This document shows, piece after piece, positions 1 through 64,000 of a DNA stretch of 64,000 bases (positions within the stretch are counted from its first letter, which is position 1; every line of letters begins with the position of its first letter). A program made the translations under genes and the position numbers. The notes beneath the pieces are model-generated. The model worked only from the letters and a program-made list of their open reading frames with translations, was not told the origin of the DNA and did not search any database. Origin of the DNA: Chitinophaga pinensis (lineage in GTDB: Bacteria > Bacteroidota > Bacteroidia > 2-12-FULL-35-15); the NCBI GenBank assembly GCA_945885475.1, contig CAMCYR010000011.1:1-64000 (forward strand). Direction: 5' to 3'.

Positions 1-867
1 AGAAGAGATTTTAATAGCGCAGCAATAATTAATCCCAATAATTCTTTGGGGATTGGTATTTACGGTGGTTCATTCCGCAAAGATTCCAATTTACCATACC
101 GCGAACCGATTCGTTTAAACACAGCAGCAACAAGCATTAGTGGGTACCAACAGATTATGAATCAATACACCTGCGCACTGATGCCGATATACGATTCTGT
201 AAGTCAAAAAATGTACACCACATTTTTTGGTGGTATTAGTTTGTTTAATTTCAATGATACGACTAGCTTATTAAGTCGTGATAGTGATGTCCCCTTTGTT
301 GACGACATCAGCACCTTGTCGTGCAATGCGCTTGGAACCTATGAAGAATGTCTTATGACGACCAAACTTCCCTCTTTGCTAGGTTCAAATGCAAAATTTG
401 TTCCCACGAAGCATGTTTCTAGTTATGCCAATGACGTGATACGCCTCAGGGATTTACCAAACACTAAAAAACTGGCAGGATATATATTTGGAGGCATACG
501 TGCACAGCAAGGAAATTTCGGAAGTAGCAGCGCGAACGATACCGTATATAGAGTTTATATCACTCCGAATAATGTAAACATAACAGGAATAGAAGAAGCA
601 ATAAATAATATTCAAAATACGCAATTGTATCCCAACCCATCCAACCAAACTTCAACACTTTTATTTACGTTGAAAGAAAACTCGCAGATTGTGATTTCAT
701 TATCGGATATCACTGGAAAAAAAGTAGTGGATATTACCAATGAAGAAATGCAAAAAGGAAATCAAAAAATAAACATCAACACCTCTATTTTAAGTGCAGG
801 AATTTACATTTGTAAAATCAATAGCAACTCTAGTGAACGAATAGTGAAGTTGGTTGTGGGGAGGTAA
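1..867 (+). CDS. T9SS-sorted secreted protein, 5' partial
   Basis: The reading frame is open from the first base, so the gene begins upstream of the window; the visible 288 residues are its C-terminal part. An internal TTG at 46 is not needed as a start. The middle part has glycine-rich strands such as YIFGGIR, which resemble Kelch or beta-propeller blades, but I do not recognise a specific enzyme. The last ~80 residues form a type IX secretion sorting domain: LYPNPSNQT, a SDITGKKV strand, LSAGIYICKI and a final IVKLVVGR. The protein should therefore be exported through the Sec and T9SS systems and attached to the surface or released. It converges with the next gene across a shared hairpin terminator. 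Confidence 0.8.
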   Translation, partial: RRDFNSAAIINPNNSLGIGIYGGSFRKDSNLPYREPIRLNTAATSISGYQQIMNQYTCALMPIYDSVSQKMYTTFFGGISLFNFNDTTSLLSRDSDVPFVDDISTLSCNALGTYEECLMTTKLPSLLGSNAKFVPTKHVSSYANDVIRLRDLPNTKKLAGYIFGGIRAQQGNFGSSSANDTVYRVYITPNNVNITGIEEAINNIQNTQLYPNPSNQTSTLLFTLKENSQIVISLSDITGKKVVDITNEEMQKGNQKININTSILSAGIYICKINSNSSERIVKLVVGR

Positions 868-938
868 AAAAGGACAACTCGGCCGATGCTTTATATTCGA
901 GTGCCCGTTCCAGTTTTAAAATTTTCAGTATTACCTTT

Positions 939-978
939 AAAAAGAAAAGCTCCCAAAATATCGGGAGCTTTTCTTTTT
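939..978. terminator. bidirectional intrinsic terminator
   Basis: Arms AAAAGCTCCC and GGGAGCTTTT flank an 8-nt loop, with an A-run before and a T-run after, so the hairpin can end transcription in both directions. It lies between two convergent T9SS cargo genes. Confidence 0.85.
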
Positions 979-1001
979 ATAAAAAACATATTCGCTGTTG
1001 C

Positions 1002-2519
1002 TTATTTCACGATCAGCATTCTTTTTGTTTCAGAATAAACGATTTTGTTAGACTGCGTTACAACCATTTTATAAAAATAGCTCCCATTCGAAAAACGATT
1101 CATTCCATTTACTTCAACAGTATGCTTACCAGCTTGAACATCTGCGTTTAATACTGTTTTAATTTTTCTTCCGGTAACATCAAACAATTCAATAGAAACA
1201 GAGGAAGCATCGGAAACGGAATAATCAATCTGAGCATCACCTGTAGTTGGGTTCGGGTAATTTTGTCCGATTGAATTATTTATTATTTCAGATGAAGTAA
1301 CACCTAAACCTGTAGGACAAATTCGCATAATATAACCAGCAGTCGTGTATCCTCCTCTTAAAATATAAATACAACCATCGGCACCTTGCTTCATTGCTAA
1401 CAAACCTCCACCTGCGCCAGTTGGAGCATTATCAAACCAAGTAGTTCTGCTTGTAATAATATCGTATGCAGGAGGATTCCCTAAAACACAATCATACACT
1501 CGCCCATAATCATTATCGGAAATCAGCATGTGATTATTAAATTCAGGCATTACAGTTCCAGAATAATATAAGCAGCCCGTAACTGCAGGCAAAGGGGTTC
1601 CCCATGTTTCCATTGGAAGAATATCCCCAACCAAATTACAAGCTACTGTAGTAGATCCATTTAAAAAATCGCCTTCACAAGTTGCCCAACCATAATTTCC
1701 ACCTTTGTGCACAATATTAAATTCGTCCCAAGCATTTAAACCATTTTCAGCTGAATACATTGAATCAGTTACAGGACTGAAACACATTCCAAACATGTTT
1801 CTGTTTCCATAAGTCCAAATACGGTCATCATTTCCGGTTGCAGGATTACCATCATCATAAAATGGATTATCAGTTGGAATTGTTCCATCTGTATTTATTC
1901 TTAAAATTTTACCGTACGGATTTGTTAATTTATTAGCATAGTTCAACGTTGGATTAGATTGTTGATATGCCAAGTCTCCTGTTTGAATATAAAGTTTATC
2001 AGGTTCAGATGGGCGGAAACGAATAATTCCACCAAAGTGATTTCCTCCGAAAGTAGAAGCTGAAGTTGCGTATTGAATTTTCATTATAATTGTAGGTGCA
2101 GTTCCAACATTACCAACAGTTGTAAAACGCACAACTCGCATTTGCAATTTCGTTTGTGCAGGATTACGATAATTGTAATACACATAAATATATCCGTTAA
2201 CAGCAAAATTAGGATCGACAGCAATCCCCAATAAGCCGCGCTCAAAATCAGAATCAACAGAATCGGTCAAATCATAGTATGTTCCCAATGCAACACCGGA
2301 AGCACTATAAATTTTAATAAACGCGTTGGCCGCAGGAAACGAATTATCTCCTTTTTGGGTTGCGATGTAACGCCCATCAGGCAGCCAATCAAAATCAGAA
2401 GCATAACGAATCCCAGTAACAACGTTGGTTGAAGTATAGGTAGCAGGTAAGGTTTGTGCCTTTAACGCAAACAAGGCAACAATAAAAAAGGAAAGAGTTA
2501 GGAGTATTTTTTTTGTCAT
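1002..2519 (-). CDS. PQQ-type glucose/sorbosone dehydrogenase family protein with T9SS sorting domain
   Basis: A 505-residue secreted protein. Residues 1-21 are a Sec signal peptide ending in LKAQ. Residues ~35-400 match the GSDH (soluble aldose sugar dehydrogenase) beta-propeller, with GGNHFGGIIRF, TYGNRNMFGM and a GGNYGWATCEGD segment typical of the family. Residues ~415-505 are a T9SS C-terminal domain (NYPNPTTGDAQI, ELFDVTGRKI, GSYFYKMV). The family oxidises aldose sugars using PQQ, but many Bacteroidota members are uncharacterised, so the substrate is unknown. The ATG start gives the correct signal peptide. It is a single-gene unit. Confidence 0.88.
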   Translation of the reverse strand: MTKKILLTLSFFIVALFALKAQTLPATYTSTNVVTGIRYASDFDWLPDGRYIATQKGDNSFPAANAFIKIYSASGVALGTYYDLTDSVDSDFERGLLGIAVDPNFAVNGYIYVYYNYRNPAQTKLQMRVVRFTTVGNVGTAPTIIMKIQYATSASTFGGNHFGGIIRFRPSEPDKLYIQTGDLAYQQSNPTLNYANKLTNPYGKILRINTDGTIPTDNPFYDDGNPATGNDDRIWTYGNRNMFGMCFSPVTDSMYSAENGLNAWDEFNIVHKGGNYGWATCEGDFLNGSTTVACNLVGDILPMETWGTPLPAVTGCLYYSGTVMPEFNNHMLISDNDYGRVYDCVLGNPPAYDIITSRTTWFDNAPTGAGGGLLAMKQGADGCIYILRGGYTTAGYIMRICPTGLGVTSSEIINNSIGQNYPNPTTGDAQIDYSVSDASSVSIELFDVTGRKIKTVLNADVQAGKHTVEVNGMNRFSNGSYFYKMVVTQSNKIVYSETKRMLIVK

Positions 2520-2665
2520 CGTTTAATTTTTTAAAGAATTTAATATTTAATTTTTTTATACTAAAGGATATTCATATCAAACAAAGGTAACAAAATTAAT
2601 TGCCAAAAAATAGTGTATAAAAATATTATTTGCACAAGCCCTACAAGACATCACTTAGTTTTTTA

Positions 2666-2673
2666 TATATTTG
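2666..2673 (+). promoter_or_regulatory. promoter -7 element of folK (near-leaderless)
   Basis: TATATTTG is an exact TAnnTTTG match to the Bacteroidota -7 consensus. It ends only 6 nt before the folK ATG at 2680, so the transcript would start at or within a few bases of the start codon. No good -33 TTTG is seen at 17-23 nt. Confidence 0.5.
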
Positions 2674-2679
2674 ACAACG

Positions 2680-3165
2680 ATGAATACCTGTTATCTTTTA
2701 CTGGGCGGAAACATAGGCGATAGCGCACTAAAATTAAAGCAAGCAATTGCTTTGATTGAACAAAAGATTGGAGCAACGCTTAAAAAGTCAAGCGTTTTTA
2801 AAACTGCTGCCTGGGGCAATAAAGACCAAGCCGATTTTTACAACCAAGCGATTATTTTGGAAACATTAAACGCTCCGACTGAACTTCTCGCAAACATATT
2901 AAAAATTGAAGAGTTACTAGGAAGAACTCGAACAAACGACAGATGGCAAGAACGCACAATTGATATCGACATCCTGTTTTATAACAAGGAGATCATTGAT
3001 CTTCCTGATTTAAAAATCCCACATCCCTATATACAAGAAAGAAAATTTGTTCTTGTTCCAATGAATGAGATTGCTGGTAATTTTGTTCATCCTATATTAA
3101 AAAAAACAATTGAAGAATTATTAAATGAATGTGTTGACTCATGCGAAGTGCAGATCGAAAAGTAA
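2680..3165 (+). CDS. folK: 2-amino-4-hydroxy-6-hydroxymethyldihydropteridine pyrophosphokinase
   Basis: HPPK transfers pyrophosphate from ATP to the hydroxymethyl-dihydropterin, the step before dihydropteroate synthase in folate biosynthesis. The 161-residue protein shows the family pattern in order: LLLGGNIGD at the N-terminus, the alternating SSVFKTAAWG strand, FYNQAI, RWQERTIDIDILFY (the metal- and ATP-binding HPPK signature) and IPHPYIQERKFVLVPM. An upstream in-frame TTG at 2671 lies inside the -7 promoter element, so the ATG at 2680 is chosen. A deoxynucleoside kinase gene follows 95 nt downstream on the same strand. Confidence 0.93.
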   Translation: MNTCYLLLGGNIGDSALKLKQAIALIEQKIGATLKKSSVFKTAAWGNKDQADFYNQAIILETLNAPTELLANILKIEELLGRTRTNDRWQERTIDIDILFYNKEIIDLPDLKIPHPYIQERKFVLVPMNEIAGNFVHPILKKTIEELLNECVDSCEVQIEK

Positions 3166-3260
3166 AAAGAAACCTTATTTTTTCACCAAAACAGAATCAT
3201 AATAGTAGTTTATCAAAGCGAAATAAGAAGCCGTTTAACACAAATTAAATCAACAAATCC

Positions 3261-3923
3261 TTGAATAACGAATCACCATATAATTTCATTGTTATTGAAG
3301 GCAATATCGGAGCCGGAAAAACGACACTCGCTACTAAATTGGCAGAGGATCAAAATGCACGATTGATATTGGAACAATTTGCAGACAATCCTTTCCTTCC
3401 AAAATTTTATGAAGATCCTGAAAAGCATGCGTTTCCATTAGAATTATCATTTCTGGCAGAACGATATCATCAATTAAAAAATGAACTTTCCACTCAGGAT
3501 ATATTTAAACCAACGATCATAGCAGATTACTATTTTGTAAAATCACTCATCTTTGCAAAATCCAATTTAAAAGAAGACGAGTTTGGCTTATATACGAAGT
3601 TGTTTCATATTATCAATGATTCGCTGCCCAAACCAGATTTGTTTGTGTACCTGTACCATGACATTGAACGCTTGCAGCAAAACATCCGTAAAAGAGGCAG
3701 GGAATACGAACAAAAAATAGCAGATAGCTACTTAATTAAGATCCAGGCAGCTTATTTCGATTTTTTAAAACAACTACCCGAGCTCAGAATCGTTGTAATA
3801 GACGTAAATGAGGTAGATTATGTAACGAATACCGACGATTATGAACTAATGAAAAACCTCATCAAAAAGCCCTACAATCAGGGCATAACATACATAAAGG
3901 CGATAAAAGGCGGATATAAATAA
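3261..3923 (+). CDS. deoxynucleoside kinase (dNK family)
   Basis: Phosphorylates deoxynucleosides for nucleotide salvage, using ATP. The 220-residue length fits the dNK/dGK family. The P-loop is IEGNIGAGKTTLA at residues ~13-25; FLAERYHQL and a C-terminal lid segment (RKRGREYEQKI) follow as expected. The start is TTG: an in-frame stop lies at 3246-3248 and no ATG or GTG occurs before the P-loop, so TTG is the only reasonable initiator. Substrate preference (dA/dG versus dC) cannot be read from sequence alone. It follows folK, a pairing I believe is common in Bacteroidota. Confidence 0.87.
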   Translation: MNNESPYNFIVIEGNIGAGKTTLATKLAEDQNARLILEQFADNPFLPKFYEDPEKHAFPLELSFLAERYHQLKNELSTQDIFKPTIIADYYFVKSLIFAKSNLKEDEFGLYTKLFHIINDSLPKPDLFVYLYHDIERLQQNIRKRGREYEQKIADSYLIKIQAAYFDFLKQLPELRIVVIDVNEVDYVTNTDDYELMKNLIKKPYNQGITYIKAIKGGYK

Positions 3924-3975
3924 GAGAAATACATTATATAATTGCTTAAATCCTTTCATTAATTAAAAATTTAAT

Positions 3976-3983
3976 TATTTTTG
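3976..3983 (+). promoter_or_regulatory. promoter -7 element of the TPR/OmpA-like lipoprotein gene
   Basis: TATTTTTG matches TAnnTTTG exactly. It predicts a start near 3989 and an A-rich leader of about 60 nt before the ATG at 4051. A weak TTTC lies 18 nt upstream in the -33 position. Confidence 0.5.
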
Positions 3984-4050
3984 CACTATAATAGTACAAG
4001 TTAAGAAACCCTATCATATATTTATAAAAACAGAACTAAAAAAAATAATA

Positions 4051-5790
4051 ATGAAAAATCAATCTTTACAAACTTTAGGTTTAGCTGTTATCACAGCAGT
4101 TGCGTTGACCTCTTGTAGCGGATTAGGTAAATTGGTTAAAAATGCCGATAAAATTACCTACAAAGTGACTCCTGATCCTATGGAAATGCATGGCGACAGT
4201 ATGACAGTTACTATCACTGGTACTTACCCGGCGAAACTATTCCCTAAAAAGGCTACCGTTACTACTATCCCTGTTATTAAATACAATGGTGGTGAAAAAG
4301 CGCTTAACCCGGTTGTTTTGATTGGTGAAAGTGTTGAAGGAGCTGGAAAGAAAATAGCAAACAAAACAGGTGGAAGTTTCACATATACATCTGATAAGAT
4401 TGCTTACATGCCGGAAATGAAAGTTGCTACATTAGAACTTAGAGCATCTGGTCAGGTAAAGAAAAAGATAAAAGAACTTCCTGCAAAAAAAGTTGCTGAC
4501 GGAACTGTTATCACTCCATTATTAGTGAAAACTGATGATAAAGCAATCATTGGAAAAGATAATTTTCAAAAAGTAATTCCTCATTCAGAAACAACAAATA
4601 TTTTCTTCGCGATCAATCAAGCTCAAGTTCGTGGTTCAGAAATGACAAGTACTGAAATGAAATCATTCAAAGAATATGCAACTGCATCCTCTAAGAATCC
4701 TAACATTGCTTTCAAAAATATGAATGTTTCTGCATATGCATCTCCTGATGGTGAATTATCACGTAACAGCGAATTAGCTGAAGACCGTGCTAAAGAAGCT
4801 ACAAAGTCGATGATGAATATGTTTAAGGACAAAAAATCAAAAGTTGATACTGCTTCAAAAGAAGTATTCTATACAAAAGTAACAACAGCTGAAGATTGGG
4901 ATGGTTTCAAAAAAGCAATGGAAGCATCTTCTATAGCTGATAAGGAACTTATTTTACGTGTTTTAGCAATGTATCCTGACTCAGATACACGTGAAAAAGA
5001 AATTAAAAATTTATCTAAAACGTATACTGAAGTTGCTGATAAAATTTTACCAAAATTACGTAGAGCAGTTCTTACATTAAATGTAGATGTAAATAGCCGT
5101 ACAGATGAGCAGATCTCTAAATTAGCTGCTTCTGCTCCTGATAGTTTATCAGTAGAAGAAATTCTTTATGCTGCTACATTAACAACAGACATTAACACAA
5201 AATTAGATATTTACAAAAAAGCTGAAGCAAAATATGCATCTGATTGGAGAACATCTAATAACGTAGGAATGATCTACTTGATGCAGAACAAATTGAATGA
5301 TGCAGAAGCTGAATTCAAAAAAGCAGATGGTTTATCAGCAAACAATCCAATTGTTCAGAATAACTTAGGAATTGTTGCTCGTTGGAAAGGTGATCGTAAG
5401 GCAGCAATGGAGCTTTACAAAAAAGCTGGAGCTGCTGGTCCTGAAGTGGCTTACAACATGGGAATCGTTGAGATTCAAAATGGTAACTATGCAGCGGCAG
5501 TTAGCAATTTTGGTTCTGAAAATTCATTTAACGTGGCTTTAGCAAAATTGTTAAATGGAAACACCGATGGTGCAATGTCAACAATTGACAATTCAAAATC
5601 AGACAAAGATGCTGCATTATCATTCTACTTAAAAGCAATTGCTGGAGCACGTCAAAACAAAGCAGATGTTTTAGCTAACAACTTAAAGGTAGCAATTGAA
5701 AAAGATGCTTCTTTCAAACAAATGGCAAAAGATGATGCTGAATTTATTAAATTCCGCGAAAATGCAGAATTTAAAGCTATGGTTAATTAA
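4051..5790 (+). CDS. TPR-containing OmpA-like lipoprotein
   Basis: A 579-residue predicted lipoprotein: the signal peptide ends in LTSC with the lipid-attached cysteine at residue 22. Residues ~35-160 look like beta-sandwich modules. Residues ~190-270 resemble an OmpA-type peptidoglycan-associated fold: a YASPDGELSRNSELAEDRA stretch corresponds to the N-x-x-L-S-x-x-R-A pattern of OmpA C-terminal domains. Residues ~355-500 carry tetratricopeptide-like helices (NNVGMIYL, NNLGIVAR, AYNMGIVE). A role in linking outer membrane and cell wall or scaffolding an envelope complex is inference. Its own promoter and strong terminator make it a monocistronic unit. Confidence 0.75.
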   Translation: MKNQSLQTLGLAVITAVALTSCSGLGKLVKNADKITYKVTPDPMEMHGDSMTVTITGTYPAKLFPKKATVTTIPVIKYNGGEKALNPVVLIGESVEGAGKKIANKTGGSFTYTSDKIAYMPEMKVATLELRASGQVKKKIKELPAKKVADGTVITPLLVKTDDKAIIGKDNFQKVIPHSETTNIFFAINQAQVRGSEMTSTEMKSFKEYATASSKNPNIAFKNMNVSAYASPDGELSRNSELAEDRAKEATKSMMNMFKDKKSKVDTASKEVFYTKVTTAEDWDGFKKAMEASSIADKELILRVLAMYPDSDTREKEIKNLSKTYTEVADKILPKLRRAVLTLNVDVNSRTDEQISKLAASAPDSLSVEEILYAATLTTDINTKLDIYKKAEAKYASDWRTSNNVGMIYLMQNKLNDAEAEFKKADGLSANNPIVQNNLGIVARWKGDRKAAMELYKKAGAAGPEVAYNMGIVEIQNGNYAAAVSNFGSENSFNVALAKLLNGNTDGAMSTIDNSKSDKDAALSFYLKAIAGARQNKADVLANNLKVAIEKDASFKQMAKDDAEFIKFRENAEFKAMVN

Positions 5791-5810
5791 TCTTTAAATT
5801 TAGACTATAA

Positions 5811-5843
5811 AAAACGCTCCACGTCTTTGTGGAGCGTTTTTTG
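5811..5843 (+). terminator. intrinsic terminator after the TPR lipoprotein gene
   Basis: Twelve-base arms AAAACGCTCCAC and GTGGAGCGTTTT around a six-base loop, followed by a T-rich tail. Confidence 0.88.
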
Positions 5844-5911
5844 TATACAAAGTATTTTTTATAATGAAGTGCGCTCAGTAATGAAGATAATTTAAAGAAT
5901 AAACTTTAAAA

Positions 5912-6559
5912 ATGAAAACAATGCGTTACAAAAAACCAATTGTGCAAGTAGCTCTTTTTATTTTAGGAGGACTATTTTTTATCGGTTTCCAAGCGGACAA
6001 TTCTCATCCATCTATTAAATATTTCGGTGTGAATGATTCAACTCAGCAATATTTATTATTAAAGGGGCATGTCCGTAAATCGCCAAAAACAACAACCCCC
6101 GATGCTAAGGAAGAGAACGTTTGGCTGGATAGTGCACTGATAAAAATCTATCTCAACAATATATTGTATTCAGAATTTTGGACCACAAAAAAAGGGAAAA
6201 GTTCATTTAAATTAGCTCTCAATAAAATCTACCTAATAGAATTATCAAAGAAAGGATTTGTCTCTAAATCATTTGAAGTAAATACGAAAGTGCCGAATGG
6301 TCAAAATAAAGCATATTCCTTCGATTTCGATATAGATATTTTTGAAGAGGTAATCGGATTGGATGCGTCTGTGCTGGAAAAACCAATTGCTAAAGTAGCA
6401 TACAGTATTATTGATGAACGTTTCGCTTATGATATTTCTTTTACGAATAAGATAAACTCAGAATTAAAAAAAATGTATCGTAATTATTACCTGCTGCAAA
6501 AAGAACAGCTAGACTCCATCGCAAAAACAAAAACTACCATAAAAGGAAAATCAAACTAG
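5912..6559 (+). CDS. secreted protein with carboxypeptidase-regulatory-like fold, function unknown
   Basis: A 215-residue protein starting MKTMRYKKP with a hydrophobic segment (residues ~12-27) that can act as a signal peptide or anchor. Residues ~45-125 have the strand pattern of a transthyretin/carboxypeptidase-regulatory-like domain found in many Bacteroidota surface proteins: IKIYLNN, SSFKLALNKIYLIELSK, GFVSKSFEV. The rest is helical with no motif I recognise. Two close ATGs (5912 and 5921) are possible; the first is used. It converges with the SpoU gene with only 2 nt between the stops. Confidence 0.6.
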   Translation: MKTMRYKKPIVQVALFILGGLFFIGFQADNSHPSIKYFGVNDSTQQYLLLKGHVRKSPKTTTPDAKEENVWLDSALIKIYLNNILYSEFWTTKKGKSSFKLALNKIYLIELSKKGFVSKSFEVNTKVPNGQNKAYSFDFDIDIFEEVIGLDASVLEKPIAKVAYSIIDERFAYDISFTNKINSELKKMYRNYYLLQKEQLDSIAKTKTTIKGKSN

Positions 6560-6561
6560 GA

Positions 6562-7092
6562 TCAGCGGCCTAACTTCAAGAAAAGATCCCACAACACTAC
6601 CCCAACGCTTACTGAAATATTTAAGGAATGCTTTGTTCCAAGCTGAGGGATTTCAATTACATCGGTACTTGCATCAATAACTTCCTGATCAACTCCTTTT
6701 ACCTCGTTTCCAAAAATAATCGCAATTTTTTGACTTTTGCTTGGCATAAAATTATCCAGCATGATTGCCGATTCGGCTTGCTCTATTGCGTATACAACAT
6801 ATTTATTTTCATTCAATTCCTGTACAGCCTCCTGTGTTGTCGAAAAATATTTCCAGGCTACACTCTCTGTTGCACCCAGGGCCGTTTTTTGAATTTCCTT
6901 GTTAGGAGGCGTTCCTGTTATTCCACACAAATAGACCGCTTCCACCAAAAATGCATCTGCCGTTCTGAATACAGAACCAACATTATTTAAACTGCGTACA
7001 TTATCAAGAACAATAATAATAGGAGTTTTTGAAGACATTTTAAATTCTTCAACCGACTTACGACCTAATTCTTCGTTCGCTAATTTTCTCAT
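6562..7092 (-). CDS. TrmH/SpoU-family RNA 2'-O-methyltransferase
   Basis: A 176-residue SPOUT methyltransferase. The three family motifs are present: NVRSLNNVGSVFRTADAF (motif 1, with the conserved N and R), IIFGNEVKGV (motif 2) and EIPQLGTKHSLNISVSVGVVLW (motif 3, shown across residues ~150-170), which form the trefoil knot that binds S-adenosylmethionine. It methylates a ribose in tRNA or rRNA; the target cannot be assigned. It lacks the N-terminal L30e-like domain of RlmB-type proteins. The glycosyltransferase gene upstream ends 6 nt before its start codon, so the two are probably co-transcribed. Confidence 0.88.
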   Translation of the reverse strand: MRKLANEELGRKSVEEFKMSSKTPIIIVLDNVRSLNNVGSVFRTADAFLVEAVYLCGITGTPPNKEIQKTALGATESVAWKYFSTTQEAVQELNENKYVVYAIEQAESAIMLDNFMPSKSQKIAIIFGNEVKGVDQEVIDASTDVIEIPQLGTKHSLNISVSVGVVLWDLFLKLGR

Positions 7093-7098
7093 ATTTTT

Positions 7099-8535
7099 CT
7101 AATTCTTTAGTGAATATACCACAAAATCTTCATTTTCAAATACAGAAATAAAATTCAGTTTTAGTGCTGTAAGAGGTAATTCCAACTTATGTTTATCGAG
7201 AAACAAATACTTACAGCCGGCATCTTTTATTCCAGATAAATAAGGAACGTCCAAAAGTTGCTGCATGGAAACACTCCAACCTTTGCGGTGAATAAAATAC
7301 ATGAGTTGTGGATTTTTATCCCCATTGATAGCAATCAGATCATTTTTTGAAGAAACGCGATCAGCAATCGCCTCCAGTGTTAATTTATATTTCTCCGAAT
7401 CTTTTATTCTGAAATCATGCTGTTGATTTAAAATTCCTTCAATTATAATCAATGTCACAACACATACTTTCCACTTCTGGCTTTTAATTTCAAGGATTGC
7501 AAAACCAGCGACAAAAGCCATCACAGGAACATAAGGAATCACGTAGTAATTATGTACAGAAAAAACAAAACCGGTTTTGATGATGAATAAAATAAAAAAA
7601 AGTGTCGAAATAATGTAAATGAATAATGCGGTTCGCTCCTTTCTTTTAACGATAAGAATCAAGCCTGCAACAAATGCAATAAATGCAATAAAGCTTTGCA
7701 AAGCGCTAAAATAGAACTTCTCAAGTGTATGGGGAGCATAAGCAATTAATTCAAGGATGCCTTCTATAAACTGCTTTGGGAAATAGAGCTGAAAGCCATA
7801 CGTAGCAAGTAAGTAGGGAACCCAATAAAAATACCAGGCATAGGTTACAAATAGTAGTGCTATCCCGGTCAAAACAATATTTCGTTTCAGAGAAAAAGCG
7901 ATCTGCTTATCGAACAGAGGAATAGCGAGCACACTCAAGAGATAAAGGGCAGGGATTTTACATAATACCGCCAAAACAGAAAACAAAAAGAATGCAAAAA
8001 GATGAGACAATCGTTTTTCATAAACATACTGAAAGCCATAATAAACACCAATGATCACAATCGACATGCAAAACGTGTACGGCATTGATTTCCGGGAGAA
8101 AGCAAACCAGATCGAAGACAAGAGGATCAATGAAGCATAAAATGCAAGTTCAGCGGTAAAGAAACGTTTTAATAATTTGAAAAAATAAAAAACACCGATA
8201 GAAGAAACACTCAGATTTATCAAACGGCCATACCAATGTGCATAACCAAAAAGTTCGGAAACTAAATAAATGAGATAATTAAAAAAGGGAAATTCAGAAG
8301 CGATGATACCCGTTTTATTTCCGTCCATATCAATGCGGGGATACAGAATAGTATTATTCACTTCCAGAAAATTACGAGCAATCATATTCGTAAGCGACTG
8401 ACGCCAGCTGTGACCAATTTCCAATGGCGCATTTGTGATCCCGTAAAGGCGGAAAACAAAAAACAACAGAATCCAAAAACGTATATCCGGAACAAATTTT
8501 TCCTTGAAAATTATATATATACTTCTTGCGCTCAT
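7099..8535 (-). CDS. GT39/ArnT-like membrane glycosyltransferase (GT-C fold)
   Basis: About ten hydrophobic segments over 478 residues, with the N-terminal loop GHSWRQSLTNMIARNF that is typical of polyprenyl-phosphate-sugar-dependent PMT_2/ArnT-like enzymes in Bacteroidota. It probably transfers a sugar or aminosugar from an undecaprenyl-phosphate donor on the periplasmic side. The open frame extends to 8700, but that part overlaps mutS. The ATG at 8535 (MSARSIYI) is chosen because a TAnnTTTG element lies 9 nt upstream. The acceptor is unknown. Confidence 0.75.
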   Translation of the reverse strand: MSARSIYIIFKEKFVPDIRFWILLFFVFRLYGITNAPLEIGHSWRQSLTNMIARNFLEVNNTILYPRIDMDGNKTGIIASEFPFFNYLIYLVSELFGYAHWYGRLINLSVSSIGVFYFFKLLKRFFTAELAFYASLILLSSIWFAFSRKSMPYTFCMSIVIIGVYYGFQYVYEKRLSHLFAFFLFSVLAVLCKIPALYLLSVLAIPLFDKQIAFSLKRNIVLTGIALLFVTYAWYFYWVPYLLATYGFQLYFPKQFIEGILELIAYAPHTLEKFYFSALQSFIAFIAFVAGLILIVKRKERTALFIYIISTLFFILFIIKTGFVFSVHNYYVIPYVPVMAFVAGFAILEIKSQKWKVCVVTLIIIEGILNQQHDFRIKDSEKYKLTLEAIADRVSSKNDLIAINGDKNPQLMYFIHRKGWSVSMQQLLDVPYLSGIKDAGCKYLFLDKHKLELPLTALKLNFISVFENEDFVVYSLKN

Positions 8536-8544
8536 TCTATTTCG

Positions 8545-8552
8545 CAAATCTA
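8545..8552 (-). promoter_or_regulatory. promoter -7 element of the glycosyltransferase gene
   Basis: On the minus strand the sequence reads TAGATTTG, an exact TAnnTTTG match, 9 nt before the ATG at 8535. It decides against the longer start inside mutS and implies a very short leader. Confidence 0.5.
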
Positions 8553-8623
8553 TAAATAATTGATCGAAAAGTGTTAAAAACTTTGTATTTACGGTATGTA
8601 TAGGTTTTGTATTTTTACAAATA

Positions 8624-11344
8624 ATGGCAAAAAAAACAACAAGTGTAAAAGATGGAAAAGCGGAATCGGAAACTCCGTTGATGAAACAATATAATACCAT
8701 TAAGACGAAATACCCAGATGCATTGCTGTTGTTCAGGGTAGGCGATTTTTACGAAACCTTTGGGAGTGATGCCGTAAAAGCATCGAATATATTAGGCATT
8801 GTGCTTACAAAAAGAGCGAATGGCTGCGCCTCTTTCATTGAATTAGCCGGATTCCCTCATCATTCTTTGGATACCTATCTTCCTAAACTGGTTCGTGCCG
8901 GACAACGGGTTGCTATTTGTGATCAACTAGAAGACCCAAAGCTGACAAAAAATATTGTGAAAAGAGGTGTCACAGAATTAGTAACACCAGGTGTTTCTTA
9001 TAATGATAAAGTATTAGATCACAAGAATAACAATTTTTTAGCCAGTGTTTACCTTAACCCTTCTCCATCGGCCAAGAACAAGGAGAATGACGCGGGAATT
9101 TCATTCCTAGATGTATCAACGGGTGAATTTTTAGTGGCAGAAGGGAATTTGGAATACATTGATAAACTGTTGCAAAGTTTCAGGCCGACAGAAGTAGTAT
9201 TTCAAAAAAACAGAAAAAAATTATTCATCGAGACGTTCGGAGATAAATTTTATAATTATGGATTGGATGATTGGGCGTTTGGTTCGGAGTTCGGGACAGA
9301 ATTGTTACTGAAACACTTCGGCACAAAATCATTAAAAGGATTCGGAATTGAGGGCTTGCATCAAGGAATTATCGCTGCAGGAGCCGCATTGCATTATTTG
9401 GCAGATACAGCGCATGATAAAGTAAAACACATCAGTACCATTTCACGTATCGAAGAAGAAAAATACGTTTGGCTCGATCGTTTTACGATCCGTAATCTAG
9501 AATTATTTGGTTCTCATAACGAGAATGCAAAAACCCTGATTGATGTTATTGACCATACAATTTCTCCTATGGGTTCGCGCATGCTTAAACGCTGGCTTGC
9601 GCTTCCTCTGAAGGACAAAGCACCTATTGAAGAACGACTGGATGTGGTTGATTATTTTTTATCGAAACACGAGGTAAGCGCCCATATTATTGAAAACATA
9701 GAATTGATAGGTGATCTGGAACGAATTATTTCAAAGGTTGCAACAGCGCGCATTTCACCAAAAGAGGTTGTTCAATTAAAGCGCGCGCTGCTTGCGATTG
9801 AGCCGATAAAAATTGCCTGCGGAAATTCAAAAAATAAATCATTATCGAAAATCGCGGAACAGCTAAACCCTTGCAAGAGCGTGATCGAGCGAATAGAAAA
9901 AGAAATCACGCCAGACCCACCCTATTTAATTGCAAAGGGAAATGTAATTGCAGAAGGCGTAAATCCGGAATTGGACGACTTGCGAAACATCTCCTTTTCG
10001 GGAAAAGATTTTTTATTGCAGATACAGCAACGTGAAAGTGAAAATACAGGAATCACTTCTTTAAAAGTTGGATTTAACAATGTATATGGCTATTATCTGG
10101 AAGTAACGAACACCCATAAAGACAAGGTTCCAGGAGATTGGATGCGGAAGCAAACACTTACAGGCGCTGAACGATATATAACTCCTGAATTAAAGATATA
10201 CGAAGAAAAAATATTGGGAGCCGAAGAAAAAATTCAGGCACTGGAAGTGAAATTATTTAATGAACTCGTACTTGAACTCATGGAATTTATTTCCACGATT
10301 CAATTGAATGCATCGCTGATCGGTCGTATTGATTGTCTTTTATCATTCGCAACTATCGCTCTAAAAAATAATTATGTCCGTCCACACATTTTCGAAAACG
10401 ATATTATCGATATCAAAGATGGGAGACATCCGGTAATTGAAAAGCAATTACCTGTTGGCGAAGATTACATCGCAAATGATGTCTATCTGGACAATAACAC
10501 GCAGCAGATCATCATGATCACAGGTCCGAATATGAGTGGTAAATCCGCATTACTGCGACAAACAGCATTGATAGTTCTATTGGCACAAATGGGTAGTTTT
10601 GTACCAGCGAAACATGCGAACTTAGGATTAGTAGATAAAATTTTCACACGCGTTGGTGCATCCGATAACATCTCTTCGGGTGAATCTACCTTTATGGTGG
10701 AGATGAATGAAACTGCGAGTATTCTGAATAATCTTTCAGATAAAAGTCTGATACTACTTGATGAAATTGGACGGGGAACATCAACCTATGATGGCATATC
10801 CATTGCATGGGCTATTGCCGAATACATTCACGAAAACCCATCAGCAAAAGCGAAAACCTTGTTTGCAACGCACTATCACGAGTTAAATGAGATGACAAAC
10901 ACCTTAGCGCGAATAAAAAATTACAACGTGTCGGTAAAAGAGGTCGGGAATAAAATTCTATTCATGCGGAAATTAGTAGCAGGAGGCAGCGAGCATAGTT
11001 TCGGAATCCATGTTGCAAAGATGGCGGGGATGCCCAAAAAAGTGCTCGACAGAGCAAATGAAGTATTGTTGCAATTAGAAAGCGAGAGAGATACAGGAAA
11101 CAAGTCCACTAAAAACGAAAAAAGAGAAATAAAAAACAAAAGTCGAGCGGCATTTCAGCCGGCAACATCCAACAGCGAAAAAAGTGTTCAAAATGAAGAA
11201 GGAATGCAGTTAAGTTTCTTCCAACTAAACGACCCAGTTTTAGAGAACATCAAAGATGAGCTTCAAAAAACGGATATCAATATGCTCACACCGGTAGAGG
11301 CTTTAATGAAATTAAATGAGATCAAAAAGATGATTGGCGGATAA
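8624..11344 (+). CDS. mutS: DNA mismatch repair protein MutS
   Basis: Full-length 906-residue MutS. The mismatch-reading Phe-X-Glu motif is at F42-Y43-E44 in GDFYETFG. The connector, lever and clamp domains follow, then the ABC-type ATPase: Walker [12 protein letters not shown] at ~634, the signature region [12 protein letters not shown], and Walker [17 protein letters not shown] at ~705-720. The FATHYHEL H-loop is also present. A charged linker (~830-865) precedes the C-terminal SFFQL segment used for tetramerisation and clamp contact. It is transcribed divergently from the glycosyltransferase gene. No mutL is nearby, as is usual. Confidence 0.97.
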
Positions 11345-11360
11345 TCTATTTAAAGTAATT

Positions 11361-11412
11361 GATCACAAAGAAGGAGTTTGATTATATTTTCAGGTATGAC
11401 TTGTGATTTTTA
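11361..11412. terminator. weak shared terminator between mutS and the TerB-like gene
   Basis: ATCACAA (11362-11368) pairs with TTGTGAT (11401-11407), followed by a short T-run. The loop is long (32 nt), so this is tentative. Confidence 0.3.
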
Positions 11413-11772
11413 CTCCCCTTCAAATTCAGATTCCCAGGCAAAAAACAATTCCTTCAGATATTTATTTTCTTCAGGAGTGATTTTCTTATCTGCTTTTACC
11501 ATTTTTGCTGCAAAATTGAGGAAATTGGTCCGTTCCTGGCGGATAGAATCTTCATAAAAATCATTCATCGCATTATTAAAATGCGTGAAGTAATCTTCTT
11601 GCGCCAGCGAACTTAAAATAGCCATTTCATTGTCCAAATCAACACGAAAAGGGAAGGTATCCTTCAGATACTTCACAACGATTTTACCTTCCGAGGCATC
11701 GAAATCTCCATCCACCTGCGACAGGATCATTAACATATGATAACCTGCCATTACTTTATTCATTTTTGCCAT
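11410..11772 (-). CDS. TerB-like (tellurite resistance B fold) helical protein
   Basis: A 120-residue all-helical cytoplasmic protein with the two acidic patches of the TerB/DjlA domain: SQVDGDFDASEGKIV near residues 18-32 and VKADKKITPEENKYLKEL near residues 92-109. TerB domains bind divalent cations and appear in stress and membrane-associated complexes, but stand-alone copies like this one have no assigned role. There is no ter operon around it, so tellurite resistance should not be inferred. It converges with mutS. Confidence 0.65.
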   Translation of the reverse strand: MAKMNKVMAGYHMLMILSQVDGDFDASEGKIVVKYLKDTFPFRVDLDNEMAILSSLAQEDYFTHFNNAMNDFYEDSIRQERTNFLNFAAKMVKADKKITPEENKYLKELFFAWESEFEGE

Positions 11773-11863
11773 AATTCAAATTTTACAGTATAAATATACG
11801 TTTTATGCAAAAAGGCCTGTATATTAATGGAAAATAAAAATAGATTGATTTTAGCTTAAAAAT

Positions 11864-11893
11864 TTTGCAGAATTAAAAAAATACTTACTTTTG
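11864..11893 (+). promoter_or_regulatory. promoter of tRNA-Gly (full Bacteroidota consensus)
   Basis: TTTG at 11864-11867, an 18-nt spacer, then TACTTTTG at 11886-11893. Both elements and the spacing match the Bacteroidota primary-sigma consensus. Transcription would begin near 11899, about 60 nt before the mature tRNA. Confidence 0.8.
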
Positions 11894-11961
11894 CAATCCC
11901 AATAAAGAAACAGGGATTTTGCCATTCAGTATAATTTCCGGCAATTTTATTGAAATTACAT

Positions 11962-12037
11962 GCGAAAGTAGCTCAGTTGGTAGAGCGCGACCTTGCCAAG
12001 GTCGAGGTCGCGGGTTCGAACCCCGTCTTTCGCTCCA
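11962..12037 (+). tRNA. tRNA-Gly (anticodon GCC)
   Basis: The acceptor stem GCGAAAG/CTTTCGC, D-arm GCTCAGTTGGTAGAGC, anticodon stem CGACC/GGTCG with loop TTGCCAA, and T-arm GCGGG-TTCGAAC-CCCGT all pair. The discriminator is T and the 3' CCA is encoded (12035-12037). Length is 76 nt including CCA. Confidence 0.97.
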
Positions 12038-12040
12038 AAG

Positions 12041-12076
12041 AATGCCCTTTCCTTATACAGAGAGGGTATTTTTTTT
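12041..12076 (+). terminator. terminator of tRNA-Gly
   Basis: AATGCCCT (12041-12048) pairs with AGGGTATT (12063-12070) with one G-U pair, followed by eight T residues. It begins 4 nt after the encoded CCA, so the tRNA is a single-gene transcript. Confidence 0.75.
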
Positions 12077-12280
12077 GAATACTTCCGGTGCTACTTCCCA
12101 GGTCGGAAAAGAAAAATACGAACTAATATCGGATTAACTTAAACAGACAAATTTTGCAAAAACAAAATTTTGATTTAAGTACATCCCACGACGATTTCCT
12201 AAAAAGTAGTGACAAATAAGGTAAGCCCTACCTCAAAAAAAACAGTACATACGTTAGTAGAACTTAAAATGGAGAATTCT

Positions 12281-13573
12281 TTAAATGGTGACCAATGTTT
12301 TTTCTATAGCTTCTTTCAATTTCCTATCAACCTTTACTTTATTTGCATACTCTTTCCAGTTACCAACTACATCTCCAATTTGTTTAATAATACTTGGAGC
12401 TTTTTTTACATTCATTCTCTTTGCCACTTCCAGCAAATCAGTTTTCAAAATATTTTTTCTTTTACCGTTAATACTTAAAGCATGTTGGTTTACCCATTCG
12501 CTTCCTGGCCTGTAAGCATGGCAAACATCATAAGCGGGAGATAAACTCCAATTGCCTTTCTTATCCATTATAAAAGCAAAGTTTTTGGTGTGGTCATCAC
12601 AATTACGAGCCATCACGTTAAACACCATTCTGCGGTAAAGCTGTTCAGCTTGCGGGTAGGGCAAACCAAGCATTCTCATGGTTTCAAAAAGTTGTTCGTA
12701 GCTGTATTGATTCACCTCATTAAAATCGTAGTGCTGCATAGCGCAAAAACTTTGTACATGCAGTTTATCTTTTCCATTTTTTCTATCAAACCTACGCGTC
12801 ATAAAATGTGCTCTACCATTTTCTTCGAATAATTTACATTCGGTCATTTCAATTCCCGCATCTTTAGCCATTAGATGGTAAGCCATTTCAACACGTCCAT
12901 ATCCGCTAGAAGACCCAAACTGCTTGTCAGTAACTCCATCAAATTTAATTAACCAATGTGTAAATCCTTTTGGGGCATACGCTTGGCCACTTCTTACTTC
13001 CTTAGTTTTAGAATTATAAGCAATTATTGCTTTGGCTCTGGCTCCACCAGCTGAAGAACCAATTTTTAAAATATCGAGCAAAGCTTTTTCTTCATTCGGT
13101 TTAAGTTTTGAACTAAAATCTTTTCTTCCTGAAAGTATTCCTTCTGCTATTTCAATCAAATTACTTATTTCAATTTTGGAAGCCGTATTATTTGATTTTA
13201 GTATTGTAGGTTCAAATTCCAAAGCTCCCATACCTCTTTGACCAATAAAGCAGAGTATTTCTACAGGATTTAAACTATCGGATGCTCTTCCTTGACGTGT
13301 AAGCCAAGTATTGATCAAAGCGTTACCATATTTGTCGGGTAATACATCCGCTAACAATCCAGGCAAACCTTTAAATGTTTTTACATCTCTTAATTCGGAG
13401 AAAGTAAAAACTCTTCTTGCTGCACCTTCTATTGGCATTTTAATTGGCGCAAGGTTTAAGTTGTTTTTTAAAAAAGTCGTATCATATTCAAATGAACCTA
13501 AACCCGTATCAGAGTTCCACGCAATGGCTCCTATACGCTGATGCCAAATATTTATAAAAGCTGTTGTAATCAT
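12281..13573 (-). CDS. hipA: HipA-family serine/threonine kinase toxin
   Basis: Toxin of a type II HipBA module. In the E. coli system HipA phosphorylates glutamyl-tRNA synthetase and induces persistence; the target here is not known. The 430-residue protein has the expected order: a HipA N1 domain (~1-120), the ATP-loop GSSAGGARAKA at 172-182, the catalytic NCDDHTKNF at 324-332 and the metal-binding SPAYDV at 345-350. All key residues are intact, so it looks active. Its start overlaps the hipB stop by one base (TAATG), which favours coupled translation. It lies between two tRNA genes. Confidence 0.92.
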   Translation of the reverse strand: MITTAFINIWHQRIGAIAWNSDTGLGSFEYDTTFLKNNLNLAPIKMPIEGAARRVFTFSELRDVKTFKGLPGLLADVLPDKYGNALINTWLTRQGRASDSLNPVEILCFIGQRGMGALEFEPTILKSNNTASKIEISNLIEIAEGILSGRKDFSSKLKPNEEKALLDILKIGSSAGGARAKAIIAYNSKTKEVRSGQAYAPKGFTHWLIKFDGVTDKQFGSSSGYGRVEMAYHLMAKDAGIEMTECKLFEENGRAHFMTRRFDRKNGKDKLHVQSFCAMQHYDFNEVNQYSYEQLFETMRMLGLPYPQAEQLYRRMVFNVMARNCDDHTKNFAFIMDKKGNWSLSPAYDVCHAYRPGSEWVNQHALSINGKRKNILKTDLLEVAKRMNVKKAPSIIKQIGDVVGNWKEYANKVKVDRKLKEAIEKTLVTI

Positions 13574-13917
13574 TACCAGTTTGATTTAGTTTTTTTGCTT
13601 GTTTTTTTAGTTCTTGTTGCCCTCTTACGCTTTGCTTGTTCCATCTCAGCTAATTGTATAGGACTTAATTGTGGATTAATTTTAAATTGCTCCAGCATGT
13701 GCAACAAGTTTAATGCACGCAGCAACTGAATAAAAGTAATGATGCTTATACGTTTACCTTTTTCGAACTCAATCAGCGTTAGCCTATTAATACCCGCTTG
13801 CTCGGCCACTTGGCTCTGAGTTTTATTTTGCTCTAAACGATGATGCTTAATGAATTCACCCAGATTAGCCACTATAGCATCATCACTCATTGCATTTATG
13901 TTAGTTTTTACTATCAT
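13573..13917 (-). CDS. hipB: HipB-like antitoxin, Xre-type helix-turn-helix
   Basis: A 114-residue DNA-binding antitoxin. Residues ~18-75 form a Cro/C1 helix-turn-helix (FIKHHRLEQNKTQSQVAEQAG, split here as helices 1-2, then INRLTLIEFEKGKRIS). The C-terminal tail is rich in Lys and Arg (KRKRATRTKKTSKKTKSN), longer and more basic than the short E. coli HipB tail. It should bind HipA and repress its own promoter. It is the first gene of the operon. A second ATG at codon 10 is a possible alternative start. Confidence 0.87.
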   Translation of the reverse strand: MIVKTNINAMSDDAIVANLGEFIKHHRLEQNKTQSQVAEQAGINRLTLIEFEKGKRISIITFIQLLRALNLLHMLEQFKINPQLSPIQLAEMEQAKRKRATRTKKTSKKTKSNW

Positions 13918-13931
13918 TATAGCTTTACAAT

Positions 13932-13944
13932 TGACTTAATGTCA
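13932..13944. promoter_or_regulatory. candidate HipB operator
   Basis: TGAC-TTAAT-GTCA is an inverted repeat just downstream of the predicted hipB transcription start and 15 nt before its ATG. A repressor bound here would block the hipBA promoter. The assignment is inference from position and symmetry. Confidence 0.45.
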
Positions 13945-13955
13945 GTTATTACTAA

Positions 13956-13963
13956 CAAATATA
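13956..13963 (-). promoter_or_regulatory. hipBA promoter -7 element
   Basis: On the minus strand this reads TATATTTG, an exact TAnnTTTG match, 38 nt upstream of the hipB ATG. The -33 element is weak. Confidence 0.55.
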
Positions 13964-14170
13964 CAATATTTAATTGAATTTGTAACATTTTATAAGTTGA
14001 AGGCTGCTATTTCTTTTCTGACGATACGTTTCAAATTCAAACCCGTTATATTTTTTGACTTTTCAATTAAAATACCCGAAAAAGTAGTGTCACCTACCTT
14101 GATAATCTTCCCTTGAACACCTTACGTGTCAATAAAAATCGAATTTTTTAGACAAAATTCCACAAACCAA

Positions 14171-14200
14171 TTGCATTAAACTTATTTTTTATTACATTTG
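14171..14200 (+). promoter_or_regulatory. promoter upstream of tRNA-Leu
   Basis: TTG at 14171-14173, a 19-nt spacer, then TACATTTG at 14193-14200 (exact TAnnTTTG). Transcription would start near 14206, about 120 nt before the tRNA. Confidence 0.6.
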
Positions 14201-14240
14201 TAACGTTATAATTCTTTATTCGACTGTTTAATACATAAAT

Positions 14241-14265
14241 AAAGCCTTTTAGGGGCTTTTGTTAT
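14241..14265 (+). terminator. hairpin with T-rich tail between the promoter and tRNA-Leu
   Basis: AAAGCC (14241-14246) pairs with GGCTTT (14254-14259), then TTGTTATTTTT. If it acts as a terminator or attenuator, the promoter at 14171-14200 would give a ~55-nt RNA; otherwise it is part of the tRNA leader. Confidence 0.4.
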
Positions 14266-14328
14266 TTTTAAGAAGGTCACTAAAAAGATGAAAACATTGA
14301 GTTTTGCTACCATAAAACTCATTTTAAT

Positions 14329-14413
14329 GCCCAGGTGGTGGAATTGGTAGACACGCAGGACTTAAAATCCTGTATTCATTGCGAATGTATCGGTTCAAGT
14401 CCGATCCCGGGTA
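14329..14413 (+). tRNA. tRNA-Leu (anticodon UAA)
   Basis: A class II tRNA with a long variable arm. Anticodon stem CAGGA/TCCTG with loop CTTAAAA gives anticodon TAA. The T-arm is ATCGG-TTCAAGT-CCGAT. The acceptor stem GCCCAGG/CCCGGGT has an A-C mismatch at the fifth pair and a terminal G-U pair. The discriminator is A and no CCA is encoded, unlike tRNA-Gly nearby. Confidence 0.95.
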
Positions 14414-14414
14414 C

Positions 14415-14446
14415 AAAAAGCCTCTCAGAAATGAGAGGCTTTTTTT
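14415..14446 (+). terminator. terminator of tRNA-Leu
   Basis: AAAAAGCCTCTC and GAGAGGCTTTTTTT around a six-base loop, starting 2 nt after the tRNA. Confidence 0.9.
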
Positions 14447-14499
14447 ATTGTTTTTTAATCTATGTCCATACTTAATTTAAGTATGAAATTATATCGGAT

Positions 14500-16428
14500 T
14501 TAGTAATTTCCACCAACCTTTCTTATCTCTAAACCTTTCATGTTAACTATCGGAAGACTTTTAGGAACAGAAGGATTATAATTTTTATCTGTCAAACATA
14601 ACAGAAATTTTTTCAAGCAATCAATTTCTACTAAACTTAGTTGTAGGGAATCAAAGGGCAATGTTTGATTTCGAACGTCTAGTCCCAATCCAGCACCACC
14701 ACCTTTTACATAAAAATCTATTACCTCATCAACAGTAGTATATGCTCCATTGTGCATGTAGGGAGCCGTTTGCTCAATATGCCTTAATCCCGATGTTTTA
14801 AATGAAGCAAGATGGATACTGTTCTTTGTAACATTGTATCTTCCACTATCTGCATCCAGTTCTTTATTTAGTTTATTTTGGGCAACACCAATTACTTCAA
14901 ACTCATTATCGCTATAAAATGGTGGAACTAAGCCATTAAAGAGAGGAAAAAAATGACAACTTCCACACAATGCTTTCCCTGAAAAAATATTATACCCATC
15001 AATTTCGTCTTTCGATAATTGTTTTTCATCCCCTCTAACATATTTATCAAAAGGTGAATTTAAGGATATCAAGGTTCGTTCGTATTCACTGATTGATTTT
15101 AGAACCCCATAATATGTAATGGCCGTATCTTCTGTGTTTTCAAATGCCGTCTCAAAAAGTTTTTTGTATTCTGGACTTTGTTTTAACTTATATACAAGAT
15201 TATCGGCAGTAGAAAACATTTCTTTGTGATTGGTTAAAACATCGCTGACCTGATCTTCGAGCTGTAAGCTCCTGCCATCGTAAAAAAAACTTTTTTGGAA
15301 TAGCGAGTTTAATAATGAAGGGGTATTTCGTTTTAGTTTTTCATCTCCCTCAAACAATAAATTAAAATCAACATCTCCACCAAATGCATTTGCTGGATTA
15401 TGACAAGATGCGCAAGCTCTTTTATTGTTACCAGAGAGAATTGGATCGAAAAACAATAATCGACCCAATTCAGCCTGCTTGGTTGCTCTGGCAGAATCTT
15501 TTAGAACGACAGAAAAAAACTTTTTATTAAACCAATTTTCTCCATAAAAAAAATTTTGACGAATATTTACAGCATAATTGGTATTTTCTGATTTTGCACC
15601 TTTATCATAAAAGTTGTATAACTCTTCATATAAAGGTCTTAAGTAGCTAATTATAAATTGCAATCGATTGAACGAATCGTAATCAGAATTTTTTGAAAGA
15701 TATCGTTTTGCAGATTCGATAATTCGATAACAATCCTTTTTTTTCGATTCATTTTTAGGAAGTAGATTAATCGTTTTTGAAAAACCATTTAAAATACTTT
15801 TTGTTTCTTCTAAACCTTGTTTGTTTATTGTGCAGTCGTAGCCGTTAAGGTATAAGGACATAATTCTAATAATTTCAAATCGAAGCATATCAATACTGGT
15901 TGATAATTGGAAAACCTTTTTTTTGCTTTTGTCTCTAACATATTCAATACTCTGTTTTAATAAAGCAAGTTCATGTTTGCAGTTTACTGCTAAATCAACA
16001 TCATCACTATAGATAATCTGCTCTAAAGCCTGAAATCCATGAGGCTGAAATGTTTTATAGTTATACTCTAATTCAGCTTTATTAACAAGCGGACCATTGA
16101 TGTAATACTTAGAGTGGAAGGGGAAATTATATTCAAGGTAGAATTCGATTTCTTTAAAATGTTTTCTTGCAGTCTCATAATGCATGCGACATTTTTTTTT
16201 GTCAACACTATTCGAATTAAAAACAATAGAGAGGCTATCCAACTGCTTTACTATTTCAGTGGTCGATTGATTAATGTGTTCATTTAACTTTCCAGAAATC
16301 AAATCTTCTTCTTTATTAATAAAAGAAGAAGAGATGGGAATAAGAGCAATTAAAAAAAAGACAATTAAAATAAGAAAGCGCAACTTAATTTTTAATAAAC
16401 TTAATTGTTTGTGAATGACCTGCAGCAT
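14500..16428 (-). CDS. di-haem cytochrome c peroxidase family protein with imelysin-like N-terminal domain
   Basis: A 642-residue exported protein. A hydrophobic segment at ~15-35 serves as signal or anchor. Residues ~45-290 are helical and carry PHGFQALEQIIY, which resembles the imelysin/IrpA pattern. Residues ~295-630 are the CcpA/MauG-type peroxidase: haem sites CASCH (339-343) and CGSCH (488-492), and APYMHNGAY in the C-terminal part. The family reduces peroxide or oxidises protein substrates in the periplasm. The start overlaps the phoD-like gene by 44 nt, suggesting coupled translation. Combining imelysin and peroxidase halves suggests an iron- or haem-linked role, but this is inference. 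Confidence 0.82.
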   Translation of the reverse strand: MLQVIHKQLSLLKIKLRFLILIVFFLIALIPISSSFINKEEDLISGKLNEHINQSTTEIVKQLDSLSIVFNSNSVDKKKCRMHYETARKHFKEIEFYLEYNFPFHSKYYINGPLVNKAELEYNYKTFQPHGFQALEQIIYSDDVDLAVNCKHELALLKQSIEYVRDKSKKKVFQLSTSIDMLRFEIIRIMSLYLNGYDCTINKQGLEETKSILNGFSKTINLLPKNESKKKDCYRIIESAKRYLSKNSDYDSFNRLQFIISYLRPLYEELYNFYDKGAKSENTNYAVNIRQNFFYGENWFNKKFFSVVLKDSARATKQAELGRLLFFDPILSGNNKRACASCHNPANAFGGDVDFNLLFEGDEKLKRNTPSLLNSLFQKSFFYDGRSLQLEDQVSDVLTNHKEMFSTADNLVYKLKQSPEYKKLFETAFENTEDTAITYYGVLKSISEYERTLISLNSPFDKYVRGDEKQLSKDEIDGYNIFSGKALCGSCHFFPLFNGLVPPFYSDNEFEVIGVAQNKLNKELDADSGRYNVTKNSIHLASFKTSGLRHIEQTAPYMHNGAYTTVDEVIDFYVKGGGAGLGLDVRNQTLPFDSLQLSLVEIDCLKKFLLCLTDKNYNPSVPKSLPIVNMKGLEIRKVGGNY

Positions 16429-18247
16429 TGATGTTTAGAATATATATACCGGACGCAATTCCATGAGTATTTATAACATGTTTTGCAACACCACTCAGCG
16501 AAGATTTAATTAGTTCGAGGGAGATTAACTTTCCAGTGAGATCATAGATTTCAAATTTCAAATCACCTTCTAAAGGTTGATGAAGTTGAATGGTAATAAA
16601 ATCATTCGCTGGGTTTGGATATGCAGAAAGAATAACAGGTTTTAAACTCAAAACATTATCGTAAATTCCGGTTGTAGATAAAATCCGTGGACATAAAGGA
16701 GCTTTTATATAAAACACGGAACTACGAGGAACAGCAGCAGCAGATCCAGTGTTTAAGTGGCGTTGCAAATCATTTACATAAAAAGATGCAGCATAACTAA
16801 AAGCAGATGTTGGAGAATCGATTGTTGAAACATAATACCAATCTGCTTGTGTTCTATTTTTATTAATATCCATAATTATATAACCATGACTACTTAAATC
16901 GCAATATTTAATATGACTATTTGCTGCTTGAATTGCACTAGCACCAAATGGAATTGATATTCCAGGAGATGTGACGCTTGGGGCTACAAATTCTACTCCT
17001 GCAGATCCAGCTCCGGTTGCACCATTATAAGTTGAAGTTGGTAAGTCGTTTGCCCATGATGAATGTATATCCCCAGTAATAACAACCATGTTTGAAATAC
17101 TATTGCTCAAAACGTGATTGTAAACTCTGTCACGTTCTGCCGGATACCCATCCCACTGATCACCATTAAAGGCGATGCCAAATACTTTCAAAGGAGCCAT
17201 CATTACTTGTTGTCCCAACACCTTCCACTTTGCTGTAGAAGCATCAAGTTTATTTGTTAACCAATTGTATTGTGTAGTTCCCAAAAGATTTCGCGAAGTA
17301 GAAGTAATGGTTGCACCAGTGGTGCCAGCTTGTAAATCTCTGCCTTCAACACGTGTATCAAGCATTATTAATTCTAGCAAGTCGCCATATTTAATTGTTC
17401 TGTAAATTTGGTAGGGGTTTGTAGTACTTGTTTGTCTGATTGGTAACCATTCGAAAAAAGCCTTTTGTGCCATTGCTTTTCTTGAGCTCCACAATCCTTC
17501 TGTTACTTGATGATTTTGTGCGCCATTCATCCATGCGTCATTTGCGAATTCGTGATCGTCATAAACAATAATAAATGGAAATTGCTGATGCAATCTTTGT
17601 AAGTCATCATCGAGTTTATAAGATGAATAACGCATACGATAATCAGCAATGGAGACAATTTCGTTGGCTGGAGACCAATCTCTACCTACCAATGGATTGG
17701 GCGAATATCCGCCAGTATTGTATTCGTATATATAATCCCCTAATGAAATTACTGCATCAAAGTCTTCTCTCTGAAGTAAGCTGCTGTATACATTAAAATA
17801 TCCGGCTTCAAAATTTGCGCAGGATACAATTGCAAAACGCAAACTATCTACTGAAGAACCAACAGGCGTTGTTCTAGTTCTTCCAACTGGCGACAAATCG
17901 CCTCCAGCCTCAAACTCATAAAAATAAAAAGTATTCGGGCTTAAGCCAGAAACGTCCACCTTTACTGTAAAATCAACAGTAGAATCGGTTAATAATGCTC
18001 CGCTTTGTACAATGTTTGTCATTCCAGTATCTGTTGCCATTTTCCAACTCACGACCAAGGACGAACCAATTTGTGTTGAGTCGGGTGTTACACGTGTCCA
18101 AATAATGACATTGTTTGCTAAAGGATCGCCTGATGCTACTCCATGGTAAAAAGGTTTAAGACAAGCCTGAAGTCGAATTGGATGTTCTTGAGAAAAAGAA
18201 AAATAGGAGAACAACGAAAGGAGTATGAACAGAATTATTTTTTTCAT
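16385..18247 (-). CDS. PhoD-like alkaline phosphatase/phosphodiesterase with T9SS sorting domain
   Basis: A 620-residue secreted hydrolase. The signal peptide is residues 1-19. The PhoD N-terminal beta domain contains GVASGDPLANNVIIWTRV (~35-52). The metal-binding core shows SLGDYIYEY, YDDHEFANDAW and ITGDIHSSW, matching the PhoD Fe/Ca centre. The final ~80 residues are a T9SS domain (AYPNPANDF, IYDLTGKLI, GIASGIYILNI). PhoD enzymes release phosphate from phosphodiesters and monoesters outside the cell. It is the third gene of a minus-strand run of secreted proteins, 11 nt after the glycine-rich gene. No Pho-box can be judged from sequence. Confidence 0.9.
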   Translation of the reverse strand: MKKIILFILLSLFSYFSFSQEHPIRLQACLKPFYHGVASGDPLANNVIIWTRVTPDSTQIGSSLVVSWKMATDTGMTNIVQSGALLTDSTVDFTVKVDVSGLSPNTFYFYEFEAGGDLSPVGRTRTTPVGSSVDSLRFAIVSCANFEAGYFNVYSSLLQREDFDAVISLGDYIYEYNTGGYSPNPLVGRDWSPANEIVSIADYRMRYSSYKLDDDLQRLHQQFPFIIVYDDHEFANDAWMNGAQNHQVTEGLWSSRKAMAQKAFFEWLPIRQTSTTNPYQIYRTIKYGDLLELIMLDTRVEGRDLQAGTTGATITSTSRNLLGTTQYNWLTNKLDASTAKWKVLGQQVMMAPLKVFGIAFNGDQWDGYPAERDRVYNHVLSNSISNMVVITGDIHSSWANDLPTSTYNGATGAGSAGVEFVAPSVTSPGISIPFGASAIQAANSHIKYCDLSSHGYIIMDINKNRTQADWYYVSTIDSPTSAFSYAASFYVNDLQRHLNTGSAAAVPRSSVFYIKAPLCPRILSTTGIYDNVLSLKPVILSAYPNPANDFITIQLHQPLEGDLKFEIYDLTGKLISLELIKSSLSGVAKHVINTHGIASGIYILNINAAGHSQTIKFIKN

Positions 18248-18258
18248 TATTAGTGGTT

Positions 18259-19845
18259 TTATTGCTTGATAATTTTTTCAATAACAGTAATTTCATTAGA
18301 TATTAGTTTCAAAAAGTAAACTCCCGCTTGTATTGATCTAATGTCAATCAATTGCTCTTCCCGATAATTTAAATCGCATTTTTCAACTTTTACCAATCGT
18401 GAATTGATATCATAGATTCGCAATTCAGCTTTATCATCAGAAAGGAATTGCGGGTATTTAAATTGGATGTGAATAATATCCGTGCTTGGATTTGGGAATA
18501 TTGATAATTTGTGATAAGCAGTATTTTCTTCAACAGATGTAGTACTGCAGATTAATGCGTATGAGCCAGCACCACCTGTTGCAAAGCCTATTCCACCAAC
18601 AACAGAAGTAGTTGGACTAATAACATTTGTTACACAGGAGCTTGTGAAAATTTTTATTCTTCCTCCTCCTGCGCCACCACCCTGATTTCCATCGTTACCA
18701 TCGCCGCTTGTTAATGATTGTGTCCCACAAAAAAAATCACTGTAATTGCAACTTACTCCTAAGCCTCTTGTACCACCAGCGCCACCATTCCCACCTTTTG
18801 CATTTATTATTCCGGTAATGTTCATATAGTTAGGGCAATCTAGATAAATTCCTCCTCCGGAACCACCACCAGCACCACTGCCACCACCAGCACCACACGA
18901 TAAATTTGCTTCACCACAATCATCGCAACCATCACTACAACATTTTGCTGTAACTCCTCCCCCTCCGCCAATTCCACCATTCAGTCCATTTGAACCATTT
19001 GAATAAATCGAACCAGTTATTATTAAGGAGTCGGTAACAACTATTTTTACTAAACCTCCACCGTTTCCACCTTTTCCACCATTTGCACCAGCAATGTACG
19101 AGCGAGCGCCACCGCCACCGCCACCGCCACCTGAACCTAATTCAATATCTGTTGACGTTGGAGTTCCATAAACAGTTCCCGCTATACCGCCTGTTCCGCC
19201 CGGTCCTGCAACAATCGAAAATCCGGTAGAAACATTTACCCCGGAAGCAATGTATGCGTTTGTGCCACTACCTCCATTACCAGCATTGGCTCCTGCTCCC
19301 GCATAACTTCCGCCTGCACCGCCTCCAGCACCACCACCCGAACCAATCATTCCTGCTTCATCATTTGTTGTTAAACATTGCTGTTTCGGCCCTGAACCAT
19401 TTTGTCCATTCGCTCCAGCAAAACCTGCACCAGGTCCATTTCCGTTACTTCCAAGTTTCCCCCCTTCGATTGTTACTTGACCTGTATTATCTTTGTTGCT
19501 ACAACCTGTTAATGAAATAACGTCACCAGTAAGACTAGTCACATTAGCTCCAGCAAGTCCGCCCGTTCCTCCTACATATCCTCCATCATCCGCATTTATA
19601 GTTCCTTGAATAATTGCACTGGCAGCATTAATTTCTAGTATGCCACAGCTACTGCTGGAATATTTGTTTACAAAAACAGTTACACCAGCGGGAACAATAA
19701 ATTTTCCTGTTATGTTATACGTGCCCGACAAAATAATACTGGATGATACCAGATAATCACCTGTAATATTTGTAGTACCACATTGTGCATTTATAAAGGT
19801 TGAACTTAAAAACGAAAAAATGAAAACTGTAATTTTATATTTCAT
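18259..19845 (-). CDS. glycine-rich T9SS-sorted surface protein
   Basis: A 528-residue secreted protein. The longer open frame to 19899 overlaps the upstream gene; the ATG at 19845 gives a good signal peptide (MKYKITVFIFSFLSSTFINA) and is preferred. Residues ~80-430 are dominated by GG, GGG and longer glycine tracts mixed with Ala, Ser and Asn (for example SGGGGGGGGARSY), with cysteine pairs such as CCSDGCDDCGEANLSC. The C-terminal ~80 residues are a T9SS domain (IFPNPSTDI, IYDINSRLV, AGVYFLKL). Such glycine-rich repeats can form polyglycine II-like or beta-solenoid adhesive structures; a specific function is not known. Confidence 0.78.
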   Translation of the reverse strand: MKYKITVFIFSFLSSTFINAQCGTTNITGDYLVSSSIILSGTYNITGKFIVPAGVTVFVNKYSSSSCGILEINAASAIIQGTINADDGGYVGGTGGLAGANVTSLTGDVISLTGCSNKDNTGQVTIEGGKLGSNGNGPGAGFAGANGQNGSGPKQQCLTTNDEAGMIGSGGGAGGGAGGSYAGAGANAGNGGSGTNAYIASGVNVSTGFSIVAGPGGTGGIAGTVYGTPTSTDIELGSGGGGGGGGARSYIAGANGGKGGNGGGLVKIVVTDSLIITGSIYSNGSNGLNGGIGGGGGVTAKCCSDGCDDCGEANLSCGAGGGSGAGGGSGGGIYLDCPNYMNITGIINAKGGNGGAGGTRGLGVSCNYSDFFCGTQSLTSGDGNDGNQGGGAGGGRIKIFTSSCVTNVISPTTSVVGGIGFATGGAGSYALICSTTSVEENTAYHKLSIFPNPSTDIIHIQFKYPQFLSDDKAELRIYDINSRLVKVEKCDLNYREEQLIDIRSIQAGVYFLKLISNEITVIEKIIKQ

Positions 19846-19855
19846 ACTAGATTTT

Positions 19856-22186
19856 TTAATTGGTGATAATGATTTTTTTGAAGACTTTTCTATCGTCATT
19901 TAATTTGATTTCAACTAAATAAACACCACTGCTTAAATTGTTTGCAGAAAATCTGGTAATAAAATCAGAATTGTTTTCGATCCCGTTTATACGGTATTGT
20001 CTTCCATGAACATCATATAAAAATATTTTATCAATCACCAATCCTGGAAAACATTTAATATTGACATTGATATCCGAAGAACTTAAAACAGTCGGGTAAA
20101 CAACGAATTGATTGTTTAAATCGTTCTCTGTTGTGCTTGTAGTAATACATCCGGAAGGAGGTAACATATTTACAATAAATGTATCTTGGATGCAACTTAA
20201 TGCATCGTATGAATAATAAACGGTAGATACAAAAGGGTTTACTACTATTGAATCGGCTGTGATTGCAAGTGGGAACCATTCAACGTTTGCTGGCCAAGAT
20301 GGTTTCAAGGTAATATTGTCTCCCGGACAACTATTAATGGTTGTTGTTGTTCCTGCGTTTTTCACTATTGTAAATGCATCAAAAACACTTCCAGTTATAT
20401 CAATAAACTTTGCATCCAATCTGTTATCATTTACCTCTAACAACATGCTTCCAAGTGTTGTATTTGAGTATTTATACATAACAGGATGAGGCCAACCGCT
20501 AGAGGTAGAACCTAGTTTACCAGAACACCCGCAAACAGTGTATACCGTTCCTTTGTGTGATTTTGTAATACTTGTTTCTTTTTGATAAGGACAATCGGTT
20601 GGATAATTTCCGCTTCCATTGTCCAAAACCATGCTTGGAGCAAGTGAACTGGAATATCCATAGTGACCATCCAATAGCATAGAGCGTTCGTAAGCGTGAC
20701 TATGGCCATTCAAAACCAAATCAACACCTCCGTTTTCAATAATTGGAAGAATGTTCTCTCGCATGTCTACTATTTCCCAATCAATAAAAGTAGGATTGTC
20801 AGAATTGTGACTTCCTTTGGTATAAGGGGGATGATGCCAATATGCAATTGTCCAAGGCTGTGTATTTGCCGCTAAATCATTTATTAACCAGAGAGCCATT
20901 GGATCTGTTGCATCACGCCCTTCATCAAAAGATTCTAAAACTATAAAATGTACATTCCCATAATTATAGGAATAATATTTTTCAGTACCAGACGCCACAC
21001 CTCCTGCTTGAGCGGCGGTTGGCAGAGTAAAAATATCGAAGTATGCAGGTGATGGAGAAAAAGGAATATGGTTATTATAATCATGATTTCCTGCAGCAGG
21101 CCACACAACGATACGTTTTAACTCATTCTCATAAGTATTATTTGAAAAGACATTGCTTTGATATTGGTTATCGTAACCATTCTCATAAGAATTATCCCCA
21201 AGCCAAATCCAGCCATCAATATGGTCGGTAGAAACATAATTCAAAAAACCATTGCGAGCACCTCTTTGATTATCATTGCCCGTTCCTGCATCACCTATTG
21301 CCCAAAATCTATAAGTTCCTTTGTCGCCAACGTTAGGACTTGTTTTAAAATAAGATGTTGGTGAAGGAGTTGTTAGCGTTTCACCCGAACGCCCTACGGT
21401 ATAATAATATACCGTTGATGGATTCAAGCCAGTAATCGAAACTTCGTGATTATTGGTAAATGCAGGATTGATAGCTACTTGAGTTAGTGCGCTTAAACTT
21501 GTCCCATAAAAAACTTTCGAATCGGTGGCTGAAGTAGTGCGCCACTTTACTACCATACTGCTGGGTGTACCAAGATTTAAATAAGGACCTCTGTCAATCG
21601 CAGTTATTATGGGAGCTGTACTTCCATTTAACCTCAAATTAAAACTTATGTCGGAACTATTTACAGCATCTTGATGAATTTCGACAGCAATTACATTTGA
21701 TCCTGCAACCAAATACAAAGCACTTATAGTTGTTATATTCCAAGAACTTTCTGCTCCGAAAGCAATTGTTCCGCTAGAAAGAGTATTGTAAGAAATTGCT
21801 CCACCAGGCATATTGTTTCTCCAAACTTCGTTACCATTGATATAAACTACAATTCCATCATCACGAACTGCTTGTAATTCCAACGAAGAAAAAATAGTTG
21901 GATCAACAACATTAAATGTTTTTCTAAAGTAAGTTGTGATGTACTTGTTGGATGCACTTGGACCATAGCTAACAAGGGTCGCTTCATCACTATCGCCGTA
22001 GCCAAGTTCAGAATTACCAGCAACCCATGAAGCATCTACAAAAAAAGTTGATTGCCATGCTGTACCTTGATCAGAACCATTATCTAAAAATTTCCAATTG
22101 CTCCCTGCTGAAATCAAAGGAGTTATTTGAGCAGAACAAAAATTGAAAGTAAAAAAAATTAGTTGTAAAAGTAGCTTTAGTCTCAT
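19856..22186 (-). CDS. purple-acid-type metallophosphatase with FN3 and T9SS domains
   Basis: A ~776-residue secreted phosphatase. The ATG at 22186 (MRLKLLLQLIFFTF) gives a clean signal peptide; an earlier ATG at 22207 adds seven residues and lies upstream of a near-consensus -7 element (CATATTTG, 22191-22198). An N-terminal jelly-roll-like region is followed by a purple acid phosphatase FN3-like domain (SSMVVKWRT, TGLNPSTVYYYTVG). The calcineurin-like core has AIGDAGTG, WLGDNSYENGY, AAGNHDYN, YWHHPPYTKG and LNGHSHAYERS, so all metal ligands appear intact. A T9SS domain ends the protein. It is first in the run with the glycine-rich and PhoD-like genes, suggesting extracellular phosphorus acquisition. 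Confidence 0.88.
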   Translation of the reverse strand: MRLKLLLQLIFFTFNFCSAQITPLISAGSNWKFLDNGSDQGTAWQSTFFVDASWVAGNSELGYGDSDEATLVSYGPSASNKYITTYFRKTFNVVDPTIFSSLELQAVRDDGIVVYINGNEVWRNNMPGGAISYNTLSSGTIAFGAESSWNITTISALYLVAGSNVIAVEIHQDAVNSSDISFNLRLNGSTAPIITAIDRGPYLNLGTPSSMVVKWRTTSATDSKVFYGTSLSALTQVAINPAFTNNHEVSITGLNPSTVYYYTVGRSGETLTTPSPTSYFKTSPNVGDKGTYRFWAIGDAGTGNDNQRGARNGFLNYVSTDHIDGWIWLGDNSYENGYDNQYQSNVFSNNTYENELKRIVVWPAAGNHDYNNHIPFSPSPAYFDIFTLPTAAQAGGVASGTEKYYSYNYGNVHFIVLESFDEGRDATDPMALWLINDLAANTQPWTIAYWHHPPYTKGSHNSDNPTFIDWEIVDMRENILPIIENGGVDLVLNGHSHAYERSMLLDGHYGYSSSLAPSMVLDNGSGNYPTDCPYQKETSITKSHKGTVYTVCGCSGKLGSTSSGWPHPVMYKYSNTTLGSMLLEVNDNRLDAKFIDITGSVFDAFTIVKNAGTTTTINSCPGDNITLKPSWPANVEWFPLAITADSIVVNPFVSTVYYSYDALSCIQDTFIVNMLPPSGCITTSTTENDLNNQFVVYPTVLSSSDINVNIKCFPGLVIDKIFLYDVHGRQYRINGIENNSDFITRFSANNLSSGVYLVEIKLNDDRKVFKKIIITN

Positions 22187-22373
22187 TCTACAAATATGTA
22201 GAAGCAAATCAATTGTAGCTTTAAAATAGCGTTATTCTTTATTTAAAATATTCTATATTAAATGTAAAAATAACTGCATTGATTAAAATAAGTTGATGAG
22301 GAATTAACAAAAATTTTACTCATAAAGTTTCAGTAACTCAAAAAAATCAAGAAGGTTTGATTTATTAAATTGC

Positions 22374-23156
22374 TTATGAAAGTTCTTGAACTTTGCTTTT
22401 TACATCGCTAATTTCTAAGCGCAGTTGATGGAACATCTCCTTAACATTCATCACACCTAAATCGTCCGGCTGAAATTCTTTAGTGCAAAAACTACAAACA
22501 TGTTCCCAAATTTCAAGCATTTCGTATGCTTTCAATTCAAAAGGTTTATAAACCGAATTATCTGAATGTAGAAGGAACGTATTTTCTTTCTTATTTTTTT
22601 TATATACTCTTTTGTAAACGATACCATCATTTCTACTAAGAATGATGTAGGTCTTTCCCTCTTTTATTTCAGAAGGATTTTCAATGAAGCGCCCAACGAT
22701 GAATGAGCCTTCTTTGTGAGGAGGCATTGAATCTCCTTCAATTGGAAACGCACGATGTTTACCCTGTGTAATAAAAGGCAACTGCATCTGTTGAAGCTTC
22801 TCGATAAATTCCGGATCACTATATCCGCTTAAATATCCTGCCTTTGCTTTATGCGGTAATATTTCAATGTAATCTCTGCCATTTTTATCGATGATAATTG
22901 GCAATAAGATTCTATTGTCTTCCATCGTTAGCAGACTTTCTTTGGGAATTTTTTTTAAGTTGACCGAAATCAAAATATCAATACTAACATGGAAATAGTG
23001 AGATATTCTTTTCAAAATATCGAATGGAGGCTCACTAATTCCTTCTTCATATTTGGCAAGTCTCACCCTTGTGATGATTAAATCTTCAGCGAGTTTCTTT
23101 TGAGAAATCCCTTTTTGGGCTCTCAAATGCCTTATGTTATCTGAGAAAATAGACAT
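22374..23156 (-). CDS. LexA/CI-like repressor: Xre helix-turn-helix plus S24 autopeptidase
   Basis: A 260-residue regulator read from the ATG at 23156 (MSIFSDNIRH). The longer frame to 23177 runs through the operator, so it is rejected. Residues ~5-62 form a Cro/C1 helix-turn-helix. An Ala106-Gly107 pair in KAKAGYLSGY fits the self-cleavage site. The S24 catalytic dyad is Ser143 (IEGDSMPP) and Lys182 (GIVYKRVY). By analogy with LexA and CI, damage-activated RecA would trigger self-cleavage and lift repression. It is divergent from a Y-family polymerase and a DnaE polymerase, and a perfect palindrome touches its start codon, indicating autoregulation. Confidence 0.85.
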   Translation of the reverse strand: MSIFSDNIRHLRAQKGISQKKLAEDLIITRVRLAKYEEGISEPPFDILKRISHYFHVSIDILISVNLKKIPKESLLTMEDNRILLPIIIDKNGRDYIEILPHKAKAGYLSGYSDPEFIEKLQQMQLPFITQGKHRAFPIEGDSMPPHKEGSFIVGRFIENPSEIKEGKTYIILSRNDGIVYKRVYKKNKKENTFLLHSDNSVYKPFELKAYEMLEIWEHVCSFCTKEFQPDDLGVMNVKEMFHQLRLEISDVKSKVQELS

Positions 23157-23173
23157 TGATACAATTTGTATCA
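23157..23173. promoter_or_regulatory. palindromic operator of the S24-regulated mutagenesis cassette
   Basis: TGATACAA-T-TTGTATCA is a perfect 8+8 inverted repeat with a one-base centre. It sits between the regulator's -7 element (23175-23182) and its ATG (23156), covering the predicted transcription start. A further TGATAC half-site lies at 23191-23196, next to the dinB promoter. Confidence 0.75.
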
Positions 23174-23174
23174 G

Positions 23175-23182
23175 CAAATATA
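23175..23182 (-). promoter_or_regulatory. promoter -7 element of the S24 regulator
   Basis: Minus strand reads TATATTTG, an exact TAnnTTTG match, directly abutting the palindromic operator. Confidence 0.6.
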
Positions 23183-23205
23183 CATCTTTTTGATACGAAA
23201 TAAAC

Positions 23206-23213
23206 TATTTTTG
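23206..23213 (+). promoter_or_regulatory. promoter -7 element of dinB-dnaE
   Basis: TATTTTTG is an exact TAnnTTTG match, 43 nt before the dinB ATG. The nearest TTTG (23189-23192) is only 13 nt upstream and overlaps the TGATAC half-site, so the promoter is probably weak or regulated. Confidence 0.55.
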
Positions 23214-23255
23214 TTTCCGTTAATTACTACTCAACCCTTAACCTTCTTAATAGCA

Positions 23256-24416
23256 ATGAGCAGATCTATTGTACATATGGATTTGGATACCTTTTTTGTC
23301 TCTTGTGAGCGATTAAGCAACCCAAAATTGAATGGACTACCACTTATTATAGGTGGGACTTCTGACCGTGGTGTAGTCGCATCCTGTTCTTATGAAGCAA
23401 GAAAATTTGGTGTTCGATCAGCAATGCCCATGAAATTTGCACTTCGACTCTGTCCGCAAGCAAAAGTAATTAAAGGAGATATGGAATTGTATTCAAATAA
23501 ATCGCATGAAGTAACTGCCATCATTGAAGATCAAGCACCTGTAGTAGAGAAAGCAAGTATTGATGAGTTCTATTTAGATATCTCTGGAATGGATAAGTTT
23601 TTTGGTTGTTATAAATGGACGAGCGAGCTTACTTCACGAATAATGAAGGAATCCGGCTTACCAATAAGTTTTGCTTTATCAGTAAATAAAACAGTTTCAA
23701 AAATAGGAACGGGAGAAGCAAAGCCTGTTGGCAAATTAGAAATTGTCGAAAATATGGTACGCCCGTTTTTGAATCCTTTACCTATACAAAAAATACCAGG
23801 GCTTGGTGATGTCACATCGCAGTTACTTTCACGCATCGGCATTAGAACAATTCAAACTTTATCTGAAATGCCAGCAGATGTTTTGCAACAAATGATTGGA
23901 AAAAATGGTATTGAACTTTGGAAAAAAGCAAATGGCATTGACAACAATCCAGTTGAACCATATTCTGAAAGAAAATCAATATCAACAGAGCATACTTTTG
24001 AAAAAGACACAATCGATATTCCTAAATTAAAAGCGTTGATTGTTGGAATGGTTGAAAAATTAGCGTTTCAATTGCGTTCTGAAAAGTGGCTCACTTCAAC
24101 AGTTGTAATAAAAATTCGCTATAATAATTTTGATACGGAAATAAAACAATGTAAGGTGGCTTATACTTCTTGCGACCATCTTTTAATTAATAAAGTGACC
24201 GATTTATTTGACAAAGTATACGAACGTAGAATGAGATTGCGTCTCATCGGAGTGCGCTTTACTGGTTTAGTGCATGGTACTTATCAAATAGATATGTTCG
24301 ATGATACCTCAGAAATGATTTCTCTATATCAAGCAATTGATAAAATGAAAAATCGCTTCGGTTTTGATGCGATTACTCGCTGTGCAGGAACAACTATGAA
24401 AGATAAAAAAAAATAA
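23256..24416 (+). CDS. dinB: Y-family translesion DNA polymerase (DinB/Pol IV type)
   Basis: A 386-residue error-prone polymerase. The ATG at 23256 is chosen because it places the catalytic MDLDTFF motif (Asp9, Asp11) at the N-terminus; the frame extends further upstream without homology and across the promoter. The second catalytic site is SIDEFYLD (Asp103, Glu104). Both sites are intact, so this is an active polymerase and not a catalytically dead ImuB. Helix-hairpin-helix residues IPGLGDVTSQLL and a little-finger domain follow. QIDMFDD at 344-350 looks like a sliding-clamp-binding motif. The dnaE-type gene starts 1 nt after its stop codon. Confidence 0.9.
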   Translation: MSRSIVHMDLDTFFVSCERLSNPKLNGLPLIIGGTSDRGVVASCSYEARKFGVRSAMPMKFALRLCPQAKVIKGDMELYSNKSHEVTAIIEDQAPVVEKASIDEFYLDISGMDKFFGCYKWTSELTSRIMKESGLPISFALSVNKTVSKIGTGEAKPVGKLEIVENMVRPFLNPLPIQKIPGLGDVTSQLLSRIGIRTIQTLSEMPADVLQQMIGKNGIELWKKANGIDNNPVEPYSERKSISTEHTFEKDTIDIPKLKALIVGMVEKLAFQLRSEKWLTSTVVIKIRYNNFDTEIKQCKVAYTSCDHLLINKVTDLFDKVYERRMRLRLIGVRFTGLVHGTYQIDMFDDTSEMISLYQAIDKMKNRFGFDAITRCAGTTMKDKKK

Positions 24417-24417
24417 A

Positions 24418-27400
24418 ATGTATCTCAATTGTCACTCATATCATAGTCTTCGTTACGGCACAATTCCATTAAATGAATTGGTGCAGCAAGCAAAGGAGTG
24501 CAATGTAAAAGCGATGGCACTTACAGACATTAATACTGTTACTGGCATTTATGATTTTATAAAGGAATGTAAGGCTGTAGATATTAAACCGCTTGTAGGT
24601 ATAGAATTCCGTCAAGATAATAGACTACTTTTTATCGGACTTGCAAAAAACAAAGATGGTATAGGAGAAATGTGTCGCTTACTAACCAAACACAATTTCG
24701 ATAAAACGCCTTTACCAATTTATGCGCCTAATTTCAATAATGTATTTGTTATTTATCCCATAGAAAACATACCCGTAATTTTAAAAGAAAATGAATTTAT
24801 AGGCATGCGTCATGAGCAACTTTTAAAATTATTTAAATCAGAATGGAAAACGAAAATACAAAAGATAGTCATTTTCCATCCAGTTACCTTTAGAACCAAA
24901 AAAGAATTTAACCTTCATAAAATATTAAGAGCAATTGATACAAATATCATTTTATCAAAACTTACCACAAACGATTACTGTAAAACAACAGAAGTGATGC
25001 TTCCATTGGAAGATATACTTGTAAAGTATAAAGATTACCCAGAGATAATTAAAAATACGGAGCGCCTAATTGAAAATTGCAATTTTGAATTCAGTTTTAA
25101 AACTCCACGAAACAAAATGTTCTACACCAAAAGTAAATATGGAGATAAACTCCTACTTGAAAATTTGGCGCAGGAAGGTCTTATTCGCAGGTATGGCAAG
25201 AACAATAAAGAAGCTCATGCAAGAGTATTAAAAGAACTTAAAGTTATTGATGACTTAAATTTTAGTGGCTACTTTTTAATTACATGGGATATTATTCGCT
25301 ATAGTAACAGCCGAGGATTTATGCATGTGGGAAGAGGAAGTGGAGCGAATAGTATTGTTAGCTATTGTTTGGGTATTACGGATATCTGCCCTATAGAATT
25401 GGATTTATACTTTGAACGATTCTTAAATTCAAGTAGAAAAAGTCCTCCCGATTTTGATATTGATTGGTCATGGCAGGAACGCGATTATATTCTAGATTAT
25501 ATTTTTAAACGGTTTGACCCCAATCATGTAGCGTTCTGCGGTACCATTGCAGAATTTAAATATCGATCTATTTTCCGGGAGGTTGGTAAGGTGTTCGGTT
25601 TACCAAAAGAAGAATTGGATGTATTGGCTAAATCTCCCATGTCCAGCCATGATAGCAATTCAGTTGTGAAATTGGTTGAAGAATATGGGATGATGCTGGA
25701 GAAGTATCCGAACCAAAGAAGTATGCACTCCTGTGGTATTATCATCTCTGAAGAACCCATTACCAATTTTACTGCATTAGAAATGCCGCCAAAAGGCTTT
25801 CCAATAGTTCAGTTTGACATGCACATTGCTGAGGATATTGGCTTTGAAAAATTCGATATCTTAAGTCAACGTGGTTTAGGAACTATTGACGATACAGTTA
25901 AATTAGTAGAAAAGAATAGAGGGATCAAAGTAGACATTAAAGATGTTTCCATTTATAAAAACGAAGCTAAGTGTAATGAATTTTTAAGCAAAGGAAAAAC
26001 TCTTGGCTGCTTCTACATTGAAAGCCCAGCTATGCGTGGACTTTTGAGGCGTTTAAAATGCGATAACTACAAAGTATTAGTAGCTGCATCAAGTATTATC
26101 CGTCCTGGTGTTGCTCAAAGTGGAATGATGAAAGAATATATTTTCCGTCACAATAATCCTGATAAGTTTGAATATTTCCATGAAGTATTTAAAGAACAAC
26201 TTGGTGAAACCTACGGTGTGATGGTTTATCAGGAGGATGTAATTAAAATTGCTCTGCACTATGCAGGACTTGAACCTGCATATGGAGATATTTTACGCAG
26301 AGCAATCAGCGGGAAAAGTAGATCACTCAAAGAACTTAATACAGTGAAGGAGCAATTTTTTATTTCGTGTGAAAAGAAAGGACATCCATTAAAGCTTAGT
26401 GAAGAAGTATATCGACAAATTGAATCCTTTGCAGGATACTCTTTTTGTAAAGCGCACTCCGCTTCATACGCTGTAGAAAGTTATCAAAGTCTTTATTTAA
26501 AAGTTTATTATGGAATAGAGTTTATGGTTTCAGCAATAAATAATGGTGGTGGTTTTTATCGAGCGGAGATTTATGTTCATGAAGCAAAGATGTCGGGCGC
26601 AGCCATTCATAATCCATGCGTTAACAAAAGCTTTTATCACACTACAGTTTATGGAATAGATGTCTATTTAGGCTTTATGCATTTAAAAAGTTTAAATTCT
26701 ACTCTAGCGAATTCAATCGTAGAAGAAAGGGAACAAAATGGTGATTACAAATCACTTGAAGATTTCATAAATCGAATTCAAATAGGCATTGAAGGAATGC
26801 AGACTTTAATATTTATTGGAGCTTTTCGTTTTACAGGCAAAACAAAAAATGAATTAGTGCTTGCAGCAAGATTGCTACTAGTAAACTTTAAACCTGAGAA
26901 TAGAAATTTAATGCTGCTACAAGAGCCGATAAAAGAATATAAATTGCCAGTCTTAGAGCGTTGTGATTTTGAAGATGCATTTGATGAAATTGAAATTTTA
27001 AGTTTTCCGGTTTCTTGTTCACCCTTTGATCTACTAAAAACTAAATACAGAGGAGATATTATGGCAAAAGACCTTTTAATCCATCACAAAAAGCAAGTTA
27101 AAATGCTTGCTTACTTAGTTTCAACAAAGCAAGTGCCCACAAAGTTGGGAACAATGTACTTTGGAACTTGGATTGACGCTGAGGGTGACTATTTTGATAC
27201 TGCACATTTTGCAAATAGCTTAGTAAATTATCCGTTTAAAGGAGGAGGATGTTATTTGTTACTAGGAATAGTAGAAGTTGATTTTCATTTTCCAACCATA
27301 ACAATTAGTAAGATGGAAAAAATGCCATTTATTCCTGATCCACGATATTCGCATGCAAGCGGAAGGCAATTCAAAGTACATCAACAAATCAAAGAAGATG

Positions 27401-27465
27401 TTAGCTCAACTCACCGTGCGCCTTATCCGAGCGAAAGTGGTTTGCCGAGACACAAAATGAAATAA
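24418..27465 (+). CDS. short DnaE-type DNA polymerase III alpha subunit (error-prone, DnaE2-like)
   Basis: A 1015-residue C-family polymerase, clearly shorter than replicative DnaE of Bacteroidota (about 1,200 or more residues). The N-terminal PHP domain begins NCHSYHSLRYG. The palm active site is PPDFDIDW (Asp345, Asp347, Asp349), preceded by HVGRGSGANSIVSY. The finger region contains RRAISGKSRS and KAHSASYAVESY. An OB-like segment lies near the C-terminus, but the long tail that binds tau appears missing. One base separates it from dinB, so the two are one operon and likely act together in translesion synthesis under the S24 repressor. No imuA or imuB is present. Confidence 0.88.
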   Translation: MYLNCHSYHSLRYGTIPLNELVQQAKECNVKAMALTDINTVTGIYDFIKECKAVDIKPLVGIEFRQDNRLLFIGLAKNKDGIGEMCRLLTKHNFDKTPLPIYAPNFNNVFVIYPIENIPVILKENEFIGMRHEQLLKLFKSEWKTKIQKIVIFHPVTFRTKKEFNLHKILRAIDTNIILSKLTTNDYCKTTEVMLPLEDILVKYKDYPEIIKNTERLIENCNFEFSFKTPRNKMFYTKSKYGDKLLLENLAQEGLIRRYGKNNKEAHARVLKELKVIDDLNFSGYFLITWDIIRYSNSRGFMHVGRGSGANSIVSYCLGITDICPIELDLYFERFLNSSRKSPPDFDIDWSWQERDYILDYIFKRFDPNHVAFCGTIAEFKYRSIFREVGKVFGLPKEELDVLAKSPMSSHDSNSVVKLVEEYGMMLEKYPNQRSMHSCGIIISEEPITNFTALEMPPKGFPIVQFDMHIAEDIGFEKFDILSQRGLGTIDDTVKLVEKNRGIKVDIKDVSIYKNEAKCNEFLSKGKTLGCFYIESPAMRGLLRRLKCDNYKVLVAASSIIRPGVAQSGMMKEYIFRHNNPDKFEYFHEVFKEQLGETYGVMVYQEDVIKIALHYAGLEPAYGDILRRAISGKSRSLKELNTVKEQFFISCEKKGHPLKLSEEVYRQIESFAGYSFCKAHSASYAVESYQSLYLKVYYGIEFMVSAINNGGGFYRAEIYVHEAKMSGAAIHNPCVNKSFYHTTVYGIDVYLGFMHLKSLNSTLANSIVEEREQNGDYKSLEDFINRIQIGIEGMQTLIFIGAFRFTGKTKNELVLAARLLLVNFKPENRNLMLLQEPIKEYKLPVLERCDFEDAFDEIEILSFPVSCSPFDLLKTKYRGDIMAKDLLIHHKKQVKMLAYLVSTKQVPTKLGTMYFGTWIDAEGDYFDTAHFANSLVNYPFKGGGCYLLLGIVEVDFHFPTITISKMEKMPFIPDPRYSHASGRQFKVHQQIKEDVSSTHRAPYPSESGLPRHKMK

Positions 27466-27851
27466 TTTGCACCTTTAATATAAAGTAGATAGCCATGTAT
27501 TACGAAACCTCCGCTCCTTAAAGAATTTCCTCAGGTCGCTTTAGTCGACTATTTACATCAACAGCATTAAAGTTAAAAAAAAATTGTGCTATTTTCTCTA
27601 GCATAAATTTTCAATGAGGTTTGCCTTCTTCTTGGTTCTCTTCATTTACATGTCACCATTAAACTATCCTATATTTATAATTTGTTTATTGAAGAAAGCT
27701 AGAACCATCTGATTTAAATTCAAACAGGAGAATCATAAAAATTAAACAATCACACGCTAATTTATATCAAACCTTGTTCATCAATTAAAATATGCTTATA
27801 ATTATAACGTTAAATATACGCTTGCCAATAGCCTGATAAAAAATATCAAAA
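27466..27851. other. intergenic region without a recognisable gene
   Basis: No convincing open frame on either strand. An imperfect 12-bp inverted repeat (arms about 27580-27591 and 27599-27611, GTGCTA/TAGCAT core) followed by TTTTC could be a weak terminator for the dinB-dnaE operon. No consensus -7 element was found for the downstream gene. Confidence 0.4.
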
Positions 27852-29546
27852 ATGGAAAACAAAAAAAGAAGAGATTTTATAAAATCAATGGGATTATTGG
27901 GACTTGCATCTGCAATTACGTCTCCGATCAGAACAATAGCAGGAATTACAGAACAAGATCCATCGCCGAAAAACGATTTAATAGGAAGAAAATCCACAAC
28001 AATAAGTATACTTCAAACTACCGATGTACATTGCCAAATTCATGCACATGATGAATTATTCTGGGAAAACAACAAAGCCGTATTCAGGAAGACCGGTGGC
28101 TATGCAAATCTGGCTGCGATGTTAAACAACCTGAAATCGAAAAATCCGAATACATTTACAATCGACACGGGTGATATGTTTCAGGGCAGCGAACTTAGTG
28201 TAAAAACAACAGGAAAAGCATTTGTGCCGATTTTAAACGCCTTGAATTACGACCTATATCTGCCTGGTAATTGGGAAGTGATCTATGGCAAAAGAAATAT
28301 GCAAACATTAATGGGTGCATTAAATGCACCAAAGATTTCTGCAAATATGTATCATGATTTAGGTGAAGGAAAAAAAGGCGAACTTATTTTCCAACCCTAT
28401 CATATCTGGAATATTGCTGGTGCTAAAATTGGATTTATAGGGTATACAGACCCATTGGTACCTCTTCGCCAAAGTCCTAATTACAGTAAAGGAATTATCT
28501 ACACAAAACCGGAAGAAAATTTAGCGCATTATGTTGATGTTTTAAAGAATCAAGAACAATGCAGTTACGTGATTATTCTTGCACACTTAGGATTGTCGCA
28601 ACAGATCTCTTTAGCAAACATGCCTGAGTGCGAAGGTGTAAATTATATTTTAGGTGGCGATACACATGAAAGGGTTCGCAAACCAATCGTATGTACCTAT
28701 TCAAAAGTTGTCGAACCAGGCGCATTTGGTTCCTTTATTGGGAAATTAGACTTGACAATAGAAAACGGGAAAGTAATAAAGGATACATACGAGCTATTGG
28801 AAGTAACAGCAGCTAAATTAATACCGGACAAAAACATCCAAACTATTTTGGATGAGAATGAAGCTACATTCAAAGAGCACATCAATCAAATTGTAGGGTA
28901 TAGCACGATTCCCTTGTATCGGTATTTTGTTGTAGAAAACCCAATTGATACAATGATCTTAAATGCACTAAATTGGAAATTTCCTGAAATAGACATTGTT
29001 CTTTCAAATGGCTTTCGTTTTTGCCCTCCTCTGACAACACCGGATATAACAGGAAATATTCCAATTACAAATGGCTTTATTTTCGACATGCTACCGGTAG
29101 ACAGTACAGTGAGGACAGCAAAAGCAAGCGGTAAACAATTGAGAGAATGGCTGGAGAAGGAACTTAACAATGTATTTTCAAAAGATGCATCCAAACGTTT
29201 TGGTGGTTGGGTGATAAAATTCAAGGGGATGGAAGTACGTTTTAATGCGTTTGCAGAAATGGGCAAAAGAGTTCAAAGTGCTACGATTAAAGGAAAAGAA
29301 TTAGAATCCGAAAAGTTTTATAGTATTCTTGCATGTGAACGCGATGGTGACCCAGTTGATATGCTTTGCCGAATGAAGGGCGTTGTAGATCCTAAAAATA
29401 CAACATCTACTTTACATTCCTTAATGCTTGACTATTTAAAAGTAAATTCACCAGTAACTCCCACTCCTGCAAAAAATGCAATAATATTAGATGCACCTGA
29501 TACATTACTTTCTCAGGTTACAGGGGTAGATTATGAATTCAGATAA
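27852..29546 (+). CDS. Tat-exported SoxB/5'-nucleotidase-family metallohydrolase
   Basis: A 564-residue protein with a twin-arginine signal (KKRRDFIKSMGLLGLASA). It has the two-domain layout of the 5'-nucleotidase/SoxB family. Metal motifs in order are QTTDVHCQIHAHD, DTGDMFQGSE, PGNWEVIYG, IILAHLGLS and GGDTHERV; the C-terminal substrate domain contains SNGFRF. The usual GNHE motif reads GNWE: the catalytic histidine position is Trp, as in SoxB thiosulfohydrolases (GHWE), which suggests a non-nucleotide substrate. A thiosulfate dehydrogenase lies about 12 kb away. The alternative is an ordinary nucleotidase with altered activity. It appears monocistronic. Confidence 0.75.
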   Translation: MENKKRRDFIKSMGLLGLASAITSPIRTIAGITEQDPSPKNDLIGRKSTTISILQTTDVHCQIHAHDELFWENNKAVFRKTGGYANLAAMLNNLKSKNPNTFTIDTGDMFQGSELSVKTTGKAFVPILNALNYDLYLPGNWEVIYGKRNMQTLMGALNAPKISANMYHDLGEGKKGELIFQPYHIWNIAGAKIGFIGYTDPLVPLRQSPNYSKGIIYTKPEENLAHYVDVLKNQEQCSYVIILAHLGLSQQISLANMPECEGVNYILGGDTHERVRKPIVCTYSKVVEPGAFGSFIGKLDLTIENGKVIKDTYELLEVTAAKLIPDKNIQTILDENEATFKEHINQIVGYSTIPLYRYFVVENPIDTMILNALNWKFPEIDIVLSNGFRFCPPLTTPDITGNIPITNGFIFDMLPVDSTVRTAKASGKQLREWLEKELNNVFSKDASKRFGGWVIKFKGMEVRFNAFAEMGKRVQSATIKGKELESEKFYSILACERDGDPVDMLCRMKGVVDPKNTTSTLHSLMLDYLKVNSPVTPTPAKNAIILDAPDTLLSQVTGVDYEFR

Positions 29547-29682
29547 CAGAAAAATGAATTAGTTTTGAATTAACAAAAACACTCCTTAGTGAAAAGTTCA
29601 AATTACTTTGACGACATACAAAAAATTTGATCTTCATATCCGTTTATTTCATTTTTAGTTTTATGTCTACTTCATTTACACG

Positions 29683-29920
29683 CTAAAGTTCAACGTTGCT
29701 TGCTATTTTTACGGTACAGGAGTAAAATACTTCCTGATCCTATTCTAGTATACTTTCAAAGGCGATTGTATGCATCTCCTTAATTCCGCTAAGAGTTTAA
29801 TGCATTACTTTTTTTGCCCTTGCTGTTAGTTCTATGAAACGCTCTCTTTGGTCATTAGGATTGACTGAACGTTATAAGCGTATAGAAATGTCGGTCCACA
29901 CCCGTGTGTTCAGACTTTTT
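29683..29920 (-). pseudogene. decayed MarR-family regulator fragment
   Basis: Reading the minus strand gives RSVNPNDQRERFIELTARA, then KKVMH, a stop, TLSGIKEMHTIAFESILE, a stop and DQEVFYSCTVKIASNVEL. The R-x-x-N-P-x-D-x-R-x-x-x-x-x-L-T pattern is the wing and following helix of MarR-type regulators. At least three in-frame stops and no N-terminal half mark it as a remnant. It lies in the 550-bp gap between the SoxB-like gene and GH92. Confidence 0.5.
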
Positions 29921-30099
29921 ACTCAATGCCCCAAAATAACTTTTACTAATTACTACCATAAATTTCTATAAAGGCATGCCTTGATTAATTTTTTTGTTTT
30001 CTTCTGACAACATGGAAGAAAGGTAGTTGGAACTATTAATAGTTGACAATGTTAACTATTAACAAGTACAAAAGAGAGATCAATGTTCAGGAAAACAAT

Positions 30100-33000
30100 T
30101 TATTTAATAGCTATTTCGTCAATAAAAATAAAGGCATCACCTCCTGCACCTTGATGCCACGGGGGCAAAACACCAAAATTGTAAGCTTTTATTTTTACAT
30201 ACCGCGTTTTTATCTCATCTGTCTTTGCCGTAAGATTCTGTATTCGGATATCAAAGTCATTTGCATTAATCGTATTCTCAACAGTACCAGCTAATTTAAA
30301 ATTGATATTATCAGACGATGTATAATAGTCTACTTTAGTCGGCATCAAAATCCATGCGCGTGTATCCTGTAAAAAGCTTGTACTAAAAGTAGTAATGGCT
30401 TGTTCTTTTTTCAGATCTATGATGCATTCAAAATCTTGGGACTGATATCCTTGCCACTCACCCTTACGCCAATTTACTTCACCTTTTACGCCATCTATAA
30501 TTCCTTTGTCACCGCCTGCAGTGTATTGAGGATTGTATTTAGAAACTATATTTATGTCCCAGTTGTTGGGTCGTTTATAATAATGTGACACAACAGCATT
30601 ACTGAGCATCTTCCTGGATGGAGAAATTTCTTTTACAGCATACGCGGCTAAGGTGTCGGTTTTGACGATATAAAATGGTTTCAGATATTCTTTCGTTGTA
30701 CTGTATTGATTATTATACAGATTCTCAGAACTCATCAGCCCATTTGATTCTAACGTATAATAAATTTTGGTATTCTTCTCATTCGTAATTAATTCTATTT
30801 TCAAACTATCTTCAAACACTTTTGAATCTGATTTAACAATAGGAACAATAGTTATCTCTTTATCAGAAACACCATTATTATAATTATGGAAATAAAGGGG
30901 ATCAGCAATAAATAAATTCGAATCAGGCACTGTGTTAGGATTTGAAGACATTTCAAAAACGAGCATACTATTACTTTTATTATTTTCAGGATAATAGATA
31001 TCAGCATAGCTAAACTTATTTTCTTTAACCGGTACTTTATTCATCTTTGCAGATTTAATATATCGATTTTGATCTGACAGATTGTTTGATTTTATTTCAA
31101 ATACTTTCCCATTTTCTAAATTAATTTTAACATTACTAAATAATGGAGTTCCAATTTGAAATTGAGCATCACCAGGACAAACTTGATAAAAACCCATCGA
31201 GCTCAAAACATACCAAGCACTCATTTGTCCGCAATCTTCATTTCCAATTAATCCATCGGGAGTATTTTTGTAAAAATCATTCAATAATTGATAAATATGT
31301 TCTTGCGTTTTCCAAGGTTTTCCAATGTAGTTGTATAAATAAGCGATGTGATGACTCGGTTCATTACCATGGGCGTACTGTCCAACTAATCCTGTTATAT
31401 CAACTTGTTCGCGACCAGTAGTTTGAGAAGAAGTACTGAACAACTCATCTAATTTAGCATCAAATTTATGAGCCCCACCCATTTGCTCTACTAAGCCATA
31501 AACATCATGGGGAACGAAAAACGTGTATTGCCATGCGTTTGCCTCTGTAAAATTATTATTTACTTCGCGAGGTTCAAAGGGAGATAGCCAACCGCTATTT
31601 TTCTTTGGTCGCATAAAACCTGTTCTTGGATCAAAAACATTTTTCCATGATTGAGAGCGCCTCATAAAATTTGCATAATCTCCATAATTTGATGTATGCT
31701 CAGCAATTTGAGCGATGCACCAATCATCATAAGCATACTCCAATGTTTTCGAGACGCTTTCGTGTTCATCATCCATACTTATAAATCCATTCTGCTTATA
31801 AGCCTTTAGTCCTAAATGATCAAGTGTTGCACTATGTCTCATGGCTTCAAATGCCAAATTCATGCTGTATTTAAGTTTGGGGTCATAATTCAATATGCCT
31901 TTGGCTGCAGCATCAGCAATAACACTAACAGAATGATAACCGATCATACAATCGGTTTCATTGCTTGCTAACTCCCACACAGGTAATCTTCCACCTTGTT
32001 TGTACTGCTCTAAAAAAGTATATACAAAATCTTGGGTTCGTTTACGGTCAATGATAGTATAAAGTGGATGAGCAGCACGAAACGTATCCCATAAAGAAAA
32101 AACAGAATAATACGTAAAGCCTTCAGCTTTATGAATCTTATTATCACGTCCGCGGTAGATGCCATCAACATCCATAGCAATATTCGGTTGAATCATAGTA
32201 TGATACAATGCGGTATAGAAAATGCTTTTCCTTTCCTTATCGCTAGACGTCACTTCAATTTTACTTAGCTCTTTATTCCAAAGAGCTACCGCTTCTTTTT
32301 TTACTTTATTAAAATTCCAATGCGACAATTCAGTCTTTAAATTTTTGCGCGCACCATCAATATTGACATTAGATATACTTACCTTAATATATACAACTTC
32401 TCCCTTTTTAACATCAGCTGAAACACTGACCTTAAGATTATTTCCTTTGAAAATAGGATCCGTTGCATTTTTTTGACCAAAAGGAACGTTATCATATTCG
32501 GCTTTTGAAAGGTTGACTTTAAATCCTTTACTAAATACAATCTTTGCATATATATACTGATCCTTTGCCCACGCTTCACTTCTTCTGTATATTTCCAACG
32601 TTGAGTCGTTAATAATTTCTACTTCCCCATCGATCAATTTATCACGATGGTTTAAATCGATAATGAAGTTTGCTTTCCCTGCTTTATTGAAAGTATATTT
32701 ATGAAAACCGACTCTCGTTGTAGAAGTCAACTCAACATCGATATCATCATCCTCTAATTTCACAAAATAATAACCGGCAGCAGCTCGTTCATTTTTATGA
32801 GAGAATTTTGATGCATATTTTTTAGCATCGAAACTTGGTGCTCCCATCATGGGCATTAAAGCGATATCTCCATAATCACTGCATCCTGTACCGCTTAAAT
32901 GTGTATGCGAAAATCCATATATTAAAGAATCACTGTAATGGTAACCGCTACAACCATCCCAACTACCATCTATACGTGTGTCCGGAGAGAGTTGCACCAT

Positions 33001-33159
33001 CCCAAAAGGAACGGTTGCTCCTGGAAATGTATGACCATGCCCACCGGTTCCTATCATTGGATTAACGAATTCTGAATAATTTTGCTGAGCAAATGAGAGC
33101 GTTAAAGAATAAAATATTGCCGAAACCGACAGAAGTAAAAAACGTGAATATTTTTTCAT
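30100..33159 (-). CDS. GH92 alpha-mannosidase with C-terminal CHB_HEX_C-like and discoidin-like domains
   Basis: A 1019-residue secreted exo-alpha-mannosidase. The ATG at 33159 gives the signal peptide MKKYSRFLLLSVSAIFYSL and follows the previous stop by one base. GH92 hallmarks include NPMIGTGGHGHTFPGATVPFGMVQLSPD, cited here as NPMIGTGGHGHTFPGA and VPFGMVQLSPD, and YSVFSLWDTFRAAHPL, GNEPSHHIAYLY and IGNEDCGQMSAWYVLS. The usual GH92 core is ~720 residues. The extra C-terminus resembles a chitobiase C-terminal module (IYYTLESNG) and an F5/8-type carbohydrate-binding fold (YYTSSDNINFKL). It removes mannose from N-glycans using calcium. It follows a GH2 beta-mannosidase in one operon. Confidence 0.92.
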   Translation of the reverse strand: MKKYSRFLLLSVSAIFYSLTLSFAQQNYSEFVNPMIGTGGHGHTFPGATVPFGMVQLSPDTRIDGSWDGCSGYHYSDSLIYGFSHTHLSGTGCSDYGDIALMPMMGAPSFDAKKYASKFSHKNERAAAGYYFVKLEDDDIDVELTSTTRVGFHKYTFNKAGKANFIIDLNHRDKLIDGEVEIINDSTLEIYRRSEAWAKDQYIYAKIVFSKGFKVNLSKAEYDNVPFGQKNATDPIFKGNNLKVSVSADVKKGEVVYIKVSISNVNIDGARKNLKTELSHWNFNKVKKEAVALWNKELSKIEVTSSDKERKSIFYTALYHTMIQPNIAMDVDGIYRGRDNKIHKAEGFTYYSVFSLWDTFRAAHPLYTIIDRKRTQDFVYTFLEQYKQGGRLPVWELASNETDCMIGYHSVSVIADAAAKGILNYDPKLKYSMNLAFEAMRHSATLDHLGLKAYKQNGFISMDDEHESVSKTLEYAYDDWCIAQIAEHTSNYGDYANFMRRSQSWKNVFDPRTGFMRPKKNSGWLSPFEPREVNNNFTEANAWQYTFFVPHDVYGLVEQMGGAHKFDAKLDELFSTSSQTTGREQVDITGLVGQYAHGNEPSHHIAYLYNYIGKPWKTQEHIYQLLNDFYKNTPDGLIGNEDCGQMSAWYVLSSMGFYQVCPGDAQFQIGTPLFSNVKINLENGKVFEIKSNNLSDQNRYIKSAKMNKVPVKENKFSYADIYYPENNKSNSMLVFEMSSNPNTVPDSNLFIADPLYFHNYNNGVSDKEITIVPIVKSDSKVFEDSLKIELITNEKNTKIYYTLESNGLMSSENLYNNQYSTTKEYLKPFYIVKTDTLAAYAVKEISPSRKMLSNAVVSHYYKRPNNWDINIVSKYNPQYTAGGDKGIIDGVKGEVNWRKGEWQGYQSQDFECIIDLKKEQAITTFSTSFLQDTRAWILMPTKVDYYTSSDNINFKLAGTVENTINANDFDIRIQNLTAKTDEIKTRYVKIKAYNFGVLPPWHQGAGGDAFIFIDEIAIK

Positions 33160-33160
33160 T

Positions 33161-35755
33161 TTAATACGTATCAACTAATGATTTGATTTTTATTTTTTTT
33201 TTGAGATCCTTAATTTTTGTATTTGCTCGAAAGTAGATGATCTTCGTTTCATTTGGCAGCAAATCAAAATAATTATCACTCAAATTTATATATTCTCCGT
33301 CAATTGAAATGCAAACATCTTTCGCGAGCACATCTGCACGTAACACAAATGAATTATCTGTCAAATTAGATATTTTTATAGAAGGGTTCAACAGTTTAAA
33401 ATTCTTTGGTTTATCGAAATAATGCAGAGTGATTACATCCGAAACATGGCCTTCTGCTTGCCCAATAGAACACTTTAAAACCACATTTTTAAAATTATAC
33501 TTTTTCAAAATCGACTTATCAAAAGAAAAATAAACTTTCGAAGAATTTGCTGCAATAGAAACCAATTGAGTATTTGACCACAATAACTTTCCAGAAAAGT
33601 CGAATAACTCAGCAATTAAATGATCATATTCCGCTTGATGCTTTAAGTCTGAGATCACAAATACTTTGCAGGAATCACTTTGCTCTTCTATAGAAATAAT
33701 AACATTTTCATACGATCGCTTTACCTGATATTGTGAAGCTTTCCAGTTATTGTAATAATCTACAGTACTCCATGAAGTAACCGGCCAACAATCATTCAAT
33801 TGCCAATACAAAGTTCCCATACAATATGGTTTTGCTCTCCGGTGTGCTTCAATCGCTATTTTCATTCCTTTCGCCTGTAATAACTGTGAAACGTACACAT
33901 AGTCGTTTATTTTATTCGGAACAATATAATCGCGTTCCATGTAGGTTGTAATTGTTTTATATCCTGTCGGATGTTTTTGGTGCGCATTTAAATTAACAGA
34001 GTCAATATCATGTCGGCGGTTCAATATATATTCATCATCATAATCAATAGTACGCTTCGTCCCAACTTGTTCAATTTTAGAATCAAACGCACCAAATCTG
34101 CTTAGTGTATTTAATGCCGGCATGCCCTGAAACCCATATTCACTCATAAAACGACCTAGCTTTTTTTCATACATCTCAAATGTTTCCATCCCCCACCAAA
34201 CACCCCAATAGTGTGAATCACCCTCTTGTAAACTTTCTTTATGCCCCCAACCAATGCTAGGAGAAGAAGGCCAATAAGCTCTGCTCCCGTCGTGTATCCT
34301 AACTAAATCATTAATAAGGTTATCAAATAAAGCGGAATTATTTTGTACTATTTCAGTTGAATCTATTTCTGAATAGTTAAATTGTTTTTGCCAGCCCCAA
34401 TTTTTCCATCCTTCATCTACTTCATTGTTTCCACACCACAATGCAATACTGGGATGAGTGCGTAAACGCTCCACCTGACCAATCACTTCCTCCGCTACAT
34501 TCTCAATAAAATGATCGTCACCGGGATACATGGCACAAGCAAACATAAAATCCTGCCAAACTAAAATTCCATTTTTATCACACGCTGTATAAAAAGCATC
34601 ATCTGCATAAACGCCTCCGCCCCATACACGCAGCATATTCATATTTGCATCAACCGCATTTTTAATAGTTATAGTATAATCCTCTTCTTGCAATCGCGGT
34701 AAAAAATTATCTTGTGGAATATAATTGGCGCCCTTCATAAAAACAGGAATGCCATTTAACTTAAAATAAAAACTTTTCCCTATACTATCTTTATCTTGAA
34801 TCAATTCGATGGTACGCAAGCCAATATCAATTCGTTTCCTATCAAGAAAACGAGAGTCATAAGAAAGACTTACTTCAAAATTGTATAATGTGGGAAAACC
34901 CAAACCATTGCTCCACCATCTCTGAGGATTTTTCACATTATAAAAAACAGAATATGTATGAATTCCTTTTTTAAGCTTTAGTTTAGAAATGATCTGACCA
35001 CTATAATCGATTTTATTTCCCTTCATTATTTCGAGATAGGCATTTGCATCTACATCACTTTGTATCTCACAAACAAACTCCAATTCGGCAAGAGTATCTG
35101 ATAAGGACTGTTGGATATACTTTACATTTAGAATCCTCGCGTCGCTCCAACTGAGCATTGTCACATTTTTCCATATTCCACAGGTCACAAAACGAGGACC
35201 CCAATCCCAACCATATTGATACTGCGCTTTTCTCGTAAATACTTTTTCATCGCCAGGTAAAGTGTAAGCAAGTTTTTTTGCTTCTACTTTCCCTCTCTTT
35301 ACAGCCGATTCAAACACAACTTGTAATTTATTTTTTCCTTTGTGCACATATTTTTTAACATCGGACTTCCAGCTCCGGAACATGTTATCAGCAGTAAGAA
35401 TAAGTGAATCGTTTACGAAGACCTTAGCATAGGTGTCCAAGCCATCAAATTTCAATTCAATATGAGATTGTAACAATTCTGATCTCGAAACTAAAAAGGT
35501 AGTTTGATATTCCCAATCTTCATTTTCGATCCACTGCAACTCTTTTTCATTATCAGCATAAAATGGATCAGGTATACGTTTATTATAGAATAGGTCGGTG
35601 TGAACTGTTCCGGGAACACGGGCTTTCAACCATTTTTTATCACTCGCCCTTTTGAATTCCCATTTATTTTTTATGAATTTTTTTTCAAGCATCTGCGCAG
35701 GTAGCACAAAAGGGAACATGATTACAAATAAATATTTTAACAAACGACTCTTCAC
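33161..35755 (-). CDS. GH2 beta-mannosidase
   Basis: An 864-residue secreted enzyme with a 20-residue signal peptide. It has the GH2 sugar-binding domain (GLDTYAKVFVND), the beta-sandwich and a TIM barrel with MLRVWGGGVYADDAFY and WQDFMFACAMYP. The acid/base Glu is in WCGNNEVDEGW (~440) and the nucleophile Glu in MSEYGFQGMP (~538); both are intact. These sequences are characteristic of beta-mannosidases, which cut the core Man-beta-1,4-GlcNAc of N-glycans. It overlaps cutC by 4 nt (ATGA) at its start and ends 1 nt before GH92. Confidence 0.92.
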   Translation of the reverse strand: MKSRLLKYLFVIMFPFVLPAQMLEKKFIKNKWEFKRASDKKWLKARVPGTVHTDLFYNKRIPDPFYADNEKELQWIENEDWEYQTTFLVSRSELLQSHIELKFDGLDTYAKVFVNDSLILTADNMFRSWKSDVKKYVHKGKNKLQVVFESAVKRGKVEAKKLAYTLPGDEKVFTRKAQYQYGWDWGPRFVTCGIWKNVTMLSWSDARILNVKYIQQSLSDTLAELEFVCEIQSDVDANAYLEIMKGNKIDYSGQIISKLKLKKGIHTYSVFYNVKNPQRWWSNGLGFPTLYNFEVSLSYDSRFLDRKRIDIGLRTIELIQDKDSIGKSFYFKLNGIPVFMKGANYIPQDNFLPRLQEEDYTITIKNAVDANMNMLRVWGGGVYADDAFYTACDKNGILVWQDFMFACAMYPGDDHFIENVAEEVIGQVERLRTHPSIALWCGNNEVDEGWKNWGWQKQFNYSEIDSTEIVQNNSALFDNLINDLVRIHDGSRAYWPSSPSIGWGHKESLQEGDSHYWGVWWGMETFEMYEKKLGRFMSEYGFQGMPALNTLSRFGAFDSKIEQVGTKRTIDYDDEYILNRRHDIDSVNLNAHQKHPTGYKTITTYMERDYIVPNKINDYVYVSQLLQAKGMKIAIEAHRRAKPYCMGTLYWQLNDCWPVTSWSTVDYYNNWKASQYQVKRSYENVIISIEEQSDSCKVFVISDLKHQAEYDHLIAELFDFSGKLLWSNTQLVSIAANSSKVYFSFDKSILKKYNFKNVVLKCSIGQAEGHVSDVITLHYFDKPKNFKLLNPSIKISNLTDNSFVLRADVLAKDVCISIDGEYINLSDNYFDLLPNETKIIYFRANTKIKDLKKKIKIKSLVDTY

Positions 35756-36420
35756 GATAATTTCTCTTTAAGCAATTTCACTTCTTCCAAATCAGCTCTA
35801 TCATTTTTCACAATTGCAGAAGAATGATAATAAGGGGTTTCGACTTTCGACTTGAGCAATTCAAGATTTGATGAACGAACTCCCCCTCCGGGCATAATGA
35901 CAATTCTGCCATTTGACAACTTTACTAACTCAGTCAATTGCTCAACTCCTTCTATAGCCGATTTTCTTTGTCCTGAAGTAAGAATAGTTTTAAATCCACA
36001 AGCAATTAAATCTTCCAAATTTTTAGTAAAATCTCCAGAAACATCAAAAGCCCTATGGAAGGTGCAAGGCATTGGTTTAGACAATTCTACCAGTTCTTTG
36101 TTTTGATTTACATTTACACTTCCATCTTCATTCAATATTCCGAATACAAATCCATCCGCCTTCATTTTTTTAAAATGCAGGATGTCTTTTTTCATTTGTC
36201 CGAACTCCGTTTCAGAATAAACAAAATTTCCAGCCCGAGGCCGAATCATGACAAACAGATCCAGATCAATTAATTTTCTGGCTGTTTCAACTGTTCCATG
36301 ATTCGGAGTAATTCCTCCTGAAGAGAAGTCGTCACACAACTCTATTCTGTCGGCGCCACCTTGCTGAGCAATGAGTGCTGATTCCAGATTAAAACAAGCT
36401 ATTTCAAGTTTTGCGTTCAT
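35752..36420 (-). CDS. cutC: CutC family protein
   Basis: A 222-residue TIM-barrel protein. The family pattern is clear: LEIACFNLESALIAQQGGADRIELCDD at the start (cited as IACFNLESA and GADRIELCDD), GGITPNHG, MIRPRAGNF, FHRAFDV, ILTSGQ and IMPGGGVRSSNL. CutC is named for copper homeostasis in E. coli, but its true biochemical role is unsettled. In Bacteroidota it commonly sits beside glycan genes, so a link to sugar metabolism is plausible. It overlaps the beta-mannosidase by 4 nt. The 61 nt upstream consist of the degenerate last copy of the 81-bp repeat, so any promoter would lie within repeat DNA. Confidence 0.9.
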   Translation of the reverse strand: MNAKLEIACFNLESALIAQQGGADRIELCDDFSSGGITPNHGTVETARKLIDLDLFVMIRPRAGNFVYSETEFGQMKKDILHFKKMKADGFVFGILNEDGSVNVNQNKELVELSKPMPCTFHRAFDVSGDFTKNLEDLIACGFKTILTSGQRKSAIEGVEQLTELVKLSNGRIVIMPGGGVRSSNLELLKSKVETPYYHSSAIVKNDRADLEEVKLLKEKLS

Positions 36421-36426
36421 TTTTTA

Positions 36427-37025
36427 TTCTTCCTTGGAGAAAGGTTTAGGGGGATTGATTTCGTTTCTTCTTTTGAGGCTATTATTGGTAAAGTAAATCT
36501 TGCTCTTCCCCCTTGGAGAAGGGGGCTAAAGGGATTGAGTTCGTTTCTTCTTTTGTGGCTATTATTGACAATGTAACTTCTTGCTCTTCCACCTTGGTGA
36601 AGGGGGTTAGGAGGATTGATTTCGTTTCTTCTTTTGAGGCTATGATTGGTAATGTAACTTCTTGCTCTTCCCCCTTGGAGAAGGAGGCTAAAGTGATTGA
36701 TTTCGTTTCTTCTTTTGTGGCTATTATTGATAATGTAATTTCTTGCTCTCCCCCCTTGGTGAAGGGGGCTAGGGGGATTGAGTTCGTTTCTTCTTTTGAG
36801 GCTATTATTGGTAATGTAACTTCTTGCTCTTCCCCCTTGGAGAAGGGGGTTAGGAGGATTGACTTCGTTTCTTCTTTTGAGGCTATGATTGGTAATGTAA
36901 CTTCTTGCTCTTCCCCCTTGAAGAAGGGGGTTAGGGGGATTGACTTCGTTTCTTCTTTTGTGGCTATTATTGATAATGTAACTTCTTGCTCTTCCCCCTT
37001 GAAGAAGGGGGTTAGGGGGATTGAC
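36427..37025. repeat. 81-bp palindrome-bearing tandem repeat array (about 7 copies plus a degenerate one)
   Basis: Seven near-identical 81-bp units plus one degenerate unit (36427-36500). Each contains a hairpin CCCCCTT-NNNN-AAGGGGG (for example 36994-37011), then TAGGGGGATTGA and a conserved GTTTCTTCTTTTG stretch. Units alternate between two subtypes (GTGGCTATTATTG and GAGGCTATGATTG). The period is divisible by three, so the array is translated on the minus strand as a 27-residue repeat. Whole units are repeated without unique spacers, so it is not a CRISPR. Confidence 0.93.
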
Positions 37026-37381
37026 TCATTTTCAATGAATTCCTCAATATAAATATTCATTGCTCTTCTAACATTTTCAAAATCGTATTTTACATCATGC
37101 TCGGTAAACCTAATTACTTTATATCCTAGTTCATTTAATCTTTTATCTCTCTTAATATCGGTATCATATTTAAACTGATGAGAATATCCATCTACTTCAA
37201 TAACAAGTTTTAAACTTCGTGAAATAAAATCTACAATAAAGTTTTCAATTGAATATTGACGATTGAATTGATAACCTGTCTGTTTCCTGCTTAACAAATT
37301 TTTCCATAATAATATCTCACCGAAAGTAGAATTTTTTCTATTTTCTCGAGCGAATGGTTTTAGTTCCTTATTATAAGTCAT
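36482..37381 (-). CDS. DUF559 endonuclease-domain protein with C-terminal 27-residue repeats
   Basis: Residues 1-117 are a complete DUF559 domain, related to Vsr-type and restriction nuclease folds: an EILLWKNLL helix, FNRQYSIENFIVDF (Asp51), LVIEVDGYSH (Glu62, Asp64, His68) and LGYKVIRFTEHDV. The candidate catalytic acidic residues are intact. Residues ~118-299 are seven copies of a 27-residue unit (IPLTPFFKGE then EQEVTLSIIATKEETKS), which is the translated palindromic repeat array. A one-base deletion near 36490-36500 shifts the frame in the last unit and creates the stop codon. DUF559 proteins are often found with such translated palindromes; the biological role is unknown. Confidence 0.85.
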   Translation of the reverse strand: MTYNKELKPFARENRKNSTFGEILLWKNLLSRKQTGYQFNRQYSIENFIVDFISRSLKLVIEVDGYSHQFKYDTDIKRDKRLNELGYKVIRFTEHDVKYDFENVRRAMNIYIEEFIENESIPLTPFFKGEEQEVTLSIIATKEETKSIPLTPFFKGEEQEVTLPIIASKEETKSILLTPFSKGEEQEVTLPIIASKEETNSIPLAPFTKGGEQEITLSIIATKEETKSITLASFSKGEEQEVTLPIIASKEETKSILLTPFTKVEEQEVTLSIIATKEETNSIPLAPFSKGEEQDLLYQ

Positions 37382-37403
37382 ATTTCTTTACAATTGTGAT
37401 ACC

Positions 37404-37614
37404 CAACATCAATCCCCCTAGCCCCCTTCTCCAAGGGGGAAGTGTCCTTATTGAAATTTTACTGTACTATTAAAATTTAAATCGCCAACATCAATCCCAA
37501 TAGCTCCCTTCTCCAAGGGGGAAGTGTCCTTATTGAAATTTTACTTTACTATTAAAATCAAAAGCGCCAACATCAAACCACTATACCTTTCTCAAAGGGG
37601 GAAGTGGCTATTCT
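37404..37614. repeat. second repeat array, three ~82-bp units in inverted orientation
   Basis: Three units begin near 37404, 37486 and 37568 (CAACATCAA). The first has the hairpin CCCCCTT-CTCC-AAGGGGG (37422-37439); the second and third are progressively degraded. The palindrome is the same as in the DUF559 array but on the opposite strand, and the sequence between palindromes (GTGTCCTTATTGAAATTTTAC) is unrelated to that array. It lies between the glycosylasparaginase and DUF559 genes. Confidence 0.85.
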
Positions 37615-37639
37615 TTCATTCAACACTAACCTACTAAAT

Positions 37640-38632
37640 CTACTTTAGATAATAATCTGCATCAATCAAGTTATTTCCATTCGCATCATATACCGCATAA
37701 TTAAAACCACTTTGTACGCAATACGAACCATATTCCCCTTTTTTATTCAAGGCTATAAAACCGACCTGAATATCTTTTAAATTCTTTTTTCTCTTAGCTG
37801 TTAGGTTCACTACTCTACCCACCGCTTCTTTACAAGCGTCTTCAGGACTTTTACCTTGCCGCATTAACTCAACAACTAAATGACAGCCAGCAATACGAAT
37901 CACTTCTTCACCATGCCCGGTTGCTGTTGCCGCTCCAATTTCATTATCGACATATAATCCAGCTCCGATAATAGGAGAATCGCCAACTCTGCCATGCATT
38001 TTATAAGCCATTCCACTGGTCGTGCAAGCTCCGGATAAATCACCATTGGCATCCAATGCAATCATTCCAATCGTATCGTGATTTTCAATATTAACAATCG
38101 GTTTATAATTACTACTCTTCAACCAATCCTGCCATTCTTTTTCAGATGCCTCCACTAATAAATTTTCTTTCTTGAAACCTTGCGACAATGCAAACTGAAA
38201 TGCTCCATCGCCAACCAACATCACATGGGGTGTTTTTTCCATAACGGCTCTCGCCACAGAAATAGGATGTTTTATAAATTCTAAACATGCCACAGATCCA
38301 ATATTTGCATTTTCATCCATAATACATGCATCGAGTGTTACGCGTCCATCTCTATCAGGTCTTCCGCCATATCCTACACTCCTTTCAGTTGGATCGCCTT
38401 CCGGGATCTTCACTCCTGCTTCAACAGCATCTAAGGCTTTACCATTTTTAATGAGAATTTCCCAAGCGGCTTCATTAGCCTTTAAACCGAAATTCCAGGT
38501 AGACAAAACGATTGGTTTTGATGGAGTAAAGCTGTTTTGATGCAGCTTTAATTCTGCTGCATCCGATTTATTTACTAATAAAGCGGCCGATGCAAAAGCA
38601 CTTGTTTTAATAAAATTGCGTCTGGTAGTCAT
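37640..38632 (-). CDS. glycosylasparaginase (N4-(beta-N-acetylglucosaminyl)-L-asparaginase)
   Basis: A 330-residue Ntn-hydrolase that cuts the GlcNAc-Asn bond of N-glycoproteins. The ATG at 38632 gives a twin-arginine signal (MTTRRNFIKTSAFASAALL), so it is exported folded; the frame extends 11 codons further upstream without support. The autocatalytic cleavage site is NHDTIGM with Thr187 as the new N-terminal nucleophile. GRVGDSPIIGAGLY and ATGHGEEVIRI complete the substrate site, and ERSVGYGGRPDRDG is typical. It fits the surrounding glycan-degrading genes. Confidence 0.92.
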   Translation of the reverse strand: MTTRRNFIKTSAFASAALLVNKSDAAELKLHQNSFTPSKPIVLSTWNFGLKANEAAWEILIKNGKALDAVEAGVKIPEGDPTERSVGYGGRPDRDGRVTLDACIMDENANIGSVACLEFIKHPISVARAVMEKTPHVMLVGDGAFQFALSQGFKKENLLVEASEKEWQDWLKSSNYKPIVNIENHDTIGMIALDANGDLSGACTTSGMAYKMHGRVGDSPIIGAGLYVDNEIGAATATGHGEEVIRIAGCHLVVELMRQGKSPEDACKEAVGRVVNLTAKRKKNLKDIQVGFIALNKKGEYGSYCVQSGFNYAVYDANGNNLIDADYYLK

Positions 38633-38751
38633 ATATTTAAAGGGTTTTAGCACCTTCGATTTCAAATAGGAAATAAAAAAAGGTCTATTAGAAACCGAAG
38701 AGTATTATACATTTACAAAGTAGTTTTTCTTACGTACTAATTTAGATATTT

Positions 38752-38790
38752 ATCCCGAATCCCCGCAGGTATAATAGTCCTATCGGGAGT
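38752..38790. terminator. possible terminator between GH20 and glycosylasparaginase
   Basis: TCCCGA (38753-38758) and TCGGGA (38783-38788) form a six-base-pair stem with a long loop, with A/T-rich flanks on both sides. It could end the MFS-to-GH20 transcription unit. The evidence is weak. Confidence 0.35.
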
Positions 38791-38840
38791 TATTTATTTT
38801 AATAAATGTTGTTCCCACTTTGAACAGGTAATTATAAAAA

Positions 38841-40481
38841 TTACTTCATCGTCTTAAAATGCTTTGCATAATTCACACCCAACTTATCTAGGGTTGGTGC
38901 ATGCAATTTTAATCTTACAATAAAATCTTTGTAATTTTTCTTTTCTGTAGGTGTCCATAATGCTTCCGACAATGCTGCCATACGCGGCATCGACATATAT
39001 TCAACTTGCGAAAAAGAAGTAATATACTCGGTCCAAACGTTTGCTTGAGCACCCATGATAAACGCTGATTCTTCTCCTGTTAAGCCTTTAGGTGTTGGAT
39101 TATAAGCATATACCGAATCCAACGGATTGAAACCACCAATTGCCAATGGCTCTTTCGTTTTATCCTTCGACTGGTAATGATCGAAATAACATGGTTTACC
39201 CGGACTCATCACGACATTGTGTTTTTGCTTAGCTGCTTCAATACCCCCCTTTACTCCTCTCCAACTCATTAAAGCAGCATTTGGAGCTAATCCTCCTTCT
39301 AAAATTTCGTCCCAGCCAATTATTTGCTTTCCTTTTGAGTTCACAAACTTTTCTATTCGAGTAATGAAATAACTTTGAAGATCTTCTTCTGTTTTTAATT
39401 TTTCATCTGCTATTCTTTTTTGACATTTCGGACATACTTTCCAACGATCTTTCAAACATTCGTCTCCGCCAATGTGAATGTATTTTCCTGGAAACAAATC
39501 CATCACTTCAGATAATATATCTTCTAAAAAAGAAAACGTTTCATCTTTTCCAGCACAGTATACATCATCTGAAACACCCCAACGTGTGAATGTTTCAAAC
39601 GGACCACCGGTGCAAGAAAACTGCGGGTAGGCAGCAAGTGCAGCCAAAGAATGTCCAGGCATTTCAATCTCCGGCAATACGGTTATATATTTACTCTGTG
39701 CATAGGCAACAATTTCTTTGATATCTTCTTGCGTATAAAAACCACCATAAGAAATTCCATCGTATTTATTCTCTTTTGAAGGTGTCCAATCTTTATTATA
39801 TACCGCTTTTCCGATGATTGTTTCCTTGCGTGTTCCACCAATAGAAGTTAATAAAGGATATTTTTTTATTTCAATTCTCCATCCTTGATCATCCACCAAA
39901 TGCCAATGAAACACATTGAATTTATACATTGCTAAATAATCAATGTATTTTTTCACTTCGTTCTTTGTAAAAAAATGACGGCTACAATCTAAATGCATCC
40001 CACGCCAATTATAACGAGGAGCATCTTTTATCTGAATACAAGGAATTTTTATTTCAGCGGACTTTTCCAATGGAAGTATCTGTATAAGAGTTTGCATCGC
40101 ATAGAACAAACCGGCATTTCCTTCGGCTAAACAAAAGATCTGATTCTGATTTATTGTCAAATCATAATTTTCGGTCCAGCCGGCTTCGAAATCAGGACGG
40201 GTAATAATAATGTAATTCCCATCCGTTGGCAGAACAGTTACAACAGCTAAATCAAATCCATAATTTGTTTTAAAATAATTATTTAAATAATCAACCTCCG
40301 GTTTAAAACTATCGGACATTAAAACAATTTTTGTTTGGGAACTAAGTACAAAGTGATCGTTACTTAACTTCAGCTCTTTGGGTAAAGGAATTATTGGCAA
40401 CGATTTTAATTGAGCGGGCTGCTGTGCAGCACCTATCAATGAAAAGAAAAAGCAGGTGGCTATTAATATTATTTTTTTCAT
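38841..40481 (-). CDS. GH20 beta-N-acetylhexosaminidase
   Basis: A 546-residue secreted enzyme. The ATG at 40481 gives the signal peptide MKKIILIATCFFFSLIGAAQ; the 58-codon longer frame crosses the upstream YeeE gene and is rejected. Residues ~25-145 are the GH20b domain. The barrel contains YNWRGMHLDCSRHFF, HWHLVDDQGWRIEI, PEIEMPGHS and IHIGGDECLKDRW (~335-347) with the catalytic Asp-Glu pair. It removes terminal GlcNAc or GalNAc by substrate-assisted catalysis. It is the last gene of the unit with the MFS porter, ROK kinase and thiosulfate genes. Confidence 0.93.
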   Translation of the reverse strand: MKKIILIATCFFFSLIGAAQQPAQLKSLPIIPLPKELKLSNDHFVLSSQTKIVLMSDSFKPEVDYLNNYFKTNYGFDLAVVTVLPTDGNYIIITRPDFEAGWTENYDLTINQNQIFCLAEGNAGLFYAMQTLIQILPLEKSAEIKIPCIQIKDAPRYNWRGMHLDCSRHFFTKNEVKKYIDYLAMYKFNVFHWHLVDDQGWRIEIKKYPLLTSIGGTRKETIIGKAVYNKDWTPSKENKYDGISYGGFYTQEDIKEIVAYAQSKYITVLPEIEMPGHSLAALAAYPQFSCTGGPFETFTRWGVSDDVYCAGKDETFSFLEDILSEVMDLFPGKYIHIGGDECLKDRWKVCPKCQKRIADEKLKTEEDLQSYFITRIEKFVNSKGKQIIGWDEILEGGLAPNAALMSWRGVKGGIEAAKQKHNVVMSPGKPCYFDHYQSKDKTKEPLAIGGFNPLDSVYAYNPTPKGLTGEESAFIMGAQANVWTEYITSFSQVEYMSMPRMAALSEALWTPTEKKNYKDFIVRLKLHAPTLDKLGVNYAKHFKTMK

Positions 40482-40516
40482 AATTAAGATTAAATAATTT
40501 ATATTAATTAAAACGT

Positions 40517-40927
40517 TTAATGAGGTAATTTGTTTTTTAAGATTCCATATACCCATGTTCCTATAACAGCACTTAATAGTGCAACCAACACTATCAACAA
40601 GCCACTTCCAACCAAGGCGTATAATGGACCCGGACAAGCACCTGTCATTGCCCAACCTAAACCAAATATCAGTCCACCTATAACATTTCCTTTATTGAAT
40701 TCCTTTGATGCGATCTTTATTTCTTCTCCGGCTATTGTTTTAACTTTATACTTTTTGATCAGCCAGATAGAAATCATCCCAATCACAACCGCGGAACCAA
40801 TAATTCCATACATGTGAAACGATTGAAAGCGAAACATCTCCTGAATCCGAAACCAAGAGATTACTTCTGCTTTTATAAGTATCACTCCGAAGATGAAACC
40901 AAGTATTAAAAATTTTATTTTTGACAT
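40517..40927 (-). CDS. YeeE/YedE half-transporter (DUF6691 type)
   Basis: A 136-residue membrane protein with four hydrophobic segments and the motif GLGWAMTGACPGPLYALVG (~93-111), whose cysteine is the conserved residue of the YeeE/YedE thiosulfate and sulfur-compound porter family. It is the second half of a split pair with the 186-residue gene 61 nt upstream. It is likely to move a reduced sulfur compound across the inner membrane. Confidence 0.85.
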   Translation of the reverse strand: MSKIKFLILGFIFGVILIKAEVISWFRIQEMFRFQSFHMYGIIGSAVVIGMISIWLIKKYKVKTIAGEEIKIASKEFNKGNVIGGLIFGLGWAMTGACPGPLYALVGSGLLIVLVALLSAVIGTWVYGILKNKLPH

Positions 40928-40988
40928 ATTACTGATGATTGAATTTATTATTTTTGTAAAAAAGGGATTCGCTTTTACTGATTTTATT

Positions 40989-41549
40989 TTACAATGTCAT
41001 GATCGATGGAAGAATAAACCATGTCATGACCAATCCACCGATAAAAAAACAAATGGTTGCAACTAAGGATGGAAATTGCAAATTAGATAATCCCATAATT
41101 GAATGTCCGGAGGTGCAACCACCGGCATAACGAGTTCCAAAACCAACAAAAAAACCACCTACAACAATAAGGATAAATCCTCTCAAAGAAAAGAGTGATT
41201 CAAAATTAAAGATCTCCTGAGGAATTAATCCATTCTGATTATTTATTCCCATCGCATACAGATCAGAAACAGTTTCTTCAGAAATCTGCACAGCTAGTGG
41301 ATTTTCAAAAATATAACCAGCAACAAATCCACCCACAATAATCCCAAAAGCAAAAATTAAATTCCAGGATTCTACTCTCCAATTATAATTAAAAAACTCT
41401 GTTTTCCCAGGAATACATGCTGCACATATATGACGCAGTGAAGACGATATACCGAATGTTTTATTTCCAAGCAGTAACAATATCGGCACCATTAAACCTA
41501 TTAATGGTCCGGATACATACCATGGCCACGGTTGTGTAAGTATATTCAT
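40989..41549 (-). CDS. YeeE/YedE half-transporter
   Basis: A 186-residue membrane protein with about five hydrophobic segments. GTRYAGGCTSGHSIMGLSN (~142-160) is the hallmark YeeE motif with the conserved Cys. Another cysteine pair (HICAACIPG) sits in the N-terminal half. Together with the smaller partner downstream it reconstitutes a full YeeE-like porter. It starts 39 nt after the thiosulfate dehydrogenase gene, which supports thiosulfate or a product of it as the cargo. Confidence 0.87.
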   Translation of the reverse strand: MNILTQPWPWYVSGPLIGLMVPILLLLGNKTFGISSSLRHICAACIPGKTEFFNYNWRVESWNLIFAFGIIVGGFVAGYIFENPLAVQISEETVSDLYAMGINNQNGLIPQEIFNFESLFSLRGFILIVVGGFFVGFGTRYAGGCTSGHSIMGLSNLQFPSLVATICFFIGGLVMTWFILPSIMTL

Positions 41550-41588
41550 TTAGTTCAGAATTTTAATTTAAAGCGCAATAATTTCAAT

Positions 41589-42653
41589 TTATTTTTTGAC
41601 ATTTTTCTTTTTAAAAGCGATAATATCATTAAACGGCCCATACTTATGCTGACTTTCTGGAAATGGATCAGCATAAGGTCCGAAGGGATGATCAAAAGGT
41701 TTCGCTGCTATTTTTGGCCAATCTTTACTCAGATCTTTTTTAGGGCGAGCCTGTGAATTTACAAATGCTGCAACATCCCAGGCTTCTTCATCTGTCAGCT
41801 GTGTATTATCATGACGTGCACCCAATGGCATATTTGATTTTACATAACCGGCAAAACGCGATAAACGAAACAAGCCGGCTCCATCATTATAACTGTTCTC
41901 GCCCCATAACGGTGGATATTGAAATGAGAAATCATCCACATTCTTCTTCCCTTCACCACTTGTTCCATGACAGGATAAACATTTCTGAACATAAATTAAT
42001 TTCCCTTTTTCAGGATCAGCAGCACGTTCCATATTTTTCAGCTCAGTCAGCCCCGCACCTTTCGGTTTTTCTCCTTTTTTTACATCTTTCCCTAACCAAA
42101 AAATGTATGCTTTTATTGCTTGCATTTCTTTACCCAATGTATCTAATGCCTTACCATTCAAACTTCTCTGAAAACAATCGTTTACACGTTTATAAATATT
42201 CTCCATTGCACCCGAACGTTCGCGAAACTTAGGATATATAGATGCCACAGCACTATAATTATTGCCGAAAGGTTTTGTACCTGCCTCCAGATGGCAGTTC
42301 TGACAATTCATTCCATTGCTTATGTGAGCAACAGTTCCATTTGGTCCTAAATACAAAGAAGTATTTGCTATCAGTTTTTTACCATAAGAAATTAATTCAG
42401 CATTTTTTTCATTTATGATTGTTGATGTATCCGGCGCTTTCCAGAGATCAGAAATAGGCAATTTAACTTCAACTACAACTGATGAATCTATAGTTGCTAT
42501 TTTTTCTGTTTGCTTAAAAACGTCTGGAACACCAGCAATATTAACATATACCAACATTCCGATAAAGATCAATAAACCAAGAATTAAATAGAGTAATTTA
42601 AAAACAAGCTCTATATAAAGTTCTTCTTTATTTCTTTTATTCTGATCCGACAT
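41589..42653 (-). CDS. tsdA: thiosulfate dehydrogenase TsdA-like di-haem cytochrome c
   Basis: A 354-residue membrane-anchored cytochrome (hydrophobic segment at ~18-40). Haem 1 is bound by CQNCH (117-121) followed by LEAGTKPFGNN. The unusual axial cysteine of TsdA is Cys160 in KRVNDCFQRSLNGKAL. Haem 2 is CLSCH (225-229) with probable Met275 ligand in KSNMPLGA. TsdA oxidises two thiosulfates to tetrathionate or works in reverse. This pattern, particularly the INxCFxRSxNG-like segment, separates it from generic class I cytochromes. It is followed by two YeeE/YedE genes. It starts 66 nt after the ROK kinase gene on the same strand. Confidence 0.87.
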   Translation of the reverse strand: MSDQNKRNKEELYIELVFKLLYLILGLLIFIGMLVYVNIAGVPDVFKQTEKIATIDSSVVVEVKLPISDLWKAPDTSTIINEKNAELISYGKKLIANTSLYLGPNGTVAHISNGMNCQNCHLEAGTKPFGNNYSAVASIYPKFRERSGAMENIYKRVNDCFQRSLNGKALDTLGKEMQAIKAYIFWLGKDVKKGEKPKGAGLTELKNMERAADPEKGKLIYVQKCLSCHGTSGEGKKNVDDFSFQYPPLWGENSYNDGAGLFRLSRFAGYVKSNMPLGARHDNTQLTDEEAWDVAAFVNSQARPKKDLSKDWPKIAAKPFDHPFGPYADPFPESQHKYGPFNDIIAFKKKNVKK

Positions 42654-42719
42654 GATTCTATTTACTTAAAAATTTCTTTTATCAGATTTCTTTTAATACT
42701 CAAAAAGACAAGCATTTTA

Positions 42720-43694
42720 TCATTTTAAAAAATCAGGGATATTCAATTCTTTTATTATTAATGATGCTGCTCCAAGAATCGCGGCATTATTTTCGTCCAA
42801 CTGTGATGGAAGAATTTTTATTTTATTTTTATAAATATTCAGTAAATTTCTTTCGAAACTTTCTATGGTAGGTTTAAAAATAAAATCTCCAGCCATTGCT
42901 AATCCACCGAATAAGAAGATGGCTTCGGGACGAGTATAGGCGACACTGTTAGCCAAAGCCAAACCAAGAACATCACCCATTTGATCAAAAGCAGTCACAG
43001 CGTCCTGATCGCCCATTAACGCTTTCTCGTAAATATATTTTGCATTTGTATCCTGTATTTCCAGCTGTGTATCAATACGACGACTCATTAACAAATCAGA
43101 ATACGTCCGCTTGATTCCTGTTGCCGAACAATACGTTTCCAAGCACCCTCTTCTTCCGCAACCACATTGCCGTCCATCAGGAAACATTATCACATGACCG
43201 ATCTCACCGGCAAAACTATCGTGACCAAGTATTATTTCTCCATTTGCAACAATACCGCTCCCTAAACCTGTACCAAGTGTAATGAAAATAAAATCCTTCA
43301 TTCCTTTCGCTCCGCCAAAGATCATTTCACCTATTGTAGCCGCATTCGCATCATTAGAAAGAACGGCCTGAACATGCAAGCGTTCAGAAAACAATTTTAC
43401 TAAAGGAATAACACCATTCCATTTTAAATTTGGTGCAAATTCGATCGTACCATTAAAATAATTTCCGTTAGGTGCACCAATACCCACTCCTGCAAGCATA
43501 TGAGTAGCTGAAAATGGTTGCATTGCGATTTCAATTCGCTCACATACAGCATTCACCAAATCTTCGGGTAAAGGAAAATGACCCGTAGAAATTGTTTCCT
43601 TCAATAAAATTTGTCCATCCAGATCGACCAAACCAAAAACGGTATTGGTTCCTCCAATATCAATGGCCGCTACCAGCTGATGCATCATAATCAA
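42720..43694 (-). CDS. ROK-family sugar kinase
   Basis: A ~324-residue cytoplasmic kinase. ATP-binding DIGGTNT is at the N-terminus, the catalytic region reads LSNDANAATIGE, and the ROK zinc site is GHVIMFPDGRQCGCGRRGC (cited as CGCGRRGCLET). ROK kinases phosphorylate glucose, GlcNAc or ManNAc; the neighbouring hexosaminidase favours GlcNAc or glucose. Its start overlaps the 3' end of the sugar porter gene by about 30 nt; either the first ATG (43694) or that at 43685 may be used. This tight overlap implies coupled expression. Confidence 0.9.
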   Translation of the reverse strand: MIMMHQLVAAIDIGGTNTVFGLVDLDGQILLKETISTGHFPLPEDLVNAVCERIEIAMQPFSATHMLAGVGIGAPNGNYFNGTIEFAPNLKWNGVIPLVKLFSERLHVQAVLSNDANAATIGEMIFGGAKGMKDFIFITLGTGLGSGIVANGEIILGHDSFAGEIGHVIMFPDGRQCGCGRRGCLETYCSATGIKRTYSDLLMSRRIDTQLEIQDTNAKYIYEKALMGDQDAVTAFDQMGDVLGLALANSVAYTRPEAIFLFGGLAMAGDFIFKPTIESFERNLLNIYKNKIKILPSQLDENNAAILGAASLIIKELNIPDFLK

Positions 43695-45105
43695 TTCCTT
43701 GAGATTTTAATATTGAACGTACTTTCCATGCATAAAATGCTAGATATGCAAAACAAACAACACCCACTAAATAACTCCATTGGATTCCTAATAAATTGTC
43801 TGCAGATAACATTCCCTGCATCCAACTAATAATACCGCCACCCATGATCATCATGATCAGGAAGCTAGAACCTTCGTTGGTATGTTTTCCCAAACCGGCA
43901 ATTGCAAGCGTATAAATACAAGGCCACAAGGTGCTGCAAAACAATCCTACAGAAATAAAAGCATAGACACTTACCATTCCATCTGACAACATTCCGATCA
44001 TCAATGCTGTTATTCCAAAAAGTGAATACAATAATAATTGTCGCGCTGGATTTCCTTTGCTGAGCATATCACCAATAACTAGTGCAAGGATAACAAAGGC
44101 ATAAATATAAAAAGGTGTTACATCATGATTCGCAATTTTATTCACTACGATAAAAACTCCGAAAGCGATATATGGCATCAGAAAATTCATAATTGCTTTT
44201 GCTCCACCCTTTAAATTAAAAGCACCGACAGACGAGGTCCAACGGCCAATCATCAAACTCGCCCAGAACAAAGAAATAAACGGAGCGATTTTTTCGGTTG
44301 GTGTATTTAAGTGTTGTTTCATAAAATCAGGAAGATTACTTGCCGTAGAAACTTCAACACCGACATACACAAAAATAGCGATCATCCCCAACACCAATTG
44401 CGGATATTTCAGGGCACTTTTTTTATCCGCATCCTTTTTTGACGTAAATGAATCATCAGCTACCGTTTCAATCCTGTTGGGAATAGACGAGAATTTAAAG
44501 ATGACTGCAACAATTAAAAAAGCTCCGCCCAAAATCAGATAAGGTATTTTGATATTTTCTATACTCAATGATGCGGTACCTGAAACAGCAACAGAACCGA
44601 AGATGGCGAAACTCAACAACAAAGGTCCGATGGTAGTCCCTACATTATTCACACCACCGGCCAGACTCAAGCGCTGCGATCCTGTTTTTGAATCACCCAT
44701 GGTTATTGCAAGCGGATTGGCAGCGGTTTGCTGCAAGGAAAAACCTAATGCAACAATAAATAAGCCGGAGATCATCAAAGGGAACGACACATTGTCTGCA
44801 GCAGGAATAAACAATAGCGTACCACATGCGGAAATGACAAGTCCGAGTGCAATACCATTTTTATATCCGATCCGGTTTAAAATATCCTGACCGATAATTT
44901 TTGAAACGATATAATAAATTACCGAACCAACAGTATAGGCGATATAAAAGGCCAATGAGATAAGCTGCGCCTGTCCTTGCGTGAGATTTAATTTTTCTTT
45001 AAAAACAGGAATTAAAATATCATTACTGGCAGCAACAAATCCCCAGAAAAAAAAGACAGAGATAAGCGTTATTAATGCGGATGTTTTTGTTGAGTTATTT
45101 CCCAT
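43660..45105 (-). CDS. FHS-family sugar:proton symporter (FucP/NagP-like MFS)
   Basis: A 481-residue, 12-helix major facilitator. Family motifs include FFFWGFVAASNDILIP at helix 1, LGFSLQQTAANPLAI and GGVNNVGTTIGP. Relatives carry fucose, glucose/galactose or GlcNAc (NagP). Downstream kinase and hexosaminidase genes suggest GlcNAc uptake, but specificity cannot be proven here. It is the first gene of a minus-strand unit and has its own promoter with palindromes between the two promoter elements. Confidence 0.9.
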   Translation of the reverse strand: MGNNSTKTSALITLISVFFFWGFVAASNDILIPVFKEKLNLTQGQAQLISLAFYIAYTVGSVIYYIVSKIIGQDILNRIGYKNGIALGLVISACGTLLFIPAADNVSFPLMISGLFIVALGFSLQQTAANPLAITMGDSKTGSQRLSLAGGVNNVGTTIGPLLLSFAIFGSVAVSGTASLSIENIKIPYLILGGAFLIVAVIFKFSSIPNRIETVADDSFTSKKDADKKSALKYPQLVLGMIAIFVYVGVEVSTASNLPDFMKQHLNTPTEKIAPFISLFWASLMIGRWTSSVGAFNLKGGAKAIMNFLMPYIAFGVFIVVNKIANHDVTPFYIYAFVILALVIGDMLSKGNPARQLLLYSLFGITALMIGMLSDGMVSVYAFISVGLFCSTLWPCIYTLAIAGLGKHTNEGSSFLIMMIMGGGIISWMQGMLSADNLLGIQWSYLVGVVCFAYLAFYAWKVRSILKSQGIDYDASAGSGH

Positions 45106-45127
45106 AAAATTGATTTTATATTTTACC

Positions 45128-45158
45128 CTAAAATAAGCTTATTATAATAAACGACAAA
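45128..45158 (-). promoter_or_regulatory. promoter and candidate operators of the sugar-porter operon
   Basis: On the minus strand, TTTG (45158-45155), a 19-nt spacer and TATTTTAG (45135-45128, 6 of 8 to TAnnTTTG). The spacer holds two overlapping perfect 12-bp palindromes, AATAAGCTTATT (45132-45143) and TTATTATAATAA (45140-45151), in a position where a repressor would block RNA polymerase. Confidence 0.45.
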
Positions 45159-45249
45159 CAGCAATTATGACTTTTTATTAGTAATTGATGGTTCATTACT
45201 TTTTGAAACGTTTATACAAATTGATCAGTAACACAAAAATGTATAAAAG

Positions 45250-45287
45250 CAAAACCCAAAATCGATGAATCAATTTCGGGTTTTGAA
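45250..45287. terminator. bidirectional terminator downstream of waaA
   Basis: CAAAACCC and GGGTTTTG form the outer stem, with additional pairing inside and T-rich sequence on both sides. It separates waaA from the sugar-porter promoter. Confidence 0.7.
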
Positions 45288-45317
45288 TTTTTTAAAATAA
45301 AAAAATAAATTTATTAT

Positions 45318-46547
45318 TTATGGATTTAGAACTTTAGATAAAACCCGATCGGTAGCTCCTATACGGTTTTTTACATACATTTTGGATATCATTGAAGCCG
45401 TTTTTAACACCTGCTCATCACTTAACAACTGCATTGTTTTTTCAAATTCAAAAACATCCTTAATGGAAAATGCACCGCCAAATTTGATCAACTCTTTTGC
45501 CTCGGTAAATTTTTTGTAGTTCGGACCAAAAATAACAGGCAAGCCAAATGTAGCTGCTTCCAGAATATTATGAATTCCTTTACCGAAGCCACCTCCGATA
45601 AAAGCAATCGTTCCATATTGGTATAGTGAAGAAAGCATTCCGATATTATCAATTACTAATACATTAGCATCCTTTATATTCAATTCAGTAGCATTTGAAT
45701 ACAGCAGAACCGAAACAGCACTAAATCGCCCGATTATTGAATCCAGATGAGCCTTATCGATCTCATGCGGGGCAACGATCAATTTAAAATGATCCAATTT
45801 AAAACTTGAAATAATTTCCTCATCTTCTTTCCAACTGCTACCAACGATCAGCACTGTTTTATCCGCAGCAAACTGTTTTACCAGATCGATCTGCTTTACA
45901 TTTGACGCAAGCTCAAACACTCTGTCGAAACGGGTATCTCCAGCCAGCGTAACATTCGAATAACCAATTGCATTCAATAAAGTCAAGGACTTTTCATCTT
46001 GCACATAAAAATGAGTGAACGTCACCAATTGTTTCCGAAACCAAGCTCCTGTGCTTTTAAAAAAATAATGATCGTCTCTGAATATTCCACTCACTAAATA
46101 CGTTGGAATATTTTTACGTTTCAGTTCATTCAGGTAATTGAACCAAAATTCATATTTCACAAAAAAAACTTTTTCGGGCTTTACTATCTCAATAAATTTT
46201 TTCGCATTGGATGGAGTATCCATCGGTAAATAAAAAATGTGATCTGCTCCTGAATAATTTTTTCGGATCTCGTAACCCGATGGAGAAAAGAAAGTAAGTA
46301 TAATTTTAACTGAGGGGTTCTGCTTTTTCAACTTCTCCATCAATGGCCTGCCTTGCTCAAACTCCCCAAGAGAAGCGCAATGAAACCAAATCAACTGTTT
46401 AGATTCTGATGTTCGTATTGCGGACTCAATTCGATCAAAAACATTTTTTCTTCCTTTAAGCCATAACACCGCTTTCGGATTAAAAAATGAGGCAATACGG
46501 ATCACCAAGTAATAAAAGAAGATGGAAATGTTATAAAAGAATCTCAT
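45318..46547 (-). CDS. waaA: 3-deoxy-D-manno-octulosonic acid (Kdo) transferase
   Basis: WaaA attaches Kdo to the lipid A precursor, the first core-LPS step. The 409-residue protein has the N-terminal membrane helix, FHCASLGEFEQGRP (the conserved GE catalytic region), LTFFSPSGYEIRKNY, LPMDTPSNAKKF, KYEFWFNYL and the C-terminal GGFGKGIHNILEAATFGLPVIFGP nucleotide-sugar site (cited as GGFGKGIHNILEAA and GLPVIFGP). It overlaps the stop codon of the upstream outer-membrane protein gene by one base (TAATG), so the two genes are coupled. It indicates a Gram-negative, LPS-bearing cell. Confidence 0.93.
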   Translation of the reverse strand: MRFFYNISIFFYYLVIRIASFFNPKAVLWLKGRKNVFDRIESAIRTSESKQLIWFHCASLGEFEQGRPLMEKLKKQNPSVKIILTFFSPSGYEIRKNYSGADHIFYLPMDTPSNAKKFIEIVKPEKVFFVKYEFWFNYLNELKRKNIPTYLVSGIFRDDHYFFKSTGAWFRKQLVTFTHFYVQDEKSLTLLNAIGYSNVTLAGDTRFDRVFELASNVKQIDLVKQFAADKTVLIVGSSWKEDEEIISSFKLDHFKLIVAPHEIDKAHLDSIIGRFSAVSVLLYSNATELNIKDANVLVIDNIGMLSSLYQYGTIAFIGGGFGKGIHNILEAATFGLPVIFGPNYKKFTEAKELIKFGGAFSIKDVFEFEKTMQLLSDEQVLKTASMISKMYVKNRIGATDRVLSKVLNP

Positions 46548-47299
46548 TAATACGTATAAAATTCAAGAGGCGCTTTTTTGTAAAGCGGGAGTATCCAAGC
46601 AATTTTCCCACCATATAAAATATCTACTCGTTTCTGAGTATCTTTTTTCATAAGATCATAATCGAAGCTTCTTCGGCTCTGAGTAAAACCTTGCATACAT
46701 TCTAAACCAATATAGAAATTTACTAATCTATTATTGCTTAGATATAAATAACCAAGATTCTGACTCAACAAAAAGCCGTTCGTTAAGCGATCGTATCCTT
46801 TTTTGTATTCTTTTGAAAGTTGGGGAACATTATTTCCGATCGTCTCTATCCTTATTTTATGTTGAATAAATCCAGCTCCGATACTTAAAATAAATCCACT
46901 GTTCGGATTCGGCTTTTTAAAGGCAAACATTCTTCCTCCGGTAACCGAAACTGTAAAACCGCGCTCGAACAAACGAACATCGGCATATTCACCATTTCCA
47001 TTGATAATTCCGCCTGAAGGAGTAGAAATGTTGGCAAAAAGACTTTCTTTTACTTCTTTACCGTAAATATAACTTCCATTTATACCAAATGACCAGTATT
47101 TTTTAGTCTTAAAATCCAGGTTTAAACCAATAGCCGAATTATCACCAAAGCGAGTCTCCATATCGCCTGAACTAAACTGATAGCCATAAGATAAGCCCAC
47201 ATAAGGGGTATAAATAGAAGAGTCTTTTATACTTATCTGGGCAGATAAATTAAAAGACAAAACAAAAATAGAAATAAGTAAAAAACAGACTTTCTTCAT
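46547..47299 (-). CDS. predicted outer-membrane beta-barrel protein
   Basis: A 250-residue protein. The ATG at 47299 gives a signal peptide (MKKVCFLLISIFVLSFNLSA); the longer frame is rejected. The mature part alternates aromatic and polar strands (YVGLSYGYQFSSGD, IGLNLDFKTKKYWSFGINGSY split at turns), as in small outer-membrane barrels. I recognise no named family. A near-consensus -7 element (TATATTTA on the minus strand, 47317-47324) precedes it. It is co-transcribed with waaA, which suggests an envelope role. Confidence 0.65.
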   Translation of the reverse strand: MKKVCFLLISIFVLSFNLSAQISIKDSSIYTPYVGLSYGYQFSSGDMETRFGDNSAIGLNLDFKTKKYWSFGINGSYIYGKEVKESLFANISTPSGGIINGNGEYADVRLFERGFTVSVTGGRMFAFKKPNPNSGFILSIGAGFIQHKIRIETIGNNVPQLSKEYKKGYDRLTNGFLLSQNLGYLYLSNNRLVNFYIGLECMQGFTQSRRSFDYDLMKKDTQKRVDILYGGKIAWILPLYKKAPLEFYTY

Positions 47300-47353
47300 T
47301 TCAATAAAAATGTTTGTAAATATAAGGTTTTTAAACGAATTCAAGAGGCAGAA

Positions 47354-47389
47354 ATTGCCCTTAGAATTTATATATTTTCATTATATTCG
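47354..47389 (+). promoter_or_regulatory. promoter of the polysaccharide operon
   Basis: ATTG (47354-47357) and TATATTCG (47382-47389, 7 of 8 to TAnnTTTG) are separated by 24 nt. They lie 28 nt before the wbpE-like ATG. The spacing is slightly long, so confidence is moderate. Confidence 0.45.
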
Positions 47390-47416
47390 CATTCTTATTT
47401 AAATCGTAAAAAACGA

Positions 47417-48559
47417 ATGACAAAAACTGCGAAAAAAATTCAAATGGTTGACTTAAAAAGTCAATATGAAAAAATAAAAACTGAGGTGGATGCTGCTATC
47501 CAAAATGTATTAGATAATACAGCATTTATTAATGGTCCTGAAGTTAAATCGTTTCAGGCTGAACTGGAACAATATCTTGAAGTGAAACATGTAATACCAT
47601 GTGCGAATGGCACAGATGCCCTGCAGATAGCAATGATGGCACTTGATCTGAAACCGGGTGATGAAGTTATCACTGCCGACTTTACTTATGTTGCTACAGC
47701 CGAAGTAATTGCCTTACTTGGCTTAAAGCCTGTTTTGGTAGACGTTGTCCCTAACACATTTGAGATTGATGTACACGCTATTGAAAAAGCGATTACCCCA
47801 AAAACAAAAGCAATTGTACCCGTTCACTTATTCGGACAATGTGCCGATATGGAAGCGATCATGGCCTTAGCGAAAAAACACAATTTATATGTTATTGAAG
47901 ATACTGCTCAAGCGATTGGCGCAAACTACAAATATCCTGACGGCTCAACAAAAAAGGCGGGAACAGTAGGAACGGTTGGTTGTACATCTTTTTTTCCTTC
48001 TAAAAATTTAGGATGCTACGGGGATGGCGGGGCCATCTTTACTAATGATGACGCTTTAGCGGCTAAGATCAGAATGATCGCCAATCATGGACAGTCGGTT
48101 CAATATGTGCACGATTCAATTGGTGTCAATTCCCGTTTGGATAGTATTCAGGCTGCCGTTTTGAGAATAAAATTACGCGATCTCGACAACTATGCTGCGG
48201 CAAGAAACAACGCTGCAATTTACTACGACAAAGCATTTGCAAATCATCCCAAATTAAAAACACCTACTCGAGCGACATTCTCTGACCACGTATTTCACCA
48301 GTATACACTGCAACTCAGCGGAGTAGACAGAAATGCTTTTCGTGAATTTTTATCCGGGAAAGAAATCCCTGCAATGATCTATTACCCAATTCCATTACAT
48401 CTTCAAAAAGCATATTTAGATCCGCGCTACAAAGCAGGTGATTTTCCGGTTACTGAAAAACTGTGTGATTCGGTTGTTTCCCTGCCAATGCACACCGAAT
48501 TAGAAGAGGAAACGTTGAAATACATCACCGACTCGGTTTTGGAATTTTTAAATAAATAG
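47417..48559 (+). CDS. wbpE: UDP-2-acetamido-2-deoxy-3-keto-glucuronate aminotransferase (WbpE-like DegT/DnrJ family)
   Basis: A 380-residue PLP enzyme that aminates C3 of the 3-keto-glucuronate intermediate. Characteristic segments are CANGTDALQIAMMAL, GDEVITADFTYVATAEVIALLG (cited as TADFTYVATAE), VPVHLFGQCADMEAI, VIEDTAQAIGA and the PLP-lysine loop TSFFPSKNLGCYGDGGAIFT (exactly 20 residues). NHGQSVQY and VNSRLDSIQAAVL complete the active site. The match to WbpE is stronger than to other DegT members, and WbpA, WbpB and WbpD partners lie downstream. It is the first gene of the operon. Confidence 0.88.
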   Translation: MTKTAKKIQMVDLKSQYEKIKTEVDAAIQNVLDNTAFINGPEVKSFQAELEQYLEVKHVIPCANGTDALQIAMMALDLKPGDEVITADFTYVATAEVIALLGLKPVLVDVVPNTFEIDVHAIEKAITPKTKAIVPVHLFGQCADMEAIMALAKKHNLYVIEDTAQAIGANYKYPDGSTKKAGTVGTVGCTSFFPSKNLGCYGDGGAIFTNDDALAAKIRMIANHGQSVQYVHDSIGVNSRLDSIQAAVLRIKLRDLDNYAAARNNAAIYYDKAFANHPKLKTPTRATFSDHVFHQYTLQLSGVDRNAFREFLSGKEIPAMIYYPIPLHLQKAYLDPRYKAGDFPVTEKLCDSVVSLPMHTELEEETLKYITDSVLEFLNK

Positions 48560-48591
48560 TTTTTAGAATATAAAATAAATCTTACAAAAAT

Positions 48592-49902
48592 ATGAATATA
48601 GCAGTAGTAGGAACTGGTTACGTTGGATTGGTTACCGGTACGTGTCTCGCAGAAACAGGAAATCACGTTATCTGTGTTGATATTAATAAAGAGAAAGTGC
48701 AAAAAATGCAAGCCGGTGTTGTTCCCATTTATGAGCCACATCTGGATGTTTTGTTTGAGCGGAATATCAAACAAGGTCGATTAACGTTCACCACCAACTT
48801 AGCCGAGGCTATTGAAAAGGCAAAAATTATTTTCCTTGCATTGCCAACACCTCCGGGTGAAGACGGATCTGCCGACCTCAGTTATATCCTAGGTGTTGCA
48901 GATGATCTTGGGAAAATAATTAAAGACTACAAAGTAATCGTTGACAAAAGCACGGTTCCTGTTGGCACAGCAGACAAAGTTCGCGCTGCTGTTGCAAAAA
49001 ATGCTACTGTTGAATTCGATATCGTCTCTAATCCTGAATTTTTACGTGAAGGTTTCGCTGTTGATGATTTCTTGAAACCTGACCGCGTGGTTATCGGAGC
49101 GAGTTCTGACAAAGCAAGAAAAACAATGGAAGAGCTCTACAAACCTTATGTTCGTCAGGGTAACCCGATTATTTTTATGGATGAACGCTCTGCCGAATTA
49201 ACAAAATATGCTGCAAATGCATTTTTGGCTACGAAGATCACGTTCATGAACGAAATTGCAAATATGTGTGAACTGGTTGGTGCCGATGTGGATGCTGTTC
49301 GGATTGGTATTGGTAGTGACGACAGAATTGGAAAACGTTTCTTGTTTCCTGGTATCGGTTACGGCGGCAGCTGCTTCCCTAAAGATGTACAGGCATTAGC
49401 GAAATCTGCGGCTGAAGTAAATTACGATTTTAAAATTTTAGAATCGGTAATGGAAATCAACGAAAAACAAAAAACAATTATCATCCCAAAAATAAAAAAC
49501 TACTTCAAAGATGATCTGAAAGGTAAAAAAATTGCTGTTTGGGGCCTTGCATTTAAACCCGATACCGATGATATCCGCGAAGCGCCTGCATTATACATCA
49601 TTGATGAATTGCTGAAAGCCGGAGCGAATGTTTCTGCTTATGATCCGGAAGCAATGAACAATGTTAGAAAATTAGTGGGAGATACAATTAATTTTGCATT
49701 GGATGAATATGATGCGCTTAGAGATGCGGACGCATTAGTAATTGCCACAGAATGGAGTTTATTCAGAACTCCCGATTTTGAAAAAGTTTCTTCTCTGTTA
49801 AAAAACAAAGCAATTTTTGATGGAAGAAATCTATATGGAATCGACCAAATGAAAGAATTAGGTTTCTTTTACACAAGTATCGGAAGAGAAACAGTAAAAT
49901 AA
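48592..49902 (+). CDS. ugd: UDP-glucose 6-dehydrogenase
   Basis: Oxidises UDP-glucose to UDP-glucuronate with two NAD+. The 436-residue protein begins NIAVVGTGYVGLVTG (Rossmann), has DKSTVPVGTADKVR, SNPEFLREG, AELTKYAANAFLATKI and the catalytic cysteine in GIGYGGSCFPKDVQAL, then the C-terminal UDP-binding domain with VWGLAFKPDTDDIREAPA. It supplies substrate for the UXS-type decarboxylase encoded next. It starts 32 nt after wbpE. Confidence 0.94.
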   Translation: MNIAVVGTGYVGLVTGTCLAETGNHVICVDINKEKVQKMQAGVVPIYEPHLDVLFERNIKQGRLTFTTNLAEAIEKAKIIFLALPTPPGEDGSADLSYILGVADDLGKIIKDYKVIVDKSTVPVGTADKVRAAVAKNATVEFDIVSNPEFLREGFAVDDFLKPDRVVIGASSDKARKTMEELYKPYVRQGNPIIFMDERSAELTKYAANAFLATKITFMNEIANMCELVGADVDAVRIGIGSDDRIGKRFLFPGIGYGGSCFPKDVQALAKSAAEVNYDFKILESVMEINEKQKTIIIPKIKNYFKDDLKGKKIAVWGLAFKPDTDDIREAPALYIIDELLKAGANVSAYDPEAMNNVRKLVGDTINFALDEYDALRDADALVIATEWSLFRTPDFEKVSSLLKNKAIFDGRNLYGIDQMKELGFFYTSIGRETVK

Positions 49903-50014
49903 AAAACAGTGAATCTTTTTGGAGATGAACTGTAGCTTTTGGATAATGCTGATTATGCTTTCATTGAAGAATTATCAGCAATTAATATGAACTAACTGAA
50001 ATAAAACAATTAAA

Positions 50015-50992
50015 GTGGCGAAAAAACGAATATTAATAACAGGTGCTGCAGGCTTTTTGGGCTCTCACCTTTGTGACCGGTTCATAAAAGAAGGTTATCA
50101 TGTAATTGGTATGGATAATCTGATCACCGGTGATCTTAAAAATATTGAACATCTTATGAAACTTGAAAATTTCGAGTTCTATCATCATGATGTTTCTAAA
50201 TTTGTTTTTGTACCGGGCGACTTAGATTACATTCTTCATTTCGCTTCTCCCGCTTCTCCTATTGATTATCTGAAAATTCCAATTCAAACATTAAAAGTAA
50301 GTTCATTGGGAACGCATAATTTACTTGGATTAGCGAGAGTGAAAAAAGCAAGAATATTAGTTGCTTCTACTTCTGAAGTATATGGAGATCCAATAGTTCA
50401 CCCGCAAACAGAAGAATATTGGGGAAATGTAAATCCTGTAGGACCGCGCGGAGTATACGATGAGGCTAAGCGTTTTATGGAAGCGATGACTATGGCTTAC
50501 CATACGTATCATGGAGTTGAAACGCGTATTATTCGTATTTTCAACACTTACGGACCTCGCATGCGACTGAATGACGGACGTGTATTGCCCGCATTTATAG
50601 GACAAGCATTACGGGGGGAAGACCTTACCATGTTCGGTGACGGATCACAAACTCGTTCATTTTGTTATGTGGATGACCTCGTTGAAGGGATCTTCCGATT
50701 ATTGATGAGCGATTATTCTCAACCTGTTAATGTTGGAAATCCTAGTGAAATTTCGATCAAGGAATTTGGTGAAGAGATTATCAAACTAACCGGCACAACA
50801 CAAAAATTAATTTCAAAACCGTTGCCGCAAGATGATCCGAAACAACGCAAACCAGACATCACGAAAGCACGAGAAATTTTAGGCTGGGAACCTAAAGTAG
50901 GAAGAGCTGAGGGATTAAAAATTACGTATGACTATTTTAAGTCATTGTCGAAAGATGAATTGAATAAAACAGAACATAGAAGTTTTAACTAA
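50015..50992 (+). CDS. UDP-glucuronate decarboxylase (UXS-type SDR)
   Basis: A 325-residue extended short-chain dehydrogenase. [16 protein letters not shown] binds NAD+, [11 protein letters not shown] and [11 protein letters not shown] (catalytic Tyr-x-x-x-Lys) are UXS signatures, and [17 protein letters not shown] and [17 protein letters not shown] complete it. It converts UDP-glucuronate to UDP-xylose or the 4-keto-pentose. The start is GTG at 50015, since no ATG lies near the Rossmann motif and codon 2 onward (AKKRILITG) aligns with the family. It overlaps the acetyltransferase start by one base (TAATG). Confidence 0.9.
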
Positions 50993-51573
50993 TGAGCAAA
51001 GAATATTACAACCACGAAACCGCCATCATAGACGAGGGATGCAATATCGGAAAAGGAACCAAGATCTGGCACTTTTCTCACATTATGCCGAATTGCACAT
51101 TGGGAGAAAATTGCAACATCGGACAAAATGTAGTGATCTCTCCGGAGGTAGTTTTAGGGAAAAATGTGAAAGTTCAAAATAATGTTTCTATTTATACGGG
51201 TGTTACTTGTGATGACGATGTTTTCCTCGGACCATCAATGGTGTTCACGAATGTGATTAACCCACGCAGTGCAATCAACCGTAAAAATGAATACGCAAAA
51301 ACACACGTTGGGAAAGGTGCAACCATCGGAGCAAATGCAACTATTGTTTGCGGACATGATATTGGAGCTTATGCTTTTATCGGTGCAGGTGCTGTTGTTA
51401 CAAAAAATGTGCAGCCTTTTTCATTATGGGTCGGAAATCCTGCTAAACAAATGGGCTGGATCAGCGAATACGGTCACCGTTTACAATTTGATAATGAAGG
51501 GATAGCCGTTTGTATTGAAAGTAAAGAAAAATACAAGTTGGACAAAGGTCAAGTAAAAAAAATCGAAAATTAA
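50992..51573 (+). CDS. wbpD: UDP-2-acetamido-3-amino-2,3-dideoxyglucuronate N-acetyltransferase (WbpD-like)
   Basis: A 193-residue left-handed beta-helix (hexapeptide) acetyltransferase. It begins with [20 protein letters not shown] and continues with many I/V/L-G-x-x-x hexads ([21 protein letters not shown]), [15 protein letters not shown] and [19 protein letters not shown], closing with [13 protein letters not shown]. This matches WbpD, which uses acetyl-CoA to N-acetylate C3. It is 4 nt from the WbpB-like gene and overlaps UXS by one base. Confidence 0.9.
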
Positions 51574-51577
51574 CAGA

Positions 51578-52600
51578 ATGAAAATTAAATTTGCAGTTAT
51601 CGGGCAAGGGCACATTGGCAAGCGACACGCTGAAATGGTTCGGAGAAATCCCGAAGCAGAATTGGTAGCTGTGTGTGATACTTTGCCGAAAGATAAATTA
51701 AACCTAAACGATCTGAAAGAGAAATTCTACTCCTCAGTGGAAGAACTTTTATCGGCTCATCCTGAGGTTGAAGTTTTGAATATTTGTACGCCAAACGGTT
51801 TGCATGCGCAGCACTCTTATACTGCGCTCGATGCAGGAAAACACATTGTATGCGAAAAGCCGATGGCTCTTACCAAGGCAGATTGTGAAACAATGATTTT
51901 TAAAGCATTGCAAAATCAAAAAACAGTTTTTTGTGTAATGCAAAACCGCTTTTCTCCTCCTTCTGTTTGGTTAAAAAAAATTGTTGAAGAAAAGATCATT
52001 GGCGACATCTATATGGTTCAACTGAACTGTTATTGGAATCGTGATGAACGCTATTATAAAAAAGGCGGATGGAAAGGGACCCAGCAATTGGATGGCGGAA
52101 CACTATTCACACAGTTCTCTCACTGGATCGATCTGCTATACTGGATCTTTGGCGACATGAAAGATATTCAGGCAAAATTCAATGATTTCAACCACGCCAA
52201 CTTAACTGAATTTGAAGATAGCGGATTTGTAAATTTCAATTTTGTAAATGGTGGAATGGGAAGTATCAATTATTCTACTGCTGTATGGAACACTAACCTT
52301 GAAAGTAGCATTACAATTATCGGTAGCAAAGGAAGTGTGAAGGTTGGCGGACAATATATGGATCAGGTTGATTTGTGTAATATCATAGATTACACATTAC
52401 CGGATCTGGATCCGACCAATGAAGCAAATGATTATGGAACATATAAAGGTTCTGCAAACAATCATCCACAAGTCATCGCAAATGTAATCGATACATTAAA
52501 AGGTAGAACGACTCTTACAACCAACGCAATGGAGGGATTAAAGGTTGTTGATATTATTGAACGGATTTATTCATTAAGAAAACCAGATAAAAAATCATAA
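51578..52600 (+). CDS. wbpB: UDP-N-acetylglucuronate 3-oxidase (WbpB-like Gfo/Idh/MocA family)
   Basis: A 340-residue NAD-dependent oxidoreductase. FAVIGQGHIGKRHAEMV is the Rossmann motif, VLNICTPNGLHAQHS follows and HIVCEKPMALTKADC contains the conserved EKP. QNRFSPPSVWLKK and DGGTLFTQFSHWIDLLYWIFG are specific to the WbpB/WlbA subgroup. WbpB oxidises C3 of UDP-GlcNAcA to give the substrate of WbpE. The gene lies between wbpD and wbpA with gaps of 3-4 nt. Confidence 0.9.
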   Translation: MKIKFAVIGQGHIGKRHAEMVRRNPEAELVAVCDTLPKDKLNLNDLKEKFYSSVEELLSAHPEVEVLNICTPNGLHAQHSYTALDAGKHIVCEKPMALTKADCETMIFKALQNQKTVFCVMQNRFSPPSVWLKKIVEEKIIGDIYMVQLNCYWNRDERYYKKGGWKGTQQLDGGTLFTQFSHWIDLLYWIFGDMKDIQAKFNDFNHANLTEFEDSGFVNFNFVNGGMGSINYSTAVWNTNLESSITIIGSKGSVKVGGQYMDQVDLCNIIDYTLPDLDPTNEANDYGTYKGSANNHPQVIANVIDTLKGRTTLTTNAMEGLKVVDIIERIYSLRKPDKKS

Positions 52601-52603
52601 ATT

Positions 52604-53893
52604 ATGATAAATAAAATAAAAAACAAAGAAGCGAAAATTGCTGTGATCGGACTTGGCTACGTTGGCTTACCGATTGCCTTAGCGTTTGCTAAGAAAGTAA
52701 AGGTTATCGGTTTTGACATCAATGAAGACCGCGTAAAAATGATGCAAAACAATATCGATCCATCTCAGGAATTAGAATCAAAAGATTTTGAGGATTGCGA
52801 TATTGAATTCACCGCTTCTATTGATGTTTTAAAATCTGCAAACTTTTTCATTATTGCTGTTCCAACACCAATTGATGAGCACAATCTGCCGGATCTGAAA
52901 CCATTGCTTGGTGCTTCACGATCTGTTGGAAAAGCATTAAAAAAAGGGGATTATGTAGTTTATGAATCAACAGTTTATCCGGGTTGTACGGAAGAAGATT
53001 GCATCCCTGTTTTGGAAGAAGTTTCAGGATTGAAATTCAAAACTGATTTTAAAGTAGGCTATTCTCCCGAACGCATTAATCCGGGAGATAAAGAACATAC
53101 CATCACTAAAATCCTAAAAGTTGTTTCCGGCTGCGATGAAGAATCACTTGAAGTTGTTGCTGAAACGTATAAAATTATTGTTGAACCCGGTGTTCATAAA
53201 GCAGCGTCTATTAAAGTTGCTGAAGCAGCTAAGATCATTGAAAATACGCAACGTGATGTAAACATCGCATTGATGAATGAATTATCGATCATCTTCAGCC
53301 GCATTGGAATAAACACCTACGATGTGTTGGAAGCAGCAGGTACAAAATGGAATTTCTTAAAATTTTCACCCGGACTTGTAGGAGGACACTGCATTGGAGT
53401 TGATCCATATTATTTAACTTACAAAGCAGAAGAACTAGGCTACCACGCACGTGTGATCAATTCAGGTCGTTATGTAAATGATTCGATGGGATTTTATGTT
53501 GCCAAACAAACCGTTAAAAAAATTATCGCTGCTAAAAAAAATCTATCAGAATCTCGTGTGCTTGTAATGGGTGCAACATTCAAAGAGAATGTAAGCGATG
53601 TCCGTAACTCAAAAGTATCGGATGTGATCAAAGAATTTAAATCATTTGGTGTACAGGTAGACGTGATCGACCCGCATGCTGATTCCGATGAATTAAAACA
53701 TGAATACGGATTTGAATTAACAAAAACAGTGGGTAAAGGATACGATGCTGTTGTTGTTGCTGTTAATCATAAAGAATATTTAAACCTTGATGAAGCGTAT
53801 TTTAAATCGATCCTTTCGGAAGGCGGTATTCTTACGGACATTAAAGGTATTTTAAAAGATAAAATCAAAGAGTTAACATACTGGAGTTTATAG
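52604..53893 (+). CDS. wbpA: UDP-N-acetylglucosamine/galactosamine 6-dehydrogenase (WbpA/TviB family)
   Basis: A 429-residue nucleotide-sugar dehydrogenase. IAVIGLGYVGLPIALAF binds NAD+; AVPTPIDEHNLPDL, YESTVYPGCTEEDCIPVLE, YSPERINPGDKEHT and the catalytic Cys in GLVGGHCIGVDPYYL are those of the UDP-GlcNAc/GalNAc subgroup rather than Ugd. The C-terminal domain has GATFKENVSDVRNSKV. It makes the uronate that WbpB, WbpE and WbpD then convert to the 2,3-diacetamido sugar. If it prefers UDP-GalNAc, the WbpP-like epimerase downstream would feed it. Confidence 0.9.
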   Translation: MINKIKNKEAKIAVIGLGYVGLPIALAFAKKVKVIGFDINEDRVKMMQNNIDPSQELESKDFEDCDIEFTASIDVLKSANFFIIAVPTPIDEHNLPDLKPLLGASRSVGKALKKGDYVVYESTVYPGCTEEDCIPVLEEVSGLKFKTDFKVGYSPERINPGDKEHTITKILKVVSGCDEESLEVVAETYKIIVEPGVHKAASIKVAEAAKIIENTQRDVNIALMNELSIIFSRIGINTYDVLEAAGTKWNFLKFSPGLVGGHCIGVDPYYLTYKAEELGYHARVINSGRYVNDSMGFYVAKQTVKKIIAAKKNLSESRVLVMGATFKENVSDVRNSKVSDVIKEFKSFGVQVDVIDPHADSDELKHEYGFELTKTVGKGYDAVVVAVNHKEYLNLDEAYFKSILSEGGILTDIKGILKDKIKELTYWSL

Positions 53894-53934
53894 AAGATCA
53901 TCGATCAATATAAAATAATGAAACGATTTATAAA

Positions 53935-54987
53935 ATGAAAAAAATTCTAATTACCGGTGGTGCAGGATTCATTGGATCGCACGTTGTTCGCCTTTTTGTA
54001 AATAAATATCCTAATTATGAAATAGTAAATATGGATAAGCTTACCTATGCAGGTAATCTTGCCAATTTAAAAGATGTTGAAAACAAACCAAATTATTCTT
54101 TTATAAAAGGAGATATCGTTGATGCTGCATTTGTAAACGAATTATTTTCTGTACATAAATTCGAAAGTGTTATCCATTTAGCTGCAGAAAGTCATGTCGA
54201 CAGGAGTATAAGTAATCCTTTGGAATTTGTAATGACAAATGTTATCGGCACCGTCAACTTGCTGAATGCAGCAAAAAATGAATGGAAGGATAATTTTTCA
54301 GCTCACCGTTTTTATCACGTTTCCACGGATGAAGTATATGGCACCTTGGGTGAGTCAGGCTTGTTCACTGAAACAACAGCTTACGACCCTCACAGTCCTT
54401 ACTCAGCATCAAAAGCCAGCTCCGACCATTTTGTAAGAGCCTATCACGATACCTACGGAATGGATGCTGTAATATCAAACTGCTCAAATAATTATGGTAG
54501 TCACCACTTCCCTGAAAAACTTATTCCGCTATCTATTTTAAATATTAAAAATAATAGAGCAATCCCAATCTATGGAAAGGGAGAAAATATACGTGATTGG
54601 TTGTATGTTGAAGATCATGCGCGTGCAATTGATGTGATCTTTCACAACGCAAAAGCCGGAGCAACATTTAATATCGGAGGACATAATGAATGGACAAATA
54701 TTGATCTAATTCATCTGTTATGTAAAATAATGGACAAAAAATTAAATCGTGCGGAAGGGGAATCGGCCAAACTCATTACCTTTGTTAAAGACCGTGCCGG
54801 ACACGATTTACGCTATGCTATCGACTCATCAAAACTTCAAAAAGAACTAGGATGGGTGCCTTCTTTACAATTTGAAGAAGGACTGGAAAAAACTGTAGAT
54901 TGGTATTTGGCCAATGAGGAGTGGTTAAACAATGTAACTTCCGGTGATTACCAAAAATATTACGAACTACAATATACAAAACGATAG
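53935..54987 (+). CDS. rfbB: dTDP-glucose 4,6-dehydratase
   Basis: A 350-residue extended SDR. ITGGAGFIGSHVVRLFVNK, MDKLTYAGNLANL, HLAAESHVDRSI, HVSTDEVYGTLG, PHSPYSASKASSDH (catalytic Tyr and Lys) and NCSNNYGSHHFPEKLIPL are diagnostic for RmlB/RfbB. It makes dTDP-4-keto-6-deoxyglucose, the branch point for rhamnose and other deoxysugars. No rmlA, rmlC or rmlD is in the window, so the final sugar is not defined here. Confidence 0.95.
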   Translation: MKKILITGGAGFIGSHVVRLFVNKYPNYEIVNMDKLTYAGNLANLKDVENKPNYSFIKGDIVDAAFVNELFSVHKFESVIHLAAESHVDRSISNPLEFVMTNVIGTVNLLNAAKNEWKDNFSAHRFYHVSTDEVYGTLGESGLFTETTAYDPHSPYSASKASSDHFVRAYHDTYGMDAVISNCSNNYGSHHFPEKLIPLSILNIKNNRAIPIYGKGENIRDWLYVEDHARAIDVIFHNAKAGATFNIGGHNEWTNIDLIHLLCKIMDKKLNRAEGESAKLITFVKDRAGHDLRYAIDSSKLQKELGWVPSLQFEEGLEKTVDWYLANEEWLNNVTSGDYQKYYELQYTKR

Positions 54988-55044
54988 TTCAATACCTGAA
55001 AGTATTATGCCACTAAGGGTATACTTTCAAACTGTAAACTGTAA

Positions 55045-56034
55045 ATGAACATGTACGCTACCCCTTTTCACTCTTTAGATATTTCAGCTAAAACATTTCT
55101 AGTAACTGGTGGTGCAGGCTTCATTGGCTCCAACATTGTAGAATATCTGATAAAATACAATGCAAAAAAAGTAGTTGTACTCGATAATCTTATCACAGGG
55201 TTCGAAGAAAATATACATCCGTATAGTTCATTACCAAATTTTCAATTCATAAAAGGTGATATCTGCAATTTAGAAGATTGCATGAAGGCTTGCACGGGAA
55301 TTGATTATGTTTTTCATCAGGCGGCACTCGGTTCTGTTCCCCGATCAATACAAAATCCGATCGCGACTCACAATGTGAATGCAACGGGATTCATTAATGT
55401 ATTAATCGCTGCACGCGATGCGAAAGTTAAACGAATTGTATATGCAAGTTCTTCTTCTGTTTATGGAGACAGCAAGATCTTGCCGAAAGTTGAAAATCAG
55501 ATTGGCAAGCAATTGTCTCCATACGCAGTATCAAAAATGACTAATGAATTGTATGGCGAAATTTTTGCAAAAACATACAACATGGAAATAATTGGGCTTC
55601 GTTATTTTAATATATTCGGCCCTCGTCAAAATCCGAAAGGAGAATACGCTGCTGCCATTCCTTTATTTATCAATGCGCTCCGCAACAATATTCCTCCTGC
55701 AATAAACGGAGATGGTGAGCAAACGCGGGATTTTACATTTGTTGAAAATGCTGTTCAGGCAAATATCAAAGCTATGTTTGAACAGAATATGAAAGCAGAA
55801 GGTATCGTTTTTAACATTGCTGTTGGCGAGCGTGTCTCACTCAATCAATTGATTGATACGCTGAAAAAGTTAATTGGAACAACTGTTCAGCAAACCTATC
55901 GGGCTGAAAGACCAGGAGATGTTCGGGATTCACTCGCTGACATTTCTAAAGCACAAAACACGTTGAATTATTTTCCGACAGTAAAAATTGAGGAGGGATT
56001 AAAACGCACCTTAAACTGGTTTAAAACTCAGTAG
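55045..56034 (+). CDS. wbpP: UDP-N-acetylglucosamine 4-epimerase-like SDR (WbpP family)
   Basis: A 329-residue extended SDR. LVTGGAGFIGSNIVEYL binds NAD; HQAALGSVPRSIQNP with GSVPRS is characteristic of WbpP/Gne2 epimerases; YASSSSVYGDS, SPYAVSKMTNELY (catalytic Tyr-Lys), NIFGPRQNPKGEYAAAIPLF and GDGEQTRDFTFVENAV follow. It interconverts UDP-GlcNAc and UDP-GalNAc or the corresponding uronates. Two ATGs (55045, 55051) are possible starts. It precedes the phosphatase gene by 57 nt. Confidence 0.88.
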   Translation: MNMYATPFHSLDISAKTFLVTGGAGFIGSNIVEYLIKYNAKKVVVLDNLITGFEENIHPYSSLPNFQFIKGDICNLEDCMKACTGIDYVFHQAALGSVPRSIQNPIATHNVNATGFINVLIAARDAKVKRIVYASSSSVYGDSKILPKVENQIGKQLSPYAVSKMTNELYGEIFAKTYNMEIIGLRYFNIFGPRQNPKGEYAAAIPLFINALRNNIPPAINGDGEQTRDFTFVENAVQANIKAMFEQNMKAEGIVFNIAVGERVSLNQLIDTLKKLIGTTVQQTYRAERPGDVRDSLADISKAQNTLNYFPTVKIEEGLKRTLNWFKTQ

Positions 56035-56091
56035 TTTTTTATTCCGATTTAATTACACTTTTTCAAATTACTAAAAAGTCATACCTTATAA

Positions 56092-56847
56092 ATGGGACTA
56101 TTTAATATTTTCAGTAAAAAACAAAAGCGACTTACGACTCCTGTCGATCTGTCCATTGTTGGCTGCGACATTCACTCCCATTTTATTCCGGGTATTGATG
56201 ACGGAGCTAAAACCCTTGAGGAAAGCGTACAAATGGTTTCGGAATTATACAAATTGGGGTATAAAAAAATAATTACGTCTCCACATACCATGAGCGATTA
56301 TTACCGTAACACCGCTGAATCTATCTTAAGCGGTTCCGAAAAAGTAAAGGAAGCATTAAAGGAACAAAACATACCCATTGAATTTGATGCCGTTTCTGAA
56401 TATTATCTCGATTATGATTTTGAACGAAAACTGGATGAGGAAAAATTATTGACTTTTGGCAACAAGCACTTACTATTTGAAATCTCCTACATGAATCCTC
56501 CAGACAATCTTTTCCATGTTATCTTTAAAATGCAGCTATTGGGCTACAAACCTGTTTTAGCGCATCCTGAAAGATATAATTTTTGGCATAAAGACTTTGA
56601 AAAATATGAAGCATTTATTGATAAAGGGGTACTGCTTCAGCTGAACATCAATTCACTTACAGGATATTATTCTCTCGATACAAAAAAAATAGCGGAACAA
56701 ATGATCGATAAGAATATGATCTCTTTTTTAGGTACAGACTGCCATCACATGGGACATATCAATCTGATTAAGGAAGCAATCTACGAACCTTACTTACAAA
56801 AACTCACTGAAAGCGGCATGCTGCAAAACAAAAATCTTTTACGCTAA
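56092..56847 (+). CDS. CpsB/YwqE-type protein tyrosine phosphatase (PHP fold)
   Basis: A 251-residue PHP-fold phosphatase. DIHSHFIPGIDDGAKTLEES gives the first metal ligands, ITSPHTMSDYYRN and LAHPERYNFW the next, and LGTDCHHMG the last. In capsule systems this enzyme removes phosphate from the tyrosine-rich tail of the Wzc/CpsD kinase and so controls chain length and export. The gene closes the polysaccharide operon and supports a capsule or exopolysaccharide role for it. No BY-kinase is seen in the window. Its stop overlaps the next start by one base. Confidence 0.9.
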   Translation: MGLFNIFSKKQKRLTTPVDLSIVGCDIHSHFIPGIDDGAKTLEESVQMVSELYKLGYKKIITSPHTMSDYYRNTAESILSGSEKVKEALKEQNIPIEFDAVSEYYLDYDFERKLDEEKLLTFGNKHLLFEISYMNPPDNLFHVIFKMQLLGYKPVLAHPERYNFWHKDFEKYEAFIDKGVLLQLNINSLTGYYSLDTKKIAEQMIDKNMISFLGTDCHHMGHINLIKEAIYEPYLQKLTESGMLQNKNLLR

Positions 56848-57665
56848 TGAAAAATGTAGTTCTCTATTTTATTCTTTGTACTTTTTTTATTTCCTGCTCA
56901 TCGGATCCTAAAACAAACCAAATTGAAACTACAATTCCTAAAACAGAGGAATTGGTTCCTTCAATTAATTTCGAAGTATTAAAAAAAATCCCCCACGATA
57001 TCAACTCATTCACGGAAGGCCTACTCTTTCATAAGGGGGAACTATACGAAAGTACCGGATCACCGGAAAATCTGCCACAAACAAAATCTGTAATTGGAAT
57101 AATTGATTCGGCTTCAGGCAAAATAAATACAAAAGTTGACCTGGGAAGAAAATATTTTGGTGAAGGAATTACTATTCTGGACGACAAGATCTATCAACTG
57201 ACTTATAAGAACCAGATCGGGTTTGTGTACAATGCGAAAACGTATAAACAAATAGGACAATTCGGTTATAAAAATAGAGAAGGCTGGGGAATGACAACAG
57301 ATGGAAGCTCTCTGATTATGAGTGACGGAACAAATGTGCTGACATATATCGATCCAGTAACATTGACACCAACAAAAACAATTAATGTTACGAATGCCGG
57401 TTACGCTGAAGATTTTTTAAATGAACTTGAATTTATCGATGGATTTATCTATGCGAATATATGGACGAAAAACTATGTTGTAAAGATCGATTCCAATAGC
57501 GGTAAGGTTGTCGGAATCTTAGATTTTTCTACTTTATCAGATGAAGCAAGAAACATAAGTCCAGAAGCGGATGTTCTGAATGGCATAGCATACGATCCGC
57601 TTACAAAAAATGTATATGTTACAGGTAAAATGTTCCCCTATATTTTTGTACTCAAACTAAAGTAA
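56847..57665 (+). CDS. glutaminyl-peptide cyclotransferase, lipoprotein (plant/bacterial type)
   Basis: Converts N-terminal glutamine of exported proteins to pyroglutamate. The 272-residue protein has a lipoprotein signal (FISC with Cys17) and a five-bladed propeller: FTEGLLFHKGELYESTGSPE, FGEGITILDDKIYQLTYKN, EGWGMTTDGSSLIMSDGT, ELEFIDGFIYANIW and NGIAYDPLTKNVYVTGK. These match the GCT family (PF05096). In Bacteroidota, pyroglutamate formation on T9SS cargo after signal cleavage before Gln is known, and several cargo signals here end at Q. It ends 7 nt from the convergent response regulator. Confidence 0.9.
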   Translation: MKNVVLYFILCTFFISCSSDPKTNQIETTIPKTEELVPSINFEVLKKIPHDINSFTEGLLFHKGELYESTGSPENLPQTKSVIGIIDSASGKINTKVDLGRKYFGEGITILDDKIYQLTYKNQIGFVYNAKTYKQIGQFGYKNREGWGMTTDGSSLIMSDGTNVLTYIDPVTLTPTKTINVTNAGYAEDFLNELEFIDGFIYANIWTKNYVVKIDSNSGKVVGILDFSTLSDEARNISPEADVLNGIAYDPLTKNVYVTGKMFPYIFVLKLK

Positions 57666-57672
57666 CATCTAT

Positions 57673-58839
57673 TTAACCTTTTAAAGGCCGGGCATATGCG
57701 ATTACATCTTTATCAGTAATTGTTTTATCACAAAGTATAATTAACCGTTCTACAACGTTTCTGAATTCGCGAATATTTCCAGTCCAATTTATTTTTTGCA
57801 ATTCTTTGATCGCTTCTTTGGAAAAGATCTTGTTAGACATTCCGTGATCCTCACAAATCATCTTTAAAAAATGATCCGCTAACAATGGAATATCGTCTTT
57901 ACGCTCATTCAATGATGGAACATGAATTAAGATAACACTCAAACGGTGATAAAGATCTTCTCTAAAGTTCCCCGCGGCAATCTCTTTTTGAAGATCCTTG
58001 TTGGTAGCAGCAACCACTCTCACATTCACTTTTATTTCTTTCTCTCCTCCTACTCTTGTAATTTTATTTTCCTGTAAGGCACGCAATACTTTTGCTTGAG
58101 CAGAAAGACTCATATCACCGATCTCATCCATAAATAAAGTGCCACCTTCTGCCTGTTCAAACTTTCCTTTTCTCTGACTTATAGCAGAAGTAAATGCACC
58201 TTTTTCATGACCAAACAATTCACTCTCTATCAATTCACTGGGAATAGCAGCACAATTTACCTCGATCAAAGGTGCATTAGCCCGATTGCTCTTTTCATGA
58301 AGCCACCGTGCAACCAACTCTTTTCCACTTCCATTTCCTCCTGTAATCAACACTCGGGCGTCCGTTGGAGCAACACGCTCAATCATCTCCTGAATTTGCT
58401 GGATCGCTTTCGACTCTCCAACCATATCAAATGTTTTACTCACTTTTTTCTTTAGCACCTTTGTTTCTGTTACCAATGTGGATTTGTCCATCGCATTACG
58501 AATCGTCACCAACAAACGATTCAGATCCAAAGGTTTTGCGATAAAATCAAATGCTCCTTTTTTAACAGCTTCTACAGCAGTTTCTATATTTCCATGACCG
58601 GATATCATCACTACCGAAGTGTCGGACGATAGCTGCATAATTTTATCTAGCACTTCAATTCCATCCATTTTCGGCATTTTAATATCACACAACACAATAT
58701 CATACTTCTCTTTTTGGATCATCGCAATTCCTTCCACTCCGTCTGAAGCTTCATCTACGAGATATTTTTCATACTCAAGAATTTCACGTAATGTTTTACG
58801 AATACTTTTCTCGTCATCTATGATCAACAGTTTAGCCAT
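57673..58839 (-). CDS. sigma-54-dependent response regulator lacking a DNA-binding domain
   Basis: A 388-residue NtrC-like protein. Residues 1-120 are a receiver (IDDEKSIR, LCDIKMPKMDG with the phospho-Asp at ~52, KPLDLNRL). Residues ~145-370 are the AAA+ domain: Walker A GGNGSGKE, GHEKGAFTSAI and Walker B GTLFMDEIGDM. The sigma-54-contacting GAFTGA loop reads GAFTSA. The protein ends at IAYARPLKG, just after the AAA+ lid, so no Fis-type helix-turn-helix is present. It would therefore activate sigma-54 promoters from solution or through a partner. No histidine kinase is adjacent. Confidence 0.88.
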   Translation of the reverse strand: MAKLLIIDDEKSIRKTLREILEYEKYLVDEASDGVEGIAMIQKEKYDIVLCDIKMPKMDGIEVLDKIMQLSSDTSVVMISGHGNIETAVEAVKKGAFDFIAKPLDLNRLLVTIRNAMDKSTLVTETKVLKKKVSKTFDMVGESKAIQQIQEMIERVAPTDARVLITGGNGSGKELVARWLHEKSNRANAPLIEVNCAAIPSELIESELFGHEKGAFTSAISQRKGKFEQAEGGTLFMDEIGDMSLSAQAKVLRALQENKITRVGGEKEIKVNVRVVAATNKDLQKEIAAGNFREDLYHRLSVILIHVPSLNERKDDIPLLADHFLKMICEDHGMSNKIFSKEAIKELQKINWTGNIREFRNVVERLIILCDKTITDKDVIAYARPLKG

Positions 58840-58920
58840 CTTAAAATTAAATAATTTTGTATATGAATATTTTATTCAGATATGTTACACCAGGCAAATT
58901 TATAATTTAATTTTCAGCCT

Positions 58921-59853
58921 TTATAATTTTCCATTTAATACCTCGCAAATAACTCCTTCTTTCAAAGAGTAAGTCGACAACCTCATTTTGTTAATATCCA
59001 GTGAACTGATCACAAAATGCACTATGATACTGGATACAACGATCATATCCACACGCATTGCCACCAAACCCTTTATTTGCAAACGTTCTGCATTTGTTGA
59101 CTTTAAAATATCATTATAGATCGTTTCGCAATCTTCCAATTTAAAAGTATATTCTGTTTTGCCTTCTAAAACCGAAGGCGAATAAAAACGATGTGCAATC
59201 ATTTCAGCCAACGAATCAAATGAACCGGATGAACCCAACAATTCTGTTATCGGAAATTTCTTTACCGCATCAAACAATGGCTGCAACTCTTTATTTAAAT
59301 GATTTTTAAACACATCGATCTCTCTTTCAGTAATTGGATCAGAAGGAGGAAACAATTCTAATAACCTTGCAGCTCCTAATAAAAAACTTTGCTTCCAGAA
59401 TATTTCATTTTTGTTAGCAATAATAAACTCTGTACTGCCACCTCCAATGTCAATGATCAAACAGGTTTCATCACTCATCGCAACAGCAGAACGAACGCCA
59501 TAAAAAATCAACTCTGCCTCACGATCACCAGAAATCATCTGAATCTGAATTCCGGTTTCAGACTTCGCTTTTTCAATAAATTCAAAACCATTGGATGCTC
59601 CGCGAATTGCGGAAGTTGCGAATGCATAAATTTTATCTGCCTGGTATTTTTGAGTGGTATTGTAATGTGACTTAAAAGCATCTATTCCGCGCTGAAAAGG
59701 GACCTCAGCAATAAATCCTTTATTGATACCTCCCTCAGCAAGCTTTACAGAAATTTTGGTTTGAAAAACAGTGGAATATGTTTTATCAGAATTAACTTCT
59801 ACGATAAGTAAGTTAAACGTGTTGGTTCCTAAATCGATAACTGCGATCTTCAT
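58921..59853 (-). CDS. Ppx/GppA-family phosphatase
   Basis: A 310-residue member of the ASKHA fold: DLGTNTFNLLIVEV (phosphate 1 loop), TSAIRGASNG, IDIGGGSTEFII (phosphate 2 loop) and LLGSSGSFDSLAEM. It hydrolyses polyphosphate or pppGpp. It has only the catalytic domain and lacks the ~200-residue HD-like C-terminal region of E. coli Ppx, as is common in Bacteroidota. It lies in a minus-strand run downstream of an ABC exporter; a short inverted repeat (GTAGC/GCTAC, 59860-59876) sits just before its start. Confidence 0.9.
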   Translation of the reverse strand: MKIAVIDLGTNTFNLLIVEVNSDKTYSTVFQTKISVKLAEGGINKGFIAEVPFQRGIDAFKSHYNTTQKYQADKIYAFATSAIRGASNGFEFIEKAKSETGIQIQMISGDREAELIFYGVRSAVAMSDETCLIIDIGGGSTEFIIANKNEIFWKQSFLLGAARLLELFPPSDPITEREIDVFKNHLNKELQPLFDAVKKFPITELLGSSGSFDSLAEMIAHRFYSPSVLEGKTEYTFKLEDCETIYNDILKSTNAERLQIKGLVAMRVDMIVVSSIIVHFVISSLDINKMRLSTYSLKEGVICEVLNGKL

Positions 59854-59912
59854 AATAAAGTAGCTTTTGATGCTACAAGGTATGAAATTTACGGGAATCT
59901 TTAAAGTCTGAA

Positions 59913-61256
59913 TTAACCTTTATAAAACAGCCATTTGCCAAGTTCTTTCCAGCTTATCTTTTTTCCATACATCAAAATTCCTGTACGGTAAATCTTTCCA
60001 GCTAGCCATGTTGTAAAAAGAAAACCTAGAACCAACAAGCCCATAGACAAAGCTATCTCCAATGCAGAAACGCCACCAAATGGCAAACGGACCATCATTA
60101 CAACAGGAGAAGTGAGCGGAATCATAGAAAACCAAACGGCCAATGAACCTTCGGGATCTTGCATTACAGTTTGTGCGATACCAAAAGAAAAAATAAGCGG
60201 AATGGTAATAGGTAACATAAACTGATTGGTATCTGCTTCACTATCCACAGCAGCACCTATGGCTGCAAACATTGCACTATACATCAAATAACCTACTAAG
60301 AAATAAAACAAGAAACACAATGTAATGAATGGCATATCTACCTGCTTAAAATCATTCCATAATTGTGTCATCTCATTTGGCTCTTCAATTTTACCCATTT
60401 TTTCAAAATCCAAATTCTCTCCAATCTTAATAACTTCTTCTTTCGCTTGAATTTGTTTCATATCAATGTCTTTCAAAAATGTAGCAACAGCAACAGTGTA
60501 AAGAGTAGTTGATAGTATTACCCAAAGTAAAAACTGAGTCAATCCTACTAAAGCTACACCAACAATTTTCCCCATCATTAATTGGAATGGTTTTACTGAT
60601 GATAGAATCACTTCTACTATTCGACTTGTTTTTTCTTCCATCACGCCACGCATGACTTGCACTCCATACATAAAAATAAAAATGTAGATCATAATTGCTG
60701 CGACAAGTCCGATCCCCATATATAAGCCTGTATTTGTTTTTTTATCATTCCCCGCTTCGTCCACTTGTGTCGTAATCATCGTAAACGTCGATTTATCTTT
60801 CGCGTCCTTGATCAGATTGACATTCACTTTGTTCTTTGCAAGCATAACTTCATAAAGCATTTTACTAATGCTATACTGAATATGCTGTTGAGCAGAATTA
60901 CTCAATTGTTTTTTGTAAAATAAATTAATCCCGTTTTGTCCGCCATTTAAAACATTTTTTGGTATCCATAAAATAGCATCATAATCGGTATCAAAAAAAC
61001 CTGCACGTGCCTGCTCAATTGTAATGGGAGGATAATCAAAATGAACAATATCTTTCTCCTGAATTAGTCCAGTAAATAAAAAACTATCGTCAATCACTTC
61101 CACCTTTTGTTTCTCGGTTTTCTGCATCGACAACCAAATTGGAACAATCATGATACCGACCATTAATATAGGACCAAGAATTGTCATCAGGATGAATGAC
61201 TTTTTCTTTACCCGTGAAAGATATTCACGCTTTATTATGAGAAGTATTTTATTCAT
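59913..61256 (-). CDS. ABC-2-type transporter permease (NatB-like)
   Basis: A 447-residue membrane protein: one N-terminal helix, a long extracytoplasmic domain (~50-190) and about five helices at the C-terminus. The ATG at 61256 (MNKILLIIKREYLSRVKKK) matches the usual start; the longer frame is rejected. MRGVMEEKTSRIVEVILSSVKP (cited as EEKTSRIVEVILSSVKP) is the conserved coupling segment of NatB-type permeases. It is probably the partner of the ATPase 123 nt upstream. Substrate is unknown; NatAB in Bacillus exports sodium. Confidence 0.87.
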   Translation of the reverse strand: MNKILLIIKREYLSRVKKKSFILMTILGPILMVGIMIVPIWLSMQKTEKQKVEVIDDSFLFTGLIQEKDIVHFDYPPITIEQARAGFFDTDYDAILWIPKNVLNGGQNGINLFYKKQLSNSAQQHIQYSISKMLYEVMLAKNKVNVNLIKDAKDKSTFTMITTQVDEAGNDKKTNTGLYMGIGLVAAIMIYIFIFMYGVQVMRGVMEEKTSRIVEVILSSVKPFQLMMGKIVGVALVGLTQFLLWVILSTTLYTVAVATFLKDIDMKQIQAKEEVIKIGENLDFEKMGKIEEPNEMTQLWNDFKQVDMPFITLCFLFYFLVGYLMYSAMFAAIGAAVDSEADTNQFMLPITIPLIFSFGIAQTVMQDPEGSLAVWFSMIPLTSPVVMMVRLPFGGVSALEIALSMGLLVLGFLFTTWLAGKIYRTGILMYGKKISWKELGKWLFYKG

Positions 61257-61379
61257 GTATTTTCGAATTACGACCATGCACTTCGACTCCACTCAGTGTG
61301 AAGTCTTAAATAATATTATATTAATGAATCAGTATTTAATTGATTTTGACTTATGACTTAACTCTTTTGACTTATTTTT

Positions 61380-62327
61380 TTATTCTATAAAATTACTTTG
61401 TGTTCCAATACTATTTTGTTCGCTTACTTTCTTTATAAAAATATCATTCATACTCGGAACGAGCTCTTTGAAAGAATGTATTTCAACAGCGGACAAAACC
61501 GATAACAACAGCTGATTAGCTGTGCTCCCGGGTGTTAATTGAATTTGCGCCTTACACAATTCACCTTCAGCCTTGTATTCGCCTAACTTACCGTATGTCC
61601 ACAACGAATTAGTAAAGCCCATCATGTTCCCGGTAAATTCAACTTCAAAAAGATTGGATTTATTTTCTTTACGGATATCTTTCACCGAACCGTCAATGAT
61701 TTTTCTTGAACGATTAATCAAGGCTATATTGTCGCACAACTCTTCTACAGATCCCATATTATGTGTCGAGAATAATATAGTAGCGCCTTGTGCTTTTAAA
61801 TTTAAGATCTCGTTTTTGATAATGTTTGCATTGATAGGATCGAATCCACTGAAGGGTTCATCAAGGATCAACAGTTTGGGTTCATGCATCACTGTTACAA
61901 TAAATTGAACCTTTTGCTGCATACCCTTTGAAAGTTCTTCTACTTTTTTATGCCACCAAGCATCTATCTCAAATTTTTCAAACCAGTATTTTAATTTCTT
62001 CTTTGCATCCGCCTTTTTCATTCCCTTCAATTGAGCCAAGTATAATGCCTGCTCTCCCACTTCCATTTTTTTATATAAACCCCGCTCTTCAGGCAGATAA
62101 CCGATTTGCTCCACATGCTTCGGTGAAAGTTTTTCGTTTTCAAAAAAAACTTCCCCGCTATCCGGACCGGTAATTTGATTGATGATTCGAATGAGAGATG
62201 TTTTTCCAGCACCATTGGGACCAAGCAAACCAAAAATACTTTGCGCCGGAATATCGAGGCTCACATCATCTAAAGCAGTATGTGTTGCATAGCGTTTTAC
62301 TATATTTTTTGCCGATAGAATATTCAT
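61380..62327 (-). CDS. ABC transporter ATP-binding protein (NatA-like)
   Basis: A 315-residue ATPase. Walker A GLLGPNGAGKTSLIR (~33-47), Q-loop IGYLPEERGLYKK, signature LSKGMQQKVQF, Walker B LLILDEPFSGFDP and H-loop STHNM are all intact. The PEERGLY sequence is typical of the DrrA/NatA export subgroup with a C-terminal regulatory extension (~225-315). It starts 1 nt after the dnaJ stop, so it is translated from the grpE-dnaJ transcript. It pairs with the NatB-like permease downstream. Confidence 0.9.
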   Translation of the reverse strand: MNILSAKNIVKRYATHTALDDVSLDIPAQSIFGLLGPNGAGKTSLIRIINQITGPDSGEVFFENEKLSPKHVEQIGYLPEERGLYKKMEVGEQALYLAQLKGMKKADAKKKLKYWFEKFEIDAWWHKKVEELSKGMQQKVQFIVTVMHEPKLLILDEPFSGFDPINANIIKNEILNLKAQGATILFSTHNMGSVEELCDNIALINRSRKIIDGSVKDIRKENKSNLFEVEFTGNMMGFTNSLWTYGKLGEYKAEGELCKAQIQLTPGSTANQLLLSVLSAVEIHSFKELVPSMNDIFIKKVSEQNSIGTQSNFIE

Positions 62328-62328
62328 T

Positions 62329-63486
62329 TTATTCGAAATACTGTTTCATCCGTTCAAAGAAACCTTTGTCTTTTTTAGTCGGATTGGGTTTGAAATTCGT
62401 AGATTCTTTCAAATCCTCTAGAATTTTTTTCTCCTCTTTCGAAAGATGCTGTGGTGTCCAAACATTTATATTTACCAAAATATCACCGCGACCATACGTA
62501 TTAATATCAGGCAATCCTTTTCCTTTTAAACGAAGTACTTTTCCGCTTTGTGTACCTGGTTCAACTTTAATCTTCGCTTTACCGTCTATAGTCGGAACTT
62601 CAATTTGAGTTCCCAAAGCTGCATCAGAATAACTTACAAAATGGTCATAAAACAAATTCATGCCATCGCGTTTCAAATGCTCGTGTTCTATTTCTTCGAT
62701 CACAACAATCAAATCACCCGCAACTCCACCACGCGCTCCCATATTTCCCCGTCCCGCTACTGACAATTGCATGCCATCCGCTACACCTGCAGGGATGTTA
62801 ATATTGATTACTTCTTCATCGCGCACAATTCCATCACCATGACAAGCAGTACATTTATCTGTGATTGTCTGACCTTCACCTCCACATGTAGGACATGTAT
62901 TCGTTGTTTGCATTGCACCCAAAATCGTATTTGTAATCCGGGTAACTTGTCCGGAACCTTTACACGTTGAACAGCTATTAAATGCTGATCCGTTTTTGGC
63001 GCCGGTGCCGGTGCAGGTTTTGCAAGAAACGTATTTATTTACTTTTATTTTTTTCTCAACTCCATTTGCAATCTCTTCTAGATTCAACTTCACTTTAACA
63101 CGAAGATTAGAACCTCTGTTCACTCTGCGTCCACCTCTTCTGCTTCCACCACCTCCACCAAAGTGGCCACCAAAAACATCTCCAAACTGACTGAAGATAT
63201 CATCCATATTCATGCCGCCAAAACCCTGACCGCCTCCACCGCCAAAACCACCATTACCACCACCCATTCCGGCATGACCGTATTGATCGTAACGCTGTTT
63301 CTTTTCAGGATTACTTAATATCTCATATGCTTCCGCAGCTTCTTTAAAGAGATCTTCGGCCGCTTTGTCACCCGGGTTTTTGTCAGGATGATATTTTATA
63401 GCCATCTTGCGATAAGCCTTTTTTATTTCTTCAGCACTTGCACCCTTTGATATTTCTAATATATCGTAAAAATCTTTTTTAGCCAT
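62329..63486 (-). CDS. dnaJ: chaperone protein DnaJ
   Basis: A 385-residue class I J-protein. The ATG at 63486 ([12 protein letters not shown]) is used; the longer frame lacks homology. The J domain has the HPD motif in [12 protein letters not shown] Gly/Phe-rich linker (~75-130) follows. The zinc centre has four CxxCxGxG repeats: [24 protein letters not shown] and CTACHGDG. The C-terminal client domains end near [16 protein letters not shown]. It stimulates DnaK ATPase with GrpE, whose gene lies 59 nt upstream. Confidence 0.96.
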
Positions 63487-63545
63487 CTTATCATTTTGTA
63501 AATTTATCAAATTTGAGATTTGACACAAACCCTCAAATTGTCAAC

Positions 63546-64000
63546 CTAACTTCCTATTACTACTTTTGCGAAACGAATTATTTTTCCGTTTAATCTATAA
63601 CCCTTCTCCAACTCTTCCACCACTTTACCTTTCAGTTCATCAGAGGGCACCGGGATATTCGTAATCGCTTCATGAATATCCGCATCAAACAATTCACCAA
63701 CGGCATTCATTTCAGATAATCCTTTTTGAGTTAAGGATGTCTTTAATTTATTGAAGATCAAATTCACACCATCATTTACAGCATTCACATCTGTTGTTTC
63801 TGAATTTGATTTTATGGCTCTTTCAAAATCATCCAATACCGGCAATATACTTTTGAATACATCTTCCCCTCCGGATTGCAGCATCTCGATCTTTTCCTTT
63901 GCTGTCCGTTTTCTGAAGTTATCGAACTCAGAATACAAGCGAAGGTATTTATCATTCAACTCGTCTGATTTCATTTTCAAATCCGCAATTTGTTTTTCTT
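63546..64000 (-). CDS. grpE: nucleotide exchange factor GrpE, 5' partial
   Basis: The frame is open to the window edge (EKQIADLKMKSDELNDKYLR), so the start lies outside. The visible ~150 residues include the coiled-coil end, YSEFDNFRKRTAKEK (the conserved DNFRKR segment) and the C-terminal beta domain with ILPVLDDFERAI and VVEELEKGYRLNGKIIRFAKV (cited as EKGYRLNGKIIRFAKV). GrpE releases ADP from DnaK. It heads the dnaJ-natA run. Confidence 0.94.
   Translation of the reverse strand, partial: EKQIADLKMKSDELNDKYLRLYSEFDNFRKRTAKEKIEMLQSGGEDVFKSILPVLDDFERAIKSNSETTDVNAVNDGVNLIFNKLKTSLTQKGLSEMNAVGELFDADIHEAITNIPVPSDELKGKVVEELEKGYRLNGKIIRFAKVVIGS

Follow-up and report, generated by a model that had tools for sequence, protein, structure and literature searches.

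A DUF559 nuclease gene bracketed by inverted hairpin repeats as a candidate enzyme of a REP/REPIN-like system

The DUF559 gene and its hairpin arrays

The window, by which we mean the whole stretch of 64,000 nucleotides analysed here, carries a DUF559 nuclease gene between a cutC-like gene and an N4-(beta-N-acetylglucosaminyl)asparaginase-like gene (Table 1). According to the original prediction, a complete DUF559 domain is fused in frame to seven 81-bp hairpin units, and both parts were borne out. PF04480 matched residues 6-107 of the 299-aa ORF (E = 2.8e-27), and the array was recovered with seven in-frame CCCCCTTN4AAGGGGG hairpins, five of them perfect and two with one mismatch, where a shuffled window is expected to yield 0.06. 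The protein consists of DUF559 and the repeat peptide only; most homologues are 110-150 aa long. The units had also been called near identical and recently expanded: the first wording was a little strong, given the match level found by TRF, and the second fits the count of no more than two hairpins at this locus in the close relative G031.

The ORF stops because of a one-base deletion in the last unit (GAGCAAGATTTACTTTACC versus GAGCAAGAAGTTACATTACC). The 81-bp array extends beyond this stop, and a decayed eighth unit adjoins the cutC start. On the other side of the gene we found the same REP-like unit in an inverted, non-coding array, which was missing from the original prediction, as that covered one side only. 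With one array in the tail and an inverted one upstream, the gene thus has inverted copies at both ends.

Table 1. Features of the DUF559 locus (positions in the window)
Feature	Position	Strand	Details
cutC-like gene	35752..36420	-	Neighbour, given as context; G009, G031 and G033 have the same neighbour
Tandem array	36432..37024		Period 81, 7.3 copies, 88% matches (TRF); seven hairpin units in frame, PLAPFSKGE...
DUF559 nuclease ORF with translated repeat tail	36482..37381	-	299 aa, ATG at 37381; ORF call and profile match
Last in-ORF hairpin	36508..36525		Perfect
In-ORF hairpin	36589..36606		One mismatch
In-ORF hairpin	36670..36687		One mismatch
In-ORF hairpin	36751..36768		Perfect
In-ORF hairpin	36832..36849		Perfect
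In-ORF hairpin	36913..36930		Perfect
REP-like unit adjoining the domain, downstream	36994..37024	-	Head TCAATCCCCCTAA, hairpin CCCCCTTCTTCAAGGGGG (in-frame hairpin at 36994); head facing the gene
DUF559 (PF04480) catalytic domain	37061..37366	-	Asp51, Glu62, Asp64, His68, Asp75; PF04480 match, conservation, AF2, PDB 3hrl and 3r3p
Upstream array	37403..37606		Same REP-like unit inverted, 2.5 x 82 bp, non-coding, 5' of the ATG
Upstream REP-like unit closest to the gene	37408..37441	+	Head ATCAATCCCCCTAG, hairpin CCCCCTTCTCCAAGGGGG
Second upstream hairpin	37504..37521	+	One mismatch
N4-(beta-N-acetylglucosaminyl)asparaginase-like gene	37640..38665	-	Neighbour, named from its sequence

Each repeat unit comprises a short palindrome and a C-rich unpaired head. 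In the window class, the head AATCCCCCTAG accompanies the hairpin CCCCCTTNNNNAAGGGGG (CCCCCTT..AAGGGGG), and the unit as one oligo-length sequence is AATCCCCCTAGCCCCCTTCTCCAAGGGGGAA. Further head-hairpin classes include ACACACCCCTAA-CCCCTCTCAAGAGGGG, CCTCACCCCTAA-CCCCTCTCCnnnGGAGAGGGG and others; ACACACCCCTAACCCCTCTCAAGAGGGG is the sequence of another class. A PADLOC run for defence systems gave zero matches, and a short tandem repeat, (CGCCAC)4, lies at 19107-19131 of the window.

Inverted hairpins of matching class at DUF559 loci

DUF559 loci were gathered by protein search alone, giving 38 loci in the genus, 75 from many phyla and 16 plasmid-collection records. The genus set held 36 genomes with 38 standalone loci, other genera and phyla gave 80 loci, 75 of which were counted as standalone, and the 16 plasmid-collection records came from Neisseria, Azospirillum, Deinococcus, cyanobacteria and others. 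We scored hairpins with a stem of 6-7 and C-outer arms, an earlier threshold of at least 8 having missed the window's own 7-bp stems. The DNA compared was the stretches around the matches, and "near" means within about 300 bp of DUF559.

The results showed that the density of C-outer hairpins within this distance of DUF559 was 21-171 times that of distal DNA in the three locus sets, many of the counted loci being orthologous and non-independent. Such a hairpin was present at 32 of the 38 standalone genus loci, with 72 hairpins in 24 kb of near DNA versus 9 in 516 kb of far DNA; the expected near count was 0.42, so hairpins cluster beside DUF559 above expectation. Other phyla gave a similar picture (59 of 75 loci; 144 in 48 kb near versus 40 in 784 kb far, 2.5 expected near), as did the plasmid set (14 of 16 records; 31 in 11 kb near versus 9 in 68 kb far). 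The strict C-outer hairpin was absent at 6/38 genus loci and 16/75 distant loci. The mirror control GGGG..CCCC was not enriched near DUF559 in the genus (0 near, 4 far) and only slightly elsewhere (4 near, 2 far). A gonococcal DUF559 locus has C-rich hairpin repeats on both sides, and phage records gave one match in 50,697.

Flanking hairpins were inverted in 87 of 99 orientable pairs (p = 3e-15), and their outer six arm bases were common to both flanks at 75 of 105 loci, compared with a mean of 23 and a maximum of 35 after shuffling. The heads mostly point in at standalone DUF559 genes, whereas they point out in 17/17 scorable in-ORF copies, and this split tracks the DUF559 tree (4 changes versus 15-21 with shuffling).

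The hairpins have also diversified together with the nuclease. On a tree of 138 DUF559 domains, built from few columns and with many open forks, hairpin class (assigned by script) changed 31 times, versus 83-101 times with shuffled labels. Every genome with at least two classed standalone DUF559 genes had a different hairpin class at each (10/10), and therefore the composition of the host genome is not the cause. For three classes, the hairpin was found in 22/22 genome-class pairs with a cognate DUF559, assigned by flank or clade, versus 11/84 without; when copies at the DUF559 locus were excluded, the counts were 19/22 versus 11/84 (p = 1e-10), and the reversed-pattern control gave 0. G008 and G018 were excluded from the CCCCCTT row because their three-base loop was unmatched by the first pattern. 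Over phyla, a DUF559 of the CCCCCTT class went together with hairpins of that class in 12 of 13 genomes, and the hairpins occurred in 4 of 30 others. Hairpins are thus far rarer where the cognate DUF559 is missing.

These findings indicate that the association of nuclease and hairpin holds beyond one gene and is seen across many bacterial phyla. The general, RAYT-like physical link that had been proposed from the window is upheld by the clustering, the inverted pairing, the co-diversification and the recurrence over many phyla.

Dispersed copies and in-frame inserts

Copies away from the DUF559 locus were found in 11 of the 12 CCCCCTT-positive cognate genomes, with 98 in a Nitrospirota genome and 37 in a Chloroflexi genome. 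The genome that contains the window has 22 exact hairpin copies at about 10 places, including the DUF559 locus, and 0 matches to the reversed pattern. The 81-bp unit occurs at two places in it without DUF559, as arrays on contigs C19 and C34. These two intergenic arrays (L012 4704-5027 and L014 4816-5221) were missing in G027 at both sites and in G009 at the L012 site. pyrF of the same genome carries just the hairpin, in frame, and the hairpin found there in G009 is of a different class. A different palindrome adjoins the single Y1 transposase gene of this genome.

Comparison with close relatives showed solo and array sites that were filled, empty or occupied by another class. G031 has a filled C48 site and G027 an empty one; the C35 site holds CCCCCTT in G000 and G009 and CCCCTCT in G027. 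Copies in G013 (106 in all), G003, G007 and G009 are often paired, inverted and heads-out, at a spacing of 101-134 bp (about 105 bp overall); the inner ends of such pairs are conserved (AATTGATCCTGC...GCAGGATCAATT). Contig 7 of the window's genome has two heads-out pairs 137 bp apart. No obvious target-site duplication was seen at these doublets, and among relatives at about 75-95% DNA identity there was no exact empty site at high identity.

In four genomes (G003, G007, G009 and G014), a hairpin class persists although the cognate DUF559 is missing or broken; such orphan classes could reflect gene loss or another mobiliser. The DUF559 of G014 is broken, yet 72 copies of another class are present, the state that enzyme loss is expected to leave. 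At L261 (G014:C3:71.6-71.9 kb), three hairpins lie beside the DUF559 pseudogene, the repeats outlasting the enzyme.

Fused DUF559 ORFs had been chosen as negative controls, and several of them hold the same hairpins inside the ORF; in-frame inserts were found in this way. In the genus, a heads-out pair encloses DUF559 in frame in leuS (5 genomes), acs (4 genomes) and metH (8 at one site, 1 at another), and further hosts are a PaaZ-like gene and a BadF-type ATPase gene, host genes being named from their sequences. The second DUF559 domain of the window's genome lies within a 1374-aa MetH. The conserved sequence of the host proteins is intact on both sides of the insert, and the inserts (about 130-180 aa) show no sign of a splicing domain. 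The leuS site is empty in about 20 relatives, has a solo hairpin in G018 and G029, and holds DUF559 in five; the metH site likewise has empty, solo-hairpin and DUF559 alleles.

Several smaller observations concern the inserts. The MetH insert of the window's genome (L017 1088-5212, contig C28) lies between NVALSDFIKPK and DYIGAFALTTG. In G027 MetH (L189), a CGTC-like repeat, CGTCACCCTGAGCGGAGTCGAAGGG, stands in frame in the same loop that holds DUF559 elsewhere. In the in-ORF inserts (L165-L184), the upstream hairpin and the domain are joined by a common conserved linker, roughly P-x-Y-x-T-A-D/N. L145, L147, L153 and L110, from several phyla, have DUF559 and hairpin units in frame in apparent Type II R-M methylase genes.

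The DUF559 nuclease and a candidate repeat system

Asp51, Glu62 and Asp64 had been put forward as candidate acidic residues, and all three are conserved in homologues: among 66, including in-ORF copies, Glu62, Asp64, His68 and Asp75 never vary and Asp51 hardly does. The AlphaFold2 model of the domain (pLDDT 87) resembles 3hrl, the solved structure of the Neisseria protein NGO0050 from the same DUF559 family (E = 1.2e-30; model TM 0.70), and the homing endonuclease I-Bth0305I (3r3p; E = 3.4e-5; Foldseek E = 1e-4; TM 0.68). With Vsr (TM 0.50-0.55) the likeness is one of fold alone. The catalytic domain is homologous to that of the EDxHD homing endonucleases and Vsr; unlike these, DUF559 has no intron, intein or added DNA-binding domain, an extra DNA-binding region for a long target being absent from it, and is tied to palindromic repeats. 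In Caulobacter, the DUF559 protein VsrA is considered a mismatch-repair endonuclease, and a DUF559 protein provokes a DNA damage response in vivo when the ScmA methylase is missing (PMC12907096). In view of this response, the DUF559 family probably acts on DNA, and VsrA makes another role for DUF559 possible.

In structure, the arrangement is like RAYT-REP/REPIN (Nunvar 2010, PMC2817692; Bertels 2011, PMC3116915). One enzyme gene lies between two inverted REPs, there is one class per enzyme copy with several distinct enzymes per genome, and solo REPs, inverted doublets and tandem clusters are dispersed, the doublets following the REPIN plan (PMC3116915). It is nevertheless not a member of that system. 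The enzyme here is a PD-(D/E)XK/EDxHD-type nuclease (PF04480) and there a Y1 HUH transposase (PF01797); DUF559 heads are a C run (AATCCCCCTAR, ACACACCCCTAR, CCTCACCCC), whereas the RAYT REP head is GT(A/G)G; and the DUF559 gene itself also occurs as an in-frame insert. GTAG/CGTC repeats and Rickettsia palindromic elements (PMC3733652, PMC10969869) are likewise short dispersed palindromes found in frame in unrelated genes, but no GTAG or CGTC tag was seen at the DUF559 hairpins, which do have their own enzyme gene; the CGTC class is reported to have no dedicated transposase (PMC3733652).

We favour, with some reserve, the reading that a REP/REPIN-like repeat system has DUF559 as its dedicated enzyme, a Vsr/I-Bth0305I-type nuclease replacing the tyrosine transposase. 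From the sequences we infer that DUF559 recognises and cleaves the hairpin and that the repeats are thereby copied or mobilised. The basic unit would be the nuclease gene between two inverted repeat copies, from which solo copies, heads-out doublets and tandem arrays would derive. The Vsr/I-Bth0305I-like nuclease would nick or cut repeats of its own class, at the head or in the hairpin, in cis or in trans, and repair would then copy REPs or doublets to new places or to an empty allele; candidate routes are template switching, gene conversion and capture of an excised hairpin strand. Because the 3' repeat has no stop in the DUF559 frame, it is read as a protein tail, and in the window this copy may have expanded into the 27-codon repeat. 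In a sister lineage, the element is a heads-out doublet enclosing DUF559, which forms one open frame throughout and lies inside housekeeping genes left unbroken.

The LeuS and MetH sites, which hold DUF559 in several species and are empty or carry a solo hairpin elsewhere, would also suit a homing element, as would the use of the same MetH site by two DUF559 lineages and the homology and fold match to I-Bth0305I. DUF559 would then cut unoccupied alleles at its own site (LeuS, MetH, Acs, R-M genes, fixed intergenic loci) and be copied in by recombination, the hairpins marking or protecting its ends and the dispersed ones being by-products. We consider this unlikely. It accounts for neither the REPIN-like doublets nor the scattered cognate hairpins, which number in the tens and reach 106 in G013; a splicing domain is absent, and standalone copies sit mostly at varied intergenic places.

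It is improbable that something else moves the repeats (RAYT/Y1, another transposase or replication slippage) and that DUF559 binds or processes the hairpins, for example to remove cruciforms or limit REP spread. G033, G035 and G016 have no Y1 match yet carry 2-3 hairpin families each, and among 30 Y1 loci, many bear other palindromes and only 4 lie within about 3 kb of any C-outer hairpin. The persistence of hairpin families where the cognate DUF559 was not found fits such a mover, and the Vsr fold suits a repair role, but the two flanks switch class in step, as expected of a self-linked unit.

That the hairpins merely terminate or attenuate transcription of a small gene and are translated by accident is very improbable: they are G+C-rich and adjoin a short gene, but they flank it as inverted copies, have no run of T following the stem, occur inside the open frames of LeuS, MetH, Acs and pyrF and are dispersed over the genome, and termination does not account for the class matching between flanks and dispersed copies. 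Chance, with a REP landing by one DUF559 gene, local slippage amplifying it and the rest being coincidence, is hardly credible, since the 81-bp arrays on C19 and C34 without DUF559 would fit it but the 59-171 fold enrichment at protein-chosen loci, its replication in independent phyla and the near/far and class-matrix tests refute it.

REP-like palindromes rank with the most common repeats of bacteria, and RAYTs are, to our knowledge, the sole enzymes so far tied to them. A nuclease co-diversifying with its own palindrome would supply a dedicated enzyme, provide a role for a large protein family whose function is unknown and explain the repeat-peptide tails of DUF559 proteins. It would also open a testable route for the in-frame entry of repeats into essential genes. 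We give roughly even chances to the wider reading that DUF559 is a second, independently evolved enzyme class mobilising REP/REPIN-type repeats bacteria-wide, one branch being an in-frame mobile element inside essential genes (leuS, metH, acs) without splicing. We regard it as a variant of something known, namely a repeat system that has an enzyme to itself, with an enzyme of a type not known in that role. No description of a DUF559-palindrome system was found in the open-access literature, closed journals and most preprints lying outside this scope.

Among other candidate partners, a RAYT was rejected, with no GTAG head and no Y1 gene beside the hairpins, and a scan of 16 records for a CGTC motif beside DUF559 gave nothing consistent. 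The Y1_Tnp loci of the genus (L007 C6:41049, L295-L323) often have palindromes of their own (CAACGGATTTAAATCCGTTG, CCACGACCTnnAGGTCGTGG, TTTGCAGGTG..CACCTGCAAA) and seem to be separate RAYT-REP sets.
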